From Streptomyces diastaticus subsp. diastaticus (GTDB lineage Bacteria > Actinomycetota > Actinomycetes > Streptomycetales > Streptomycetaceae): DNA of 64,000 nt. A model generated the notes under the pieces. The model was not told the origin of the DNA, did no database searches, and saw nothing but the letters and a program-made list of their open reading frames with translations. The DNA lies in contig NZ_BLLN01000005.1 in assembly GCF_011170125.1 (NCBI RefSeq), positions 1,984,001 to 2,048,000 on the forward strand. The letters run 5' to 3'. Each line of letters begins with the position of its first letter. Position 1 is the first letter of the stretch. The translations under genes were made by a program, and so were the position numbers. Positions 1-64,000 of the stretch are shown one piece after another.

Positions 1-2292
1 GTCCTCGGCGTCGTTGACGAAGTCCAGGACGGCCAGGTCGGCCTGGGACTTGCGGTCCGCGGTGCGGTTGAGCCGGGAGAGGGTCTGGACGGCGGAGATG
101 CCGGTCAGCTTCTTGTTGACGTACATCGTCGTCAACAGCGGCTGGTCGAAACCCGTCTGGTACTTCTCCGCCACCACCAGGATCTTGTACTCGGGGTCGC
201 CCTTGCCGCCGGCCTTGACGGCCTTGTCGTCAGCCCGGGTGTAGCCGAACGCCTTCGGCAGGGCGCTCTCGGCGATGCCGCCGTTCTCCTTCGTCTCCGT
301 GGTCTCCTCGCCGTCGAGGGTGAGGGAGCCGGAGAAGGCGACGAGGACACCCAGGTCCGGGTACTTCGTGTCGTACTCGCGATCCTTGATGTAGCTCTTG
401 ATCGCGCGCGCCATCTGCACGGCCGACTGCCGGGAGGCAGTCACCACCATGGACTTGGCCCGGCCGCCGAGCCTTCCCCGCGTGTGGGTGACGAAGTGCT
501 CCACGATGACCTGTGCGTGCTGGGAGACCGTGTGGTCGTGGGTGAGGGCGAAGCGGGCGAGGAGGCTGTTGGCCTTCGAGGGGTCGACCTCCATCTCGTC
601 CGGGTTCTGGTTCACCAGCTTCCAGTACGTGTTGTAGGTGACGTAGTTGCGGAGTGGGTCGAGGATGAACCCCTCCTCGATCGCCTGCCGCATGGAGTAC
701 GTGTGGAAGGGCCGGTAGACCTCCTTGCCGTTCTCTGGAACCGGGGCGCCGAAGAGTTCCAGCGTCTTCGCCTTCGGGGTCGCGGTGAAAGCGAAGTAGG
801 AGAGGTTGGCGGCGCGGCTGCGCTCCACGGCCTTCTTCTTGAGCTGGTCGTCGACGGTCGCGGTGGTGGCGCCCTCGTCGTCGGAGTCGGAGTCGAGTCC
901 CAGGTCACGGAGGGCGGAGCGGACGGCCGTGGAGGCGTCGCCGGACTGGGAGGAGTGCGCCTCGTCGATGACGATGGCGAACCGGCCGCCCTTCAGCTCG
1001 GTCGGGTTGCGCTTGAGGTAGTCCAGCAGGGCCGGGAACGAGTGCAGGGTGACCGTGACGATCTTGCCCGTGTCGCGGGCGAGGGCGCGGGCCAGCTGCT
1101 CGCTCTTGGCACCGTGCCTTTCGTCGATCTTCACCACCAGGCCCTCAGTCTGGGAGAACCCGCCGACGGTCTCCCGGAGCTGGGCGTCGAGGTTGCGGCG
1201 GTCGGTGATGACGATGATCTTGTCGAAGACCGGTTCGCCGGGTGCGATCCGCCCGGCCGCCAGCGCCTCGGTGTCGAGGGTGCGCGGGTCGTTGTCCGCG
1301 TGGAGGTCGGAGAGGCGGTGGACCAGCCACCCGATCGTGTTCGACTTGCCGGAACCCGCGGAGGCCATCACCAGGTAGTTCTGCCCGGCGCCGTGGGTCG
1401 CGGCGTGGGCGGCCAGCTTACGCACCGCGTCCCACTGGTGGAAGCGCGGGAAGATGGTGGACCGGGTGGAACCTCCGCCGGGCGTCCGGTGCTTCTGCTG
1501 GTGGACGTAGCGGTGGAGCAGGTCCAGCCAGTTGTCCCGTTCCCAGAGCTGCTCCCAGAGGTACGAGGTGGCGTACGTACCGAACGCGGTCGGCGCGGGG
1601 TTGCCGGCGCCGCCGGGCTGACCGGGTCCGTTCGAACCGGTGTTGAGCGGGAGGAAACGCGTGGCCTTGCCGCGGAGCTGGGTCGCGACGAAGACGAGGT
1701 CGGGGTCGACGGCGAAGTTGGCGACGACCCGGCGGGTGAAGATCAGCTCGGTCGGGTCGCGGTCGGCGCGGTACTGCTCCTTGGCGCGTTCGACGCCCTG
1801 GCCGGTGAGCGGGTTCTTCAGCTCGGCGGTGGCCACGGGGATGCCGTTGAGGAAGAGGGCGAGGTCAAGCTTGTGCCCCCAGTCCGTCTGCTTGGTCGCG
1901 TAGGGGAGCTCTCGCACGACCGTGAGACGGTTGGCCCGGTAGCCGTCCAGGATGGAGTCGTCGGCGACGAGGTTCGGCTTGAAGTAGGCGACGCGGATGA
2001 GGACACCGCGGTCCTTCACGCCGTTGCGCAGGACGTGGAGCAGGCCGTTCTCGGAGATGGCCTTGTCGAGCCGCTGCGCGAAGCCGCGCTGGGCCTCGTT
2101 GGGGTCGCCGTAGACCTGGCGGAGCCGGTGCCACTCGTCGGGCTGGGACCTGCCGATGAACTCGAAGAGTTCGCCGGTGTTCAGGCCGATGTCCGGCCGG
2201 TACTCCGCCGGGCTCCCCTCACGCCAGCCGCGCTCGCAGAGGGCGGCCACTATGGCGGAACCGAAGGCGTTCTCGTCGTGGGCGGGGCTCAT
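1..2292 (-). CDS. hsdR: Type I restriction enzyme, R (endonuclease/translocase) subunit, partial
   Basis: ATP-dependent DNA translocase and nuclease subunit of a type I restriction-modification complex. The 764 codons visible are the N-terminal part; the C-terminus lies beyond the left edge. Reading from the ATG at 2292, the N-terminal HSDR_N nuclease domain shows the PD-(D/E)xK pattern (DLALFLNG followed by ATAELKNP). Then come Walker A MASAGSGKSN, the Walker B/DEAH motif VIDEAHSSQSG, and the SF2 motif III FTATPKAKT. A second RecA-like domain follows, with MVVTASRQSAV and EKYQTGFDQP, then QTLSRLNR (motif VI). The start overlaps the hsdS stop (ATGA), so it is the third gene of a translationally coupled hsdM-hsdS-hsdR operon. 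Identification is secure from the motifs and the neighbours. Confidence 0.96.
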   Translation of the reverse strand, partial: MSPAHDENAFGSAIVAALCERGWREGSPAEYRPDIGLNTGELFEFIGRSQPDEWHRLRQVYGDPNEAQRGFAQRLDKAISENGLLHVLRNGVKDRGVLIRVAYFKPNLVADDSILDGYRANRLTVVRELPYATKQTDWGHKLDLALFLNGIPVATAELKNPLTGQGVERAKEQYRADRDPTELIFTRRVVANFAVDPDLVFVATQLRGKATRFLPLNTGSNGPGQPGGAGNPAPTAFGTYATSYLWEQLWERDNWLDLLHRYVHQQKHRTPGGGSTRSTIFPRFHQWDAVRKLAAHAATHGAGQNYLVMASAGSGKSNTIGWLVHRLSDLHADNDPRTLDTEALAAGRIAPGEPVFDKIIVITDRRNLDAQLRETVGGFSQTEGLVVKIDERHGAKSEQLARALARDTGKIVTVTLHSFPALLDYLKRNPTELKGGRFAIVIDEAHSSQSGDASTAVRSALRDLGLDSDSDDEGATTATVDDQLKKKAVERSRAANLSYFAFTATPKAKTLELFGAPVPENGKEVYRPFHTYSMRQAIEEGFILDPLRNYVTYNTYWKLVNQNPDEMEVDPSKANSLLARFALTHDHTVSQHAQVIVEHFVTHTRGRLGGRAKSMVVTASRQSAVQMARAIKSYIKDREYDTKYPDLGVLVAFSGSLTLDGEETTETKENGGIAESALPKAFGYTRADDKAVKAGGKGDPEYKILVVAEKYQTGFDQPLLTTMYVNKKLTGISAVQTLSRLNRTADRKSQADLAVLDFVNDAED

Positions 2293-3653
2293 ACGCGGGT
2301 GACTCCGTCCGTTACGTCGGTCACGTTCCGGCCACTGGCGGTGGAGACGTCGAACTGGCCGGTTACTGCGGCGGTGATGAGGGCTTGGCGGCGTTCGGCG
2401 AGGAGGGCTCGTTGTCGGCGGAGCAGAGCGCGCGCCTCAGCAATTACACGCGCTCCCTCTTCGACCTGCGCAACGAGCTCCTTCTGCCTTTCAATCGCCG
2501 GGAGAGGAACCGGGAAGCTCAAGATCTTTCTACTGTTCGTAGAAGCGAGATTCGTCGTCTTACTTCCTGTACTTTCGAAATAGCAGCGACCATGAAGGGT
2601 TTGCGTCAACAGGGAAAGATAGCGGGCGTCCAGAACTGCGCTATCTGGCCGCAAAACGAAGACATGGTTCTGATGGAGGCAGTCAGGGATTTCTCCACCC
2701 CAAACAGCCCCCCTCCCGAGCTTATCTAGGTCGCCGCCCTCCGTCATAAGCACATCACCTCGACGCAGAGTGCAACGATCCGCAACTGCACGCGGCACCG
2801 TGATCTCGCTAACTGAATCCAGTTCAAGTCGGCCAGCTTGAACATTCGCCACGCGAAGATATGGGCGAGTAACCACATCTCCCGCCAAATTCCGCGCACC
2901 ATCTACTGTAAGGCCGTTCTGAATCCGACAAAGATAGCCGAGTTTCACCAAGGGCGGGTCATCAGAGGCATCGGGCAGCCAGGAGTACATGGAACCGCCT
3001 GGAGAGTGGTCAAGCGTGCCGGGAAGTAGGCTTTCAGAAAGAGAAGCATAGCGCCTCTCTTCCAGCCTAGCTTCCTGCTCCTCCCGCAACCCCAGCAGCC
3101 TGTCAATGCGCACGGTCTCGGCATCAAGAAATTCGGCGATACGGATTTGCTCACCGCGAGGCGGCAAAGGGGTAAGGGCTTCACCGAGACGGTCCCGGTT
3201 CAACTCGGTTTGATTGGTGGCACCGACAGCCAATACTACTTGCAAGTAAGCCTGGAAGGTGCCCGACCCCAGCCAATAGTAGAGGAACCGAGAATCCAGC
3301 AGACCAGGCTCCGCCCTGGCAAGGGTCACATGGCTATCAGCCATGCAAGGAGCCCCGTCCGGGGCTTCAGAAAAGTATCCGACTCGACCCAACGTCCCAG
3401 TGCCGGTCGAATTGACCAGAACATCGCCTTCTTGGAGACGGCCTCTCAACCCGGAGAAACTTCCATCGTAATCGTGGAATCGAGTGCGCCTCCAGTCGAT
3501 ACCGGCCAGCTGATTGGACGCCTGACTGATCGCCCTTACGGGGCCAGCGTCGACGTAATTCGGCGCGGTTCCTCGGCTCAGCACGGAGGTAACGTGCTTG
3601 AGAGGAGCCGCAGACCAGTGATGCGGCAACGCAACACCAAGGACAGTACTCAT
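2289..3653 (-). CDS. hsdS: Type I restriction-modification specificity subunit S
   Basis: DNA-recognition subunit that directs HsdM and HsdR to a bipartite target. The 454-residue length fits two target-recognition domains. Each half carries the usual signatures: GDVLVNSTGTGTLGRVGYF and LPPRGEQIRIAEFLDAETVRID in the first, GDVLMTEGGDLDKLGRGAVW and LPAIERQKELVAQVEEGARVI in the second. The ATG at 3653 overlaps the hsdM stop by four bases (ATGA); a longer reading upstream would run into hsdM and is not needed. Base composition is clearly lower in GC than the flanking genes (34 G/C of 60 at 2581-2640), with relaxed third codon positions. I infer recent exchange of recognition domains, which is common in hsdS. 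Confidence 0.95.
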   Translation of the reverse strand: MSTVLGVALPHHWSAAPLKHVTSVLSRGTAPNYVDAGPVRAISQASNQLAGIDWRRTRFHDYDGSFSGLRGRLQEGDVLVNSTGTGTLGRVGYFSEAPDGAPCMADSHVTLARAEPGLLDSRFLYYWLGSGTFQAYLQVVLAVGATNQTELNRDRLGEALTPLPPRGEQIRIAEFLDAETVRIDRLLGLREEQEARLEERRYASLSESLLPGTLDHSPGGSMYSWLPDASDDPPLVKLGYLCRIQNGLTVDGARNLAGDVVTRPYLRVANVQAGRLELDSVSEITVPRAVADRCTLRRGDVLMTEGGDLDKLGRGAVWGGEIPDCLHQNHVFVLRPDSAVLDARYLSLLTQTLHGRCYFESTGSKTTNLASTNSRKILSFPVPLPAIERQKELVAQVEEGARVIAEARALLRRQRALLAERRQALITAAVTGQFDVSTASGRNVTDVTDGVTRV

Positions 3654-5662
3654 TCGGTAACCTCCCCCAACAGCCCCTGAATCTCCGCCTCCAGCGCCTT
3701 CAACTCCGCATCGATCTCCGCCAGCGGCCTCGGCGGCTCGTACACGTAGAAGTGCCGGGTGAACGGAATCTCGTACCCGGTCTTCGTCTTCGCGTGGTCG
3801 ATCCACGCGTCCGGAACGTGCGGCAGCACCTCGCGCTTCAGGTACTCCTCGACGTCCTCCCCCAGCGGCACGTTCTCGAAGTCGCGCAGGTCCGCGTCCG
3901 GCTCGGGCTCTCCCTTCACCCTCTGCACCTCACCCTCCGGGTCGCGCACTCCGACCGCCTCACGCATCGCCTTCGCGAACGGCGCCCCGCTCGGCCACAG
4001 CAGCCCAGCCGCCACCACCGCGTCCTTCATGGCCACGAAGGCCTCGGACTTGGTTGCCCAACTGGAGCCCAGCAGCGTTCGTACGGCCCCCACGAAGGCG
4101 TCCGCGTCGGCCAGCTTCTGCACCGGCTTCGCCGCCGCCAGCGCGGTCAGCGTCTCCTCGGTCACCTCGAAGCGGAGCTTGAGCGGGCGCTCGACCGTGA
4201 TGCGCTGGTAGCCGAAGGCCTCGTTGTCGAAGACCTTGACCTTGGCGTGCATGGGGTGATTCTCATCGCGGGCGGCGTTGACTGCCTCGCCGTAGAGGCG
4301 GGTGATGTCGCCGATGTGGTCGGGCCGGCCGTTGGCGCCGTCGCCCAGTTCCTTTCGCTTGTCCCCGAGCGACTTGCGCATCTTGACCCACTGGTCCCGA
4401 GCGTCCAGGAGGACGACCTTGCCCTTGTGGTCGGGGGACTTGCGGTTGGTGAGAATCCAGAAGTACGTGGAGATGCCGGTGTTGTAGAAGAGCTGGTCGG
4501 GGAGGGCGACGATCGCCTCCAGCCAGTCGTTCTCCAGGATCCACCGGCGGATCTCGGACTCTCCGGAGCCCGCGGCGCCGGTGAAGAGCGGGGAGCCGTT
4601 GAAGACGATGGCGATACGGGAACCGCCCTTGCCCTGGGCGTCCACCGGCTTCATCTTCGAGATCATGTGCTGGAGGAAGAGAAGCGAGCCGTCGTTGATC
4701 CGCGGCAGCCCCGCGGCGAAGCGGCCGGCCTCGCCGAGCGTCTTGTGCTCGTACTCCACGTCCTCCTTGACCTTCTTCCACTCCACGCCGAAAGGCGGGT
4801 TGGCGAGAAGGTAGTCGAAGCGCCTGCGGCCGTGGCCGTCGTTGTTGAACGAGTTGCCGGGAGCGACGTTCTCCGGGTCCTGGCCCTTGATCATGAGGTC
4901 GGACCGGCAGATGGCCCAGGACTCGGGGTTGAGCTCCTGCCCGTACAGCTCGACGTCGGCGTCCTCGTTGAACTTCTTGATGAAGTCGTCCGCCGCTGAG
5001 AGCATGCCGCCGGTGCCGCAGGCCGGGTCCATGACGGTGCGGACCGTACCGGGGAGGGTGAGGGCGTCGCCGTCGGGGGCGATGAGGAGGTTCACCATGA
5101 GCTTGATGACCTCGCGCGGGGTGAAGTGCTCACCGGCGGTCTCGTTGGACTGCTCCGCGAAGCGCCGGATCAACTCCTCGAAGACGTAGCCCATGTTGTG
5201 GTTGGAGACGCGCTCCGGGTGGAGGTCGAGGTCGGTGAACTTCCCGATCACCTGGTAGAGCAGCCCGGCGTCCGCCAGCTTCTTGACGTGCTGGCCGAAC
5301 TCGTAGGTCTCCAGCACTTCGCGGGCGTTCTGCGAGAAGGCCGCCATGTAGATGCGGAGGTTGTCGGCGGCCGTGTGCTGGTCGGCGGCGATCTTCTTCA
5401 GCGTCAGCGTGGACGTGTTGTAGAAGGAGTGACCGGAGGCCTTGCGGAGGAAGCTGTCGGCGTTGAAGCCCTCCAGTTCCTTGTACTTGGCCGCCTCGGC
5501 GGCGACCACGTCCCGCGTCGGCTCAAGGACGCATTCCAGGCGGCGCAGGACCGTGAACGGCAGGATCACCTTGCCGTAGTCGGACTGCTTGTAGTCGCCG
5601 CGCAGGAGGTCGGCGACGGACCAGGCATGGTTCGCCAGCTCCGTGTGCTTGCTGCTGTCCAA
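3650..5662 (-). CDS. hsdM: Type I restriction-modification DNA methyltransferase subunit M
   Basis: N6-adenine methyltransferase subunit, 670 residues. An N-terminal HsdM_N helical domain (about 1-140; WSVADLLRGDYKQSDYG) precedes the catalytic domain. That domain starts at GEHFTPREVIKLM, with SAM-binding motif I DPACGTGG at 212-218 and catalytic motif IV NPPF at 288-291. The start is a TTG at 5662 with GGGGA seven bases upstream; no better start is in frame. It heads the tightly coupled hsdM-hsdS-hsdR unit and lies 90 bases downstream of another DNA methyltransferase gene in the same direction, so all four may share a transcript. Length and motif order are normal for the family. Confidence 0.96.
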   Translation of the reverse strand: MDSSKHTELANHAWSVADLLRGDYKQSDYGKVILPFTVLRRLECVLEPTRDVVAAEAAKYKELEGFNADSFLRKASGHSFYNTSTLTLKKIAADQHTAADNLRIYMAAFSQNAREVLETYEFGQHVKKLADAGLLYQVIGKFTDLDLHPERVSNHNMGYVFEELIRRFAEQSNETAGEHFTPREVIKLMVNLLIAPDGDALTLPGTVRTVMDPACGTGGMLSAADDFIKKFNEDADVELYGQELNPESWAICRSDLMIKGQDPENVAPGNSFNNDGHGRRRFDYLLANPPFGVEWKKVKEDVEYEHKTLGEAGRFAAGLPRINDGSLLFLQHMISKMKPVDAQGKGGSRIAIVFNGSPLFTGAAGSGESEIRRWILENDWLEAIVALPDQLFYNTGISTYFWILTNRKSPDHKGKVVLLDARDQWVKMRKSLGDKRKELGDGANGRPDHIGDITRLYGEAVNAARDENHPMHAKVKVFDNEAFGYQRITVERPLKLRFEVTEETLTALAAAKPVQKLADADAFVGAVRTLLGSSWATKSEAFVAMKDAVVAAGLLWPSGAPFAKAMREAVGVRDPEGEVQRVKGEPEPDADLRDFENVPLGEDVEEYLKREVLPHVPDAWIDHAKTKTGYEIPFTRHFYVYEPPRPLAEIDAELKALEAEIQGLLGEVTE

Positions 5663-5752
5663 GGGAGTTCCCCGTGTTCCTTCCCGTCCGTCCGCCCCGG
5701 GCGGAGCGGAGGATTCAGTGTGGTCGTCGGCCGGCTTGTGGAGGGAGCCGTT

Positions 5753-7840
5753 TCAGTCGAGCGTCCGAGTTCGGGCGGTGACGCCGGACGGCGGCGCCAC
5801 CGCACCGGAGGCTAGCCCGGCCGCCAGGGCGCTCGCAGCTTCCTCCGAGGTGGCGGAGGCGAGGCGAGCGGCAGTCCGCAGCACGTGGAGGCGGCGGAAC
5901 GCCTCGCCGTACCGGCGCTGCTGCTCCAGCGGGAGCAAGGGGAGACGGAGGCGGCCCGAGTTGACGTTGACGATGGTGGAGCCGGTGGAGGCGGTGGCGA
6001 TGTTGTCCTCCGCAGCGGCGAACCCGGCGAGGAACCAGCTGTCGAGGCGGGCCGGATCGGGCCGCAGGAGGTTCAGGTGCGGGCCGAGCAGAGCCCCTGC
6101 CTCCGGCTCACCCGCCACCCTGGCCCGGGGTCCGCCTCGGGAGGCGGAAGCCCGCAGGACGATGTCGCCGGGGGCGATCACGTGCATCGGGCCGGCGTGC
6201 GGATGAGGGCCCGTCCCCGAGGGCGGCTCGCCTGCGGCGATGTCATCGACGGTCAGGACCGGGCGATCGGGTGTGGTGTCCGATTCCGTCCCGAGGGCGG
6301 CGCCCCCCGTGTCACGCGCGGCCGGGCCCTTCAGCAGGGTCAGCGCACCTCCTCGTACGAGGTCGGCAACGGTCGCCGTACGCCAGCCTTGGTCCGGCGC
6401 GGTCAGCGGCCACTCCCGCGTCACCTGCTCCGAGGCCGCCAGCAGAGCGGCGGCTTCTCCGGTCAGGCGGTCGCGGAGACCGTCGAGCCGGGCCACGAGC
6501 ACCTCCGGCGCCAGATCGGCTGAGGTCGTGCGGACATGGCGAGCAGGGGTGAGGTCGACGGTGTCGCCCAGGAGGTCCACGACCGGCACGACGCGGGCGA
6601 CAGCAGGCTCACCGGGGTAGCCGACGGGGTCGTCGGTGAAGGCGGTCCAGACGTTCAGGACGCGTTCGGTCAGCTCGGACCAGTCAGCACGGATCGCTGG
6701 GCCCCGCCGCGCCGCCGCGCCGTCCCGCTGCTCCGGCTCCGCGTTGACGAACAGCACCGAGGGGCGCTCCGGTCCGCTCGGGCGCGGGCGCTGAAGTACC
6801 CAGAGATGAAGTCCGACGTGGAACGGGTGGGCCGCTCCCGCCGGAAGGGAGACGACGGCGCGGAGGGCTCCGGTGCGGACCAGTTCGGCACGGACGCGGC
6901 GGCCGGAGGCCCGTGAGGCGGGGGCGGGTGGCAGCAGGATGACGGCGTACCCGTCAGGCCGGAGGTGGGCCAGGGCGTGCTGCACCCAGGCGAGTTCGGA
7001 CTCGGCGCGGGGCGGGACCCCGTAGGCCCAACGGGGGTCATAGGCCAGTTCGTCGTGGCCCCAGTCCCGGTCGCCGTAGGGCGGGTTGCAGAGCACCGCG
7101 TCGACAGCGAGGGCCGGGTAGGCGTCGGCGCGGAGGCTGTCGCCCGTTTCCACGCGCACGAGATCGGGGGGCAAGGGCCTCCCGTCAGCTCCGGCGAGAC
7201 GTAGCCGGGCAGAAGCTCGCCCGGCCTGTACGGGGACGAGATCCTGCCCGTGCAGCGCGATCGCGCCGTGCCGGCGGGCCGCGGCGAGCAGGGTGCCGCC
7301 ACCGCAGGCGGGGTCGAGGACGGTCCGCGCCGCCTCCGGGAGGAGACGGGCCATGAGGTCGGCCAGCTCGTCGGGGGTGGGGTAGGTGCCACCGACCGTG
7401 CTCTCCTCCAGTTCGCGTTCAGCGAGGACGCCGAGGGCGGCGTCCGACCCCGCCTCGTGGACACAACGGACCAAGGCTGCGAGCACTGCGCCGTCGTACG
7501 TGGCGGACGAGAGCGCTCCGCCGCCCGGGCCCCTCTCCACCAGCTCCACCACGAGGTCGAACAGCGGGGCGGACTCGGTGGGCTTGAGCCGCAGAGCGGT
7601 GCGCAGCTCCTCCTCCGGTGAAGCGGCAGCCGTCAGCCCGCGGTTCCGTAGCCAGGCCCGGACTGCGTGGAGGTCGTAGAGCGGGCTGCTCTCCGTACCT
7701 CCGTCGGGCGACGGGAAGTCCTCATGTCGGCGGCGCCAGTTGCTGACGGTGGCACGGGTGACCCCCGCGATGCGGGAGATCTCCGCGGCCGTCACCCGCA
7801 CCGGAGACGGCGCGGTGCGCGAGGGCTGCTGCTGGGGCAT
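5753..7840 (-). CDS. N6-adenine DNA methyltransferase with N-terminal HTH and C-terminal specificity-like domain
   Basis: A 695-residue predicted DNA methyltransferase. Residues about 18-38 (AEISRIAGVTRATVSNWRRR) form a DNA-binding helix-turn-helix. The central domain has motif I DPACGGG near residue 175 and catalytic NPPYGDRDWG near 250. The last about 230 residues resemble one half of an HsdS specificity subunit: GDIVLRASASRG, HLNLLRPD, and LPLLPLEQQRRYGEAFRRL. It may therefore recognise and methylate DNA alone. I chose the ATG at 7840 (MPQQQPSR), with AGGAAG upstream; an earlier ATG at 7966 adds 42 poorly structured residues. It lies directly upstream of hsdM, same strand, and is divergent from the DGQHR gene. 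Whether it modifies self DNA against the neighbouring nuclease is inference. Confidence 0.88.
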   Translation of the reverse strand: MPQQQPSRTAPSPVRVTAAEISRIAGVTRATVSNWRRRHEDFPSPDGGTESSPLYDLHAVRAWLRNRGLTAAASPEEELRTALRLKPTESAPLFDLVVELVERGPGGGALSSATYDGAVLAALVRCVHEAGSDAALGVLAERELEESTVGGTYPTPDELADLMARLLPEAARTVLDPACGGGTLLAAARRHGAIALHGQDLVPVQAGRASARLRLAGADGRPLPPDLVRVETGDSLRADAYPALAVDAVLCNPPYGDRDWGHDELAYDPRWAYGVPPRAESELAWVQHALAHLRPDGYAVILLPPAPASRASGRRVRAELVRTGALRAVVSLPAGAAHPFHVGLHLWVLQRPRPSGPERPSVLFVNAEPEQRDGAAARRGPAIRADWSELTERVLNVWTAFTDDPVGYPGEPAVARVVPVVDLLGDTVDLTPARHVRTTSADLAPEVLVARLDGLRDRLTGEAAALLAASEQVTREWPLTAPDQGWRTATVADLVRGGALTLLKGPAARDTGGAALGTESDTTPDRPVLTVDDIAAGEPPSGTGPHPHAGPMHVIAPGDIVLRASASRGGPRARVAGEPEAGALLGPHLNLLRPDPARLDSWFLAGFAAAEDNIATASTGSTIVNVNSGRLRLPLLPLEQQRRYGEAFRRLHVLRTAARLASATSEEAASALAAGLASGAVAPPSGVTARTRTLD

Positions 7841-7946
7841 GAGGAGATGGCTTCCTGGTGTGGGGGCCCGGCTGGGGGACGGCGCCACCAGGTAACCGGC
7901 AGCGACTAGCTGGACTTTACAACACCCGCCCTCATTCACAACAGGG

Positions 7947-7975
7947 TTGACAGTGCTTTCACGCAACTGTTTACT
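7947..7975 (+). promoter_or_regulatory. Predicted sigma-70-type promoter of the DGQHR/nuclease pair
   Basis: TTGACA at 7947-7952, a 17-base spacer, and TTTACT at 7970-7975. This points at the ATG at 8072, with GGAGG at 8061. It lies in a locally AT-rich divergent intergenic region (7841-8071) shared with the HTH-methyltransferase, whose HTH could act here. Only the hexamer match is seen; control is inferred. Confidence 0.55.
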
Positions 7976-8071
7976 CTTTCCAGCTCACCCCGTCACCGAT
8001 CGATGACTGTACGTGCATACCGGTGGCGCTGTCCCGCCCCGGATTCCCGCACCGCCCACTGGAGGTATCCC

Positions 8072-9307
8072 ATGCGCCTGACCATGCCGACCACGGTGAT
8101 CGAGGGGACTCCCATCACCGTCATGCCGTTCCGGGAGAACGCGGTGATCGGGACGGTCTCCCTCCCCGCCCTTCTCCAGATCGTCCCGTCCCCGCGCCGA
8201 GAGGAGGACCCCAAGGCGCTGAGCTCCGCGTCCGGCCAGGTCCGCCAGCACGCGGAGATCCGGTCCCAGGTCCAGCGCACCCTGAAGGCGACCGGGAAGG
8301 GCAGGAACGCGACCTCGTACGCCGAGTACATCGCGGCCGGGCTCAACGGCGAGTGGGGCGACGCCTGGTCGCTTCCTCCGATCACGTTCTGGCACGCCGG
8401 GGAGGTCGCGGCGATCAGCGAGGAGTTGATCGCCGGGACGGGGCTGCGCACCATCACGGTGGCACCTGGCGCCACCGTCGTCGCGGTCGACGGCGAGACG
8501 CAGCTCACCGCATGGCACGACCTCTTCGACAACCCCGAGCGCTTCGGGCTGGCGTACGGACAGCTCGTGGCGGTGCGCATCCCGTTCGAGATGTACCTGG
8601 GCCTGTCCGCCGCCGACGCGCGTCAGGTCTTCCACGACCGGAACGTCCTGGGCGTCGACGTCTCGAAGAACCTGTCCATGTCGATGGACCAGCGGGACCT
8701 GGCGACGCGTCTGGCCCACCGGGTGGCTGACGCCGTCAAGGTGGAGATCGACGGTCGGGTCATTCCGTTCAGCAAGCTCGTCAACGCCAGCAAGCGCCAG
8801 GTCGGTCGCACCGACCCGGAAGTGGTCACGCTCTCCGCGCTGCGGGCACTGGTCGTCACGACGATCTTCGGGCGTGGCGGACTGAACCTCTCGTCGGAGA
8901 CGATCGGCGAGGCGGAGCTGCCGCGCGGGGCCGACGCCTCCCTGGTCGAACGCACCGTCGTCGCCGGCCTGGCAGGGCTCATCTCCGAATTCGCGGACAC
9001 CTTCCTCGCACGCCAGGCGATCACCGCCCCCGCCGTCATCGCCGGCATCGGCGTGGCCGCACATCGGACCATGCCGTGGGCGGACTCGCTCAACGGCGGG
9101 CTCCACCCGGACGATCTGCGAGGACTGCTCTCCAGCGTGTGCTGGGAGCGGCAGGCCGCGTATTGGGAAGGCATCGCGGCCAAGACGGGCACGTCCGGCC
9201 GCCTCAACTTCAGCGGTGGCGTGAAGGACTCCGGCGGACGCGTGGCTGACGCCATCCTGTACCCGTCGACCGAGGCCGGCCGGAAGGTGCGGGGGCTGGC
9301 GGCCTGA
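8072..9307 (+). CDS. DndB-like DGQHR-domain protein
   Basis: A 411-residue protein resembling DndB, the regulatory/accessory protein of DNA phosphorothioation systems, and the wider DGQHR family. Seen: VVAVDGETQLTAWHDL near residue 140, which aligns with the family's DGQHR motif but reads DGETQ; RIPFEMYLGLSAADARQVF; and FHDRNVLGVDVSKNLSMSMD (compare the family's F..LN....V). The start is the ATG at 8072 with GGAGG six bases upstream; the in-frame start at 8003 has no ribosome site. No dndA/C/D/E genes are in the window. The next gene, 154 bases downstream, is a GmrSD-type nuclease with its own DGQQR motif, so the pair probably works together. The role is inferred: sensing or regulating modified or foreign DNA. 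Confidence 0.8.
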   Translation: MRLTMPTTVIEGTPITVMPFRENAVIGTVSLPALLQIVPSPRREEDPKALSSASGQVRQHAEIRSQVQRTLKATGKGRNATSYAEYIAAGLNGEWGDAWSLPPITFWHAGEVAAISEELIAGTGLRTITVAPGATVVAVDGETQLTAWHDLFDNPERFGLAYGQLVAVRIPFEMYLGLSAADARQVFHDRNVLGVDVSKNLSMSMDQRDLATRLAHRVADAVKVEIDGRVIPFSKLVNASKRQVGRTDPEVVTLSALRALVVTTIFGRGGLNLSSETIGEAELPRGADASLVERTVVAGLAGLISEFADTFLARQAITAPAVIAGIGVAAHRTMPWADSLNGGLHPDDLRGLLSSVCWERQAAYWEGIAAKTGTSGRLNFSGGVKDSGGRVADAILYPSTEAGRKVRGLAA

Positions 9308-9461
9308 CGTCCTGCACGATGGCGCACGACATGCATCCGGCGGCCCGTCCGCGGGGATGCCTCAGGTCCGGCGACGACGCCGTGGGAGAAGAAACCGAGG
9401 GGACACCGGGCGGCGGCAGAAGCACCGGGTGGGCTCAAGAGGATGAAGGGGCAGGAGAACT

Positions 9462-11624
9462 TTGCAGAGCAATCTGATCCAGAGCAAGGTCATGACCGTG
9501 GAGGAGGTCTTCACCGGACGCCAGTACCGCCTCGACACCTATCAGCGGGAATTCACCTGGGGCCGCTCGGACGTTCGCCGCCTCATCGATGACTTACGCA
9601 AGAAGTTCTCGGCCAACTGGCGCCTGGAGCACGACCGCACCCGAGTTGCGCGCTACCAGCCCTACTTCCTCGGCCCGTACGTCTACCACGAGGAAGACCG
9701 GACAACGTATCTGGTGGACGGACAGCAGCGGATCACCACCCTGCACCTGATGTTGATCTACCTGCGCGAGCTTCTGCGCGCCCAGGACCTCGAAGACGAA
9801 GCCGGCCGGCTCACGAGCCTCATCAAAAGCCGGAAGTACGGGCGCTCCGTGCACACCCTGGACATTCCGGACCGTTCGGTGTTCCTGGAAGAGGTCTTCA
9901 CAGAGAAGGGATTCTCCCTTCCCGATGATGCCCCGGGCGCGCTCCGCAAGCTGTGGGAGGCGTCATGCGTCTTCCAGGAGGAGTTCCCCGAGGAGTTGCG
10001 CGGAGACGCGCTGCCCTACTTCGTGGATTGGCTGCTGGAAGGGGTATGTCTCGTCGGGATCCAGGCGGGCACCTCCGAACAGGGGTGGGAGATCTATGAG
10101 TCCATGAACGACCGCGGAGTGCGGCTGGGCCCGATCGACCTCCTCAAGAGCTTTCTGCTTTCCAAGATCGACAAGGCGCCAGACGGTGCGGACAAGGTCT
10201 GGCGTCGGACCGTCTCCGAACTGGCGGCTGTTGACGTGAACGCGCCGAGCGACTTCCTCAAGACGTTCCTGATCGCGCGGTTCGCCCGCATCCCTACCTC
10301 GGACGACTCGTCCTCCACCGACGTCGAGAAGATCAGCGGCCCGTTCCACACGTGGGTCAAGGAGAACGCGTCGGCCTTGGGGCTGATCCGCTCCTCCGAC
10401 CACCGCGCCCTGATCGACGAGCTGGAAATCTACGCGAACCACTACCGGACACTGGCAGCCGCCGCACGCGCCTACGTCCCCGACCTGGCCAGTGTCTTCT
10501 TCAACGCCTACAACGGCATGTCGATCCAGACCGCGCCCGTTCTGGCAGCGGTCCATCCCCGCGACTCCTTGGCCACCTGCAAGGCCAAAGCCAAGCTGGT
10601 CGCCGACTACCTCGACCTCGTCCTCGTCCGGCGCCTCGTCAATGACCTGCCGTGCTCGCCGGCCGACCTCGACCAGGAGGCGGTGAGGCTTGTCGGCCTG
10701 CTGCGCGGTGGGCTGGACGTCAGCAGACTGCGCGAGGTCCTGGCTGAGGAGATCGCGCGGCTCCCGTACGACTTCGACGCCATGAAGACCTATGGGCTCC
10801 GGTCGAACAACAGCCGACAGGTGCGCTACCTCCTCGCACGACTCACCGGCTTCGTGGAGTCCTCCTGCTCGCGAAGTGACGAGATGGGAGCCTACCTGGA
10901 CGGTCGGCGTCCCTTCGAGATCGAGCACATCTGGGCCAACCGTTTCGAGCGGTACCAGCCCGAGACGAAGAAGCGCCCGGTCTTCGACTCCTACCGCAAC
11001 CGCCTGGGCGCGCTGCTCCTGCTGAAGAAGTCGGACAACGCCAGCTACCAGGACCTGCCGTACGAAGAGAAGGTCGACTACTACCAGCGCCAGAACCATC
11101 TCGCCGGCTCTCTGCACGTCAAGCACCGGGAACGCAATCCCGACTTCAACAAGTTCGTGCGCACCCGGAAGCTCGACGGGCTGCTGCGCCCCTTCCCCAA
11201 ATTCACCATGTCGGCGATCGAGGAGCGGCAGAAGCTGTATCAGAAGCTCTGCGAGATCGTCTGGGACCCGGCGGCGGCCTTCGGCACGCCCGCGATCCCC
11301 ACTCAACGCGTCGATCGCTCGCGTACACGGACCCGGGCCCGGTACGACGTGGCCATCACTGATCTCGTCGCGAAGGGCATGCTGCCTCAGGGCGTCCAGC
11401 TCGTCGGCAGCCGTCGCGGAGTGCGGTTCGGAGCCGAGGTCCTGGATGACGGGCGCATCAGAGTGGATTCAGGGGAGACGTTCGGCTCGCTCTCCGCGGC
11501 GGGTGAATTCGTCCTCCAGTCTCAGTCATGTGCCGGGTGGAACTTCTGGCGGGCTCGCCTCGGGGACCACGAGGTGAAGCTGGTGGATGTCCGGCGCGAG
11601 GCCCTGGAGCAAGGGCTGGTCTGA
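9462..11624 (+). CDS. GmrSD-type DUF262-DUF1524 (HNH) nuclease with C-terminal RAMA-like domain
   Basis: A 720-residue predicted type IV-like restriction enzyme. The N-terminal DUF262 domain has YQREFTWG (27-34) and the nucleotide-binding motif VDGQQRITTLHL (DGQQR at 86-90). The C-terminal DUF1524 HNH-type domain has FEIEHIWANRF (His489) followed by YRNRLGALLLLKK. Residues about 625-715 (ITDLVAKGMLPQGVQLVGS, VRVDSGETF-like, WNFWRARLGD) resemble the RAMA domain, which is predicted to read adenine-methylated DNA. The TTG at 9462 with AGGAG four bases upstream gives the normal family N-terminus; ATG 9492 would still keep YQREF. It follows the DndB-like gene on the same strand and is convergent with the next gene. 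Cutting modified phage DNA is the inferred role. Confidence 0.88.
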   Translation: MQSNLIQSKVMTVEEVFTGRQYRLDTYQREFTWGRSDVRRLIDDLRKKFSANWRLEHDRTRVARYQPYFLGPYVYHEEDRTTYLVDGQQRITTLHLMLIYLRELLRAQDLEDEAGRLTSLIKSRKYGRSVHTLDIPDRSVFLEEVFTEKGFSLPDDAPGALRKLWEASCVFQEEFPEELRGDALPYFVDWLLEGVCLVGIQAGTSEQGWEIYESMNDRGVRLGPIDLLKSFLLSKIDKAPDGADKVWRRTVSELAAVDVNAPSDFLKTFLIARFARIPTSDDSSSTDVEKISGPFHTWVKENASALGLIRSSDHRALIDELEIYANHYRTLAAAARAYVPDLASVFFNAYNGMSIQTAPVLAAVHPRDSLATCKAKAKLVADYLDLVLVRRLVNDLPCSPADLDQEAVRLVGLLRGGLDVSRLREVLAEEIARLPYDFDAMKTYGLRSNNSRQVRYLLARLTGFVESSCSRSDEMGAYLDGRRPFEIEHIWANRFERYQPETKKRPVFDSYRNRLGALLLLKKSDNASYQDLPYEEKVDYYQRQNHLAGSLHVKHRERNPDFNKFVRTRKLDGLLRPFPKFTMSAIEERQKLYQKLCEIVWDPAAAFGTPAIPTQRVDRSRTRTRARYDVAITDLVAKGMLPQGVQLVGSRRGVRFGAEVLDDGRIRVDSGETFGSLSAAGEFVLQSQSCAGWNFWRARLGDHEVKLVDVRREALEQGLV

Positions 11625-11739
11625 CCACGTCGCCACCCCGTCTCCACGCAACCAAGGCCGTCCCCCTCCGGCCGAGGGTGGGCCGCGCATGTCCGGTCCG
11701 GGGAGTCGTTGCCGGCTCGCCCGGCGCCATGAGCGGACG

Positions 11740-11768
11740 GCGGTGTCCCTTCGCAGCGGGGACACCGC
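11740..11768. terminator. Stem-loop between convergent genes
   Basis: A 10-bp perfect stem (GCGGTGTCCC with GGGACACCGC) around a 9-base loop. It lies in the 285-base gap between the nuclease gene (plus) and the aldehyde dehydrogenase gene (minus). It lacks a T-run, as is usual in Streptomyces, and could serve both strands. Confidence 0.5.
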
Positions 11769-11908
11769 GCCGGCGGTTTGGCGAGGTCGCGTGGCGGCGT
11801 AGGCGTGGTAGCGCGGGCGGCCGGCAGGTGCGGTGCGCGCCGCCCCGCCGGTCCGGGGGCGGCGGCGGGCGCGGGGCGTCACGGTGGTGTCGCCCAAGGC
11901 CGATACGG

Positions 11909-13324
11909 TCAGCCCGCCAGGCCGCCCAGTTCCGTCCCGGCGGGCAGCACCCGGACGAGCTTCTTGTTGACGAACTCGCGCATGCCGAGGTGGCCGAGTT
12001 CGCGGCCGTAGCCGGAGCGCTTGATGCCGCCGAAGGGGAGGTCGGCCTGGGTGGAGGTCGGGTGGTTGATCCAGACCATGCCGGTCTCGATGCGCTCGGC
12101 CACGCGGCGGGCGCGGTCGGTGTCGGCGCAGAAGACGGTACCGCCGAGGCCGTACTCGCTGTCGTTGGCCAGGGCGACGGCCTCGTCCTCGTCGGCGGCG
12201 CGGTGGACGACGGCGGCCGGGCCGAAGAGTTCCTCGGCGTAGGCGCGCATGCCGGGCTCGACGCCGGTGAGGATGGTCGGCTCGACGTAGGCGCCGGGGC
12301 GGTCGACGCGCTTGCCGCCGATGACCAGTTCGGCGCCCTGGCGGACGGTCTCCTCGATCTGCTCGACCAGGGTTTCGGCGGCGCCCTCGGAGGAGAGCGG
12401 GCCGAGCGTGGTCGACTCGTCGGCCGGGTCGCCGGGCTCCAGCCGGGCGAAGGCGGACTTCAGGCCGTCCACGAAGGCGTCGTAGTGGGCGTCGAGGACG
12501 ATGAAGCGCTTGGCGGCGACGCAGCTCTGGCCGGTGTTGGCGAGGCGGCCCGCGGCGGCGGCCTTGACGGTGTGCTCCAGGTTCTCGCCGTCCAGGACGA
12601 CGAAGACGTCGCTGCCGCCCAGCTCCAGCAGGCTGGGCTTCATGTTGGCCCCGGCGCGCTCGGCGACCTTGGCGCCCGCGCCCTCGCTGCCGGTGAGGGA
12701 GGCGCCGCGCACCACGCGGCTGTCGATGATGCGGGAGACCTCGTCGTGGCCGACGAAGAGATTGGTGTACGCACCCGGGGGCAGACCGGCGTCCTGGAAT
12801 ATCTTCTCCAGGGCCAGCGCGGACTGGGCGCAGATCCCGGCGTGCTTGACCATGACGGTGTTGCCGAGGACGAGGTTGGGCCCGGCGAAGCGGACGACCT
12901 GGTAGAGCGGGAAGTTCCACGGCATCACGCCGAGCAGCACTCCGAGCGGCTCGCTGACCAGGTACGCCTCCCCCTCCTCGACGTCGAGCGGCTCGGGGGC
13001 GGCGAACTCGGGGCCGTACTTCGCGTAGTAGGTGAGGATCGAGGCGGCCAGGTCGACCTCGCCGCGGGCCTCGGAGATCAGCTTGCCCATCTCCTCGGTG
13101 ACGATCTGGGCGAGCGCCTCCTTGCGCTCCAGCATCAGCTCGCCGGCGCGTCCGACGGCCGCCGCGCGGTCCTCGATGGTGCGGGCACGCCACTCGCCGA
13201 AGGCCTGGTGGGCCGCTTCGACACGGACGTCCACCTCCTTGCCCTCGATCTGCGGGAACTCCGCGACGGTCCTCCCGGTGGCCGGGTTGACCGTGGCGAA
13301 CGTGCTCTTGCTCTGCTCCGTCAT
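11909..13324 (-). CDS. gabD: NAD(P)-dependent succinate-semialdehyde dehydrogenase
   Basis: Aldehyde dehydrogenase superfamily member, 471 residues, predicted to oxidise succinate semialdehyde to succinate in the cytoplasm (GABA and related catabolism). Seen: PWNFP at about 135-139 in the cofactor domain, general base Glu234 in [10 protein letters not shown], and nucleophile Cys268 in [12 protein letters not shown]. The cofactor-site lysine region reads [10 protein letters not shown] and the C-terminal [15 protein letters not shown] is typical. The ATG at 13324 has GAGG five to six bases upstream. It appears monocistronic, convergent with the defence genes. The short 471-residue form with the KHAG motif is common in actinobacterial GabD2-like enzymes. 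Substrate assignment rests on family similarity. Confidence 0.9.
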
Positions 13325-13605
13325 GATGACCTCGCGTCGGCTGATGGGTCGGGCGCGGCTTCCGCTCCGGCCGCCGGATCCTCAGGCGGGCGTTCGGCGC
13401 TCCGCGGGCCGGTCCGGTACGGGTGCTGCGCGCGCAGCGACCGTGACTCTGTGCGGCCGGTGGCACCTCATGCGTGACCGGCGCCCCTCACTCCGCACCC
13501 GTCCCACGGTGTACCCGCGCGCAAAAGCGGTAAACCGGAACAATCGCCTGTGCGTCAGGCCGACAGGGACGAGCCGCGGGCCGGGCGGCGGCGCGGCAAC
13601 GACAA

Positions 13606-13651
13606 AGCGCCCCGGCTCCCCACCTGGCGGTGCAGGGGGAACCGGGGCGCT
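13606..13651 (-). terminator. Stem-loop after the Pro/Gly/Gln-rich gene
   Basis: AGCGCCCCGG (13606-13615) pairs with CCGGGGCGCT (13642-13651), with a further CTCCCC/GGGGGA pairing inside. It lies just past the stop of the minus-strand gene ending at 13689. The rest of the 13325-13688 gap holds only the presumed gabD promoter; I see no gene there. Confidence 0.55.
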
Positions 13652-13688
13652 CCGCCGGTGCGGGGGCGGCCGTCCCGCGGGGATGCGT

Positions 13689-14297
13689 TCAGGCGTGGGC
13701 CTCTTCGCCCGGCTCGGCGTGCCGGGGCCGGCCCTGGGCCTGACCGGCGGCGGGCGCCGGCCCGGAAGCCGGTCCGGAAGCCGGTCCTGCGTGGCCGCCC
13801 TGGCCCGACATGCCCTCTCGCGCGGCAGTCTGCTCCTGGCCGGGAGCGGGCCCGCCCGGGCGCGGGGCGAAGCCCTGCGGCGCCGGAGCGCCCTGCGGGG
13901 GACGCGGGCCCGAGGAGGAGCCCTGCTGACCCGCGCCGCCCTGGGCCGCGGCGGCGAAGCCCTGCGCCGAGGCGGGACCGGGGCGGGCCGGGCCGGGAGG
14001 CTGCGGGCCGGGGCCCTGCCGCCCCTCGGGCGCGCCCTGGCCGGGAGCCTGCTGCCCCGGAGCGCCGGAGCCTCGCCGGGGGGCGGGCATCCCCGCGACC
14101 GGGTTGCCGGGACCCTGCGGGCCGGGGCCCTGCGGTGGGCGCTGCTGCTGCTCGGGGCGCCGCGGCGGGAGGATGCTGCTCCAGTCGAGGGCGCTCTGAG
14201 CCTCCAGACGGGCCTGGTCGGCCACTCGGCGCGTCTCGGTGAGGACGTCGCCTTGCTCGCGTACCAGCTGGTCGTAGATCGGAGGATTCGGTGACAC
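13689..14297 (-). CDS. Pro/Gly/Gln-rich hypothetical protein downstream of a sigma factor
   Basis: A 202-residue protein starting at GTG 14297. The first 45 residues (MSPNPPIYDQLVREQGDVLT, then an amphipathic helix with VADQARLEAQSALDW) look folded. The remainder is a disordered low-complexity tail of Pro, Gly, Ala and Gln (GPGPQGPGNP, PAPQGFAPRPGGP). No transmembrane segment or signal peptide is present. It starts 75 bases after the sigma-factor stop, same strand, so cotranscription is likely. I do not recognise a domain. The conserved N-terminal helix next to a stress sigma factor is compatible with a regulatory partner, but that is only inference. Confidence 0.7.
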   Translation of the reverse strand: MSPNPPIYDQLVREQGDVLTETRRVADQARLEAQSALDWSSILPPRRPEQQQRPPQGPGPQGPGNPVAGMPAPRRGSGAPGQQAPGQGAPEGRQGPGPQPPGPARPGPASAQGFAAAAQGGAGQQGSSSGPRPPQGAPAPQGFAPRPGGPAPGQEQTAAREGMSGQGGHAGPASGPASGPAPAAGQAQGRPRHAEPGEEAHA

Positions 14298-14372
14298 TTC
14301 GGTGGATCTTCCCTTGTGCGGTCGTGCCGACGAGCGGCGGTGCAGTCGCCCACCGTACTGGGTGGCGCCCGC

Positions 14373-15278
14373 TCACTCCTCGGCGAGCATCCCCGAACGG
14401 AGTCGGGTGAGGATGCGCGACAGCAGCCGGGAGACGTGCATCTGCGAGATGCCGAGCTCGGCGCCGATCTGCGACTGGGTCAGCTCTTCGCCGAACCGCA
14501 TTTCCACGATGCGGCGTTCACGCTCGTCGAGGGTCTCCAGGAGAGGGGCGAGCGCGTGCAGGTCCTCGACCAGTTCCTGGGCGGGGTCCGGGGCGCCGAG
14601 GGTGTCGGCGAGCGAGCGGGGGCTGCCGCCGGCGCGGTTGTCGTCGCCGGACTCGGTGGGGACGTCGAGCGAGCCGGCGGTGTAGCCGTTGGCGGCGACG
14701 AGGCCCTCGACGACCTCCTCCTCGGTCCGCTCCAGCTTGGCGGCGAGCTCCTTGACGGTGGGCTCGCGGTCCAGCTCGGCGGCGAGCGACTCCTTGGCCT
14801 TGGCCATGTCGACCCGCAGCTCCTGGAGCCGGCGCGGGACGTGCACGGCCCAACTGGTGTCACGGAAGAACCGCTTGATCTCGCCGACGATGTACGGCAC
14901 GGCGAAGGTGGTGAACTCCACCTCGCGGGAGAGGTCGAAACGGTCGATCGCCTTGATCAGGCCGATGGTGCCGACCTGGACGATGTCCTCCATCTCGCCC
15001 TGGCCGCGGTGGCGGAACCGCCCGGCGGCGTAGCGGACGAGGGAGAGGTTCATCTCGATGAGCGTGTTGCGTGCGTACTGGTGCTCGGGCGTGCCCTCCT
15101 CCAGTGTCTGGAGCCGGTCGAAGAAGATCTTCGACAGGTCTCGGGCGTCCTGGGGGGCGATCTTGCCGCCGTCCTCCACCCAGGGCAGGTCCGCGGCCGC
15201 GGCGGGACCGCCGGCCGGGGCGGCCTCGGTCCCCTTGACCTGTCGTCCCGCTTCAGTCTGTGCGGACATCGCCGTCAT
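14373..15278 (-). CDS. RNA polymerase sigma factor, SigB/SigF/SigG family
   Basis: A 301-residue group 3 sigma factor, directing RNA polymerase to stress or developmental promoters. Region 2 is seen in NLSLVRYAAGRFRHRGQGEME, DIVQVGTIGLIKAIDRFD and FTTFAVPYIVGEIKRFFRD. Region 3 follows (HVPRRLQELRVDMAKAKESL), and region 4 has an HTH in ELTQSQIGAELGISQMHVSR. The ATG at 15278 has GGAGG about seven bases upstream; a second ATG lies at 15269. No anti-sigma factor gene is adjacent, which is common for the many SigB-like paralogues of Streptomyces. I cannot tell which paralogue (SigF, SigB, SigN and so on) this is, so no symbol is given. Confidence 0.93.
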   Translation of the reverse strand: MTAMSAQTEAGRQVKGTEAAPAGGPAAAADLPWVEDGGKIAPQDARDLSKIFFDRLQTLEEGTPEHQYARNTLIEMNLSLVRYAAGRFRHRGQGEMEDIVQVGTIGLIKAIDRFDLSREVEFTTFAVPYIVGEIKRFFRDTSWAVHVPRRLQELRVDMAKAKESLAAELDREPTVKELAAKLERTEEEVVEGLVAANGYTAGSLDVPTESGDDNRAGGSPRSLADTLGAPDPAQELVEDLHALAPLLETLDERERRIVEMRFGEELTQSQIGAELGISQMHVSRLLSRILTRLRSGMLAEE

Positions 15279-15790
15279 CAGTACCCCTCCTCTTTCGTGC
15301 GTGGCCGGTCACCAGTGGGCCTGCGACCCGCGTGCCCGGTCAACCTGCCCCGAAACCAGCGACCTTGACATCACTGTTCGATAACGGCGCCTTCCCGCGA
15401 CAAGGCCGGCCATGCACGCGCGCACCAGACTTCTCTGTGCGATACGCAACTGAGCCGCCGGGAACTACCGGTTTCGGCCAGGAAACGCCGCTTCCCGGCC
15501 ACCCTCGCACGCTCGCGCCACCCGGCGGGGAGGCGGGGGTGGTCCGCTCCTCTCCCCCGGTCCCGGGCGGCGCACCTGACGTCCGGTCACCCCGGGACGG
15601 CCGCGCGTGTCACCCCACCGGCCCACCCCCCGCGCGCCCCGCGGTGGCGAGGCGGTGTCGCCCGGGGCCGCGCACCGGCGGTGTCCTATCGTGGGCGCGG
15701 GCAGGCCGGGCCGCACGCCTCCGGGCCCCGCCCGGGACGGCTCCGGCGCCCCCGCACCGCCGAGCCCGACCGAGCCAGGAGTCCCGTGCC
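15279..15790. other. 512-base divergent intergenic region
   Basis: Lies between the sigma-factor gene and the dsbA-like gene, so it should hold both promoters. The part next to the sigma gene (15360-15470) is less GC-rich and includes an isolated TTGACA at 15365-15370 without a well-placed -10. No convincing ORF, RNA gene or repeat was found. Confidence 0.4.
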
Positions 15791-16597
15791 ATGACCTCCG
15801 CGCCGCCCGCCGCCCGTCCCCCTTCCGGTTCCCGAGGGCACCGCCGCCGCAAGGTGGTCGCCGCGCTGGTGCTGGTCGCCGCGCTGGTCGGCGGGACCTT
15901 CGCGCTCGCTCTCGACGGGCAGCGCGACCGGGAGCGCGAACGCTCGGAGCGGACCGCGACCGAGGCCGGCTCGGGGGCGGGCGAGCGCGACGAGGCGCTG
16001 CTGCGGCTGGCCCGGCGGGAGAAGGGCGACCCGATGGCGGTCGGGGACGTCGACGCGCCGGTGGTGATGATCGAGTACAGCGATTTCCAGTGCCCTTACT
16101 GCGGCCGGTTCGCGCGGGAAACCAAGCCGGCGCTTCTGCGGGAGCACGTCGAGGAGGGCGTGCTGCGCATCGAGTGGCGCAACTTCCCGCTCTTCGGCGA
16201 GGAGTCGGAGCGGGCCGCGCTGGCCGCCTGGGCCGCCGGGCAGCAGGGCAAGTTCTGGGAGTTCCACGACCTGGCGTACGCCGAGCCGCGCAAGCGGAAC
16301 TCCGGGGCCTTCTCCGAGAAGGCCGTGGTCGCCATGGCGAAGAAGGCAGGCGTCGGCGACCTCGAACGGTTCCGGAAGGACCTCGGCGGGGCCGAGGGGC
16401 GGGCCGCGCTCGAACGGGACCGGCAGGAGGGCTCCGGCCTCGGTGTCAGCAGCACCCCCGCCTTCCTCGTCAACGGGCAGCCCATCCTGGGCGCCCAGCC
16501 CGGCTCCGCCTTCACCGAGGCCGTCGAGACGGCCGAGGCGGACGCCCGGCGCAACAGCGAGGCCGCCGGGCCGGGCGCCGAGGAGTCCTCCAAGTGA
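15791..16597 (+). CDS. Membrane-anchored DsbA-type thiol oxidoreductase
   Basis: A 268-residue thioredoxin-fold protein. After a basic N-terminus there is one signal-anchor helix (about 24-42, VVAALVLVAALVGGTFALAL). The DsbA domain has active site CPYC in YSDFQCPYCGRF and the cis-Pro loop SSTPAFLVNG. It is predicted to act outside the membrane in disulfide formation or thiol reduction. The ATG at 15791 has AGGA upstream. The stop overlaps the GTG of the CcdA-like gene (GTGA), so the two are translationally coupled. CcdA proteins pass electrons across the membrane to such thioredoxins, so the pair likely forms one redox relay. Confidence 0.92.
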   Translation: MTSAPPAARPPSGSRGHRRRKVVAALVLVAALVGGTFALALDGQRDRERERSERTATEAGSGAGERDEALLRLARREKGDPMAVGDVDAPVVMIEYSDFQCPYCGRFARETKPALLREHVEEGVLRIEWRNFPLFGEESERAALAAWAAGQQGKFWEFHDLAYAEPRKRNSGAFSEKAVVAMAKKAGVGDLERFRKDLGGAEGRAALERDRQEGSGLGVSSTPAFLVNGQPILGAQPGSAFTEAVETAEADARRNSEAAGPGAEESSK

Positions 16598-17496
16598 CCG
16601 AGGCCGGGCTGCTGATGGCGTTCCTCGGCGGCCTGCTGGCCCTGCTCAGCCCCTGCGGCGCCCTGCTGCTGCCCGCCTTCTTCGCCTACTCCTTCACCGG
16701 GCCGACCCGGCTGCTGCTGCGCACCCTGTTCTTCTACGCGGGGCTCTGCGCCACGCTGGTGCCGCTCGGCGCGGCGGGGGCCTTCGCGGGGCGGCTGCTG
16801 GTCGGGCACCGCGAACTGCTGGTGGCGGTCGGCGGGTGGACTCTGGTGGCGCTGGGGCTGGCCCAGATCGCGGGCCTGGGCTTCGGCTCGCGCCGGATGC
16901 AGCGGGCGGCGGGGGCACGCCGCGACGGCTCCGCGCTGTCGGTGGCGGCGCTGGGCGCGGTCTACGGGCTGGCCGGGTTCTGCGCCGGGCCGATCCTCGG
17001 CTCGGTGCTGACCGTCTCGGCGGTGGGCGGCGACCCGGTCCGCGGCGCGCTGCTGCTGGCGGTGTACGCGCTGGGGATGGCGGTGCCGCTCTTCCTGCTG
17101 GCGCTGGCCTGGGACCGCTTCGAGCTGGGCCGCAGGCGGTGGCTGCGCGGTCGGGCGGTGCGGCTGGGACCGCTCACCGTGCACTCCACCTCGGCGGCGG
17201 GCGGGCTGCTCTTCGTGCTGACCGGAGTGGCCTTCCTGGTCTTCGACGGGATGGCCTCGCTCGGCTCCGTGGTCGACGTGGAGACCGGGTTCGCCTGGGA
17301 GGAGCGGCTGGCCGAGGTGGGCGCCCTGGTCTCCGACCGGACGGTGCTGCTGGCCCTCTGCGCGGTCGCCGCCGCCGGCGCGCTGGCGGTGCTGCTGCGC
17401 TCCGGACGGCGCGCGGCGGGCCCGGTGCCCGGCGAGGCCGACGCCGAGAGGTCCGAGGAGCACCGTGAGGCAGCGCCGTCCGGCGGGGGCGGCTGA
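16594..17496 (+). CDS. CcdA/DsbD-like transmembrane electron transporter
   Basis: A 300-residue polytopic membrane protein with about six to seven helices. The two half-site motifs of the CcdA/DsbD-beta family are visible: LLALLSPCGALLLPAFFAY near the N-terminus and GLAGFCAGPILGSVL in the middle, each with the conserved Cys near a Pro. It is predicted to move reducing equivalents from cytoplasmic thioredoxin to an extracytoplasmic partner, here the overlapping DsbA-like protein. It starts at GTG 16594 inside the upstream stop. The C-terminus is a charged cytoplasmic tail. Confidence 0.88.
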   Translation: MTEAGLLMAFLGGLLALLSPCGALLLPAFFAYSFTGPTRLLLRTLFFYAGLCATLVPLGAAGAFAGRLLVGHRELLVAVGGWTLVALGLAQIAGLGFGSRRMQRAAGARRDGSALSVAALGAVYGLAGFCAGPILGSVLTVSAVGGDPVRGALLLAVYALGMAVPLFLLALAWDRFELGRRRWLRGRAVRLGPLTVHSTSAAGGLLFVLTGVAFLVFDGMASLGSVVDVETGFAWEERLAEVGALVSDRTVLLALCAVAAAGALAVLLRSGRRAAGPVPGEADAERSEEHREAAPSGGGG

Positions 17497-17566
17497 GCGC
17501 CGGGCCGCGGTACTCAGGTACTTACGCGGATGTCCCCGCCCGCGCGGCCCGGCGAGGGTGGGGCGC

Positions 17567-18361
17567 ATGAAGAGAGTGTGGACGACCCTCAAGTGGACGG
17601 CGGCGCGCGCCGTGCTGCGGACCGTCGGCCGGGCGAGCCGTGGCATCCGGATCGGCTACCGCTTCGGTTTCGACAGCGGCGTGATGCTGGACCACGTGTA
17701 CGAGAACCGGGCCCGCGGCGTGCTCGGCGTGGGCCGCGTCATCGACCGGGTCTTCCTGGACGCCGTCGGCTGGCGGGCGGTCCGGGCCCGCCGGGAGCTG
17801 CTGAGCCGGGTGCTGCGCGAGGAGATCGCCCGCCGCGAGGGCGAGGTCTTCCTGCTCGACGTCGCCGCCGGGCCGGGGCGCTACCTCCAGGACCTGGTCG
17901 AGCAGACTCCCCCGGGCCGCCTCCGGGTCCTCTGCCGAGACCTGGCCCCGGCGGGGCTGCGCAAGGGCGAGGCGATGGCGCGCGAGCGCGGGCTGGCCGG
18001 GATCACCTACCAGGTGGGCGACGCGCTGGTCCCCGTACCGCCCGAGGGGCGGGCGCCGGACGTCATCGTGGTGTCGGGGCTGTACGAGCTGCTGCTGGAC
18101 GACGCCGAGGTGCGCCAGTCGATCGAGCGGCTGCGCGGGCTGCTGGCCGAGGACGGGGTGCTGGTCTTCACCACGCAGACCCGCCACCCGCAGCTCGAAC
18201 TGATCGCGGGTGTGCTGACCGACCGCGACGGCGAGCCGTGGATCATGAAGTGCCGGGACATGGGGCAGGCCGAGGACTGGGCGGCGCGGGCCGGGTTCAA
18301 GGAGGTCAGCAGCAGGCGGGAGCGGGTCGGGCTCTTCACGGTGACGCTCTGCCGGGCGTGA
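17567..18361 (+). CDS. Class I SAM-dependent methyltransferase (Methyltransf_20-like)
   Basis: A 264-residue protein with a Rossmann SAM-binding fold: motif I VFLLDVAAGPGRYLQDL, then VLCRDLAPAGL (acidic residue at the end of strand 2), ITYQVGDAL, and DVIVVSGLYELLLDD. The N-terminal GIRIGYRFGFDSGVMLDHVY is typical of the PF12147-like family. The ATG at 17567 follows a G-rich ribosome site; an in-frame start at 17465 would overlap the CcdA gene and adds a non-homologous leader. The substrate is not evident. It lies 70 bases after the CcdA gene, possibly in the same transcript. Confidence 0.82.
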   Translation: MKRVWTTLKWTAARAVLRTVGRASRGIRIGYRFGFDSGVMLDHVYENRARGVLGVGRVIDRVFLDAVGWRAVRARRELLSRVLREEIARREGEVFLLDVAAGPGRYLQDLVEQTPPGRLRVLCRDLAPAGLRKGEAMARERGLAGITYQVGDALVPVPPEGRAPDVIVVSGLYELLLDDAEVRQSIERLRGLLAEDGVLVFTTQTRHPQLELIAGVLTDRDGEPWIMKCRDMGQAEDWAARAGFKEVSSRRERVGLFTVTLCRA

Positions 18362-18397
18362 GCCGCCGCCCCGGCGCGGGGGCCGGGGCGGTCCTGG

Positions 18398-19549
18398 TCA
18401 GGCGGAGCGCTTGCGTGAGGAGGCCGTCTTCTTCTTGGTGCCGGAGGAGGAGGCGGCCTTCTTGGTGCCGGAGGAGGCGGCCTTCTTGGCTGTGGAGCGG
18501 GAGGAGCCGCTCTTGGCGCGGGACGACGAGGAGGACGAGGACGAGGACGAGCCGGACTTGCCGGACTTGGCGGAGCCGGAGCGGCCGGACGCGGTCTTCT
18601 TCGCCGGGGCCGACTTCTTCTTCGCCTCCGAGCCGGAGCCGGTCTTGGCGCGGCCGTCCGTCTTGCGGCGCGAGCTGAGCGAGGTCACCTCGGCGTCCTT
18701 CTCCGCCTTGTCGCCACTCTCCCCGGCCTCGCCGTCCTCGCCCTCGCCCTCGCCCTCGCCCTCGCCCTCGCCGCGGGAGCGCCTGGCCTCGCGGACGCTG
18801 CTCTCCAGGGCGGACATGAGGTCGATGACGGTGCCCTCCCCCTTGGCCGACTCCTTCTCGGGCTCCGGTTCGCGGCCCTCCACCTTGGCGGTGACCATCT
18901 CCTCGACCGCCTCGCGGTAGTCGTCGTGGAGCGAGTCGAGGTCGACGTCGCCGAGGGTGTCCATCAGCGCGTCGGCGAGGTCCAGCTCGGCGTCCCGGAC
19001 GGTCACGTCGGTCTCGGGGGCGGCTTCCTGGGGCGAGCGGATCTCGTCGGGCCAGTGCAGGGTGTGCATGGCGATCACCTCGTCGACGACGCGGAGCATG
19101 CCCAGGCGCTCGCGGCCCCGCAGGGCGAACTTGGCGACGGCCACCCGCTCGCTGCGTCGCAGTGCCTCGCGGAGGAGGGCGTAGGGCTTGGCGGCGGGGG
19201 CGCCGTTGACCATGAGGTAGTAGGCGTTGCCCATCTGGAGGGGGTCGATCCGGTCGGCCTCGACGAAGGCGACGATGTCGATCGTCCGGGTGGTGGGGAG
19301 GGGCAGGCTCGCCAGGTCCTCCTCGGTGATGGGGACGATGGTGCCGTCCGCGTCCTCGAACCCCTTGCCGATCTCGGAGGAGGGCACCTCCTTCTCCTCC
19401 AGCTCGCACACCTTGCGGTAGCGGATGCGGCCGCCGTCCTCGGTGTGGATCTGGCGGAACGAGACCGCGTGGTTCACGGTGGCGTTCGCCAGCTTCACGG
19501 GGATGCTGACCAGCCCGAACGAGATCGCGCCGTTCCATATCGACTGCAC
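18398..19549 (-). CDS. ku: Non-homologous end-joining protein Ku
   Basis: DNA end-binding protein of bacterial NHEJ, 383 residues. The Ku core runs from QSIWNGAISFGLVSIPVKL to about residue 260, with RIRYRKVCELEEKEV and YYLMVNGAPAAKPYALLREAL. The C-terminal about 120 residues are a disordered, highly basic tail rich in Lys, Ser and Ala (AKKAASSGTKK, KKKTASSRKRSA), preceded by a Gly-Glu repeat and a ten-serine run. I chose GTG 19549, nine bases after GGGAAG, because Ku proteins normally start just before SIWNG; a GTG at 19558 is the alternative. It is divergent from a LigD polymerase gene 116 bases away, completing a repair pair. Confidence 0.95.
   Translation of the reverse strand: MQSIWNGAISFGLVSIPVKLANATVNHAVSFRQIHTEDGGRIRYRKVCELEEKEVPSSEIGKGFEDADGTIVPITEEDLASLPLPTTRTIDIVAFVEADRIDPLQMGNAYYLMVNGAPAAKPYALLREALRRSERVAVAKFALRGRERLGMLRVVDEVIAMHTLHWPDEIRSPQEAAPETDVTVRDAELDLADALMDTLGDVDLDSLHDDYREAVEEMVTAKVEGREPEPEKESAKGEGTVIDLMSALESSVREARRSRGEGEGEGEGEGEDGEAGESGDKAEKDAEVTSLSSRRKTDGRAKTGSGSEAKKKSAPAKKTASGRSGSAKSGKSGSSSSSSSSSSRAKSGSSRSTAKKAASSGTKKAASSSGTKKKTASSRKRSA
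18737..18772. repeat. Six-base microsatellite in ku, (CTCGCC)6
   Basis: Six perfect tandem copies of CTCGCC on the plus strand, encoding the Gly-Glu repeat of the Ku tail on the minus strand. Gain or loss of a unit keeps frame. A separate trinucleotide-like run at about 18522-18552 encodes ten serines. Confidence 0.9.
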
Positions 19550-19665
19550 GCTGAGCACCTTCCCGGCCTCGCGCCCGGCGCGGGGCTCGTGCGCCGCGTG
19601 GGTCCTGGATGGGTTGATTGGTGAGGTATCGGCATTGTGCGGGGTTTTCGTGCGATTCTCATCGT

Positions 19666-20568
19666 ATGACGCCCATCACCCACGTGGAGGGGCGGCGGCT
19701 CGCGCTCAGCAACCTCGACAAGATCCTCTACCCGGCCACCGGCTTCACCAAGGGGGAGGTGCTGCACTACTACGCCTCCATGGCGCCGGTCCTCCTGCCG
19801 CAGCTGCGGGACCGGCCGCTCTCCTTCCTCCGCTATCCGGACGGCGCGGAGGGGGAGACCTTCTTCGCCAAGAACGTGCCCCCCGGTACGCCCGACTGGG
19901 TGCGGGTGGCGACCGTGCCGCGGTCGGCGCGGGACACCACCAGCGCCCGGCAGGTGGTCGTGGACGACCTGCCGTCGCTGATGTGGGCGGCCAACCTGGT
20001 GACCGAGTTCCACACGCCGCAGTGGCGGGCCAAGGACCCCGGCGAGGCCGACCGGCTCGTGCTGGACCTGGACCCGGGCGCCCCCGCCGGGATCGCCGAG
20101 TGCTGCGAGGTGGCGCTGCTGCTGCGGGAGCGGCTGGCCGCCGACGGGCTGACCGCCTGGGTGAAGACCTCCGGGTCGAAGGGACTGCACCTGCTGGTCC
20201 CCCTGACCGGCGCACCCTCCCGCGCGGTGACCGCGTACGCGAAGGAGCTGGCGCTGGCGGCCACGCGCGAGGCCCCCGAGCTGGTCGTGCACCGGATGGC
20301 GAAGCGGCTGCGCGCCGGGAAGGTCTTCGTCGACTTCAGCCAGAACTCCGCCTCGAAGACGACCGCCACCCCCTACACCCTGCGGGCCCGACCGCACCCG
20401 ACCGTGTCGGCCCCGCTGACCTGGGAGGAGGTCGCCACCCGGGGCGAGGGCCCCCTGCCCGGCCTGCGGATCGAGGCGAGCGAGGCCCTGGCGCGGGTGG
20501 AGCGCCACGGCGACCTGCTGGCACCGCTGAGCGACGGGCGGGCGGCGGCGCCGCTGCCGGGGAGCTGA
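19666..20568 (+). CDS. ligD: Stand-alone LigD-type NHEJ polymerase/primase
   Basis: A 300-residue archaeo-eukaryotic primase-fold polymerase domain of the LigD family, filling gaps at double-strand breaks with Ku. Seen: catalytic acidic motif LVLDLDPG, SGSKGLHLLVPL, and the third catalytic Asp region KVFVDFSQNSASKTT. No ligase or phosphoesterase domain is attached; in Streptomyces these are often on separate genes. ATG 19666 gives the usual N-terminus (THVEGRRLALSNLDKILYP) but lacks a clear ribosome site, so it may be leaderless. Divergent from ku, with a shared 116-base promoter region. Confidence 0.93.
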   Translation: MTPITHVEGRRLALSNLDKILYPATGFTKGEVLHYYASMAPVLLPQLRDRPLSFLRYPDGAEGETFFAKNVPPGTPDWVRVATVPRSARDTTSARQVVVDDLPSLMWAANLVTEFHTPQWRAKDPGEADRLVLDLDPGAPAGIAECCEVALLLRERLAADGLTAWVKTSGSKGLHLLVPLTGAPSRAVTAYAKELALAATREAPELVVHRMAKRLRAGKVFVDFSQNSASKTTATPYTLRARPHPTVSAPLTWEEVATRGEGPLPGLRIEASEALARVERHGDLLAPLSDGRAAAPLPGS

Positions 20569-20734
20569 CGGCCAACTCCGTTCGCGGGCCGCGATGTCCG
20601 GGCCCGGGTAACCCGCCCGGCGGACCGTTCCGGCGGACGGCCTAGCTGACGGTCCGTGCGGTGGCAGGACCGACATGCCCGTCATAGCGTCAGATCTGTC
20701 GGAACAACAACCCCGTTCTCCCAAGGAGAGATTC

Positions 20735-21112
20735 ATGTCCCTGCGGTCCCAGGTCATCAAGCTCGGCACGCTCGCCGCCGCCGGCGCTCTCGGCACCCTC
20801 GCCTTCGCCGCCCCCGCGGGCGCCCTCTCCCCGACGGCGGACGAGGCGTCCCAGGCCGCCGTCGCCGCCCCCAAGGTCTACAAGGGCCGGGTCATCGCGA
20901 AGACGGGCCTGATCCTGCGCGACGCCCCGACCCGTGGCGGCGCGGCCGTCGGCACCGTGCCCTACGGCAAGGTCGTCGACATCCGCTGCAAGGTCGAGTC
21001 GCGCGACGTCGTGGACGGCAACCCGCGCTGGTACCTGCTGACCAACGGCACCTGGGCCTGGGGTTCGGCCCGCTACATCGAGAACATCGGCGAGGCCCCC
21101 CGCTGGTGCTGA
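20735..21112 (+). CDS. Small secreted SH3b-like protein
   Basis: A 125-residue protein. Residues 1-31 form a Sec signal peptide (LGTLAAAGALGTLAFAAPAG). The mature part (from about KVYKGRVIAKTGLILRDAP) has the layout of a bacterial SH3 domain: TGLILRDAPTRGGAAVGTVP, a valine/glycine-rich centre, NPRWYLLTNGTWAWGSARY, and a C-terminal Cys pair (IRCKVE and APRWC) likely to form a disulfide. ATG 20735 has AAGGAGA at ideal spacing. Similar small secreted SH3 proteins are abundant in Streptomyces; the role is probably cell-wall binding. Confidence 0.85.
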   Translation: MSLRSQVIKLGTLAAAGALGTLAFAAPAGALSPTADEASQAAVAAPKVYKGRVIAKTGLILRDAPTRGGAAVGTVPYGKVVDIRCKVESRDVVDGNPRWYLLTNGTWAWGSARYIENIGEAPRWC

Positions 21113-21173
21113 CGTGAGCCCGGGACACCCAGGAACCCGGCCGGAGCCCACGAGGCACCGGCCGGGCTCCGGC

Positions 21174-21221
21174 ATGTTCCGGGCGGCCCCCGCCGCGGGG
21201 GAACACGACCGCCCGGAACAT
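21174..21221 (+). terminator. Stem-loop after the SH3-like gene
   Basis: ATGTTCCGGGCGG (21174-21186) pairs perfectly over 13 bp with 21209-21221, with an inner CCCC/GGGG hairpin. A second smaller hairpin (CCCGGCCGG/CCGGCCGGG, about 21136-21166) precedes it. It separates the SH3 gene from the SEDS-PBP operon. Confidence 0.65.
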
Positions 21222-21268
21222 AACGGAGCAGGCCGGACATCACGCCCGATACTTGCTACGTTCCCGCC

Positions 21269-22666
21269 ATGACCGGAACGACGACCGGCCCGACCACCGA
21301 CCCCCCGCCGCCCCCGGTCGCCCCGGACACCGGACCCGCCGGCCCGGCAGCCGTGGGCGGCGGGCGGCGCGGCACCGAGTTCCTCCTGGTCCTGATGGCC
21401 CTCCTGCTCTCGGTCTCCGGCTACCTGGTGGTGGGCCTCACCCTGGACGGCACGGCCCCGCCGGACACCCTGCGCTACGGCGGCGGCCTCGGCGCGCTGG
21501 CCCTGCTGGCGCACGGGGCCGTCCGGCTAGCCGCCCCGTACGCCGATCCACTGCTGCTGCCCATCGCGGTGCTGCTCAACGGCATGGGGCTGGTGCTGAT
21601 CCACCGTCTGGACCAGGAGACGCCGCACGACCAGGCGGCCGGGTCGCAGCTGATCTGGTCGACCGCGGGGGCGGCCCTGTTCATCCTGGTGGTGCTGCTG
21701 GTCCGCGACCACCGGGTGCTCCAGCGGTTCACCTTCCTGTCGGTGGCGGCCGCGCTCGCGCTGATGGTGCTGCCGGTCCTCTTCCCCCCGGTCAACGGCG
21801 CCCGCATCTGGATCAGGTTCGGCGGCTTCTCCTTCCAGCCGGCCGAGTTCGCCAAGGTCCTGCTCGCCGTCTTCTTCGCCGGGCACCTGGCGGCCGGGCT
21901 CGCCGTGCTCCGCGACACCGGCCGCAAGGTGTGGGGGGTGCGGCTGCCGACCGGGCGCGCTCTCGGTCCGGTGGCGGCGGTGTGGCTGCTGAGCGTCGGA
22001 GTCCTCGTCCTGGAACGCGACCTCGGCACCTCCCTGCTCTTCTTCGGCCTCTTCGTCGTGATGCTGTACGTGGCGACCGGCTGGACGGGCTGGATCACCG
22101 TCGGGCTGCTGCTGGCCGGCACCGGGGCGTGGGCGGTGGGGCGGCTGGAGCCGCACGTGCACGCCCGCGTCGCCGACTGGCTGCACCCCCTCGCGTCGAT
22201 CGAGGCGGGGGAGGGCTCCAACCAGCTCGCCCAGTCGCTCTTCGCCTTCGCCTCCGGCGGCCTCCTCGGCACCGGCCTGGGTGCCGGCCACTCGGTCCTC
22301 ATCGGCTTCGCCGCCAAGTCCGACTTCATCCTGGCGACCGCAGGGGAGGAGCTGGGCTGGGCGGGCCTGGCCGCGCTCCTCGTGCTCTACGCGCTGCTGG
22401 TGGAGCGGGGCTTCCGCTGCGGGCTGGCGCTCGGCGACCCGTTCGGGCGGCTGCTGGCGACCGGGCTGGCCTCCATCGTGGCGCTCCAGGTCTTCGTCAT
22501 CGCGGGCGGGGTGACCGGGCTCATCCCGCTGACCGGCATGGCCATGCCCTTCCTCGCGCAGGGTGGCTCCTCGGTGGTGACCAACTGGGTGATCGTGGCG
22601 CTGCTGATCCGGCTCAGCGACGCGGCCCGCCGTCAGGCGCCCGGCCCTTTGGAGGAACCCCGGTGA
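21269..22666 (+). CDS. SEDS-family peptidoglycan glycosyltransferase (FtsW/RodA/SpoVE)
   Basis: A 465-residue integral membrane protein with about ten transmembrane helices after a Pro-rich N-terminus. It is predicted to polymerise lipid II into glycan strands. Family motifs seen: NGARIWIRFGGFSFQPAEFA, VLERDLGTSLLFFG, the GEGSNQLAQSLFAFASGGLLG loop region, and SDFILATAGEELGW, ending with PFLAQGGSSVVTNW. ATG 21269 has no clear ribosome site; a TACGTT-like -10 just upstream suggests a leaderless start. The stop overlaps the next gene (GTGA), giving a coupled SEDS-PBP pair as in the canonical ftsW/pbpA arrangement, but without the pknAB/PP2C genes. Confidence 0.93.
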   Translation: MTGTTTGPTTDPPPPPVAPDTGPAGPAAVGGGRRGTEFLLVLMALLLSVSGYLVVGLTLDGTAPPDTLRYGGGLGALALLAHGAVRLAAPYADPLLLPIAVLLNGMGLVLIHRLDQETPHDQAAGSQLIWSTAGAALFILVVLLVRDHRVLQRFTFLSVAAALALMVLPVLFPPVNGARIWIRFGGFSFQPAEFAKVLLAVFFAGHLAAGLAVLRDTGRKVWGVRLPTGRALGPVAAVWLLSVGVLVLERDLGTSLLFFGLFVVMLYVATGWTGWITVGLLLAGTGAWAVGRLEPHVHARVADWLHPLASIEAGEGSNQLAQSLFAFASGGLLGTGLGAGHSVLIGFAAKSDFILATAGEELGWAGLAALLVLYALLVERGFRCGLALGDPFGRLLATGLASIVALQVFVIAGGVTGLIPLTGMAMPFLAQGGSSVVTNWVIVALLIRLSDAARRQAPGPLEEPR

Positions 22667-24120
22667 CCCGGTGCGTCCGCCGCGCGGGCGTGCTCTGCCT
22701 GCTCCTGCTGCTGGCCCTGCTGGTCCACACCGCCCGCCTCCAGCTCCTCACCGGCGCCGAGCTCACCGACAGCTCCGCCAACCGCCGCACCGCCATCACC
22801 CGGTACGCCCAGCCGCGCGGCGAGATCCTGGTCGACGGCCGCCCCGTCACCGGCTCCCGCGACACCGGCGAACTCCTGCGCTACGAGCGGACCTACACCG
22901 ACGGCCCGCTCTACGCCCCGGTGACCGGCTTCGCCTCCCAGCAGTACGGCACGAGCCTGCTGGAGGAGGCCGAGGACGGCCTGCTGGCCGGCACCGACCC
23001 GGCGCTGGCCCCGCTGCCGTTCTGGAACGACCTGACCGGTGGCCGCAGCCCCGGCGGCCGGGTCGCCACCACCGTCGTGGCGGCCGTGCAGAAGGCGGCG
23101 TACGAGGGGCTCGCCGGGCGCAAGGGCGCGGTGGCGGCGCTGGAGCCGGCCAGCGGCCGCGTCCTCGCCCTGGTCTCCTCGCCCTCCTACGACCCGGGGC
23201 GCCTCTCCGGCACCGGGCCGGCGGCGGCCGGGGCGTGGCGGGAGCTGACCCGCGCTCCGGACGAGCCGATGCTCAACCGGGCCATCCGGCAGACCTACCC
23301 GCCCGGGTCGGCCTTCAAGGTGGTGACGGCGGCCGCCGCCCTCGACTCGGGCACGGTCACCGACCCGGACGCCCCCACCCGCTCCCCGGACCCGTACACG
23401 CTGCCGGGCAGTGAGACGCGGCTGAGCAACGAGGTGGAGGGATGCGAGGACGCCTCGCTGCGGTACGCCTTCCAGTGGTCGTGCAACACGGTCTTCGCGG
23501 GGCTCGGGGTGCGGGTCGGGCCGGGCGGGATGCTGGCCGCCGCCGAGCGGTTCGGGTTCAACGACCGGGGGCTGCGCATCCCCTCACCGGTCGCGCCGAG
23601 CACCTTCGCCACCGACATGGACGACGCGCAGCTGGCCCTCTCCTCGATCGGCCAGTACGACACCCGGGCCACACCGCTGCAGATGGCGTCGGTGGCGGCG
23701 GCCGTGGCGGCGGGCGGCGCGGTGCGCCCCCCGCGGCTGGTCGAGGCGACCACGACCGGGGCCGGTTCGCCGGTGTGGACCGGCGGCCCGCCCGGCTACC
23801 GCCAGGTGATGAACGCCGGAACGGCCTCGGTGCTGCGGCAGATGATGCGCGACGTCGTCGAGGACGGCACCGGCAAGAACGCGGCGATCGAGGGCGCCGA
23901 GGTCGGCGGCAAGACCGGCACCGCCCAGCACGGCGTGGGCAACGCGGGTGTCCCGTACGCCTGGTTCATCTCCTGGGCGCGTGCCGAGGACGCGATCGAG
24001 CCGGCGGTGGCCGTCGCCGTGGTGGTGGAGGACGAGGAGGCGCGGCGGGAGGCGATCAGCGGCGGCGGGACGGCCGCGCCGATCGCCCGGGCGGTGATGG
24101 AGGCGGCACTGGACCGGTGA
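22663..24120 (+). CDS. Class B penicillin-binding protein (PbpA-like transpeptidase)
   Basis: A 485-residue DD-transpeptidase that crosslinks peptidoglycan outside the membrane. One N-terminal membrane anchor (VLCLLLLLALLVHTA) is followed by the class B dimerisation region (GEILVDGRPVTGS). The transpeptidase domain has SxxK in YPPGSAFKVVTAAAAL, SxN in FQWSCNTVF, and KTGT in VGGKTGTAQHG. No PASTA repeats are present. GTG 22663 overlaps the SEDS stop, so expression is coupled. A longer in-frame reading that starts at 21253 runs through the SEDS gene in another frame and is not real. Confidence 0.93.
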   Translation: MTRCVRRAGVLCLLLLLALLVHTARLQLLTGAELTDSSANRRTAITRYAQPRGEILVDGRPVTGSRDTGELLRYERTYTDGPLYAPVTGFASQQYGTSLLEEAEDGLLAGTDPALAPLPFWNDLTGGRSPGGRVATTVVAAVQKAAYEGLAGRKGAVAALEPASGRVLALVSSPSYDPGRLSGTGPAAAGAWRELTRAPDEPMLNRAIRQTYPPGSAFKVVTAAAALDSGTVTDPDAPTRSPDPYTLPGSETRLSNEVEGCEDASLRYAFQWSCNTVFAGLGVRVGPGGMLAAAERFGFNDRGLRIPSPVAPSTFATDMDDAQLALSSIGQYDTRATPLQMASVAAAVAAGGAVRPPRLVEATTTGAGSPVWTGGPPGYRQVMNAGTASVLRQMMRDVVEDGTGKNAAIEGAEVGGKTGTAQHGVGNAGVPYAWFISWARAEDAIEPAVAVAVVVEDEEARREAISGGGTAAPIARAVMEAALDR

Positions 24121-24148
24121 GCCCGCGCCGCCTCCGTGGCCGGGCCGG

Positions 24149-25255
24149 TCAGCTCTCGGCGCCCGCGCGGATGGCCGCGTCGACCTCGCCGACCCGCTCC
24201 CGCTCCTCGGCGGCGAACCGCTCGGCGTCGAGCTTCTCGGCGATCTCCTCGTCCTGGGCCATCAGCAGGTCGAGGTTGTGGTCGCCGAGGTCGAAGACGC
24301 CCAGGTCGACGTAGGCCCGCTGGAGGCGCTCGCCCCACAGGCCGATGTCCTTGACGCAGGGGACGATCCGGCTGAACAGCAGTTTGCGGAAGAGGTGCAG
24401 GAACTCCGACTGCTCGCTGTACTCGAGGGCCTCGGCCTTGGGGATGCCGAAGTTCTCCAGCACCTCGACGCCGCGCAGCCGGTCGCGCATCAGGTAGCAG
24501 CCCTCGATGACGAACTCCTCGCGCTCGCGCAGTTCGGCGTCGGTGAGCTGGCGGTAGTAGTCGCGCAGCGCCATCCGGCCGAAGGCGACGTGCCGGGCCT
24601 CGTCCTGCATGACGTAGGCGAGGATCTGCTGGGGCAGCGGCTTGTCGGTGGTGTCGCGGATCATGCCGAAGGCGGCCAGCGCCAGCCCTTCGATGAGGAC
24701 CTGCATGCCGAGGTAGGGCATGTCCCAGCGGGAGTCGCGCAGGGTGTCGCCGAGGAGCGACTGGAGGTCGTCGTTGACCGGGTAGAGCATCCCGATCTTC
24801 TCGTGCAGGAAGCGCCCGTAGATCTCGGCGTGCCGGGCCTCGTCCATGGTCTGGGTGGCGGAGTAGAACTTGGCGTCCATGTCGGGGACGGACTCCACGA
24901 TGCGGGCGGCGCAGATCATCGCGCCCTGCTCGCCGTGGAGGAACTGGCTGAACTGCCAGGAGGCGTAGTGCCGCCGCAGTTCGGCCTTGTCACGCTCGGT
25001 CATCCGCGCCCAGTGGCGGGTGCCGTGCAGGGTCAGCGCCTCGTCGGGGGTGCCGAGGGGGTCGTACGGGTCGACCTCCAGCTCCCAGTCGATGCGGCGG
25101 GCGCCGTCCCACTGCTTGTCCTTGCCCTTCTGGTACAGCGAGAGCAGGCGGTCGCGGCCCTCGTCGTACTCCCAGCTGAAGCGGGCGGCGCCGGTGGCCG
25201 GGACCTGCCACAGGGGGTCGGCGGGGGGTCGGGTGTAGAGATCACGGGTCGACAC
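24149..25255 (-). CDS. Ferritin-like diiron protein (R2/AurF-like)
   Basis: A 368-residue, all-helical protein with ferritin-like iron ligand motifs: HGEQGAMICAARIVE, QTMDEARHAEIYGRF and, after about 90 residues, VMQDEARHVAFGRMAL (two ExxH pairs). These suggest a carboxylate-bridged diiron centre, as in ribonucleotide reductase R2, AurF-type N-oxygenases and related oxidases. Start GTG 25255 (STRDLYTRPPADPLW) is preceded by GGAGG nine bases away; an ATG at 25390 has no ribosome site. The substrate is unknown. It is convergent with the PBP gene. Confidence 0.82.
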   Translation of the reverse strand: MSTRDLYTRPPADPLWQVPATGAARFSWEYDEGRDRLLSLYQKGKDKQWDGARRIDWELEVDPYDPLGTPDEALTLHGTRHWARMTERDKAELRRHYASWQFSQFLHGEQGAMICAARIVESVPDMDAKFYSATQTMDEARHAEIYGRFLHEKIGMLYPVNDDLQSLLGDTLRDSRWDMPYLGMQVLIEGLALAAFGMIRDTTDKPLPQQILAYVMQDEARHVAFGRMALRDYYRQLTDAELREREEFVIEGCYLMRDRLRGVEVLENFGIPKAEALEYSEQSEFLHLFRKLLFSRIVPCVKDIGLWGERLQRAYVDLGVFDLGDHNLDLLMAQDEEIAEKLDAERFAAEERERVGEVDAAIRAGAES

Positions 25256-25523
25256 GGTGGCACTCCTCCACTCGGTCCGAGGGCGTGCCGCGCACCGGTC
25301 CGGGCAGCGGCGCCCGCTCGCAGGCTCACACGCCCGGGTGGCGTGGTCAACCAGGCGTGCGGGGGAATTCCGCGGTGCGGGACCCGGCACCGGGCCGGTG
25401 CTGTAACCCTGGGTTACCCCCAGGTCGGGGAGGTGCGCTCGGAACGTGGAGTTTCAGCCGTCAACCGGCCGGGAGGGGGGCCGCCTCGCCGGCCGGGCTC
25501 ACGGGGAGCCCGGCCGGGCGACC

Positions 25524-26678
25524 TTAGTAGCGGACGACGGCCGCCACCCCGCCGTCCTCCGCGAGGGTGCCGTCGGGGACGAACCGGACCTGCGCGTCCC
25601 CGTCGAGCGCCGTCTCGATCAGGGTGTCGACGATGTCGGTCTCGGCGGCGAGGCCGACCTCGACGTCCAGCGGCGGCTCGGTCTCCTCGGGGACCTCCCG
25701 GAGGTGCAGACCGCCCGCCTCGTCGATGTGGCCGACGGCCGCGAAGTTCTCCTCCACCAGCAGCAGCGAGACCCGGCGCTCGGCGACCATCGTCCACACC
25801 TCGGGCAGGCCGCCGGCGAACCGTTTGGCGCTGCGGGCGTCGTCGAGCGCGGCCATGTCCTGGCGGACCAGTTCCCCGGCCCACTTCTCACGCGCGGGGA
25901 CGAGCCGCTCGGAGAGCTTCGGCCCGCTGTCCGTGTCCTGCCCCGCCAGCTCGACGCGTCCGGCCGGCCGGGAGGCGTGCCGGGAGGTCGCGTCGAAGCG
26001 GGAGAGCACCTCCACCCCGCCGACCACGAACAGCGGCAGCGGCTGGGCGTCCAGCGCCCGGCTGAGCCGTTCGTCCACGTCGCTCATGTACTGCCGCAGC
26101 CGCTCGTCGCGGATGGCGCTGGGGCTGCGTCCGTAGAGCGGGCCCGGGACGGCGTCCTCGGGGTCGGGGATCTGCGGCGGCGCGGGGAAGCCGTGGTCCT
26201 CGACCTCCGTCAGCCGTTCCCCCTCGCCGATCCACAGGCGGCACATCTCCTGGTCGAGGACGAGCACGTAGTACGGGCGGGCGTGCAGGCGGGCGGAGAC
26301 CAGCGAGCGGGTGAGGTAGGTGTCGGAGAAGACGATCCGGGTGGGCACCTCCACGGGGGTGGTGAGCTGCCACGTCCGGAGCTCCTCACCGGGGGACACC
26401 AGCAGGAGCAGCCCGTCCCCGGCGTAGACGATGTCCTCGAAGTCGCGGAAGGTCTCCTCGCTCAGCTTCCCCTCCAGTTCCAGCCGGGCGTCGCGCTCCA
26501 CCTGGGGGTCCTCCCGCAGGCGTTTGCGGGCCTCGGAGAGGAGGTTGCGCAGCCGGATGAAGTCCTGGTCGCGCTCGGGGCGGGCCCGGTGCGTCGGCAT
26601 GAGCAGCGAGACCGCCGGGTAGGGCCGGGGCCTGCGCAACTCCTTCAGCACGGCCGGGGTCAGTTCGCTGGTGTGCAT
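25524..26678 (-). CDS. baeRF3-like (bacterial archaeo-eukaryotic release factor family) protein
   Basis: A 384-residue soluble protein resembling the bacterial aeRF family. Seen: N-terminal SELTPAVLKELRRPRPYPAV, VSLLMPTHR, then YYVLVLDQEMCRLWIGEGE (typical of the domain), LPLFVVGGVEVLSRF, and AERRVSLLLVEENFAAVGH. Members are thought to act on ribosomes like eRF1/Pelota, but lack of a visible GGQ peptide-release motif makes the biochemical role uncertain. ATG 26678 has GGGAG upstream. It is divergent from a small conserved gene. Confidence 0.72.
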   Translation of the reverse strand: MHTSELTPAVLKELRRPRPYPAVSLLMPTHRARPERDQDFIRLRNLLSEARKRLREDPQVERDARLELEGKLSEETFRDFEDIVYAGDGLLLLVSPGEELRTWQLTTPVEVPTRIVFSDTYLTRSLVSARLHARPYYVLVLDQEMCRLWIGEGERLTEVEDHGFPAPPQIPDPEDAVPGPLYGRSPSAIRDERLRQYMSDVDERLSRALDAQPLPLFVVGGVEVLSRFDATSRHASRPAGRVELAGQDTDSGPKLSERLVPAREKWAGELVRQDMAALDDARSAKRFAGGLPEVWTMVAERRVSLLLVEENFAAVGHIDEAGGLHLREVPEETEPPLDVEVGLAAETDIVDTLIETALDGDAQVRFVPDGTLAEDGGVAAVVRY

Positions 26679-26826
26679 CGACGGCTCCCAGTGCGCTATC
26701 GGCGAAAGGTCCACTCCAGGGGAACACCGGCGGGGTGATCCCGCGACTCGCGTGCCCGGCGGCCGGGAGGGAAAACGTGCCGCCCGTACCGCCCGCCGGG
26801 CACCACGCGTGAGTGACACTGGACAG

Positions 26827-27090
26827 GTGAGAACCCAGGACACCGCCTTCGTCGGAGGGCCGCTGGACGGCCGCGTACTGCCCGTCGTGACCGGGCTGAC
26901 CGGCCAGGTCCCCGCCCGCTACGAGGTGCCGGTCCCGGAGGGCGAGACCCTCGTCTACCTCCGCGAACCGGCCGCCCGCGGACGGCGCACCGGCATCGTG
27001 CGCGGCTGGATGTACGTGTACGCGCCCGACACCCCGCCCGGCGGGCACCGGGTGCGGTGGCCCTGGTCGAGGCGGACCGGCCGCGACTGA
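26827..27090 (+). CDS. Small conserved hypothetical protein
   Basis: An 87-residue soluble protein starting at GTG 26827 (RTQDTAFVGGPLDGRVLPV). The FVGGPLDGRVLPV start and the RGWMYVYAPD end look conserved-protein-like, with beta-strand character. There is no ribosome site, so it may be leaderless. No function recognised. Divergent from the baeRF-like gene. Confidence 0.65.
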   Translation: MRTQDTAFVGGPLDGRVLPVVTGLTGQVPARYEVPVPEGETLVYLREPAARGRRTGIVRGWMYVYAPDTPPGGHRVRWPWSRRTGRD

Positions 27091-27221
27091 CCCGGGCCCG
27101 GTGCGGCGGAACGGGTGACTGCGCCCCCGGGGTGGACCAGCAGCGGGCGCGGACCGGCCCCGGCACGGCCAGGCTCACGGGTACGGGGGCGGAGGGCCCG
27201 CCCCGCTCGGGAGGTGCGCGG

Positions 27222-28352
27222 GTGTCGGGCAGATGGAGGGCCGCGGCGACCGCGGCCCTGGCGGCGATGGCGCTGGGAGCGGCACCGGGGGCTCCGGCGG
27301 CCCCCGATCCGGCGGGCGGCAGCCCCGCCCAGCTGCTGACGGAGCTTCAGCGGCTCCACCGGGAGCTGGGCGAGGCGACCGAGACGTATCAGGCGACCGC
27401 CCGGACCCTCGCCGAGCGTCGCGCCCGCAACAAGCGTCTCGGTACCGGTCTGGCCAAGGCCAGGATCGCGCTGGCCGAGGGGCGGGACGCGGCGGGGCAG
27501 CTGGCGCGGCGGCAGTACCAGGGCGTCGTGGAGGTCCCCCCCACACTCCGGCTGCTGCTGGCCGCCGACGCGCAGGGCGCCCTCGACCAGGAGCACGTGC
27601 TGCGCCGGGCCGCCCGTGACCGGGTGGCGACGGTGCGGCGGCTGGCCGTCGCCGAGCGGCGTGCCTCGGGGCTGGCCCGCGAGGCGCGGGCGGCCCTCGA
27701 CGAGGAGCAGGTCCTGGCGGCCCGGCAGCGCGGCCAGCACCGGGCGGCACGAAAGAAGCTGGACGAGGTGACGGCGCTGGTCTCCTCCCTCTCCCCGGAC
27801 CAGCTCGCCGAGGTGGACGGGCTGGAGGCGGAACGCGGCGAGGAGGCCCGGCGGGACCTGGTCGCGGCCGGCGGCCTCAGCTCGGCCTCCGCGGCGCCGA
27901 CCCGGCGCGGGGAGCGGGCGGTGCGGTTCGCGGTGGACCAGATCGGCAAGCCGTACGTGTGGGGCGCCGAGGGCCCGGACTCCTACGACTGCTCGGGACT
28001 GACCCAGCGGGCCTGGGCGTCGGCGGGCACCGGGGTACCGCGCACCAGCCAGGAGCAGTGGGCCGGACTGGACCGGGTCCCGCTGCGCGAACTGCGCCCC
28101 GGCGACCTGGTCGTGTACTTCCCCGAGGCCACCCACGTCGCCCTCTACCTAGGCGACGGCCTGGTCGTCCACGCCCCCCGCCCCGGCGCCGACGTCAAGG
28201 TCTCCCCCGTCGCAGCAAACCCGGTCCTCGGCGCGGTCCGCCCCGACCCGGACGGCCCCCCGGTCCCGGAGTACGAGCCGCCGGCCCTGCCGGAGGGGGC
28301 GCGCGACGGGGCGGACACGGGGTACGCCGAGGAGACGGCGCCGGAGGGCTGA
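27222..28352 (+). CDS. Secreted NlpC/P60 (C40) peptidoglycan hydrolase
   Basis: A 376-residue secreted endopeptidase. The signal peptide is residues about 1-28 (AAATAALAAMALGAAPGAPA). A long helical coiled-coil region follows (about 35-210, LQRLHRELGEATETYQATAR). The C-terminal NlpC/P60 domain has catalytic Cys in SYDCSGLTQRAW and His in ATHVALYLGDGLVVHAP. It is predicted to cleave D-Glu-meso-DAP type bonds in wall peptides. GTG 27222 has GGGAGG seven bases upstream. The acidic C-terminal tail is unstructured. Confidence 0.92.
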   Translation: MSGRWRAAATAALAAMALGAAPGAPAAPDPAGGSPAQLLTELQRLHRELGEATETYQATARTLAERRARNKRLGTGLAKARIALAEGRDAAGQLARRQYQGVVEVPPTLRLLLAADAQGALDQEHVLRRAARDRVATVRRLAVAERRASGLAREARAALDEEQVLAARQRGQHRAARKKLDEVTALVSSLSPDQLAEVDGLEAERGEEARRDLVAAGGLSSASAAPTRRGERAVRFAVDQIGKPYVWGAEGPDSYDCSGLTQRAWASAGTGVPRTSQEQWAGLDRVPLRELRPGDLVVYFPEATHVALYLGDGLVVHAPRPGADVKVSPVAANPVLGAVRPDPDGPPVPEYEPPALPEGARDGADTGYAEETAPEG

Positions 28353-28487
28353 GACGCCCCACGCCTCTTCCCGGCCGTACGTCGGGTGGGCGGGACCGGC
28401 CTTCGGCACGGTGGGTCGGCCAGCTCCCGTGCCGGGGGCGCGAGGGCGGCTCCGGTACCGGACCGCGGGACGCCCCTGCCGGCGGTC

Positions 28488-28780
28488 AGCGGGGCCGGCT
28501 TGAGGATGATCCGGTCGATCTCCGCGTGGAGCGAGCCGGCCGGCTTGCCGCCGCCGACCAGCCAGCGGTCCCTGCCCTCCTCCCCCTCGACGGCGTCGCC
28601 CAGCTCGACGGCCTCGCCGGGGGCCTGCTCCGGCGCGGTGGAGAAGACCAGGTGGCGCAGGCGCGGGTAGGTGTCGTCGGTCCGGCCGCGAGCACCGTGT
28701 CGTGGCAGGCGCGCCCTTCGAGCACGGTGTCGACACCCCGGCGGGCACGGCGGTCGTCCCGGAGGCCGGGGGACCCGCTC
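28488..28780 (-). pseudogene. Frameshifted gene remnant, unrecognised
   Basis: On the minus strand, one frame reads VDTVLEGRACHDTVLAAG and continues after a frame change near 28680 as DTYPRLRHLVFSTAPEQ, then DRWLVGGGKPAGSLHAEIDR. Across the second segment nearly every codon ends in G or C, the normal mark of a coding frame in this genome, yet no intact ORF of normal length exists. I take it as a decayed fragment of about 95 residues; parent family not recognised. The rest of the 28353-28863 gap holds only a terminator. Confidence 0.45.
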
Positions 28781-28803
28781 GGCACCGGCCCTGAGGTACG
28801 CCG

Positions 28804-28839
28804 GGAGCCGCCCCCCGGGACGTTCCGGTGGGCGGCTCC
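28804..28839 (-). terminator. Stem-loop at the end of the conservon operon
   Basis: GGAGCCGCCC (28804-28813) pairs perfectly over 10 bp with GGGCGGCTCC (28830-28839). It lies 25 bases past the monooxygenase stop. Confidence 0.6.
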
Positions 28840-28863
28840 TCGCGTGGTGCCCGGGTGCTCGGG

Positions 28864-30108
28864 TCAGGCGGCGTCCGCCTGGGCCACCTCGGCCAGGTAC
28901 GCCTCCGTCTTCTCCGGGTCGAAGAAGAAGTTCTCGAAGTCGGCCGGGTTGTCGAAACCGTTGGCGAAGCGGTCGGCGACCTGCTGGTACCTCATGCCGG
29001 AGCCGATCAGCTTCAGCACGTGCTCCGGCGCGGTGCCGAGCATGGCGTTGGTCCACTTCACGACGTGCCGGGCGGTCTCCCAGTAACCGTCGAAGGTGGC
29101 CTGCATCCACTCCTCGTCGAACGGGCGGTCACCGCGTTCGAGGATCGAGGAGAGGTAGGAGGCGGCGCACTTGGAGGCCGAGTTGGAGCCCTGTCCGGTG
29201 ACCGGGTCGTTGGCGACGACCACGTCCGCCACGCCGAGGACCAGGCCGCCCGAGGGGAGGCGGCCGACCGGCTTGCGGACGGTCGGGGCGTACCGGCCGG
29301 CCAGCGTGCCGCCGGCGTCGGTCAGCTCGACCTGGGTGGAGCGCGCGTACTCCCAGGGCAGGAACTTCTCCAGCAGCTCCAGGGTGAGCGCCAGGTGTTC
29401 GGAGGGGTCCTTGACGCCCTGGAAGGCGTCGAGGGGTCCGCCGGGTATGCCCTCCCAGAACAGGATGTCGGCCCGTCCGGAGAGGGTGTACGTCGGCATG
29501 ACGAAGAGTTCGCCGACACCGGGCACCAGGTTGCAGCGGACCGCGTCGAACTCCGGGTGCTCGGGGCGCGGGCCCATACCGTGCACGTAGGCCACGGACA
29601 GGGCGCGCTGCGGGGTGCTGAACGGGGAGCGCTCGGCGTCCCGCTCGAACATGGAGACCAGTTCGCCCTTGCCCGCGGAGACCATGACCAGGTCGTAGGC
29701 GCGGGCGAAGTAGTCGAGGTCGGAGACGGCGGCGCCGTGGATGACGACCTGTCCGCCGCGCTCGGCGAAGGTCTCCATCCAGCCGGCCATCTTCACCCGC
29801 TGGTCCACCGACTGGGCGTGGCCGTCGAGCATGCCGACCCAGTCCACGGCGCGCGAGGAGTCGGGGGCGGCCACGGAGACGCCGAGTCCCTTGATCTTCG
29901 GGGCCTGGGACTCCCAGAAGTTGGCCTGTATGTCCCGCTCGTGCTGGAGGGCGGTGTGGAACATGCACTGGGTCGACATGACCCGTCCGGTCCGGATCTC
30001 GTCCGCGGTGCGGTTCGACATGAGGGTGACCTCGTAGCCGTTCGCCTGGAGCCCCAGGGCGAGCTGGAGCCCGGACTGGCCGGCTCCGACGATCAGTATT
30101 CTCCGCAT
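28864..30108 (-). CDS. StyA-like FAD-dependent monooxygenase (styrene/indole monooxygenase family)
   Basis: A 414-residue flavoprotein. The N-terminal Rossmann motif RRILIVGAGQSGLQLALGLQ binds FAD; the C-terminal VVVANDPVTGQGSNSASKCA is the second FAD motif of styrene monooxygenase-type enzymes. RTGRVMSTQCMFHTALQHER also fits the family. These enzymes take reduced FAD from a separate reductase; none is encoded nearby. ATG 30108 has AAGGAG upstream. It follows cvnD by 57 bases on the same strand; conservons commonly end in an oxidative enzyme (often a P450), so it is likely the effector-end gene of this operon. Confidence 0.87.
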   Translation of the reverse strand: MRRILIVGAGQSGLQLALGLQANGYEVTLMSNRTADEIRTGRVMSTQCMFHTALQHERDIQANFWESQAPKIKGLGVSVAAPDSSRAVDWVGMLDGHAQSVDQRVKMAGWMETFAERGGQVVIHGAAVSDLDYFARAYDLVMVSAGKGELVSMFERDAERSPFSTPQRALSVAYVHGMGPRPEHPEFDAVRCNLVPGVGELFVMPTYTLSGRADILFWEGIPGGPLDAFQGVKDPSEHLALTLELLEKFLPWEYARSTQVELTDAGGTLAGRYAPTVRKPVGRLPSGGLVLGVADVVVANDPVTGQGSNSASKCAASYLSSILERGDRPFDEEWMQATFDGYWETARHVVKWTNAMLGTAPEHVLKLIGSGMRYQQVADRFANGFDNPADFENFFFDPEKTEAYLAEVAQADAA

Positions 30109-30165
30109 GGCGGGTTCTCCTTGCGTCGCGCGCGCCGCGGCTGCTCCGCCGCGGCGCGCCTGCTG

Positions 30166-30792
30166 CTATTCCGGGGTGACGTCGAGCGCGTGGCCGACCA
30201 GCGCGAGCAGCGTCTCGACGGCCGAGACCCGCATGCGGGCGTCCATGACGATCACAGGGATCTGCGGCGGCACTGTCAAGGCCTCCCGCACGTCATCGGG
30301 CTCGAACTTGGTACTCCCGTCGAAGTGGTTGACGGCGACGACGTACGGCAGCCCGCAGCTCTCGAAGTAGTCGAGGGCCGGGAAGCAGTCGGAGAGCCGC
30401 CGGGTGTCGGCGAGGACCACGGCGCCGATGGCGCCGCGCACCAGGTCGTCCCACATGAACCAGAACCGCTGCTGCCCCGGTGTGCCGAACAGGTACAGGA
30501 CCAGGTCGTCGTCGAGGGTGATGCGGCCGAAGTCCATGGCGACGGTGGTCGTCGTCTTGTCCGGTGTCTCGGTGAGGTCGTCGGTCTCCTCGCTGGCCTG
30601 CGTCATCAACGCCTCGGTCTGCAGGGGAGTGATCTCCGAGACCGTCGTGACGAGCGTCGTCTTGCCGACACCGAAACCGCCCGCCACCACGATCTTGGTG
30701 GCTATGGGGGCCCGGGTCTTGTCCCGCTGCCACGGCTGGAGGGTCTCCTCCGACTCGTCGGCGGGGAGGAGGTCAGAGACGGCGGAGTCCAT
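30166..30792 (-). CDS. cvnD: Conservon small GTP-binding protein CvnD
   Basis: A 208-residue Ras-like GTPase: P-loop VAGGFGVGKTTLV, switch II/G3 LFGTPGQQRFWF, and G4-like VAVNHFDG (NHFD instead of NKxD, typical of CvnD). It is thought to form a membrane-associated, G-protein-like complex with CvnA, CvnB and CvnC. The start at 30792 lies 20 bases inside cvnC, giving tight translational coupling. Confidence 0.95.
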   Translation of the reverse strand: MDSAVSDLLPADESEETLQPWQRDKTRAPIATKIVVAGGFGVGKTTLVTTVSEITPLQTEALMTQASEETDDLTETPDKTTTTVAMDFGRITLDDDLVLYLFGTPGQQRFWFMWDDLVRGAIGAVVLADTRRLSDCFPALDYFESCGLPYVVAVNHFDGSTKFEPDDVREALTVPPQIPVIVMDARMRVSAVETLLALVGHALDVTPE

Positions 30793-31174
30793 TCAGCACC
30801 CTTTCGAGCAGTGCGCGATCGGGCTGGCCCGGGCCGTGCCCGTTGCCGTACACGCGGATCTTTCCCTGATCGGCGAGGTCGCTCAGGAGCACCCTCACCA
30901 CGCCGAGCGGCATCTTCAGCAGCGCCGCGATCTCCGCGACGGTGCGCATGCGGCGGCAGAGCGCCACGATCGCCTGCGTCTCGGGCATGATCCGGGCCAG
31001 GCCGAAGGTGCCGTTCGGCAGTTCCTTGCGCTCCTCGGGTGCCTCCAGAGCGGCGACGAAGGTCTCCACGAGCAGGACGTGCCCGAACCGTGTGCGCCCG
31101 CCGGTCAGTGAGTACGGGCGGACGCGGCCGGGTTTGCGGTCCCCGCCCCGGCGGGGCAACTTGGCGGTGCTCAC
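30773..31174 (-). CDS. cvnC: Conservon DUF742 protein CvnC
   Basis: A 133-residue DUF742 protein: RPYSLTGGRTR at the N-terminus, PETQAIVALCRRMRTVAEIAA, and a winged-helix-like LKMPLGVVRVLLSDLADQG. It is a component of the conservon complex between the roadblock protein and the GTPase. GTG 31174 overlaps the cvnB stop (GTGA). Confidence 0.94.
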   Translation of the reverse strand: MSTAKLPRRGGDRKPGRVRPYSLTGGRTRFGHVLLVETFVAALEAPEERKELPNGTFGLARIMPETQAIVALCRRMRTVAEIAALLKMPLGVVRVLLSDLADQGKIRVYGNGHGPGQPDRALLERVLNGLRRL

Positions 31175-31671
31175 TTGGCGCTCTCCATCGACTGGCGAAG
31201 TTCACTGCGGAGTTCGGGGGTGAGCACGTGCCCGGCCCGGCCCACGAACAGCGCCATGTGGTAGGCGACGACGTTCATGTCGCAGTCGGGGGTGGCGTGG
31301 ACGCCGAGCAGCGAGCCGTCGCTGATGGACATGACGAAGAGGCTGCCCTCCTCCATCGCGACCATCGTCTGCTTGACGTCGCCCGCGTCCATGAGCTTCG
31401 ACGCCCCGATGGTGAGACTGCCGACACCGGAGACGATGGTGGCGAGGTCGGCGCTGGAGCCTTTCGGACCCTGCGGGGTCTCTCTCTGCTCGGGCTCGTT
31501 TCTCCCCGGGTCGGAGGAGAGCAGCATCAGCCCGTCGGAGGAGACCACCGCGACCGAATTGAGGCCCGGCACCTCCTCCACGAGGTTGGTCAGCAGCCAG
31601 TGCAGGTTCCGTGCTTCTGAGCTGAGACCGTTCTGACGGGAAGTAGCGGATGTCGGACTGGACGCAGTCAA
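31171..31671 (-). CDS. cvnB: Conservon roadblock/LC7 protein CvnB
   Basis: A 166-residue roadblock/LC7 protein: LHWLLTNLVEEVPGLNSVAV, SSDGLMLLSS, and MVAMEEGSLFVMSISDGSLL. Such proteins regulate small GTPases, here CvnD. It starts at TTG 31671 with GAGG seven bases upstream, overlapping the cvnA stop (TTGA). The TTG start may limit its translation to coupling with cvnA. Confidence 0.94.
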   Translation of the reverse strand: MTASSPTSATSRQNGLSSEARNLHWLLTNLVEEVPGLNSVAVVSSDGLMLLSSDPGRNEPEQRETPQGPKGSSADLATIVSGVGSLTIGASKLMDAGDVKQTMVAMEEGSLFVMSISDGSLLGVHATPDCDMNVVAYHMALFVGRAGHVLTPELRSELRQSMESAK

Positions 31672-34600
31672 CTGCGAGCCTCCTCGGCTGAGTCCCCCTG
31701 AGCTTCACCGGTTGGTCCTGCCAGGTCCGGCTGCTCCGCGATCTCTGCTTCGACATCGCGGCGGCCGGCCTGGGCCCCCGAGTGGAATCCGCCGAGCCGG
31801 CGCCGCAGTTTCTCGGCGTCGACGCCACCGGCGCGCTTCTTCGGCGCGGCGGCCGGGGCGGTCAGCTTCGGGGTGCGCTTGGGCAGTCCCTTGTCCGTGA
31901 CCCGCTCGGCGGGTTCGGCGGGCTGCTGGTCGAGGGCCGGCCTGGGGGCCGGCACGGAGTCGGACGGGGCGGCTGCCTCGTCCGGGGTGCGCTCGTGCGC
32001 GTCGGGCCCTATCGCGTACGGGCCCGGGACGGCGGGCCCGGCGGCTTCGCGGGGCTCCTCGGCGGCGGTCCTGCCGCCCGCCTCCCGCTCGTCCTGGCCG
32101 GCCTCGTCGGCGGCGTCCGCCAGGTCCTGGGCGGGCTGCTCGCGGCGCGGGGACGGGAGGTACAGCTCCATCGTCGTCTCGGGCGACGCCTGGGCCTTCG
32201 CCTCGGCCGGGGCGGCGTCGGCGTCAGGGCCCGCGTCGGCGTCCGCCTCGCCGCTCTCCTCGTCCTGCCGCGCGGCGGTGTCCCGGGGGCCCGCCCCGGC
32301 GTCGGTCGCCACCGGAGCGGCCTCGTCCCCGGTGGACCCGGCCGGCGTGTCCCGCGTGGGCGCGCCCGGCTCCTCACCGTTGGACCGGGCAGGTTCGTCC
32401 TCGGCCGGGGCGGCGGCCTCGTCGTTCTCCTCGCCCGGGGCGGCCTGCCCCGCCTCGGCCCGGGCCTCGGCCTCGTCCCGGGCCCGTACGGCCCGTTCGG
32501 CTGCGGCGATGACCCGGTCGGTGGTGCCACGGGCCGGGGTGTCCTCGTCCGGGGTGTCCTCGTCCGGGGTGTCCCGGCGCGGGGCGGGCAGGACGTTCGA
32601 GTTGGCCTCGGCGTCCGCGCCGGCCAGCTGGACCGGGGCCGAGCCGCCGGAGGCGTCGGCGGAGGCGGGCAGGGTGCCCGAGGGGGCGGCGGCCAGGATC
32701 GACTTGGGCAGCACCACGACGCTGGTGACGCCGCCCTGCTGCTGGGTGCGGAGCTGGACGCGGATGCCGTGCCGGGCCGCGATCCGGGCCACCACGTACA
32801 GGCCGAGTCCGAGTCCGCCGTCGCCGTCCGGCTCGTAGAGGCCGTCGGTACCGACGCGGGCGAGGCGCTTGTTGAGTTCGGCGAGGCGCTCCTCGGACAT
32901 CCCGATGCCCTCGTCCTGCACGGAGAGCATCACCTCGCCGCTCTCCAGCAGCCAGCCGGAGACCTCGACCTGGGCGTCCGGCGGGGAGAACGAGGTGGCG
33001 TTCTCCATCAGCTCGGCGAGCAGGTGGCTGAGGTCGTCGGCGGCGAAGCCCGCGAGGTGCGCGTGCGGGGGCAGCGCGGAGATGCGGATGCGCTCGTACC
33101 GCTCGGTCTCGCTGACGGCGGCGCGGGCGACGTCGACCAGCGGGACGGGGCCCGCGTGGCTGTGGCCGTGCTCGGCGCCCGCGAGGACCAGCAGGTTCTC
33201 GCTGTGGCGGCGCATCACGGTGGCGAAGTGGTCGAGCTTGAAGAGGGTGGCGAGGCGGTCCGGGTCCTGCTCGCTGTCCTCCAGGTTCTCGATGACCGTC
33301 AGCTGGCGCTCGACGAGACCGAGCGAGCGCAGCGCCAGGTTGACGAAGGTGCCGTGGATGGACTGGCGGGCCCGTTCCAGGTGGGCGGTGGAGGCGGCCA
33401 GCTCCTTGCGGAGGGCGTCGCGCTCCTCGGCCATCGAGACCCGCTCGCCGACCAGGTGCTTGCGGTCGGTCTCCAGGCCGGTGAGCCGCTCGTGCAGCCC
33501 GGCCAGGTGGGCGTGCAGGGCGTTGACGGAGCGCACCACCTCGGCGAACTCGTCGTTGCGGCCGGTGAACTTGAGGGGCTCCTCGCCCGCCGGGTCGGCG
33601 GCGAGGCGGGCGGTGCCCAGGCGCAGCACGGCCAGCGGCCGGGTCAGCGAGCGGGCCATGCCCATGCTCATGCCGACGGCCAGCAGCAGGCAGAGGCCGA
33701 CGAGGCCGATCTGGACCTCCAGCGCCAGCACGTCCTCGTCGCGCTGCTCGGCGAGCTGCCCGGTGCGCGCCGCCGCCAGCGCGTTCTCCACCCCGCGCAT
33801 CTGCTCGATACGGGCGGTCAGGGCGGCGTCGACCTTGGCGGGCTTGAGCGCGGCGTCCTCCTCGGAGAGGGTCGGCGCACCGGTGAGCCGCGCCAGGTAC
33901 TTCTCGGCGGTGGTCACCTCGGGCCCGCTGACCGTGTTCCGGTACGAGGCCTTGTTCTCCGGGGAGGCGCCCCGTTCGAACGCCGCCAGCGCGGCCCGCT
34001 CGGCGACCTGCGCCTGCTGGGCGGCGGCGCTGAGCGCGTCACGGGTCCGGGTCTCCTCGGCGGTCCCGGCCTGGGTCTGCACGGGCAGGCCGGTGGCGGG
34101 GTCGATGCCGGTCTGCGAGGTGCTGCTCGGCACGGCGAGGGCGGCCAGCAGCAGGCCCCGGGTGGCGGTGGCCTGCTCGACGGCCCGGTCGAGGTCGGTG
34201 AGGGCGAGCCGGCCGGGACCGCTGCGGGTGGGGAGCTTGGCGACCAGCTCCTGCGCGGTGCCGTGGAGTTCGTCGATCGCGGTGGCGTACGCGTTGTGCG
34301 CGTCGAGGGCGTCGCCCTTGCCGGTCAGCGCCTGGCGGCGGACCGAACCGATGGTGTCCAGGGTCTCCCGCAGGGTGTGCGGGGCGCCCTCGCGGATCTC
34401 CTCGATCTGCCGGTCGACCCGGGAGCTGCGCTTCTCGGAGAGGCCGCTGCCCTCGGGGCGGCCGGCCGCGATGTACGCGGTGACCTCGTCACGCTCGTCG
34501 GCCAGCGAGTGGGAGAGCGTCACCGCCTGCTGGGTGAGTTCGGAGAACTCGACCAGTTCCTGGGCGTCCGTCGCCTGCCCGGAGGCGGCGACGACCGAGG

Positions 34601-34781
34601 GGACGCCGGCGCCCGCGACAGCGGCCGCGACGACCGCGACAGCGATGATCAGGCGGTTCCGCACGCGGGCCTTGCGTGCGGGACGGGCGGCGGCTTCGGG
34701 AGTCGGGGCGGAAGCGTCCGACTGGTTGCCCGTCCGGCCGTCCTTGTCCCGAGACCTCTTCTTCTGCACCGGTGCTCGCAT
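31668..34781 (-). CDS. cvnA: Conservon sensor histidine kinase-like protein CvnA
   Basis: A 1037-residue membrane sensor. It starts with a basic leader and TM helix (RLIIAVAVVAAAVAGAGVP-like region), then an extracytoplasmic nitrate/nitrite-sensor-like domain, and a second TM near LVGLCLLLAVGMSMGMARSL followed by HAMP. The ATPase domain has N-box HLLAELMENATSFSPP, G1 DEGIGMSEERLAEL and G2 GLGLGLYVVARIA. I see no normal H-box histidine, which suits its GTPase-system role rather than phosphorelay. The last about 330 residues are a disordered acidic Pro/Ala/Glu tail with DTPDE repeats. I chose ATG 34781 (MRAPVQKKRSRDK); an earlier start at 34967 adds a leader with no homology-like features. Confidence 0.93.
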   Translation of the reverse strand: MRAPVQKKRSRDKDGRTGNQSDASAPTPEAAARPARKARVRNRLIIAVAVVAAAVAGAGVPSVVAASGQATDAQELVEFSELTQQAVTLSHSLADERDEVTAYIAAGRPEGSGLSEKRSSRVDRQIEEIREGAPHTLRETLDTIGSVRRQALTGKGDALDAHNAYATAIDELHGTAQELVAKLPTRSGPGRLALTDLDRAVEQATATRGLLLAALAVPSSTSQTGIDPATGLPVQTQAGTAEETRTRDALSAAAQQAQVAERAALAAFERGASPENKASYRNTVSGPEVTTAEKYLARLTGAPTLSEEDAALKPAKVDAALTARIEQMRGVENALAAARTGQLAEQRDEDVLALEVQIGLVGLCLLLAVGMSMGMARSLTRPLAVLRLGTARLAADPAGEEPLKFTGRNDEFAEVVRSVNALHAHLAGLHERLTGLETDRKHLVGERVSMAEERDALRKELAASTAHLERARQSIHGTFVNLALRSLGLVERQLTVIENLEDSEQDPDRLATLFKLDHFATVMRRHSENLLVLAGAEHGHSHAGPVPLVDVARAAVSETERYERIRISALPPHAHLAGFAADDLSHLLAELMENATSFSPPDAQVEVSGWLLESGEVMLSVQDEGIGMSEERLAELNKRLARVGTDGLYEPDGDGGLGLGLYVVARIAARHGIRVQLRTQQQGGVTSVVVLPKSILAAAPSGTLPASADASGGSAPVQLAGADAEANSNVLPAPRRDTPDEDTPDEDTPARGTTDRVIAAAERAVRARDEAEARAEAGQAAPGEENDEAAAPAEDEPARSNGEEPGAPTRDTPAGSTGDEAAPVATDAGAGPRDTAARQDEESGEADADAGPDADAAPAEAKAQASPETTMELYLPSPRREQPAQDLADAADEAGQDEREAGGRTAAEEPREAAGPAVPGPYAIGPDAHERTPDEAAAPSDSVPAPRPALDQQPAEPAERVTDKGLPKRTPKLTAPAAAPKKRAGGVDAEKLRRRLGGFHSGAQAGRRDVEAEIAEQPDLAGPTGEAQGDSAEEARS

Positions 34782-35101
34782 TCTTGACTCGTCTACCCAA
34801 GGGCCCGGGTGACGTCCTGTCAGCACGAGCTCCCTTCCGGAACGGCTCTCGACCCTCCCAGTGCGTGTGAGCAGTGGTCGCGCATCGTCTGCCGGGCCAC
34901 CCGAAGGAGTGAACATCGACCGGGAGTTGGCGGGCAAGTCTCCCCCTCCCCCGCTGACGACGCACACGGGGCGCCGGTTGGACGTTACCCGTCCGCTTTG
35001 GCAGGATGCCCCGCCCCCGTGGAGCCAGAGTCGATCATTCCAGGGAAAACCCGGCGGCGCGGCCGAGCGTGCGTCACCTCCCGCCGCGGCCAGAGCCCAT
35101 C
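34782..35101. other. 320-base divergent intergenic region
   Basis: Lies between cvnA and the PP2C-like gene and should contain both promoters. I see no RNA gene, strong palindrome or convincing -35/-10 pair. The part at 34990-35040 (CCGTCCGCTTTGGCAGGATG) is GC-rich without clear boxes. Confidence 0.35.
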
Positions 35102-35953
35102 ATGCAGACTGTGCCGGTGCACATCGACCTGACAACGGAACCCGGGGCCCCGGATCACCCGAACGAGGACTACTGCTCGGTCGCGCTTCCCGCACTCGGG
35201 CACGGCGGTTGCCTCGTACTCCTGGACGGCGTCACACCGCCTGCCGGGGACGACGGGTGCGTGCACTCGGTGCACTGGTTCACCGCGCGGCTCGGCGGAG
35301 CACTGGGTGAACTGTCCGTTTCCCGCCGGGACATGACGCTCGAAGAGATTCTGGCGGAGGGGGTCGCGCGTACCGCCGAAGCGCACAGTTCAACCTGTGA
35401 CCTTTCTCACCCCCGGACGCCGCAGGCGACCGTGGTGCTGGCGCGCTGGGACGAGGAGAGCGTCCAGCACCTCGTCCTCTCCGACTCCACGCTCCTGCTC
35501 GAACGCGCCGACGGGGCGCTCGTCCCGGTCCAGGACGAGCGCCTCGACACGCTCCCCTCCCCGGTCCCCGAACTGCGGGCAGCCGTGCGGGCCCTGCCCG
35601 ACCACACCCCGTTGCCGCAACGCGAGGCGGCCGTACGGGAGTACATGGACGCCGTGGAGTCCCTCCGCAACACCGACGAGGGCTTCCACACGGCGGCGGC
35701 CGATCCCGCCGTCGCCCGGCTCGCCGTCACCGGCAGCACACCCCGCGCGGACCTCCGCTCCCTGACGGCGCTCACCGACGGCGCCACCCGCTGGGTCGAC
35801 CGCTTCGGCGGGACCTGGGCGGGCACCCTGGACCTCGTCCGCACCCGCGGCACGGCCCACCTCGTCCAGGCCGTCCGCGACCTGGAACACGCCGTCCCGT
35901 ACCCCCGCGGCAAACGCCACGACGACGCCACGGCGGTGCACGTGGTCCTCTGA
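35102..35953 (+). CDS. PP2C-like protein phosphatase domain protein
   Basis: A 283-residue protein with degenerate PP2C (PPM) layout: PNEDYCSVALPA, metal-site LVLLDGVTPP, HLVLSDSTLLLERADG, LTALTDGATRWVDRF and C-terminal HDDATAVHVVL. The key acidic residues (NED, LDG, TDG, DD) are in place, so metal-dependent Ser/Thr phosphatase activity is plausible, though the family also contains pseudo-enzymes. ATG 35102 was chosen over 35006, which adds a GC-rich leader. It stands alone, divergent from the conservon. Confidence 0.75.
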   Translation: MQTVPVHIDLTTEPGAPDHPNEDYCSVALPALGHGGCLVLLDGVTPPAGDDGCVHSVHWFTARLGGALGELSVSRRDMTLEEILAEGVARTAEAHSSTCDLSHPRTPQATVVLARWDEESVQHLVLSDSTLLLERADGALVPVQDERLDTLPSPVPELRAAVRALPDHTPLPQREAAVREYMDAVESLRNTDEGFHTAAADPAVARLAVTGSTPRADLRSLTALTDGATRWVDRFGGTWAGTLDLVRTRGTAHLVQAVRDLEHAVPYPRGKRHDDATAVHVVL

Positions 35954-36295
35954 GGCACCGGACGGCTCCCAGGGCCCGGCTCCGCCCCGAGCACGCTCGC
36001 CGTCCCCGGCGGAGCCACGGCCCACCCGGGGCCCGACCGCCGCTCAGGGCCACCTCCTCCCAGACGCTTACGAGCCGCGCGGCCCGGCCGGCGCTTGAGC
36101 CGCACGAAAGCCCGGCCGGCGCCCGAGGCCGTCGGTGACGGCCGGCGGCCGGGTCGCCGGCCGTGCGAACAGCCGATCGCCCCCGGGCCCGGCCCCGCCC
36201 GGCGCTTGGCACCACCCGCTCCCCGGCCCGGCCGGCGTGCACGGGGCCGGGCCGCGCACGCCCGGCCCCGTCGACGGACCAGCGCGCGGCCCCGG
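35954..36295. repeat. Intergenic GC-rich repeat cluster (GCCCGGCCGGCGC family)
   Basis: A 342-base convergent gap without a gene. It contains repeated copies of a core close to CCCGGCCGGCGCTTGAG (for example at about 36078-36099 and 36110-36125), plus overlapping inverted repeats. They resemble the ubiquitous Streptomyces intergenic element carrying a GGCGTTTGAGG-type core; likely transcription end signals or a mobile small repeat. Confidence 0.45.
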
Positions 36296-36751
36296 TCAGT
36301 CGGGGTCGGTCAGCACCCCGTTGAGCCTGCCGAGAAGCCGGGCCAGCTCCCCCACGTCCCGCCGGTCCCAGTCGGCGAGCCGGCGCACGTAGACCCCCCG
36401 CCGGGCCGCGGCCACCGCGGCCACCCGCTCCGCCCCCAGCGGCGTCACCCGCAAGAGGGACGCCCGCCGGTCCGCCGGGTCCGCCGTCCGGTCGATGAGG
36501 CCGAGTTCCCCCATCCCTCCGAGCTGCCTGCTGATGGTGGCCTTCCCGACGCCCATGTAGGCGGCGAGGTCGGTGGCGCGCTGGGGCCCGCCCTCGATGA
36601 GCCGTACCAGGAGGCCGTAGGCGGCGGGCTCCAGTCGGGGGTGGACCGCCCTGGCCAGTTCCCGCTGCCCGGCTCTGGCCCGCCGGAAGAGGAGGGAGAG
36701 TTCGCGCTCCAGGGTCAGGAACTCCGTGTCCGCCTCGCCGTCAACACCCAT
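36296..36751 (-). CDS. MarR-family transcriptional regulator
   Basis: A 151-residue winged-helix repressor or activator: recognition region RATDLAAYMGVGKATISRQL followed by the wing LIDRTADPADRRASLLRVTP. The N-terminal dimerisation helix is FLTLERELSLLFRRARAGQ. ATG 36751 was chosen; a longer in-frame reading upstream is not needed. It may control itself or the divergent lysozyme gene at 36938, but no operator is proven. Confidence 0.92.
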   Translation of the reverse strand: MGVDGEADTEFLTLERELSLLFRRARAGQRELARAVHPRLEPAAYGLLVRLIEGGPQRATDLAAYMGVGKATISRQLGGMGELGLIDRTADPADRRASLLRVTPLGAERVAAVAAARRGVYVRRLADWDRRDVGELARLLGRLNGVLTDPD

Positions 36752-36937
36752 GTACCGATTTCCGTCCCTGAAAGATTTCCCCGCGCCGGGGCCGGTCTCC
36801 CAGCTTGGCGCAGTCCGCCGCAGGAGTAGACCACCGGCGGCCCGGCGACCCCCTTCCGCGCCGGGGTCCACGCGCGTAGCTTTCATGCGGCATGCACACG
36901 TCAGACCTTCCCCCCTCGACACCCTCGGAGGCCCCCC

Positions 36938-37762
36938 ATGCCCGTCCGCAGACCCGGAGTCCGACGTTCCCGCTTCACCGCGGCCGGGGTCCTCCTCGCC
37001 GCCCTCTCCCTGCTGGTGACCCTGCCCTCGGCCGCGCACGCCGCGGACCGGCCCGAGCGGGGCGAGGCGTACATGGGCATGGGCGTGATCGAGCACGACG
37101 GGCAGAGCGGCGCCCCCGGCGTCTCACCGCTCGCCGAGCAGACCGAGGGCGTGGACGTCTCCAGCCACCAGGGCAACGTCGACTGGGGCGCCCTGTGGAA
37201 CAGCGGCGTCAAGTGGTCGTACGTGAAGGCCACCGAGGGCACGTACTACAGGAACGAGTACTTCTCGCAGCAGTACACCGGCAGCTACAACGTGGGCATG
37301 ATCCGCGGCTCGTACCATTTCGCGACGCCCAACACCACGAGCGGCGCCGCCCAGGCCAACTTCTTCGTGGACAACGGCGGCGGCTGGTCCCGCGACGGCA
37401 AGACCCTGCCCGGCGTGCTGGACATCGAGTGGAACCCGTACGGCGACCAGTGCTACGGCCTGAGCCAGTCGGCGATGGTCAACTGGATCCGCGACTTCAC
37501 CAACACCTACAAGGCGCGCACCGGCCGCGACGCGGTCATCTACACCGCGACGAGCTGGTGGACCGCCTGCACCGGCAACTACGCGGGCTTCGGCTCCACC
37601 AACCCGCTCTGGGTCGCCCGGTACGCCTCCTCGGTGGGCACGCTCCCGGCCGGCTGGGGCTTCTACACGATCTGGCAGTACACCTCCACCGGCCCGATCG
37701 TCGGTGACCACAACCACTTCAACGGCGCGTACGACCGGGTCCAGGCGCTCGCCAACGGCTGA
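36938..37762 (+). CDS. Secreted GH25 lysozyme (N,O-muramidase)
   Basis: A 274-residue secreted muramidase. The signal peptide is residues 1-36 (AAGVLLAALSLLVTLPSAAHA). The GH25 domain has GVDVSSHQGNVDW, WSYVKATEGTYYRNEYF, catalytic DIE in PGVLDIEWNPYG, and IWQYTSTGPIVGDHNHFNG. It cleaves the MurNAc-GlcNAc bond, acting outside the cell in wall remodelling or against other bacteria. There is no separate wall-binding domain. Confidence 0.95.
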   Translation: MPVRRPGVRRSRFTAAGVLLAALSLLVTLPSAAHAADRPERGEAYMGMGVIEHDGQSGAPGVSPLAEQTEGVDVSSHQGNVDWGALWNSGVKWSYVKATEGTYYRNEYFSQQYTGSYNVGMIRGSYHFATPNTTSGAAQANFFVDNGGGWSRDGKTLPGVLDIEWNPYGDQCYGLSQSAMVNWIRDFTNTYKARTGRDAVIYTATSWWTACTGNYAGFGSTNPLWVARYASSVGTLPAGWGFYTIWQYTSTGPIVGDHNHFNGAYDRVQALANG

Positions 37763-37798
37763 GCCCGAGCGGCCGCACGCCCCGCTTCCACGCACGCC

Positions 37799-37833
37799 GA
37801 AGAGGCCCGGTGACCTGGTCACCGGGCCTCTTC
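37799..37833 (+). terminator. Perfect 16-bp stem-loop after the lysozyme gene
   Basis: GAAGAGGCCCGGTGAC (37799-37814), 3-base loop CTG, and a perfect complement at 37818-37833, 36 bases after the stop. Confidence 0.85.
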
Positions 37834-37909
37834 CGGCTCCGGCGCGAGGGTGCGGAAATCCTTTCGGGACGAGGCAACCCTTCAGCTATGCACTCCATCT
37901 ATACACGGC

Positions 37910-38752
37910 GTGAACACTCTTTCGCACAGCCTGGCCGCTTCCAGCGGCCCCACCGCACCCCGCGCCCGCCGCCCGCGCCGCACCCGCCGTACCGCCGTGG
38001 CCGCGCTGGCGCTGGCCGCCCTCACCGCGCTCAGCGCCTGCACGCCCGGCACGGTCGCCCCCGCCGACGAGCGGGCCGACGCCCACGAGGCGGGCGGCGA
38101 CGGCAGACCGGGGGCCCGGGTGAAGCTCGCCAAGGGGGAGGTGGACTGCGCGGTCGCCAAGTGCATCGCGCTGACCTTCGACGGCGGCCCCGGCAAGGAC
38201 ACCCCCGAACTCCTCGACCTGCTGAAGCGCGAGGAGGTGCCCGCCACCTTCTTCCTGCTGGGCAGGAAGCACATCGAGAAGTACCCGGAGACGGTCACGC
38301 GGATCGCCGAGGAGGGCCACGAGGTGGCCAACCACACCTGGAACCACCCGCGCCTGACCGAGATCGAGCCGGAGGAGATACGCGAGGAACTCACCCGCAC
38401 GCAGAAGGAGATCGAGCGGCTCACCGGCTCCGAGCCCACCTTGATGCGGCCGCCGCAGGGCCGCACCGACGACACGGTCGCCGAGATCACCGAGGAGCTG
38501 GGGCTGGCCCAGGTGCTGTGGTCGACGACGGCGAAGGACTACTCCACCGAGGACTCCGGCCTGATCACCGAGCGCACCCTGGAGCAGGCGGGCCGGGACG
38601 GCGTCATCCTGCTGCACGACATCTACAAGGGGACCGTCCCGGCCGTGCCGGCCATCATCCGGTCGCTGAAGAAGGACGGCTACACCTTCGTCACCGTCCC
38701 GCAGCTGATGGCCCCGGCGAAGCCGCGGCCGGGGACGGTCTACCGCCCCTGA
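37910..38752 (+). CDS. Polysaccharide deacetylase lipoprotein (NodB domain)
   Basis: A 280-residue predicted lipoprotein. The signal (AALALAALTALSAC) has a lipobox LSAC for lipid attachment. The NodB domain has CIALTFDGGPGKDTPELL with the metal Asp, HEVANHTWNH with the two His, MRPPQGRTD, WSTTAKDY and ILLHDIYKGT. Deacetylation of N-acetylated wall or extracellular polysaccharides is predicted. GTG 37910 is my choice; a GTG at 37850 is also in frame. A TATACA at 37900-37905 suggests the start could be leaderless. Confidence 0.88.
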   Translation: MNTLSHSLAASSGPTAPRARRPRRTRRTAVAALALAALTALSACTPGTVAPADERADAHEAGGDGRPGARVKLAKGEVDCAVAKCIALTFDGGPGKDTPELLDLLKREEVPATFFLLGRKHIEKYPETVTRIAEEGHEVANHTWNHPRLTEIEPEEIREELTRTQKEIERLTGSEPTLMRPPQGRTDDTVAEITEELGLAQVLWSTTAKDYSTEDSGLITERTLEQAGRDGVILLHDIYKGTVPAVPAIIRSLKKDGYTFVTVPQLMAPAKPRPGTVYRP

Positions 38753-38802
38753 CCACCCGGCCTGTCGGCCCCCGGAGCCGGGCGTCCGGCGACACGGCGA
38801 GA

Positions 38803-38837
38803 CCCGGGCCGGGCCCTCGGAAGGGACCCGGCCCGGG
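38803..38837. terminator. Stem-loop between convergent deacetylase and lon
   Basis: CCCGGGCCGGG (38803-38813) pairs perfectly over 11 bp with 38827-38837; an inner CCCT/AGGG pair extends it. It probably serves both genes. Confidence 0.7.
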
Positions 38838-38867
38838 CTCAGGACGGCCGCCCGGCGACCCGGCGGA

Positions 38868-41276
38868 TCAGGCGGCGGCCGGGACCGCCACGCTCGCCGG
38901 GGCCAGGGCGATCTCCAGGACCTGCCGGACGTCGCTCACCGGGTGGACGTCGAGCCCCGCCAGGATCTCGTCGGGGACGTCGTCCAGGTCGGCCTCGTTC
39001 CGCTTGGGGATGACCACGGTGGTGATGCCCGCCCGGTGCGCCGCCAGCAGCTTCTGCTTGACGCCGCCGATCGGGAGCACCCGCCCGGTCAGCGACACCT
39101 CGCCGGTCATCGCCACGTCGGTGCGGACCAGCCGCCCGGAGAGCAGCGAGGCGAGGGCGGTGGTCATGGTGACACCCGCGCTCGGCCCGTCCTTCGGGAC
39201 CGCTCCGGCCGGGAAGTGGATGTGCACACCCCGGTCCTTCAGGTCCGCGACGGGCAGCTCCAGTTCGGCGCCGTGCGAGCGCAGGAAGCTCAGCGCGATC
39301 TGCGCCGACTCCTTCATCACGTCACCGAGCTGACCGGTCAGGGTCAGTCCGGAGGCGCCGGTCTCCGGGTCGGCCAGCGACGCCTCGACGTAGAGCACGT
39401 CCCCGCCGGCGCCGGTGACCGCCAGGCCGGTGGCCACGCCGGGCACCGAGGTCCGGCGCTCGGCCGGGTCCTGGGCGGACTCGGGCACGTGGTGCGGCCG
39501 GCCGATCAGGCCGCGCAGCTCGGCGTCGGTCACGGTGAACGGAAGCTCCCGCTCCCCCAGTTCGTGCTGGGCCGCGACCTTGCGCAGCAGCCGGGCCACG
39601 GAACGCTCCAGGTTCCGTACACCGGCCTCGCGGGTGTACTCGCCGGCGAGCTTGCGCAGCGCCGAGTCGGCCAGTTCGACCTCGCCGGGCTCCAGGCCGG
39701 CCCGCTCCAGCTGGCGCGGGAGCAGGTGGTCGCGGGCGATGACGACCTTCTCGTCCTCGGTGTAGCCGTCGAGGCGGACCAGTTCCATCCGGTCGAGCAG
39801 GGCCTCGGGGATGGCTTCGAGGACGTTGGCGGTGGCGAGGAAGACCACGTCGCTGAGGTCGAGTTCGACCTCCAGGTAGTGGTCCCGGAAGGTGTGGTTC
39901 TGCGCCGGGTCGAGGACCTCGAGCAGCGCCGCCGCCGGGTCGCCCCGGAAGTCGGAGCCGACCTTGTCGATCTCGTCGAGCAGGACCACCGGGTTCATCG
40001 ACCCGGCCTCCTTGATCGCCCGGACGATGCGGCCGGGCAGCGCGCCGACGTAGGTCCGCCGGTGGCCCCGGATCTCCGCCTCGTCGCGCACGCCGCCGAG
40101 GGCGACGCGGACGAACTCGCGGCCCATCGCGTGGGCGACGCTCTCGCCGAGCGAGGTCTTGCCGACGCCGGGCGGGCCGACGAGGGCCAGCACGGCTCCC
40201 CCACGCCGTCCGCCGACGACGCCGAGGCCCCGGTCTGCGCGGCGCTTGCGCACCGCGAGGTACTCGGTGATGCGTTCCTTCACGTCCTCCAGGCCCGCGT
40301 GCTCGGCGTCGAGCACGGCCTGCGCGCCGGGGATGTCGTACGCGTCCTCGGTGCGCTCGGTCCAGGGGAGTTCCAGGACGGTGTCGAGCCAGGTCCGTAT
40401 CCAGGAGCCCTCGGGGCTCTGGTCGGAGGCCCGCTCCAGCTTCTCGACCTCCTTGAGGGCGGCCTCGCGGACCCTCTCGGGGAGGTCGGCGGCCTCGACG
40501 CGGGCGCGGTAGTCGTCGCTCTCGTCCTCGCTCTCGCCGTTCAGCTCGCGCAGTTCCTTGCGGACGGCGTCGAGCTGGCGGCGGAGCAGGAACTCGCGCT
40601 GCTGCTTGTCGACGCCCTCCTGGACGTCCTTGGCGATCGTCTCGGCGACGTCCTGCTCGGCGAGGTGCTCGCTGAGGTGCTCGGTGGCGAGCTTCAGCCG
40701 GGCGACCGGGTCACCGGTCTCCAGCAGCGCCACCTTCTGCGCGGTGGTCAGGAAGGGCGAGTACCCGGCGTTGTCCGCGAGGGCTCCCGGGGTGTCGATC
40801 TGCTGGATGCGGTCGACCACCTGCCAGGCGCCGCGCTTCTGGAGCCAGGAGGCGGCCAGCGCCTTGTACGCCGTCATCAGCTCGGTCACCGAGCCGGGCA
40901 GCGGCGAGGGCACGGTCTCCTCGACGGGCGTGCCCTCGACCCAGAGCGCGGCCCCGGGCCCGGTGGTCCCGGCCCCGATCCGCACCCGGCTGCGGCCGCG
41001 CACCAGCGCGCCGGGGTCGCCGTCGGCCAGCCGCCCGACCTGCTCCACGGTGGCGAGGACGCCGACCGCGGCATAGGTGCCGTCGACCCGGGGGACGAGC
41101 AGCACCTGCGGCTTGCCCCCGTCCGGCCCGGCCGCGGCCTGCGCGGCTTCGACGGCGGCCCGTACATCGGTTTCGTTGAGGTCCAGTGGCACGACCATCC
41201 CGGGCAGCACCACTTCGTCGTCGAGCGGCAGCACCGGAAGAGTCAGCGGTGTGATGGCCTGGGACTCAGCAGCCAT
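38868..41276 (-). CDS. lon: ATP-dependent Lon protease
   Basis: An 802-residue cytosolic AAA+ protease: N-terminal substrate domain ([20 protein letters not shown]), Walker [16 protein letters not shown], Walker [15 protein letters not shown], and the Ser-Lys dyad in [17 protein letters not shown] and [17 protein letters not shown] 41276 has GGGGAGA upstream and is preferred over 41297. The promoter region carries a HAIR-like inverted repeat (41299-41317), so HspR control as known for Streptomyces lon is likely. Confidence 0.96.
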
Positions 41277-41298
41277 GATCTCCCCTTCGGCAGTCAAG

Positions 41299-41317
41299 TT
41301 GAGCTATACCGACTCAA
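41299..41317. promoter_or_regulatory. HAIR-like HspR operator of lon
   Basis: TTGAGC-TATACCG-ACTCAA: an inverted repeat with 7-base spacer matching the HAIR consensus CTTGAGT-N7-ACTCAAG at most positions. It sits 22 bases upstream of the lon start and would overlap its promoter. Confidence 0.75.
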
Positions 41318-41359
41318 TGATTCTGCACCGCCAGGTGTTCCCCGAAGGGTGTTCGCTGT

Positions 41360-41880
41360 GAGCGAACCCGCGACCGGCCCGCCCGGAAGGCCGCCGGGAC
41401 CGAAAGGCCCTTCCTCACACCGGGCAACACCACGGCGACCGTGCGGATTCCTGCCGGGCGCGTCGCCCCAGGGTGCCGAAAGCCGGGCGCGGAGCGTCAA
41501 GCGTGAGCATCACCGCAGGTCAGGGAAGTGACCTCGCGACCGGACTAGCCGGGAGCAACCCGCCTCGCCGGACACGGGCGCCGTCGCCCGGCACGGCGTC
41601 GACGCAGAGGCGCGGGTGCGAGGCGGCGGAGAGCGCGCGGCGGCGCCGGGTGCGGCTGGGGGTGGTGAGCGTCGGCCCGCCGCTCACCAAGCCGGGCGAC
41701 TCAGCCCTTCGCGCGGCCCTGGCTGAGGGGCCGGGGCGCGCGTCGCCGACCTGACGTCCCGCCTCCTCGCGGAGCGGCGTCGGGTGAGCGCGCACGCCCA
41801 TCCGCCGAATCGCCCGTTGATCACCTTCACCGGGCGATCGACATCTTCGGAACCGGCGGCCTGGGGCGCGCCCCCACCGG
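41360..41880. other. Non-coding GC-rich stretch upstream of a decayed transporter
   Basis: No frame shows sustained coding codon use, motif or ribosome site. It probably includes the eroded 5' part of the transporter remnant that begins near 41850, for example FGTGGLGRAPT in one frame. Confidence 0.35.
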
Positions 41881-42435
41881 ATCGGCCTGCTGCCGCTCGC
41901 GGCGGGCGGGCTCGCGCCCGGAACGGTCGGCGCCGCGCCGGTCCCGCGCCGCTTCGGCGCGAGCATGTCCCTGCCCGTCGCCGGGCTGCCGGCCCCCGCC
42001 ACCGGACTGCCGGTCCCCGGCGCCGGGCCGGGCGCGGCCATGCCGGTGGCCTCCAGCGCGATCATGGGCGACGCCCCGGTCCGCCGGGCGCGGGTGGCCT
42101 CGTCGGTGGAGGAGGGTCGTACGAGTTCGGCGGCCTGATCGCGGTGGCGCCGCTCGGGAGTCTGCCGTCGGCCGTCCACTCGGCCACGCTTCGGCTTCCG
42201 CCGGGCGTTCCCGGGAGGGCGCGGGACAGCCTGGGTCCGGCGCCGACGCCGGCCGGGGAGGGCCCGGGGCGGCCCGGGCCCTGATCGCGCCACCGCCGCG
42301 GAGGCGCTCGACGGGGCGTACGGAGCGGTGGTGCCGGTGGCGGCCGGGGTGCCGGCGCGGTCGCCACCGGGGGGGGCGCCGCCACGACCCTGGCTCGGCG
42401 CCCTCCGGGCCGGCGTCGTCCTCCTGGCCGGCTGA
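41881..42435 (+). pseudogene. MFS (DHA2/EmrB-SmvA type) multidrug transporter remnant, frameshifted
   Basis: Three segments line up with the C-terminal third of DHA2-type MFS transporters. First frame: GLLPLAAGGLAPGTVGAAP and AIMGDAPVRRARVASSVEE. Second frame, from about 42115: EFGGLIAVAPLGSLPSAVHS and ARDSLGPA. Back in the first frame from 42301: EALDGAYGAVVPVAAG to the TGA at 42433. At least two frameshifts and loss of the N-terminal helices mean it is not functional. The order and phrases such as SVEE..YEFGG..AV..LGSL are distinctive for the family. Confidence 0.72.
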
Positions 42436-42441
42436 CGCGTG

Positions 42442-42477
42442 GCGGCGGGCCCGGCCGAGGGTGGCCGGGCCCGCCGC
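42442..42477. terminator. Perfect 15-bp stem-loop at the 3' end of argG
   Basis: GCGGCGGGCCCGGCC (42442-42456), loop GAGGGT, perfect complement at 42463-42477, 21 bases past the argG stop. Confidence 0.85.
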
Positions 42478-42497
42478 GGGGTGCGTACGTGCCGGGG

Positions 42498-43980
<1,483 letters not shown>

Positions 43981-44136
43981 TCGGCAGGTGGGGGCTCGCG
44001 GGAAGCGCCTCGCCCCCTCCGTGAGCGATCGGGCGCGCGGCAGCTCGCCCGAACACACGGGAGACGACCACACGACGACACACAGGCGACCTGGCGGTAA
44101 CAAGCTGACCGGGGGGCAAACGACACTTCGCTCACA

Positions 44137-44193
44137 CATACCCCAGGCATACCCCATAACAACCTTGTTGTGGTTTCGCTATCTACATAGAGT
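44137..44193 (+). promoter_or_regulatory. Promoter region of the secreted-protein/ABC operon
   Basis: Two direct copies of CATACCCC (44137-44144 and 44148-44155) 11 bases apart, then the palindrome ACAAC-CTT-GTTGT, then TTGTTG (44165-44170), 17 bases, TAGAGT (44188-44193). It is unusually AT-rich. The repeats look like a regulator site; the regulator is unknown. The remaining part of the 43944-44268 gap shows no gene. Confidence 0.5.
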
Positions 44194-44268
44194 CCCCACT
44201 CGTCCGCCACGAACTGATCAGGCCGAAGAGCGGCCTGCCGGGGCGGATGAGGGATTTGGGGGCTTTAC

Positions 44269-44691
44269 ATGAACGTGAAGAAGTCGTTGACCACCACGCT
44301 GGGCGTCACCTCGGCACTGCTGCTGGCCGCAGCGCCCGCCCACGCCAACTGGACGAGCTCCATCGGCAGTGCGGGAACCGGATTCGAGTCCCGCCGCTGG
44401 GCGGACAAGAGCTACTCGCAGATCTGGTTCAAGGGCTGCACACGGCAGGGCGGCTCGGAGAACAGCGTTGACGTGGGGATGTGGCGGGACGTCTCGCTCC
44501 AGCCCGACCACTTCTACGGTTCGAAGCACTTCACCGCCTGCTTCAGCAGCAGCACCTCCAACAGCATGGGCGAGTGGAACGGGCTCGCGGACGGCAGCTA
44601 CTACTTCAAGCTCGAGTCGGTCGGCGGAGGAAAGAACGGACTCCTCTGGGTCAACACCGTGACAGTTGACACCACGCTCGCCGACAGCTGA
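44269..44691 (+). CDS. Small secreted protein of unknown function, first gene of an ABC operon
   Basis: A 140-residue exported protein. The signal peptide is 1-26 (SALLLAAAPAHA, cut after Ala26), leaving a mature part of about 114 residues rich in Ser, Gly, Tyr and Trp. It has just two Cys (57 and 91), likely one disulfide. Phrases such as ADKSYSQIWFKGC, HFYGSKHFTACFSSS and GEWNGLADGSYYFKLESV suggest a beta-sandwich. I do not recognise the family; it is too long and lacks the motifs of lactococcin-972. The order secreted protein, permease, permease, ATPase suggests the ABC proteins export it, protect against it, or sense it. Confidence 0.85.
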   Translation: MNVKKSLTTTLGVTSALLLAAAPAHANWTSSIGSAGTGFESRRWADKSYSQIWFKGCTRQGGSENSVDVGMWRDVSLQPDHFYGSKHFTACFSSSTSNSMGEWNGLADGSYYFKLESVGGGKNGLLWVNTVTVDTTLADS

Positions 44692-44710
44692 CTCTCATCC
44701 GCAGCCAGAC

Positions 44711-44737
44711 GAGGGGCGCCCACCGAGGGCGCCCCTC
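44711..44737 (+). terminator. Intercistronic stem-loop between secreted protein and permease
   Basis: GAGGGGCGCCC (44711-44721), loop ACCGA, perfect 11-bp complement at 44727-44737. It lies 20 bases after the first stop and 26 before the next start. It would let most transcripts end here, raising the secreted protein over its ABC partners. Confidence 0.7.
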
Positions 44738-44763
44738 GCTCCCTTCCAGAACGTGGAGAACAA

Positions 44764-46053
44764 GTGAAGGTACGCACGCTGCTGCGGGCGAGCAGTGCCA
44801 CACGGGCAGCCCCCTTCGCCCTAGGCATCGTTCTCGTCTACTTCTACTTCGGCAGCGGCCTGCCTCCCGCCAGCACCTTCGGCGACGCACCTGCCTTGGT
44901 CGCCTGGCCGCTCGCCGCGACCGCCCCTCAGGCCTACGCCGTCGCAGCGGCACTCGGCGCATGGGAGGCCGGCCGGCTCGCCAAAGCGGAAGTCTGGCAA
45001 CTGGCCCCGTCGCGGTCCCGCTGGGTGATCGCCGCCCAGCAATTGGCGCCGCCTGTTGCCCTGGCCTGGGCCATGCTGATACTGGGCCCACTTCTCGCGT
45101 TCCTCCACTTCGGAACGTGGCCGACCATCGTCAGCCTCGGGCCGCTCCTCACGGGATTCGTCCTGTCGGCCGGGTTCGGCATCATCGGATTCGGCGTGGG
45201 CAACCTACTCCCCCCCATCGTCGCCGCCCCACTGACGGGGCTCGCCGTGTTCATCCCGGTGAGCTGGTCCTGGGCTTCCGGGACATGGTGGCTGCGCCAC
45301 GTGTCGGGACTTTTCGGTGACGTTCCGTCCTTCGGCGAAGCGATCCCCTTGACCACGTTGACCCCGCCCCTCCTCCTGGTGGCGGGGCTGGCCCTGGGCA
45401 CGTGCGCCTTCTGGGTCCGCCAGGCCCCCATGGCGGTCCGGGTCCCTCTCGGGGCCGCTATCGCGTTGCTGGGGACGTTCAGCGCCTACACCTGGACACA
45501 CGACTGGGGCCCGAAGCCACCCTCCACCTCGGTGAACGTCGCTCTGAGCTGCGCGGGACACCGGCCCGAGGTCTGTATGCCCACCAAGACCGCCGATGAT
45601 CTGGCCACGGTGCGGGCCACGACCGCCAAGGTCATCGGTGATCTCCGCGAAGCGGGTGTCAACATCACCCCAGAACGCGTCACCGACAGCCTCGCCGAGG
45701 GCAGGGACCCGCGGCCCTCCACACCAGACGTGTGGCACGTAGGCCTGACCCGCGCGTCGGAGGCCGGGGCACTGCCGTCAGCACTGCTCGCGACCGCCAT
45801 GCAGCCGCCGTGTGCGAAGCCCGACGTGCTCCAGACACGGAAGCTCATGCTCTGGGGGGCCGACATCATCGGGCGCGGGGCGGCATACCAGGAGTGGCTG
45901 GCCAAGGAGTCGGAGCCCATACCCGCCAACACCCCGCAGGCCAAGCAGTCAGTCCTCACCGAGGTGAAGAACGTGCTGGACAAGCCGACGGTGTCCCAGC
46001 AAGCGTGGTACGTGGAGACGATGGCTTCGGCGTGCCAGAAGGGGTCCCAGTGA
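44764..46053 (+). CDS. Membrane permease with C-terminal extracytoplasmic domain
   Basis: A 429-residue protein. Residues about 15-235 contain six hydrophobic helices (for example PFALGIVLVYFYFGSGLP, LLTGFVLSAGFGIIGFGVG, TLTPPLLLVAGLALGTCAF, VPLGAAIALLGTFSAYT). The last 190 residues are soluble and contain four Cys (LSCAGHRPEVCMPTK, MQPPCAKP, MASACQKG), suggesting two disulfides outside the membrane. GTG 44764 has GGAG upstream. It looks like a permease of an ABC-2-like exporter; the extra domain may contact the secreted protein. The family is not named with confidence. Confidence 0.72.
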   Translation: MKVRTLLRASSATRAAPFALGIVLVYFYFGSGLPPASTFGDAPALVAWPLAATAPQAYAVAAALGAWEAGRLAKAEVWQLAPSRSRWVIAAQQLAPPVALAWAMLILGPLLAFLHFGTWPTIVSLGPLLTGFVLSAGFGIIGFGVGNLLPPIVAAPLTGLAVFIPVSWSWASGTWWLRHVSGLFGDVPSFGEAIPLTTLTPPLLLVAGLALGTCAFWVRQAPMAVRVPLGAAIALLGTFSAYTWTHDWGPKPPSTSVNVALSCAGHRPEVCMPTKTADDLATVRATTAKVIGDLREAGVNITPERVTDSLAEGRDPRPSTPDVWHVGLTRASEAGALPSALLATAMQPPCAKPDVLQTRKLMLWGADIIGRGAAYQEWLAKESEPIPANTPQAKQSVLTEVKNVLDKPTVSQQAWYVETMASACQKGSQ

Positions 46054-46631
46054 TCTGGCTCAAGGCCCGCCGGGCCCACACGGCGCTTCCGGCCGGCCTG
46101 CTCGCCCTGTTCGCGCTCGTGTTGCTGGTCCAGGACAGCGAGATGGTGCTTCCTTCTCTCCTGTCCGGGCTCCAGGGCACCCCAATCCTCCTCACGGCCC
46201 CGGTGGTCATCACCACCGCCCTCATCTTCTGCCTCAACTCCCGCCTCCCCTCTGCGGAAATCTCCGGGACCCGGCGCGTAGCCGCCCTTGACGTCGCCCT
46301 GACTGCCACCTACCTCCTCGTGGTGACAGTGGGGTGCATGGCTCTCGGTGAACTCCTGAGTTCCACGGAAGCGGTCGCGGTGGGCCGGAACTCCGCCTTC
46401 CTCGTCGGCCTCGCACTGTGTGCACGCCCATGGGCCGGGGAAGCGGCGACCTTCGTCCCGGTCGCCTGGGTCGTGGTCGTGCTGGTCCTCGGTTTCCGCC
46501 CTACGGGCGACCCCTACCCGTGGACAGTCACCCCCGAGCCCGTCGGCGCTCCGCACGCGGCAGTCGCGGCCGTCCTGGTTCTGGTGGCCGGGCTCGCCGC
46601 TCTCTACTCGACCTCCAGGAAGATGCCATGA
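46050..46631 (+). CDS. Second membrane permease-like protein
   Basis: A 193-residue protein with about five to six TM helices (LPAGLLALFALVLLVQDS, TAPVVITTALIFCLNSRL, LDVALTATYLLVVTVGCMA, AAVLVLVAGLAALYSTS). GTG 46050 overlaps the previous stop (GTGA), and its own stop overlaps the ATPase start (ATGA). No family motif is visible; it presumably pairs with the larger permease. Confidence 0.72.
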   Translation: MIWLKARRAHTALPAGLLALFALVLLVQDSEMVLPSLLSGLQGTPILLTAPVVITTALIFCLNSRLPSAEISGTRRVAALDVALTATYLLVVTVGCMALGELLSSTEAVAVGRNSAFLVGLALCARPWAGEAATFVPVAWVVVVLVLGFRPTGDPYPWTVTPEPVGAPHAAVAAVLVLVAGLAALYSTSRKMP

Positions 46632-47359
46632 CCCTCGCACTGCGCGACTGCACGTTCGCCTACCGAAGGCGCCGGCCGACCCTCCGCAACTTCTCCTATG
46701 AACTCCCCCAGGGCCTGACCATCCTGCTCGGACCCAACGGAGCCGGAAAGTCCACCCTGCTCCGGCTCGCCGCCTCCGTGACCCACCCCCAGTCGGGCAG
46801 CGTCACCCTGGACAGCTTCTCCAGCCGGGACAAGGAGTTCCGGCACCACGTGGCCTGGATGCCCCAGAACATCACCCCCATGCCCTCGCTCACCTGCCGT
46901 GAGTACGTGGCGTACGTGGGCTGGCTCAAGGGCATGACGCGGAGCGAAGCCTGGCGCGAGGCGCGCAGAGCACTCGCGCGAGTCGAGCTGACCGAGAAGT
47001 CCGATGTACGGTCCAGTCAGCTCTCGGGCGGCCAGTTGCGCCGGGTCGGCGTGGCATCGGCGCTGGTGCACCAGGCACGCGTACTCCTGCTCGACGAACC
47101 CACCGCGGGTATGGACCCACGCCAGCGCAGAATTTTCCGCGACATCCTCACCAGCCTCACGGACGAGGTCCAAGTCCTGCTCTCCACCCATGACGTGGGC
47201 GACCTCGCCGAGGAGGCCGACCATGTCACCGTGCTCAGCGACGGAAAGATCCTGCACTCCGGGACCACGCCGTCGTTCCTCGGTCTGGCACCGCGGGGGA
47301 CCGCGCCAGGCAGAACGGCGGAGGGTGCGTACATGAGCCTGCTCCACCACGACGGGTGA
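46628..47359 (+). CDS. ABC transporter ATP-binding protein
   Basis: A 243-residue ABC ATPase: Walker A LLGPNGAGKSTLLRL, Q-loop WMPQNITPM, signature SSQLSGGQLRRVGVASAL, Walker B VLLLDEPTAGMDPRQRR, and switch His STHDVGDL. The type is that of ABC-2 exporters. It energises the two overlapping permeases. No other genes follow before 47498. Confidence 0.95.
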   Translation: MTLALRDCTFAYRRRRPTLRNFSYELPQGLTILLGPNGAGKSTLLRLAASVTHPQSGSVTLDSFSSRDKEFRHHVAWMPQNITPMPSLTCREYVAYVGWLKGMTRSEAWREARRALARVELTEKSDVRSSQLSGGQLRRVGVASALVHQARVLLLDEPTAGMDPRQRRIFRDILTSLTDEVQVLLSTHDVGDLAEEADHVTVLSDGKILHSGTTPSFLGLAPRGTAPGRTAEGAYMSLLHHDG

Positions 47360-47497
47360 GCTGAGTCACACCAGGGCAGGTCGCACCTTCACTCAGCCGC
47401 CGGAGATTCGGGGCAGGCCGAATTCCCTCGCATGCCTACCGGCGCTTGGCGAGAATCACCACCAGCAGCCAGCACGTCCGCCCCGGAGGTCACCGCC

Positions 47498-48199
47498 ATG
47501 CCCGCCCCGCACCCCGCCCCCTCGCCCGCCGCCCCCGAGGTGCTGGACCGCCGGGAGGGCCCCTACGGGGAGGTGGTGCTGCGGCGGCACGGCGGGCTGC
47601 TCCAGATCATCGCCAACGGCACGTTCCTGATGGACACCTCCGACGGGCGCTCCGAGCGGCTGCTGGTCGACCTGGCCCGGGACGCGCTGGGCGGACGGAA
47701 GGAGCCGGGGGTGCTCATCGGCGGTCTGGGCGTCGGCTTCTCGCTGGCGCACGCGTCGGCCGACCCGGCCTGGGGGCGGATCACCGTCGTGGAGCGGGAG
47801 CCCGCCGTCATCGACTGGCACACCAAGGGCCAGGCACCGCCGCTGGCGGGGATCTCCGGCGCCGCTCTCGCCGACCCCCGCACCGAGGTGGTCCGCGCCG
47901 ACCTGCTGGAGCACCTGCGGACCACCACCGCCACGTACGACGCGCTCTGCCTCGACATCGACAACGGGCCCGACTGGACGGTCACCGAGGACAACGGCGT
48001 GCTGTACGCGCCGGCCGGTCTCGCCGCCTGCGCCGCGCGGCTGACCGTCGGCGGGATCCTCGCCGTCTGGTCCGCCCGGCCGTCCGCCGCTTTCGAAGGA
48101 ACATTGCGTAAATGCGGATTCCGGGCGGTCCGTACCGAAGAGATCCCGGTTGCCCGGGGCGTCCCTGACGTGGTGCACCTCGCTGTCAAGGCCGCGTAG
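47498..48199 (+). CDS. Spermidine synthase-like (polyamine aminopropyltransferase fold) protein
   Basis: A 233-residue protein with the spermidine synthase SAM/dcSAM fold: VLIGGLGVGFSLAHA (motif I), ITVVEREPAVIDW, and a TYDALCLDIDNGPDWTV where the catalytic Asp is expected. Its N-terminal beta-barrel is short, and true activity on putrescine is doubtful, as with many actinobacterial members annotated as spermine/spermidine synthase domain proteins. ATG 47498 has GGAGG at seven bases. Confidence 0.82.
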   Translation: MPAPHPAPSPAAPEVLDRREGPYGEVVLRRHGGLLQIIANGTFLMDTSDGRSERLLVDLARDALGGRKEPGVLIGGLGVGFSLAHASADPAWGRITVVEREPAVIDWHTKGQAPPLAGISGAALADPRTEVVRADLLEHLRTTTATYDALCLDIDNGPDWTVTEDNGVLYAPAGLAACAARLTVGGILAVWSARPSAAFEGTLRKCGFRAVRTEEIPVARGVPDVVHLAVKAA

Positions 48200-48293
48200 C
48201 CCCGAGCCCCGTCCAGCCCTTACGCTGCTCACCATCCCCCGGATCTCCCACGAGGTCCGGCACACCAACCAGGCGCACTTCCAGGGGCGGGCG

Positions 48294-49034
48294 ATGGAGC
48301 ACACACAGACCTCCCACAACGGCAATTCGGCGGCGTCGCCGGGTGCACAGCGCCGGGTGCTGGTGGTCGAGGACGACACCACGATCGTCGAAGCCATTTC
48401 CGCCCGGCTGCGGGCCGAGGGCTTTCTCGTGCAGACGGCGACGGACGGTCCGGCGGCGGTCGACACCGCCGAGGCGTGGCAGCCCGATCTGCTGATCCTC
48501 GACATCATGCTGCCCGGCTTCGACGGCCTGGAGGTCTGCCGCAGAGTCCAGGCGCAGCGCCCGGTGCCGGTGATGATGCTCACGGCCCGCGACGACGAGA
48601 CCGACATGCTGGTCGGGCTCGGCGTCGGCGCGGACGACTACATGACCAAGCCGTTCTCCATGCGGGAGCTGGCGGCCCGGGTGCACGTCCTGCTGCGCCG
48701 CGTCGAGCGGGCGGCACTGGCCGCGGCCACCCCGCGCAGCGGCATCCTCCGCCTCGGCGAACTGGAGATCGACCACGCCCAGCGCCGGGTACGGGTGCAC
48801 GCGGAGGACGTCCACCTCACGCCCACCGAGTTCGACCTGCTGGTCTGCCTGGCCAACACCCCGCGCGCCGTCCTCTCCCGCGAGCAGCTCCTCGCCGAGG
48901 TGTGGGACTGGGCGGACGCCTCGGGCACGCGCACGGTGGACAGCCACATCAAGGCGCTGCGACGGAAGATCGGCGCGGAGCGCATCCGCACCGTGCACGG
49001 TGTCGGCTACGCGCTGGAGACGCCGACGCCATGA
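48294..49034 (+). CDS. OmpR-family response regulator
   Basis: A 246-residue two-component regulator: receiver RVLVVEDDTTIVEAI, phospho-Asp in LLILDIMLPGFDG, Lys in DDYMTKPFSMREL. The winged-helix output has LTPTEFDLLVCLANTP and RTVDSHIKALRRKIG. ATG 48294 was chosen over earlier starts. Its stop overlaps the kinase start (ATGA). The stimulus is unknown. Confidence 0.95.
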   Translation: MEHTQTSHNGNSAASPGAQRRVLVVEDDTTIVEAISARLRAEGFLVQTATDGPAAVDTAEAWQPDLLILDIMLPGFDGLEVCRRVQAQRPVPVMMLTARDDETDMLVGLGVGADDYMTKPFSMRELAARVHVLLRRVERAALAAATPRSGILRLGELEIDHAQRRVRVHAEDVHLTPTEFDLLVCLANTPRAVLSREQLLAEVWDWADASGTRTVDSHIKALRRKIGAERIRTVHGVGYALETPTP

Positions 49035-50116
49035 GCGGCCCGGCGGCCCCCCAGGGCGGGTACCGGCCCTTCTCGGTGAAGACGAAGCTCGGCGCGCTGG
49101 TCGTCATCTCCGTGCTGATCACCACCGGGCTGCTGATGGTGGCGGTCCGCACCGACACCGAACTCCGTTTCATCACCGTCTTCTCGATGATCGCCACCCT
49201 GCTGATCACGCAGTTCGTGGCACACGGACTGACGGCCCCGCTGGACGAGATGAACTCGGTGGCCCGGTCCGTGTCGCACGGCGACTACACCCGCCGGGCA
49301 CGCGGGGCGGACCGCCGCGACGAGCTGGGCGACCTGGCGCTCACCATCAACCGCATGGCCGACGAGCTGGAGTCGCAGGACCTGCACCGCAAAGAGCTGG
49401 TCGCCAACGTCTCACACGAGCTGCGCACCCCCATCGCGGCGCTGCGGGCGGTGCTGGAGAACGTCGTGGACGGCGTCTCGGCGGCCGACCCGGAGACGAT
49501 GCGCACCGCGCTGAAGCAGACCGAGCGGCTGGGCCGGCTCGTCGACACCCTGCTCGACCTCTCACGCCTCGACAACGGTGTCGTCCCCCTGCGGTCGCAC
49601 CGCTTCGAGGTGTGGCCGTACCTGTCGGGGGTGCTGAAGGAGGCCAACCTGGTCGCCTCGCAGCGCCGGACCACCTCCGGCTCGGGCAACCACAGCCGGA
49701 CCGACGTCCACCTGATCCTGGACGTGGAGCCGCTGGACCTGACGGCCTGCGCGGACGTGGAGCGGCTCCACCAGGTGGTGGCCAACCTCATCGACAACGC
49801 GGTCAAGCACTCCCCGCCGAGCGGCGCCGTCACTGTCCGTGCCCGGCCGGGGCACGGCCCGCAGTCGCTGGAGCTGGAGGTGCTGGACGAGGGTCCGGGC
49901 ATCCCCGAGTCGGAGTGGCACCGGGTCTTCGAGCGGTTCAACCGGGGCAACGCGGCCAAGCCGCACGAGCCCGGCGCGGACGGCGGGACGGGGCTCGGCC
50001 TGGCCATCGCCCGGTGGGCGGTGGATCTGCACGGCGGACGCATCAGAGTGGCGGAATCCGCACGTGGCTGCCGTATTCGCGTCAGCCTGCCGGGGCTGCC
50101 CGAGGCACACGGCTGA
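49031..50116 (+). CDS. HAMP-domain sensor histidine kinase
   Basis: A 361-residue membrane kinase partnering with the overlapping regulator. Two TM helices (LVVISVLITTGLLMVAV and TVFSMIATLLITQFVAHGL) flank a very short loop, so there is little extracellular sensor. HAMP is at about 70-120. Phospho-His lies in VANVSHELRTPIAAL; N-box QVVANLIDNAVKHSPP, G1 DEGPGIPESEW and G2 GTGLGLAIARW follow. With no large sensor domain, it may sense the membrane or a partner protein. Confidence 0.95.
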   Translation: MSGPAAPQGGYRPFSVKTKLGALVVISVLITTGLLMVAVRTDTELRFITVFSMIATLLITQFVAHGLTAPLDEMNSVARSVSHGDYTRRARGADRRDELGDLALTINRMADELESQDLHRKELVANVSHELRTPIAALRAVLENVVDGVSAADPETMRTALKQTERLGRLVDTLLDLSRLDNGVVPLRSHRFEVWPYLSGVLKEANLVASQRRTTSGSGNHSRTDVHLILDVEPLDLTACADVERLHQVVANLIDNAVKHSPPSGAVTVRARPGHGPQSLELEVLDEGPGIPESEWHRVFERFNRGNAAKPHEPGADGGTGLGLAIARWAVDLHGGRIRVAESARGCRIRVSLPGLPEAHG

Positions 50117-50386
50117 CCCCCGGGTGGCGTACTGTTCATAGCGGTAACGCAGTAACGACGTGCCAACTGACAGGGATGCGGGCCCGAGGGACCGCAGCCG
50201 AGCGCGGAGGCGTCCGGGCTGGAGGGAAATCCCGCTTGTTTCCCGCCAATCAGAGCCCCGAAACCCGGGATCTGGTGTGACTTTCACGACGGATGCCCGG
50301 CCCGGCCTGCACCTCTCGGTGACGAAGGCGTAGCCTTTATTCCCGCTGTCCACCACCTTGTGAAGCGGAAGAGGGCGGTTGCCGCC

Positions 50387-53300
50387 GTGTCGCCACAGTC
50401 CCCCAGTAATTCGAGCGTCTCGACCGACCAAGCGGGGCAGGCCAAGAGTCCTGCCGCCGCCTTCGGGTCGAACGAGTGGCTCGTCGACGAGATCTACCAG
50501 CAGTACCTCCAGGACCCGAACTCGGTAGACCGAGCCTGGTGGGACTTCTTCGCCGACTACAAGCCCGGCGGAGGTGGCGCCGCTCCCGTGGAGACCGCGG
50601 CCCCGTCGGCGGCGACCTCGCCCGCTCCGGCCAAGCCCGCCCCGGCGGCCAAGGCCCCCGAGGCGAAGCCGGCCGCCGCCCCGCAGGCCGCGGCCCCCGC
50701 GAAGCCCGCGGCGAAGGCCCCGGCCGAGAAGGCGGCGCCCGCCAAGACCGCTCCCGCCAAGACCGCCCCGGCCAAGCCCGCCGCGAAGGCCGCCGAGCCG
50801 GCCGCCGCCGCGGAGGGCCCGGAGTACGTCACACTGCGTGGCCCCTCGGCCGCGGTCGCGAAGAACATGAGTGCCTCGCTGGAACTGCCCACGGCCACGT
50901 CCGTGCGCGCGGTGCCGGTCAAGCTCCTCTTCGACAACCGCATCGTCATCAACAACCACCTGAAGCGCGCCCGGGGCGGGAAGATCTCCTTCACGCACCT
51001 GATCGGCTACGCCATGGTGCAGGCCATCAAGGCCATGCCGTCGATGAACAACTCCTTCGCGCAGAAGGACGGCAAGCCGACGCTGGTCAAGCCCGAGCAC
51101 ATCAACCTCGGGCTCGCCATCGACCTGGTCAAGCCCAACGGCGACCGCCAGCTCGTCGTCGCGGCCATCAAGAAGGCCGAGACCCTCAACTTCTTCGAGT
51201 TCTGGCAGGCGTACGAGGACATCGTCCGCCGTGCCCGGGACAACAAGCTGACGATGGACGACTTCTCCGGCGTCACCGCCTCGCTGACCAACCCGGGCGG
51301 CATCGGCACCGTCCACTCGGTGCCGCGCCTGATGCCCGGCCAGTCGGTGATCCTCGGCGTGGGCGCGATGGAGTACCCGGCGGAGTTCCAGGGCACCTCC
51401 CAGGACACCCTGAACAAGCTCGGCGTCTCCAAGGTCATGACCCTGACGTCGACCTACGACCACCGGGTCATCCAGGGCGCCGCCTCCGGCGAGTTCCTGC
51501 GGATCGTCGCAAACCTGCTGCTCGGCGAGAACGAGTTCTACGACGACATCTTCAAGGCGCTGCGCATCCCCTACGAGCCGGTCCGCTGGCTCAAGGACAT
51601 CGACGCCTCGCACGACGACGACGTCACCAAGGCCGCCCGCGTCTTCGAGCTGATCCACTCCTACCGGGTCCGCGGCCACGTCATGGCCGACACCGACCCG
51701 CTCGAGTACCACCAGCGCAAGCACCCCGACCTCGACATCAACGAGCACGGGCTGACGCTCTGGGACCTGGAGCGCACCTTCGCGGTCGGCGGCTTCGCCG
51801 GCAAGTCGATGATGAAGCTCCGCGACATCCTCGGCGTCCTGCGCGACTCGTACTGCCGCACCACCGGCATCGAGTTCATGCACATCCAGGACCCGAAGCA
51901 GCGCAAGTGGATCCAGGACCGGGTGGAGCGCGGTCCGGGCAAGCCCGAGCGCGAGGAGCAGCTGCGCATCCTGCGTCGGCTCAACAGCGCCGAGGCGTTC
52001 GAGACCTTCCTGCAGACCAAGTACGTCGGCCAGAAGCGGTTCTCGCTGGAGGGCGGCGAGTCCGTCATCCCGCTGCTCGACGCGGTCCTCGACTCGGCGG
52101 CCGAGTCGCGCCTGGACGAGGTCGTCATCGGCATGGCCCACCGCGGCCGCCTCAACGTCCTCGCCAACATCGTCGGCAAGTCGTACGCGCAGATCTTCCG
52201 GGAGTTCGAGGGCAACCTCGACCCGAAGTCGATGCACGGCTCCGGCGACGTCAAGTACCACCTGGGCGCCGAGGGCACCTTCACGGGCCTGGACGGCGAG
52301 CAGATCACGGTCTCCCTCACCGCCAACCCCTCCCACCTGGAGGCGGTCGACCCGGTGATGGAGGGCGTGGTCCGCGCCAAGCAGGACATCATCAACAAGG
52401 GCGGCACGGACTTCACCGTCCTGCCCGTCGCCCTGCACGGCGACGCCGCCTTCGCGGGCCAGGGCGTCGTGGCCGAGACGCTCAACATGTCGCAGCTGCG
52501 CGGCTACCGCACCGGCGGCACGGTCCACATCGTCATCAACAACCAGGTCGGTTTCACCGCCGCGCCGGAGTCCTCGCGCTCCTCGATGTACGCCACCGAC
52601 GTGGCCCGCATGATCGAGGCGCCGATCTTCCACGTGAACGGTGACGACCCGGAGGCCGTCGTCCGCGTCGGACGGCTCGCCTTCGAGTTCCGCCAGGCGT
52701 TCAACAAGGACGTCGTCATCGACCTGATCTGCTACCGCCGCCGCGGTCACAACGAGTCGGACAACCCGGCCTTCACCCAGCCGCTGATGTACGACCTGAT
52801 CGACAAGAAGCGCTCGGTGCGCAAGCTGTACACCGAGTCGCTGATCGGCCGGGGCGACATCACCCTGGAGGAGGCGGAGCAGGCGCTCCAGGACTTCCAG
52901 GGCCAGCTGGAGAAGGTCTTCACCGAGGTCCGCGAGGCCACCTCGCACCCGGTGCAGCACGAGCCGGAGGGCCCCGAGGCGGAGTTCCCGGTCGCGGTCC
53001 AGACCGCGGTCTCCGCCGAGGTCGTCAAGCGGATCGCCGAGTCGCAGGTCAACATCCCCGAGCGGGTCACCGTCCACCCCCGTCTGCTGCCGCAGCTCCA
53101 GCGCCGCGCGGCGATGGTCGAGGACGGCACGATCGACTGGGGTATGGGCGAGACCCTGGCCATCGGTTCGCTGCTGATGGAGGGCACCCCGGTGCGCCTC
53201 GCCGGCCAGGACTCGCGCCGCGGCACCTTCGGCCAGCGCCACGCGGTCCTCATCGACCGGGAGACCGGCGACGACTTCACGCCGCTGCTGTACCTCTCGG

Positions 53301-54181
53301 ACAACCAGGCCCGCTACAACGTCTACGACTCGCTGCTCTCGGAGTACGCGGCGATGGGCTTCGAGTACGGCTACTCGCTGGCCCGTCCGGAGTCGCTGGT
53401 GCTGTGGGAGGCCCAGTTCGGTGACTTCGTCAACGGCGCGCAGACCGTCGTTGACGAGTTCATCTCCTCGGCCGAGCAGAAGTGGGGCCAGCACTCCGGT
53501 GTGACCCTCCTGCTGCCGCACGGCTACGAGGGCCAGGGCCCGGACCACTCCTCGGCCCGTCCGGAGCGGTTCCTCCAGCTCTGCGCGCAGAACAACATGA
53601 CGGTCGCGATGCCGACCCTCCCGTCGAACTACTTCCACCTCCTGCGGTGGCAGGTGCACAACCCGCACCACAAGCCGCTGGTGGTCTTCACGCCGAAGTC
53701 GATGCTGCGCCTGAAGGCCGCCTCGTCCAAGGCGGAGGAGTTCACGACGGGCGGCTTCCGCCCGGTCATCGGCGACGACTCGGTGGACGCCTCGCAGGTC
53801 CGCAAGGTCGTCCTGTGCGCCGGCAAGGTCTACTACGACCTGGAGGCCGAGCGGCAGAAGCGCGGCGTCACGGACACCGCGATCATCCGCGTCGAGCGGC
53901 TGTACCCGCTGCCGGGTGCGGAGCTCCAGGCGGAGATCGCCAAGTACCCGAACGCCGAGAAGTTCCTGTGGGCCCAGGAGGAGCCGGCGAACCAGGGCTT
54001 CTGGCCGTTCATCGCGCTCAACCTGATCGACCACCTGGACCTGGGTGTCGGTGCCGACCTCCCGGCGGCCGAGCGGCTGCGGCGCATCTCGCGTCCGCAC
54101 TCCTCGTCCCCGGCGGTCGGTTCGGCCAAGCGCCACCAGGCCGAGCAGGCCCAGTTGGTCGCCGAGGTCTTCGACGCCTGA
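50387..54181 (+). CDS. kgd: Multifunctional 2-oxoglutarate dehydrogenase/decarboxylase (E1-E2 fusion)
   Basis: A 1264-residue TCA cycle enzyme of the actinobacterial Kgd/OdhA type. Domains in order: E1 N-terminal helix ([19 protein letters not shown]), an Ala/Pro/Lys-rich linker (about 55-140), an E2 acyltransferase core ([18 protein letters not shown]), and the TPP-dependent E1 with [17 protein letters not shown] and [16 protein letters not shown], then the pyrimidine-binding and C-terminal parts. The fusion lacks its own lipoyl domain, as in mycobacteria. GTG 50387 gives the usual SPQSPSNSS start; GTG 50360 adds nine residues. Confidence 0.96.
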
Positions 54182-54198
54182 CCCCGGTCCGTACCGGC

Positions 54199-54235
54199 CT
54201 GAGGCCCGCTCCCGCTCCGGCGGGGCGGGCCTCAG
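54199..54235. terminator. Stem-loop between convergent kgd and fxsT
   Basis: CTGAGGCCCGC (54199-54209) and its perfect 11-bp complement at 54225-54235, 18 bases after the kgd stop and 39 before the fxsT stop. Likely serves both strands. Confidence 0.75.
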
Positions 54236-54273
54236 GGCTTCTCGCGGCTCGGGCTCGGCCGCGAGGGCCGGGC

Positions 54274-57200
54274 TCAGGTGGAGTACGGCTCGAAGTCCCA
54301 GTAGGGGCGGTTGCGGGAGCGGGCGGAGATGGTGTGGACGTGCTGGGCGCCGAGGACGGCGGAGAAGTCCTGGAGCGCCTCGTCCTCGATCTTCTCGGCC
54401 TCCTTGCGGCGGCGCAGCCCGCGCAGGTCGGCGGCGTGCGCGACGCGCGCGGACAGGGTCAGCGGGTGGGTCCGGCCGAGGGACTCGGCGGCCCGGTCGA
54501 CGGTGGCGCGGGAGAGTTCGGCGGCGGCCTCAGGGTCGCCGACGACGTTGCGGACGGCGGAGACGTTGAGGGCGCAGCCCAGCGTCCAGGGGTGGAGGTC
54601 GCCGACGGCCCGGGCCATGTCGGCATACGCCTGCTCGGCCGCGCGGGCGTACTCGCGGCGCTCGCCGACGTTCCTGAGGACGAGGGCGTGGTTGGCGCGG
54701 ACCCCGGCGACGAAGGGATGGCCGGGGCCGAGCAGCGCGGTGTAGCGGCGCAGCACGGACTCGCCCAGTTCGCGGGCGTGGTCGACGTCGCCGTGCTCGC
54801 GGGCGTGGCAGCTCTGGGAGACGGTCAGGCGCAGGGTGAGCGGGTGGTTCTCGCCGACGGTGCGCTCGCAGCGGTCCAGGAGGTCGGCGAGTCGCAGGCC
54901 GGCCGCCTCACGGTCGCCGAGGCGGTAGTGGCACAGCGCGAGGTTGTGCTCGGCGTCGAGGGTGACCGGGTTGTCGCGGCCCATCACCAGGCGCTGTTCG
55001 CGGACGTTCCTGGCCTGGAGCGACTCGGCGTCCTTGTAGCGGCCGACCAGCCGCAGGTCCAGGGCGTAGGAGTGCTCGGAGGAGAGCGTCCAGTTGTGGC
55101 GCGGCCGCAGGAGTTCGCGGCGGCGCTCCATGGTGTCCTTGTCGAGGGCGAGGGCCTCCTGGTAGTGGCCGAGCAGGCGCAGCGAGACGGCGACGTTGTT
55201 GCGGGCGCTGAGGGTGCGGGAGTCCTGGTCGCCGAGGAGTTCGCCGTAGGCGTCCATGATCTCGGTGGACAGTTCGTACGCCTCCTCGTAGCGGCCCAGG
55301 CCTCTGAGGTCTGCGGCGAGTCCGCTGGAGGCGCGCAGGTAGGCGAGGTCGCGGGGGCCTTCCAGGACGCGCAGGCGCTCGGTCGCGGCGCGCTCGATGA
55401 GCTCGGTGCCGGCGAAGTCGCCGCCGGCCCGCAGGAGGTTGGCGTAGTGGTGGACGAGGTCCCAGATGCGGGGGTGCTCGTCGCCGATCAGGCCGCGCCA
55501 GATCTCCAGGGTGCGCTCTCCGAGGGCGACGCCGGTCTTGTACTCGCCGGAGAGGTAGAGGTAGCGCAGGCAGTTGAGGACGAGGTTCTGCACGGCGGGG
55601 TCGGTGGACTGAAGCGCCTGGGCGTGGTCGAGGTGCGGGACGATCTCGGCGTACCGCGGCCACAGGCGGGTGTCGGTGGGGCGGCCGGGGTCGGCGGCGG
55701 CCAGCGCGGCGCGGACCACCTGGGCGAAGGGTTCGCGGTCGGCCTCGGAGAGGTCGCGGTGGACGATCTGGTGGACCATCCGGTGGAGGTAGAACGCCTC
55801 GCCGGGCAGGGCGGCGTCGTCGCCGGAGAAGTCGTGCGAGTCGCGGCTGACGACGGAGTACTGGCGGAGCTGGTTGACCGCGCGGTTCCACAGCAGGGGG
55901 TCGCGGAGCAGCCCGGCGACCGGCTCGGGCGCCTCCTGGGGGGCGAGGTCGCGCAGGATGCGGACCGGGATGGTGCCGGGGGCGAAGAAGGTGCACAGGC
56001 CGAGCAGGGCGACGGACTCCGGGACCGTCTCACGGAGCTTGTTGAGCAGTATCGACCAGGCGGTCTGGAAGGCGAGCGGGAAGTCCTGGGAGACCTTGAC
56101 GATGTCCTGGTCGATGCCGCCCTCCAGGAGGGCGATGTAGTCGTCGATGGAGAGGTCGGAGTCGTTGAGCCAGCCGGCCGTCTGGTCGAGCAGCAGCGGC
56201 AGGTCTCCGAGGGCCTCGGCGAGCCGCTGGGCGTCGGCCCGCCCGAGCCGGGGGGCGCGGCGGCGGACGAAGGCCACGGACTCGGCGCGGTTGTAGACGC
56301 CGATCTCCAGCATGCGGCTGTTGTGCTCGCCCCATTCGGGGTTGCGGGAGGTGATGAGGACGTGGCCGGGACCGGTGGGGACGAGGTCGGAGATCTGGTG
56401 CGGCTCGTCGGCGCCGTCCAGGACGAGCAGCCAGCGGCCGTAGGGCCTGCCGCGGCGCAGCGAGTCGCGGACGGCGCGGAGTCGCTCGCCGTACTCGGGT
56501 CCGGTGTCCAGGCGCAGCGCGGTGGCGAGTTCGGCGACGCGCAGGCGGAAGGAGGCGCGGCTCTCGGCGTCGACCCACCAGACGACGTCGTACTCGGAGC
56601 CGAAGCGGTACACGTACTCGGCGGCGAGCTGGGTCTTGCCGACGCCGGGCATGCCGTGGAGGGTGACGACGCCGGTGCCGCGTGCGGCGTCCTGGAGGAT
56701 CTGGTGGGCGTCGGTGAGGATGCGCTCGCGGCCGGTGAAGCGGGTGTTGCGGCGCGGGACGCCGCCCCAGACCTCGGAGGTGTCGAGGGGGAAGCGGGGG
56801 GCGCCCTCGGGACGGGGCGCCTGCACGGGGGTGTCGGGCAGGCCGAGGCGGGTGAGGACGCGGCGTTCGGCCTCGTCGGCGCCGATGCCGGTGAGGTTGA
56901 CCGCGGCGAGGGCGGAGGCGGCGGTCGGCAGGGAGCCGGTGGTGACGGAGACGGCGGCGAAGCGGCCGGAGTGGGTGGCGGCGACCTCGCGCAGGGCGGC
57001 GTTCCACTCCTCGTGGGTGCGCGGGCCGAGCTGGACGTACCAGCCGGAGAGGACGATCAGGACGGGGCCCGGGGCGAGGGTGAGGTCGCGCAGCGAGTCG
57101 ACGAGCGGTTCCCGGACGGAGGGGTCCCAGCGCTGGAGGGCGACGCCGTGGCCACGCCGCTCCAGCAGGCCGCCGATCCAGGCGGCCCAGGCGCGGTCGA

Positions 57201-57279
57201 ATCCGGCGAAGCTGATGGTCACGGGGTGCGGCGCGCCGCCTTGGGGACTCCCCGCCTCCGGCGTGAGGAACTGACTCAT
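54274..57279 (-). CDS. fxsT: FxSxx-COOH system TIR-like/NB-ARC/TPR protein
   Basis: A 1001-residue STAND-type protein. The N-terminal about 130 residues (VTISFAGFDRAWAAWIGGLL, PGPVLIVLSGWYV) are TIR-like. An NB-ARC ATPase follows with Walker A LHGMPGVGKTQLAAEYV, Walker B WLLVLDGADEP and VLITSRNPEWGEHN. The C-terminal half is tetratricopeptide repeats (GRYEEAYELSTEIMDAYGEL, ALDKDTMERRRELL). The layout is that of NLR-like immune switches. ATG 57279 has a GGAGAG ribosome site. It is the last gene of the Fxs operon; a role in signalling on sensing the modified peptide is inference. Confidence 0.9.
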   Translation of the reverse strand: MSQFLTPEAGSPQGGAPHPVTISFAGFDRAWAAWIGGLLERRGHGVALQRWDPSVREPLVDSLRDLTLAPGPVLIVLSGWYVQLGPRTHEEWNAALREVAATHSGRFAAVSVTTGSLPTAASALAAVNLTGIGADEAERRVLTRLGLPDTPVQAPRPEGAPRFPLDTSEVWGGVPRRNTRFTGRERILTDAHQILQDAARGTGVVTLHGMPGVGKTQLAAEYVYRFGSEYDVVWWVDAESRASFRLRVAELATALRLDTGPEYGERLRAVRDSLRRGRPYGRWLLVLDGADEPHQISDLVPTGPGHVLITSRNPEWGEHNSRMLEIGVYNRAESVAFVRRRAPRLGRADAQRLAEALGDLPLLLDQTAGWLNDSDLSIDDYIALLEGGIDQDIVKVSQDFPLAFQTAWSILLNKLRETVPESVALLGLCTFFAPGTIPVRILRDLAPQEAPEPVAGLLRDPLLWNRAVNQLRQYSVVSRDSHDFSGDDAALPGEAFYLHRMVHQIVHRDLSEADREPFAQVVRAALAAADPGRPTDTRLWPRYAEIVPHLDHAQALQSTDPAVQNLVLNCLRYLYLSGEYKTGVALGERTLEIWRGLIGDEHPRIWDLVHHYANLLRAGGDFAGTELIERAATERLRVLEGPRDLAYLRASSGLAADLRGLGRYEEAYELSTEIMDAYGELLGDQDSRTLSARNNVAVSLRLLGHYQEALALDKDTMERRRELLRPRHNWTLSSEHSYALDLRLVGRYKDAESLQARNVREQRLVMGRDNPVTLDAEHNLALCHYRLGDREAAGLRLADLLDRCERTVGENHPLTLRLTVSQSCHAREHGDVDHARELGESVLRRYTALLGPGHPFVAGVRANHALVLRNVGERREYARAAEQAYADMARAVGDLHPWTLGCALNVSAVRNVVGDPEAAAELSRATVDRAAESLGRTHPLTLSARVAHAADLRGLRRRKEAEKIEDEALQDFSAVLGAQHVHTISARSRNRPYWDFEPYST

Positions 57280-57460
57280 GGGCCCTCTCCTGCTCCTCTT
57301 GATGCGTCGACGGGTCCGGCGGCCGGCACGTCCGGCACGGACGCTCGCGGCGCGGTCCCCCTGGGCCGATGACCGGCCTGGCGTGCCGGACATCCTCCGT
57401 TCAACTTCCCACAATTGCAGCAGTGTTCACGGCCCCGCACGGGTGATTCCCGGAAGAGCG

Positions 57461-58870
57461 TCAGGAAGGGCTCATTCCGTTGTGGCGCTGGATCCAGAGC
57501 GCCCGGGTGGTGGCGACGTAGGCGACGGCCCGGGCCAGGTGCTCGGCCGGCACCTCGGCCTCGGTGAGCCGGGTGTACGCCGTCACCATGCCCTCGGCGA
57601 GGGTGCGTCCGGCGGGCGTCAGCGCGTCGGAGCCGACGAGGACGGGCAGGGCGGCGCCGACCTGCTCGCGGCGGCGGGCGTGTTCGGCCCAGGCGCGCTC
57701 GCGGGCGGGGCCGGGCGGGGCGCCCTGGGCGTACCGCAGCCACCAGTCGGCGAGCGCGAGATGGCTGTAGACGCCGTGCCAGAGCCCGTCGAAGGGGCGT
57801 GGGTCGGGCCGCCAGGGGGCGAAGTGGCGCGGCGCGGGGCCGGCTCGGTGCAGCGGGGTGAGGGCGGCGAGCGCGGCGAGTTTGACGTGCTGCGACTCGT
57901 GGACGAGGGTCTCGGCGAAACCGGCCGCGTCCGGCGGCTCACTGCTCAGCACGGCGCCGAAGGCCTCCCGCCGCGTCCCGCTGCAACTGCCCGGCGGCGG
58001 CTCGCCCCCGGCCCCGCCGCCCGGCGGTGCCAACGGCACCAGGCAGCGCAGCAGGGTGGCGGCCTCGCTGATCCGGTGCGGGCCGCCGTGGGCGAGCGCG
58101 GCGCCGGTGCCGGACCAGGCGCCGCCCCAGCGCTTGCGGGCCAGGTCGTCGAGGTCGGTGATCCCGGTGAAGCCGGGCTCGCGGGGGTGGCGTGGTACGC
58201 GGTACGGGTCGAGGTCGTCCAGCGGCACCGGGTGGCCGCCGGGGACGAGCGGGGGCAGGGCGTGCGCGGCGCGCCAGGCGGGGGACGCCGCCCAGGCCCC
58301 GTGGCCGCGCTGCGGGCGGACGGTGACGGTCCGCCGGTCCGGCGCGCGCAGCACGAGGCGGCCGCCGCTGTGGTGGGCGTCGACCGGGACGGTGCCGGGG
58401 GCGGTGCGCAGGGCACCGAGGGTGGGCAGGGCGAGGGTTCCGCCGGTGGCGGTGAGCCGCAGGCGGAACGGCAGTCCGGCGCGGACCGCCGCGGCGGCGG
58501 CGAGCGGGGCCAGGTGGCCAAGGGTCCGGGCGGTGGCGGCCCGGTCGGGCGGTCCGGCGCCGGTGAGCAGGGCGAGGGCGTGTTCGGCCCAGGGCCCGAC
58601 GAGCGGGGCGAGCAGCAGGGAGCGGACGGTGGCGGCCCGGTCGGGCGCGGCGCGTTCGGCGGCCTCCAGCAGGGCCCAGCTCTCGGCGAGGGAGCGCCGG
58701 GCGGCGGGTGGGCAGCGGTCGGCGGGGGCGGTGTCGGCGGCGTCCAGGACGGCGCGCAGCAGCAGGAGCCTGCGCCGGTCCTGGTCGCGGGCGAGGAGCC
58801 GCAGCGTGGCCGGGGAGCCTTCGGTGCATCCCAGTTCGTACAGGACGTGGTGGGGGACGGGCTGGGTCAC
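57461..58870 (-). CDS. HEXXH-motif protein of the FxSxx-COOH operon
   Basis: A 469-residue protein matching the HEXXH-motif family found beside FxsB. The single metal-binding motif is HESQH in TLVHESQHVKLAAL. The rest is Ala/Leu-rich helices without TM segments. GTG 58870 overlaps the fxsB stop (GTGA), implying coupling. A metallopeptidase or peptide-modifying role on FxsA is suggested by position only. Confidence 0.85.
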   Translation of the reverse strand: MTQPVPHHVLYELGCTEGSPATLRLLARDQDRRRLLLLRAVLDAADTAPADRCPPAARRSLAESWALLEAAERAAPDRAATVRSLLLAPLVGPWAEHALALLTGAGPPDRAATARTLGHLAPLAAAAAVRAGLPFRLRLTATGGTLALPTLGALRTAPGTVPVDAHHSGGRLVLRAPDRRTVTVRPQRGHGAWAASPAWRAAHALPPLVPGGHPVPLDDLDPYRVPRHPREPGFTGITDLDDLARKRWGGAWSGTGAALAHGGPHRISEAATLLRCLVPLAPPGGGAGGEPPPGSCSGTRREAFGAVLSSEPPDAAGFAETLVHESQHVKLAALAALTPLHRAGPAPRHFAPWRPDPRPFDGLWHGVYSHLALADWWLRYAQGAPPGPARERAWAEHARRREQVGAALPVLVGSDALTPAGRTLAEGMVTAYTRLTEAEVPAEHLARAVAYVATTRALWIQRHNGMSPS

Positions 58871-60111
58871 CGCGTTCCTCCTTCCCCGGCCGTGGTGGGG
58901 TCACGGGCCGGTCCGGTGCCGGTGGCGCGGGCCAGGGCGGCGGCCACGTGGTGGAGGAACCGCTGCTGGTCGGCGCAGTAGACGCTGGGGTGGCGAAAGC
59001 CGCTCCCGGCGCGGTGGCGGTGGGCGTAGTGGCCGCCGCCGCAGGCGTGCAGGAGGGGGCAGGCGCGGCAGTCGGCGGCCAGGGCGGCGGGGCCCGACTG
59101 GCGGGCGGCGACGCCGGGGTGGGCGAGGGCGTCGTCGAAGGAGTTCCGGTCGAGGGCCAGTCCGGTGGCGGCGGCGCCGGGGTAGGCGGACTTGAGGGAG
59201 TCGGTCTGTTCGAGGGTGCCGTCGGTCTCGACGACGACGGCGGTGAACGGGTCGAGGCCGAGCGACTCGGTACCGGCCGGCAGGCCGAGCAGGGCGGCCA
59301 CCGCCTCCTCGAAGAGCCGTACCCGGGTCTCCCGCCGCCCGGCGGCCCACCACCGGTCGAAGACGGCGTTGAGCCAGTCGCCGTACGGGGCGGGGGTGCC
59401 GGGTGCGGCCCGGGCGGGGCGGCCGGGGGGCGGGTGGAGGCCGGGGGGCGGGGCGCTCCAGTTGCCGTGCGGCAGCAGCAGGTCGACGGCGGGCGGCCGC
59501 AGTTCGAGCAGCGAGGTGTAGACGTCGAGCGGGTCGAGCGCCGGGTCGACGACGAGCAGGATGCCCGCGTAGGCCTCGGGGGCGTGCTCGGCGAGGAGCC
59601 GGGTGCCGCGCACGGCGGCGGGCCAGGAGGGGCGTCCGGCGTGGTCGACCCGGGCGGTGTTGTGGCGAGCGCGGCCCCCGTCGAGGCTGACGCCGACCGC
59701 GATACGCGCCCGGGCCAGCGCGCGGACGCGGGCGGCGGTGAGCAGCGTGGCGTTGGTCTGGAGCGTGACCCGCGCCCGGGTGCCCGCCGGGAGCCGGCGC
59801 CGGACCAGGCCGGCGAAGGCCGCGAGCCGGTCCGTACCGGCCAGCAGGGGTTCGCCGCCGTGCAGGACGAGGGAGACGGCGGGCAGGCGGTGGGCGGCGG
59901 CGTGCTCGGCGATCCGCTCGGCGGTCAGCGCGAGCACCGTGTCGGAGGCGGCGGCCGGACGCGTCCGCCAGCCCGTGTCGGGGCCCTCGTAGAGGTAGCA
60001 GTAGCGGCAGGCCAGATTGCACCGCCCGTGGACCTTCACGATGAACTGGCGGAACGGGTACGGAGGTCCGGCGCCCGCCCGCGGGCGCGGCGGCGGCACT
60101 GGTCGTGGCAT
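58867..60111 (-). CDS. fxsB: FxsB family cyclophane-forming radical SAM/SPASM enzyme
   Basis: A 414-residue radical SAM peptide-modifying enzyme. Cluster motif CNLACRYC has Cys31, Cys35 and Cys38; SAM-binding GGEPLL follows. The SPASM region has DCRACPLLHACGGGHYAHR with its extra cluster Cys. FxsB enzymes form a crosslink in the C-terminal Phe-x-Ser of FxsA precursors. ATG 60111 has GGGGGTG upstream. The 385-base gap to fxsA holds an 18-bp repeat array and no gene. Confidence 0.92.
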   Translation of the reverse strand: MPRPVPPPRPRAGAGPPYPFRQFIVKVHGRCNLACRYCYLYEGPDTGWRTRPAAASDTVLALTAERIAEHAAAHRLPAVSLVLHGGEPLLAGTDRLAAFAGLVRRRLPAGTRARVTLQTNATLLTAARVRALARARIAVGVSLDGGRARHNTARVDHAGRPSWPAAVRGTRLLAEHAPEAYAGILLVVDPALDPLDVYTSLLELRPPAVDLLLPHGNWSAPPPGLHPPPGRPARAAPGTPAPYGDWLNAVFDRWWAAGRRETRVRLFEEAVAALLGLPAGTESLGLDPFTAVVVETDGTLEQTDSLKSAYPGAAATGLALDRNSFDDALAHPGVAARQSGPAALAADCRACPLLHACGGGHYAHRHRAGSGFRHPSVYCADQQRFLHHVAAALARATGTGPARDPTTAGEGGTR

Positions 60112-60457
60112 CGGCACCCCCGTGTCGTCCGCCCGCCCGTCCCGGGCACTGGCCGTCTCCCCGTGCCCCTCCGGCCGGCCCGACCCGGATGGTGCCCGGC
60201 GCGGGACCGGCCCGAAACCGGGGCGCGCCGCCGCTGTCCTGTTGGCTCGGTTCCGGTGGGGGAAGGTGGCTGAAAGGCGCGGGGCGGGGGAGGAGTGCGC
60301 GCGGAACGCGTGCGCCGGCCGGGTCAGGAGCGAATGTGCCCCCGGGGCCTGGCACCACCCCACCGCGGACGGCCCCGCCGAGGTCCTCGCCGCCCTCCCG
60401 GTCGGGGGAGGACGGCGTCGTGGGTGTGCGCGGGGCGGGAGACGGCGCGCGGCCTCG

Positions 60458-60511
60458 CCCTCGGAAGGAGCCGTTCCTTTCGAAGGAGTCGTCCCCTCAG
60501 AAGGAACTGTT
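60458..60511. repeat. Three 18-bp tandem repeats spanning the fxsA stop codon
   Basis: Plus-strand units: 60458-60475, 60476-60493, 60494-60511, all close to CCCTCGGAAGGAGCCGTT. In the fxsA frame the units read NSSF-stop-G, DDSFER and NGSFRG. So the stop of fxsA occupies the position of GAA/CGA in the other copies. Confidence 0.85.
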
Positions 60512-60739
60512 GAAGTTCCAGAGCATCTCGCGCGGGCCCGACGTCCGCTCGCGGAGCTCGTCGAGGAGGTCGTCGAGGACCGGATGGTCCAGGGTCCGCA
60601 GCGACTCCAGGTCGAGTTCGAGCAGGTCGGGGAGGACGGCTGCCCCTCCCGGCGGTCCGGCAGGAGCCTGGGACGGCGGCCCGGCAGGCTCGGCGGCGAG
60701 CGGCCGGGAGGGCGGTGCCTGGTGGGCGGAGTCGGGCAT
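60497..60739 (-). CDS. fxsA: FxSxx-COOH precursor peptide FxsA
   Basis: An 80-residue precursor of a ribosomally made, modified peptide. The leader is Pro/Ala-rich, then VLPDLLELDLESLRTLDHPV forms an acidic helix; the last five residues are FNSSF, exactly the F-x-S-x-x-COOH signature. The Phe and Ser are the likely FxsB crosslink partners. ATG 60739 has AAGGAAGGA upstream. It lies 36 bases after the SAV_2336-like gene and leads fxsB, the HEXXH gene and fxsT. Confidence 0.93.
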   Translation of the reverse strand: MPDSAHQAPPSRPLAAEPAGPPSQAPAGPPGGAAVLPDLLELDLESLRTLDHPVLDDLLDELRERTSGPREMLWNFNSSF

Positions 60740-60775
60740 GGCGGTCCTTCCTTTCCCGGGGCGGCCGACGCCTCC

Positions 60776-63700
60776 TCAGGCGAGCTCGGCCAGGCGTTGC
60801 GCCGTCTGCCGGGGCGTCGGCTCGACGCTGGGGCGCGTGCCGGGCGGGAGCCGGCGCCAGGCCCGGTGGGCGGCCCCGTACGCCTCGCGCGCCGCGCGCG
60901 GACGCCCCGCGGCCTCATAGGTCATACCCCGCCAGTGCTCCGCCTGAGCGCCCAGCGTCGCGGATTCCGCGGCGGACCGCTCCGAATCGGCCTCCTCGCG
61001 GGCCCGCCGGGCGGCGTCGGCGGCCGCCCGGAAGGCGTCCGCGGCCTCGTCCAGGCGGGCGGGCCTGCCGAGGGTCTGGGCCGCCTCGAACCGGGCCTGG
61101 CCCACCTCCAGCAGGCAGCGCGCGCTCTCCAGCGGCCCGTCGGCCTCCTGGGCGGCCAGGCCGAGCAGGTGCTCGCCCTCGCGCAGGTCCACCCGGTCGC
61201 CGGTGAGCCGGTGCCGGGCCATCAGGCCGCGCCCCAGCAGCACCAGGCGGCGGGCGAAGGCCCGGTCGCCGCGCGGGGTCTCGGCACGGCAGCCGCGCAG
61301 CACCCGGACCGCCGCCACCACCCGCTCCAGCCGCTCCTCGCGGGTGCCGTCGCCGAGCAGGGCGCGCCGCAGCAGCGCCTCGCCCCACTCGGCGAGCAGC
61401 GCCGCGTGGGCGGGCGCGTCGCGCGGGATGCCGGGGGCGGCCTCCTCGAACCGGGCGGCGGCGCGGACCAGTTCGACCGGGTCGCCGCTCTCCTCGTACC
61501 GGGCGGTGTGGACCCGCCCCGCGCGGGTCAGCAGGGCCGAACGGCGGCGGGCCGACGGGGGCGGGGTGGCGCGCAGGGCCGCCTCGACGCGGTCGGCGGC
61601 CTCCTGGTGGTGCTCGGGCCCGGCGCGCAGCAGGGCGTCGGTGAGGTCGAGGAGGGCCCTGTCCCGCTCGGCGGGCTCCAGCGCTCCCGCGTCGGGGCCG
61701 CCCGCGCCGGCCCCGACGACCGTCCGCAGGGCGCGGGCCGCCTGCCGGGCGTGGGCGCGTGCCTGGTCGCCCGCCTGTCCGGCACCGGCCAGCCGCAGCA
61801 GGGTGCGGCCGTGGGCCAGGGCGAGCGCCGGGGGGCGGTGGTGCTGGTCGGGCCAGATGTCGGTGAAGGCCTCGAGCATGCCGACGGCGGCCTGGAGCAG
61901 GGAGCTGTCGCCGCCGAGGCGCCACTGGGTCTCCAGGGCGCGGACGCGCGCCAGGGTGAGGCGCAGCGCCTGCTCGGGACCCAGACCGGGGGCGGCGCAG
62001 GCGACGGCGTACTCCCGGTCGGCGCGGCGCAGCAGGTCGAGGGCCTCGTGCCGCTCGCCCCTGCGGCGCCGGTCGTCGGCGGTGGCGTGCAGGGTGGCGG
62101 CGAGGATGTCGCGGTGCCCGGCGCGGCCGGTGGCGTCGTCGGCGGTGGCGCGCTCGGCGGCCTCGCGGGCGGCGGTGAGCAGTTCCCGGCCGCCCTGGAC
62201 GCGCCACAGCCGCAGCACCTCGCGGGCGTACCGGGCCCACAGGGCGGCGTCGGCCGGTGCCGGGCTGTTCTCGGCGGCGCCGCGCAGGAGTTGGACGGCG
62301 TCCATCAGGTACTGGACCATGCCCTCCTCCTCGTACCGCCGGGTGAGGGCGGCGGCGGCCGCCAGCGCCGGGTGGTCCTCGCCGCCGGGACCGGGCGAGG
62401 GGGAGGTGTGGTGCAGGGGGACGGTCATGAAGCGCTCCAGCACGTCGGCGGCGACCTCGGCGAAAGGCTGCGGGACGGTGGGGGCGTTCTCCTCGCCGGA
62501 GTCGGCGGCGTCGGCGGCCGCGCCCCGGCCGGGGCCGCCGGGGCGTCCGGCGGCGGGGAGCGGGCCGGTGGCGGTGGAGCGGCCGAGCTGGGCGTGGGCG
62601 AGGGCGGGGAAGTTGGGGCCGCCCTTGCCGAAGCGCTGCTCGACGTACTCGGAGCAGTGTTTGAGGACGAGCATCGCCTCGTCGCGGCCGAGCGGGCCGA
62701 GCAGCGCCTGGCGCACGCCGGGCGCGAAGTCGTACCACTGCTCCGGCTCGTCGCCCGCCGGGCCCGTGCCCGGTTCGTCGGCGCGGACGAGGAGACCGCT
62801 GAGGAGGACCTCGGCGAGTTCGGCGGGCCCGGAGGCGGGCAGCATCGTGCGCTGGACCAGTTGCATGACGGGGAGGCTGAGGGGGGCGGCGGCCAGGCAG
62901 ACGGCGAGCCGTCCGGCGGTGGGTGAGGCGGTGGAGCGGAACCGGCTGACGAGTTGGAGCGGGGTGAGGGTGCGCCGGGCGCGGACGGGCCGGGCCGGTT
63001 CCTGGCCGGCGCTGACCCAGCCGACGGCGCCGGGGGTGCGGGCGGGTCCGGTGCCGGAGAGCAGCCGGGCCCAGGAGCCGAGGGCGGCGGCGGTCGGCGG
63101 CAGTACCGGGACGGGGCGGGCGCCCGGCGGGGGCGGCGGCCCGTCGGAGACGACCTTGAGCAGTCCGGCTCCGCTGACGCCCTGCCCGCGCCGGAGCTCA
63201 CCGAAGGTGACGTGGAGGCGGGTGCGCGGCCACAGGCGCTGCGGCAGCGGCTGGAGGACGGCGACGGGCCCCTGCCCGGCGAGACGGTGCAGGGTGCGGT
63301 GGGCGGCGCCGCTGTGCCACAGGGGTCCGGCGCAGTCGCTGACCAGGAGGGTGACGCGGCGTCCGGTGGCGTCGACCAGGCGGTCGGTGGAGTGCAGGGG
63401 GGCGCCGTCGCGGCGCGGGCTGCGGCTGACGGCGGCGCGGCCGTCCTCGGTGGCGTGGAGGTAGCGGACGTGCAGGTCGCGGAAGGCGCCGAGACCGCCG
63501 AAGACCTCGCGGAGTTCGTCGAAGAGGCGCTGCCACACCCGCATCGAGCCGGAGGCGTCGAGGACCAGCTGGAGCAGCGCGTCCCGACGGGTGACGGGCC
63601 GGAAGACGGGCAGTACCAGTCCCCCGGCGCGGGCGGTGAGTTCGGCGGTCGCGCCCTCGTCGAGCGCTTGCCTGCGCGGGGCGGCGCCGGTGCGGTACGC

Positions 63701-64000
63701 CTGGAGCGGGCGCAGGGCGCGCTGGAGCCTGAGCGGCGAGACGAGTACCGCGGCGGCGGGCACGCCGACCGGGAGGGCGCCGGTGTCCGGGCCGCCGTCG
63801 GCGGTGCCGCCGGCCGGACGGGTGTGCAGGCGGACGCGGGGTTCTTGGGCGGGCTCGCTCCCGGGGCGAGGCGGGGCGGGGGGCGCGGTCGGCGTGCCGG
63901 GGCCCGGCGGGGCGGGGCTCGGCCGGGCCCCGGTGCCGGCCGGGGACGGCGGCTCCGTACGGGCCGGCGGGTCGCCGGCCGGGGCGGGGGCCCGGCGGCC
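60776..64000 (-). CDS. SAV_2336-related vWA-like protein, 5' partial
   Basis: The open frame continues past the right edge; 1074 codons are visible, ending at TGA 60776. The upstream part is a Pro/Ala/Arg-rich linker. A vWA/MIDAS-like segment reads LQLVLDASGSMRVWQRL, with VTLLVSDCAGPLWHSG. The C-terminal half is helical with TPR-like repeats (ARLDEAADAFRAAADAARRA). The order matches SAV_2336 N-terminal-related proteins linked to FxSxx-COOH genes. It is the first gene of this operon in view. Confidence 0.85.
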   Translation of the reverse strand, partial: GRRAPAPAGDPPARTEPPSPAGTGARPSPAPPGPGTPTAPPAPPRPGSEPAQEPRVRLHTRPAGGTADGGPDTGALPVGVPAAAVLVSPLRLQRALRPLQAYRTGAAPRRQALDEGATAELTARAGGLVLPVFRPVTRRDALLQLVLDASGSMRVWQRLFDELREVFGGLGAFRDLHVRYLHATEDGRAAVSRSPRRDGAPLHSTDRLVDATGRRVTLLVSDCAGPLWHSGAAHRTLHRLAGQGPVAVLQPLPQRLWPRTRLHVTFGELRRGQGVSGAGLLKVVSDGPPPPPGARPVPVLPPTAAALGSWARLLSGTGPARTPGAVGWVSAGQEPARPVRARRTLTPLQLVSRFRSTASPTAGRLAVCLAAAPLSLPVMQLVQRTMLPASGPAELAEVLLSGLLVRADEPGTGPAGDEPEQWYDFAPGVRQALLGPLGRDEAMLVLKHCSEYVEQRFGKGGPNFPALAHAQLGRSTATGPLPAAGRPGGPGRGAAADAADSGEENAPTVPQPFAEVAADVLERFMTVPLHHTSPSPGPGGEDHPALAAAAALTRRYEEEGMVQYLMDAVQLLRGAAENSPAPADAALWARYAREVLRLWRVQGGRELLTAAREAAERATADDATGRAGHRDILAATLHATADDRRRRGERHEALDLLRRADREYAVACAAPGLGPEQALRLTLARVRALETQWRLGGDSSLLQAAVGMLEAFTDIWPDQHHRPPALALAHGRTLLRLAGAGQAGDQARAHARQAARALRTVVGAGAGGPDAGALEPAERDRALLDLTDALLRAGPEHHQEAADRVEAALRATPPPSARRRSALLTRAGRVHTARYEESGDPVELVRAAARFEEAAPGIPRDAPAHAALLAEWGEALLRRALLGDGTREERLERVVAAVRVLRGCRAETPRGDRAFARRLVLLGRGLMARHRLTGDRVDLREGEHLLGLAAQEADGPLESARCLLEVGQARFEAAQTLGRPARLDEAADAFRAAADAARRAREEADSERSAAESATLGAQAEHWRGMTYEAAGRPRAAREAYGAAHRAWRRLPPGTRPSVEPTPRQTAQRLAELA

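Follow-up and report, generated by a model that had tools for sequence, protein, structure and literature searches.

To our knowledge, the gene layout nearest to the one described here is that of lactococcin 972. In the lactococcin 972 cassette (PF09683; lcn972-orf2-orf3), a gene for a small protein with a signal peptide stands first and is followed by a permease gene and an ATPase gene, and the locus is known from a plasmid. According to PMC4055356, lactococcin 972 binds lipid II, and an ABC transporter that takes part in immunity may be encoded by orf2-orf3. Another small secreted beta-protein, UmbB, is used in antagonism by Streptomyces, as described in PMC11062931; its N-terminus there is extended and disordered, its strands number ten, and its partners are umbA and umbC, and the cryo-EM passage states that the structure of the Umb complex was deposited in the PDB. 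The main text of this umbrella toxin paper does not contain the term "ABC transporter."

In a window of 64,000 nucleotides from Streptomyces diastaticus subsp. diastaticus, we observed a four-gene cassette on the forward strand with a comparable layout. The first gene, SEC (positions 44269 to 44691), encodes a protein of 140 amino acids, as delineated from the open reading frame list, family alignments, and a structure model. Its signal peptide (about residues 1 to 26; positions 44269 to 44346) ends in AHA as judged by eye and is plain, with no lipobox evident from sequence and hydropathy. The mature part (44347 to 44688) has 114 residues, including Cys57 and Cys91, and is predicted to be secreted and to carry a disulfide. 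SEC is followed by PERM1 (44764 to 46053, GTG start), an ABC-2-type permease of 429 amino acids with seven predicted transmembrane helices; PERM2 (46050 to 46631, GTG start), a second permease of 193 amino acids with about six hydrophobic stretches; and an ABC ATPase of 243 amino acids (46628 to 47359, ATG start). The original prediction had described this arrangement, with every gene except the first overlapping its predecessor by four bases, and the overlaps are indeed present between PERM1 and PERM2 (46050 to 46053) and between PERM2 and the ATPase gene (46628 to 46631), with SEC set apart by 72 nt. The second permease and the ATPase, the latter with all its motifs, were likewise found where they had been placed. 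The six-helix permease that had been proposed has seven predicted helices instead, and its external domain does have the four cysteines attributed to it.

SEC had also been put forward as a disulfide-type secreted protein of no known family; the open reading frame was confirmed, secretion is predicted, and searches of Pfam and NCBIfam gave no match at E ≤ 1. Its profile had no match among PDB sequences at E ≤ 10, including the solved Umb chain, and 50,697 phage records had no match to SEC at E ≤ 1e-3, so a phage origin was rejected. Membership in a known enzyme inhibitor family, which had been named as contrary evidence, did not emerge from the Pfam and NCBIfam searches or from 29 SEC relatives, whose Pfam matches were scattered, below threshold, and spread over eight families. 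The Streptomyces protease inhibitors SSI and SMPI were considered and rejected as well, with no Pfam match for SEC and neither of them among the eight families. The mature protein was modeled as an eight-strand beta-sandwich (pLDDT 95), and the modeled fold had only weak matches, among them GOLD, CBM6, a TNF-like lectin, and sugar- or ligand-binding beta-sandwiches. The eight strands differ from the ten given for UmbB in PMC11062931, and neither umbA nor umbC, the partners named there, adjoins SEC in the window.

The ATPase is of the exporter type, with intact Walker A, LSGGQ, Walker B, and H-loop motifs; its best NCBIfam matches, PQQ_ABC_ATP and DrrA, both lie far under their cutoffs. PERM1 combines a six-helix ABC-2-like core fold with a seventh helix at about residues 223 to 245, followed by a C-terminal, DUF7224-like domain (about residues 250 to 429) with four cysteines. 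Because of the seventh helix, this domain would lie outside the cell if the N terminus is inside. C263, C271, and C350 are kept in all 59 aligned rows and C424 in 64% of them, the rows of relatives being trimmed to the profile match. The likeness to DUF7224 (PF23866), a domain with no assigned function, comes through the relatives of PERM1, 53 of 56 of which match it at E ≤ 0.01; the window PERM1 itself scores at the cutoff (25.7 bits versus a cutoff of 27), and the genome copy scores 27.1. A literature search for DUF7224 found no paper. PERM2 had no match in Pfam or NCBIfam and is a conserved partner across cassettes. The six-helix permease core and the ATPase motifs are shared with ABC-2/type V transporters of the NosY, TarG, and KpsM kind; unlike those, the cassette has two dissimilar permeases, one of them with a seventh helix and an external cysteine domain, and a gene for a secreted protein in front of its ABC genes. 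PADLOC gave generic matches for the ATPase and nothing for SEC, PERM1, or PERM2, so a known defense system was rejected.

Resemblance to a bacteriocin locus without a match to a described one had been part of the original prediction, and the comparison with lactococcin 972 agrees with this. SEC shares with lactococcin 972 its position as the first gene of the operon and, from sequence and hydropathy, a signal peptide and predicted secretion, and it likewise occurs on plasmids. However, SEC did not match PF09683 or the NCBIfam lactococcin 972 model, nothing in the whole genome scored over the cutoff of these models, and hhalign aligned only 12 columns of SEC and lactococcin 972, all in the signal peptide. 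The solved lactococcin 972 structure (2lgn, found by sequence) lies outside the best 50 matches of Foldseek and VIA-align, a placement that excludes nothing. The lactococcin 972 permease has about 700 amino acids, and one that we tested was weakly DUF1430-like (20.9 bits; cutoff, 28.2), whereas PERM1 and PERM2 had no Pfam or NCBIfam match to this large permease kind. Loci related to lactococcin 972 occur in Streptomyces too, with ABC parts that are unrelated to PERM1 and PERM2 (no match to either at E 1e-5, nor to the ATPase at E 1e-35). Membership of the cassette in the lactococcin 972 family was therefore rejected, given the lack of an SEC family match and a partner permease of another kind.

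The cassette recurs, unnamed, on the chromosomes and plasmids of many Streptomyces. SEC was present in 68 of 392 Streptomyces genomes, on 12 Streptomyces plasmids, and, across the class, in 13 of 394 genomes (7 of 137 genera sampled). Three plasmid loci were examined, one of which has a full cassette and another two cassettes that lie within 12 kb and represent both gene orders; in plasmid locus L302, the 7.6 kb examined contain SEC but none of these ABC genes. A search of titles and abstract openings found no literature on the locus, although this does not prove that none exists.

SEC and the ABC genes are closely linked. PERM1, PERM2, and the ATPase gene stand together beside 81 of 88 SEC genes (79 loci), and the adjacent SEC copy lies upstream of them on the same strand. 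The remaining seven include two beside an ATPase alone, three beside a different ABC, and two without any. Widespread SEC without the ABC genes, which had been named as evidence against the original prediction, was thus not seen, and orphans are few; in the genomes of the orphans L032 and L238, PERM1 was not detected at E ≤ 1e-5. All four genes were found together, as one unit, in 108 distinct cassettes, and the linkage is therefore more than chance. Their co-inheritance gave a Mantel r of 0.74, a value reached in 0 of 500 permutations, and gene order changed once on the SEC tree and twice on the ATPase tree over the 108 cassettes. Several SEC genes share a single ABC in 7 of the 79 loci. Loss is asymmetric, as a class-wide draw of PERM1 loci at E ≤ 1e-30 (n = 23) contained 12 with SEC and 11 without; 12 of the 13 SEC genomes are in the PERM1 list, and the 13th carries a weak PERM1 beside SEC.

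The gap between SEC and PERM1 (72 nt; 44692 to 44763) contains a perfect 12-bp stem-loop on the forward strand (44710 to 44738), with a folding energy of -35.9 kcal/mol and a z score of -4.23 against dinucleotide shuffles. Against mononucleotide shuffles, the gap folded with z < -2 in 60 of the 101 testable cassettes among the 108. Neither a consensus sigma-70 promoter nor a U-tailed terminator was found, and an Rfam search for an RNA element gave no match at the gathering score. The stem-loop is perhaps a partial terminator or an mRNA 3' end that would let SEC exceed the ABC proteins.

By analogy, the cassette may make a protein antibiotic and a pump that protects its maker. SEC would leave the cell through the Sec pathway as a disulfide-stabilized beta-sandwich and act outside, where related actinobacteria would be its most likely targets. 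Together, PERM1, PERM2, and the ATPase would assemble into an ABC-2 transporter, and the external four-cysteine domain of PERM1 would recognize SEC, its target, or its damage and so protect the producer; the cassette would then work like the lactococcin 972 locus while standing outside that family. Toxicity, immunity, and the binding partners are read from genome logic here, and an antibacterial or signaling function may apply. We give an even chance to a bacteriocin-like secreted protein with ABC self-immunity, in the lactococcin 972 layout with nonhomologous parts. Linkage, patchy spread, plasmids, asymmetric loss, shared ABCs, the stem-loop, co-inheritance, and the lactococcin 972 precedent argue for self-immunity, and against it stand the low dN/dS of SEC, the lack of a domain-specific correlation, the orphan SECs, the traceless SEC-less ABCs, and the wider ABC family. 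The median dN/dS of SEC was 0.28 over 51 close pairs, with one pair above 1, lower than that of the PERM1 external domain (0.39), and the divergence of SEC does not exceed that of the permeases. SEC is thus under purifying selection without sign of an arms race, and positive selection on it was not seen in these pairs. The PERM1 external domain was not singled out in co-variation with SEC (partial correlations of 0.16 to 0.19 for all parts). The SEC-less ABCs comprise 31 entries, or 25 groups after collapsing shared DNA; SEC remnants lie upstream in three cases, and many may never have had SEC, since 22 of the 25 groups show no trace of it. The ABC family extends beyond SEC, and in its distant members the place upstream is often taken by a different membrane protein, so that immunity would be a use that the ABC acquired late.

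The same observations bear on other roles for the pair. NosFY is thought to act on NosD, its secreted beta-helix partner, and it is conceivable, if somewhat unlikely, that the ABC here neither exports SEC nor protects against it and instead uses ATP to load, mature, or move SEC outside the cell, with SEC as an envelope or ligand-handling partner. The NosD beta-helix differs from the 114-residue, eight-strand sandwich modeled for SEC. LanI works with LanFEG, and in a resistance module of this style, without any toxin, SEC would bind a foreign antimicrobial or a lipid intermediate outside and the ABC would expel it. Such a module fits the patchy spread, the plasmids, the ABC-only loci, and the rare SEC-only loci, as well as divergent SECs preceding other ABC-2 permeases and weak fold matches that include sugar- and ligand-binding beta-sandwiches; however, with a plain signal peptide and no evident lipobox, SEC would diffuse away, and several SECs per ABC (7 of 79 loci) would need a separate reason, so we regard it as unlikely. 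That SEC is an accessory signal, adhesin, lectin, or matrix part merely traveling with a transporter would agree with the GOLD, CBM6, and TNF-like lectin matches and with the orphans, but the tightness of the linkage and the agreement between the trees of the 108 cassettes make it improbable.

For a toxin with its own immunity pump, the pattern beyond the complete cassettes suggests a broader grouping. Three divergent SECs precede a different ABC (an ATPase and two permeases, some ABC2_membrane_2/4-like), and some SEC-less DUF7224-type ABCs have other small secreted cysteine proteins upstream (L266, L269, and L273). Both halves thus appear modular, with divergent SECs also preceding an ABC-2 pump of an unrelated kind and other such proteins also preceding pumps of the DUF7224 type. 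We tentatively propose, with slightly less confidence than for the cassette itself, an unnamed, actinobacteria-wide class of protein bacteriocins, disulfide beta-sandwiches each paired with a three-gene ABC immunity pump whose DUF7224 domain would read the toxin. If so, roughly a sixth of Streptomyces (68 of 392) would encode a protein antibiotic along with the immunity to it, annotated as hypothetical and in some cases plasmid-borne, with one gene for the killer and three for protection. This would add to the small-molecule antibiotics and umbrella toxins of the most studied antibiotic-making genus, and DUF7224 would gain a role. If not, the question remains why SEC so rarely occurs without an ABC transporter, yet the ABC often occurs without SEC.

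In the window, the cassette neighbors argG and a methyltransferase-like gene. The corresponding stretches of eight relatives had no match for argG or any cassette gene at E 1e-20, and both argG and the cassette are therefore extra in the window. The distance from lon to the downstream regulator is 7.0 kb in the window versus 2.0 to 3.6 kb in six of the eight relatives; of the other two, one has lon about 13 kb from the regulator (L303) and one has no lon in the stretch (L304). The methyltransferase gene adjoins the regulator in all eight relatives.

The original prediction placed four genes at 44269 to 47359 of the window, and all of them are present there as open reading frames. The first encodes SEC, a small, putatively secreted protein of 140 aa whose signal peptide ends in AHA and whose mature part has the expected 114 residues and two cysteines. 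It is followed by the ABC permeases PERM1 (429 aa) and PERM2 (193 aa), both with GTG starts, and by an ABC ATPase (243 aa) with all motifs present; the four-base overlaps claimed for all but the first gene were found at PERM1/PERM2 and PERM2/ATPase. In this 7.08-Mb genome, the 72-nt gap 3' of SEC holds a perfect 12-bp stem-loop (44710 to 44738; -35.9 kcal/mol, z -4.23). Across 108 distinct cassettes, z was below -2 in 60 of the 101 foldable gaps after SEC (36/62 with PERM1 next and 24/39 with the ATPase next), as judged against mononucleotide shuffles and with start codons assigned by our own rule.

SEC matched nothing in Pfam or NCBIfam at E ≤ 1, which agrees with its description as a protein of no known family. 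Its profile retrieved nothing from PDB sequences at E ≤ 10, and 29 SEC family rows gave only scattered subthreshold matches to Pfam. PERM2 likewise matched neither Pfam nor NCBIfam. PERM1 scored 25.7 bits against DUF7224 (cut-off, 27; 27.1 in the genome search), and 53 of the 56 rows of its alignment matched that model at E ≤ 0.01. The best NCBIfam models for the ATPase, PQQ_ABC_ATP and DrrA, were both far under their cut-offs, and its sequence reads as that of a generic exporter-type ABC protein.

The SEC profile found SEC in 68 of 392 Streptomyces genomes, and a single-sequence query found it in 17 of 150 relatives. In 79 loci (78 fetched plus the window) with 88 SEC genes, 81 of these genes had PERM1, PERM2, and the ATPase inside 5.5 kb by profile, two (L040 and L258) had the ATPase only, and five had none of the three by these profiles. 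Three of the five are divergent SECs followed immediately by another ATPase and two permeases (locus coordinates L254:546-3687, L256:6373-9338, and L257:3685-6670). ABC2_membrane_2 or _4 matched four of these six permeases, and one more (L254) weakly, mostly near or under the cut-off. With a different ABC immediately behind these divergent SECs, SEC-like proteins have pumps of two unrelated types as partners. The other two SECs (L032 and L238) are orphans. PERM1 was absent at E ≤ 1e-5 from the genomes of L032, L238, L254, L256, L257, and L040; the genome of L258 has one PERM1 elsewhere, and in that of L257 (G054) the Pfam model did pick out a DUF7224-type ABC, a distant one (L266). More than one SEC occurred in 7 of the 79 loci, with four in L029. 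At L113:7427-8668 and L258:5643-6884, fragments of SEC and of the ATPase share a single open frame, with the permeases not found there; these fused frames are decaying cassettes.

When the ATPase was used as the seed, 80 loci were kept of 98 confirmed; SEC was absent by profile from 22, some of the SEC-less loci sitting at contig ends, and had only degenerate matches in two more (L050 and L113). A set of 31 SEC-less ABC entries of our choosing, taken from the ATPase scan, the DUF7224 search of relatives, and the class-wide PERM1 search, collapsed to 25 groups by shared DNA. SEC remnants lay within 1.5 kb upstream in three entries (L050, L382, and L373), and the rest of the 25 groups had no SEC trace over that distance. 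In a class-wide draw of 394 genomes, PERM1 occurred in 36 (17/137 genera) and SEC in 13 (7/137 genera). Twelve of the 13 SEC genomes were also on the PERM1 list, and in the 13th (G759) SEC adjoins an ATPase and a weakly matching PERM1 (L380). PERM1 loci at E ≤ 1e-30 (n = 23) divided into 12 with SEC and 11 without, two of the latter (G661 and G747) with SEC remnants.

Proteins of other kinds also precede these pumps. A hydrophobic non-SEC protein of ~120 to 220 aa lies upstream in 9 of the 36 loci read from the class-wide draw (L355, L358 to L361, L363, and L374 to L376). DUF7224 matches were found in 26 of 150 relatives, and 13 further DUF7224 loci were read, with signal peptides called by a simple rule of ours or by eye. 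Small secreted proteins rich in Cys, all of one kind, are encoded upstream of the DUF7224-type ABC at L266:8104-8448, L269:8467-8730, and L273:4739-5068 (DUF7224 match below the cut-off in L273). Proteins resembling SEC were seen at L267/L268 and L272 (L268 by profile, 8e-4; the others by eye), and another kind of secreted protein, by eye, upstream at L270 and at L357 of the class set. L262 to L265 and L271 had no secreted protein upstream, and L274 is a fragment. The pump family extends beyond the SEC cassette.

The window's genome has a third PERM1-like ABC locus (L351:4921-7558, on the 25.6-kb contig G000:C9), upstream of which we saw neither SEC, the hydrophobic protein, nor another secreted candidate. 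At L121:6709-9310 and L124:6709-9412, PERM1 and the ATPase are followed by a small tyrosine phosphatase-like gene (by eye), with no PERM2 or SEC match.

Full cassettes numbered 119 (108 distinct), with the order SEC-PERM1-PERM2-ATPase in 67 of the distinct cassettes and SEC-ATPase-PERM1-PERM2 in 41; the window's genome holds both orders, in the window copy and a copy on contig G000:C2 at about 128.8 to 132 kb. Quick trees implied one gene-order change for SEC and two for the ATPase. Co-inheritance gave a Mantel r of 0.74, which includes host relatedness and was equalled in 0 of 500 permutations; partial correlations of 0.16 to 0.19 for the pump parts singled out no part as tracking SEC. Over 51 close pairs, median dN/dS was 0.28 for SEC, 0.20 for the PERM1 membrane part, 0.39 for the PERM1 external part, 0.31 for PERM2, and 0.15 for the ATPase. 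All parts are constrained, the PERM1 external part least, and no positive selection was seen in SEC in these pairs.

SEC matched 12 Streptomyces plasmids and, at E ≤ 1e-3, none of 50,697 phage records. Of three plasmid loci read in detail, L300 has one full cassette, and L301:13908-25923 (Streptomyces anulatus plasmid NZ_CP109318.1) has two within 12 kb, one per gene order; existing annotation in both gives hypothetical protein or ATP-binding cassette protein. In L302:1226-1648 (Streptomyces clavifer plasmid NZ_CP107795.1), SEC lies close to the end of the linear plasmid, and none of the ABC genes turned up by profile over the 7.6-kb stretch retrieved.

Lactococcin 972 is described as a bacteriocin that binds lipid II, and its orf2-orf3 as possibly coding for an ABC transporter with a part in immunity (PMC4055356). 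Lactococcin 972 matches occurred in 7 of 150 relatives, and eight stretches were fetched (L194 to L201). The gene is followed directly by a ~700-aa permease and an ATPase in four of the eight (L195, L196, L199, and L201) and lacks them downstream in L194, L197, and L198; in L200, an ABC pair (915 and 239 aa) lies ~2.3 kb away. The permease and ATPase of these Streptomyces loci are unrelated to PERM1 and PERM2, and profiles of SEC and of lactococcin 972, which is exported by the Sec route, align only in the signal peptide. Therefore, the two systems have a common layout but different parts, much as the original prediction had the cassette recalling bacteriocin loci without matching them.

On this analysis, we give an even chance that the cassette encodes a bacteriocin-like SEC with ABC immunity, for which lactococcin 972 is the precedent. 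Such a pair would predict what was observed here: a SEC that is rarely pump-less, a pump that is often alone, and several SECs per pump, with SEC coming first, before a stem-loop, being patchy and partly plasmid-borne, and able to go with a second kind of pump. A coupling of SEC and ABC of the NosDFY kind accounts for parts of these data, and we consider it unlikely. A resistance module free of any toxin, which we hold to be slightly less probable still, also accounts for parts and would explain the asymmetric loss almost as well as the bacteriocin reading.

The gene argG (window 42498 to 43943) lies between lon and the cassette, and near the downstream regulator argG and the cassette genes matched in 0 of 8 stretches from relatives at E 1e-20. 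In six of these stretches lon lay 2.0 to 3.6 kb from that regulator (7.0 kb in the window), in one it was about 13 kb off (L303), and in one (L304) no lon was present. The cassette site is variable, and the argG/cassette region is possibly a site of repeated insertion.
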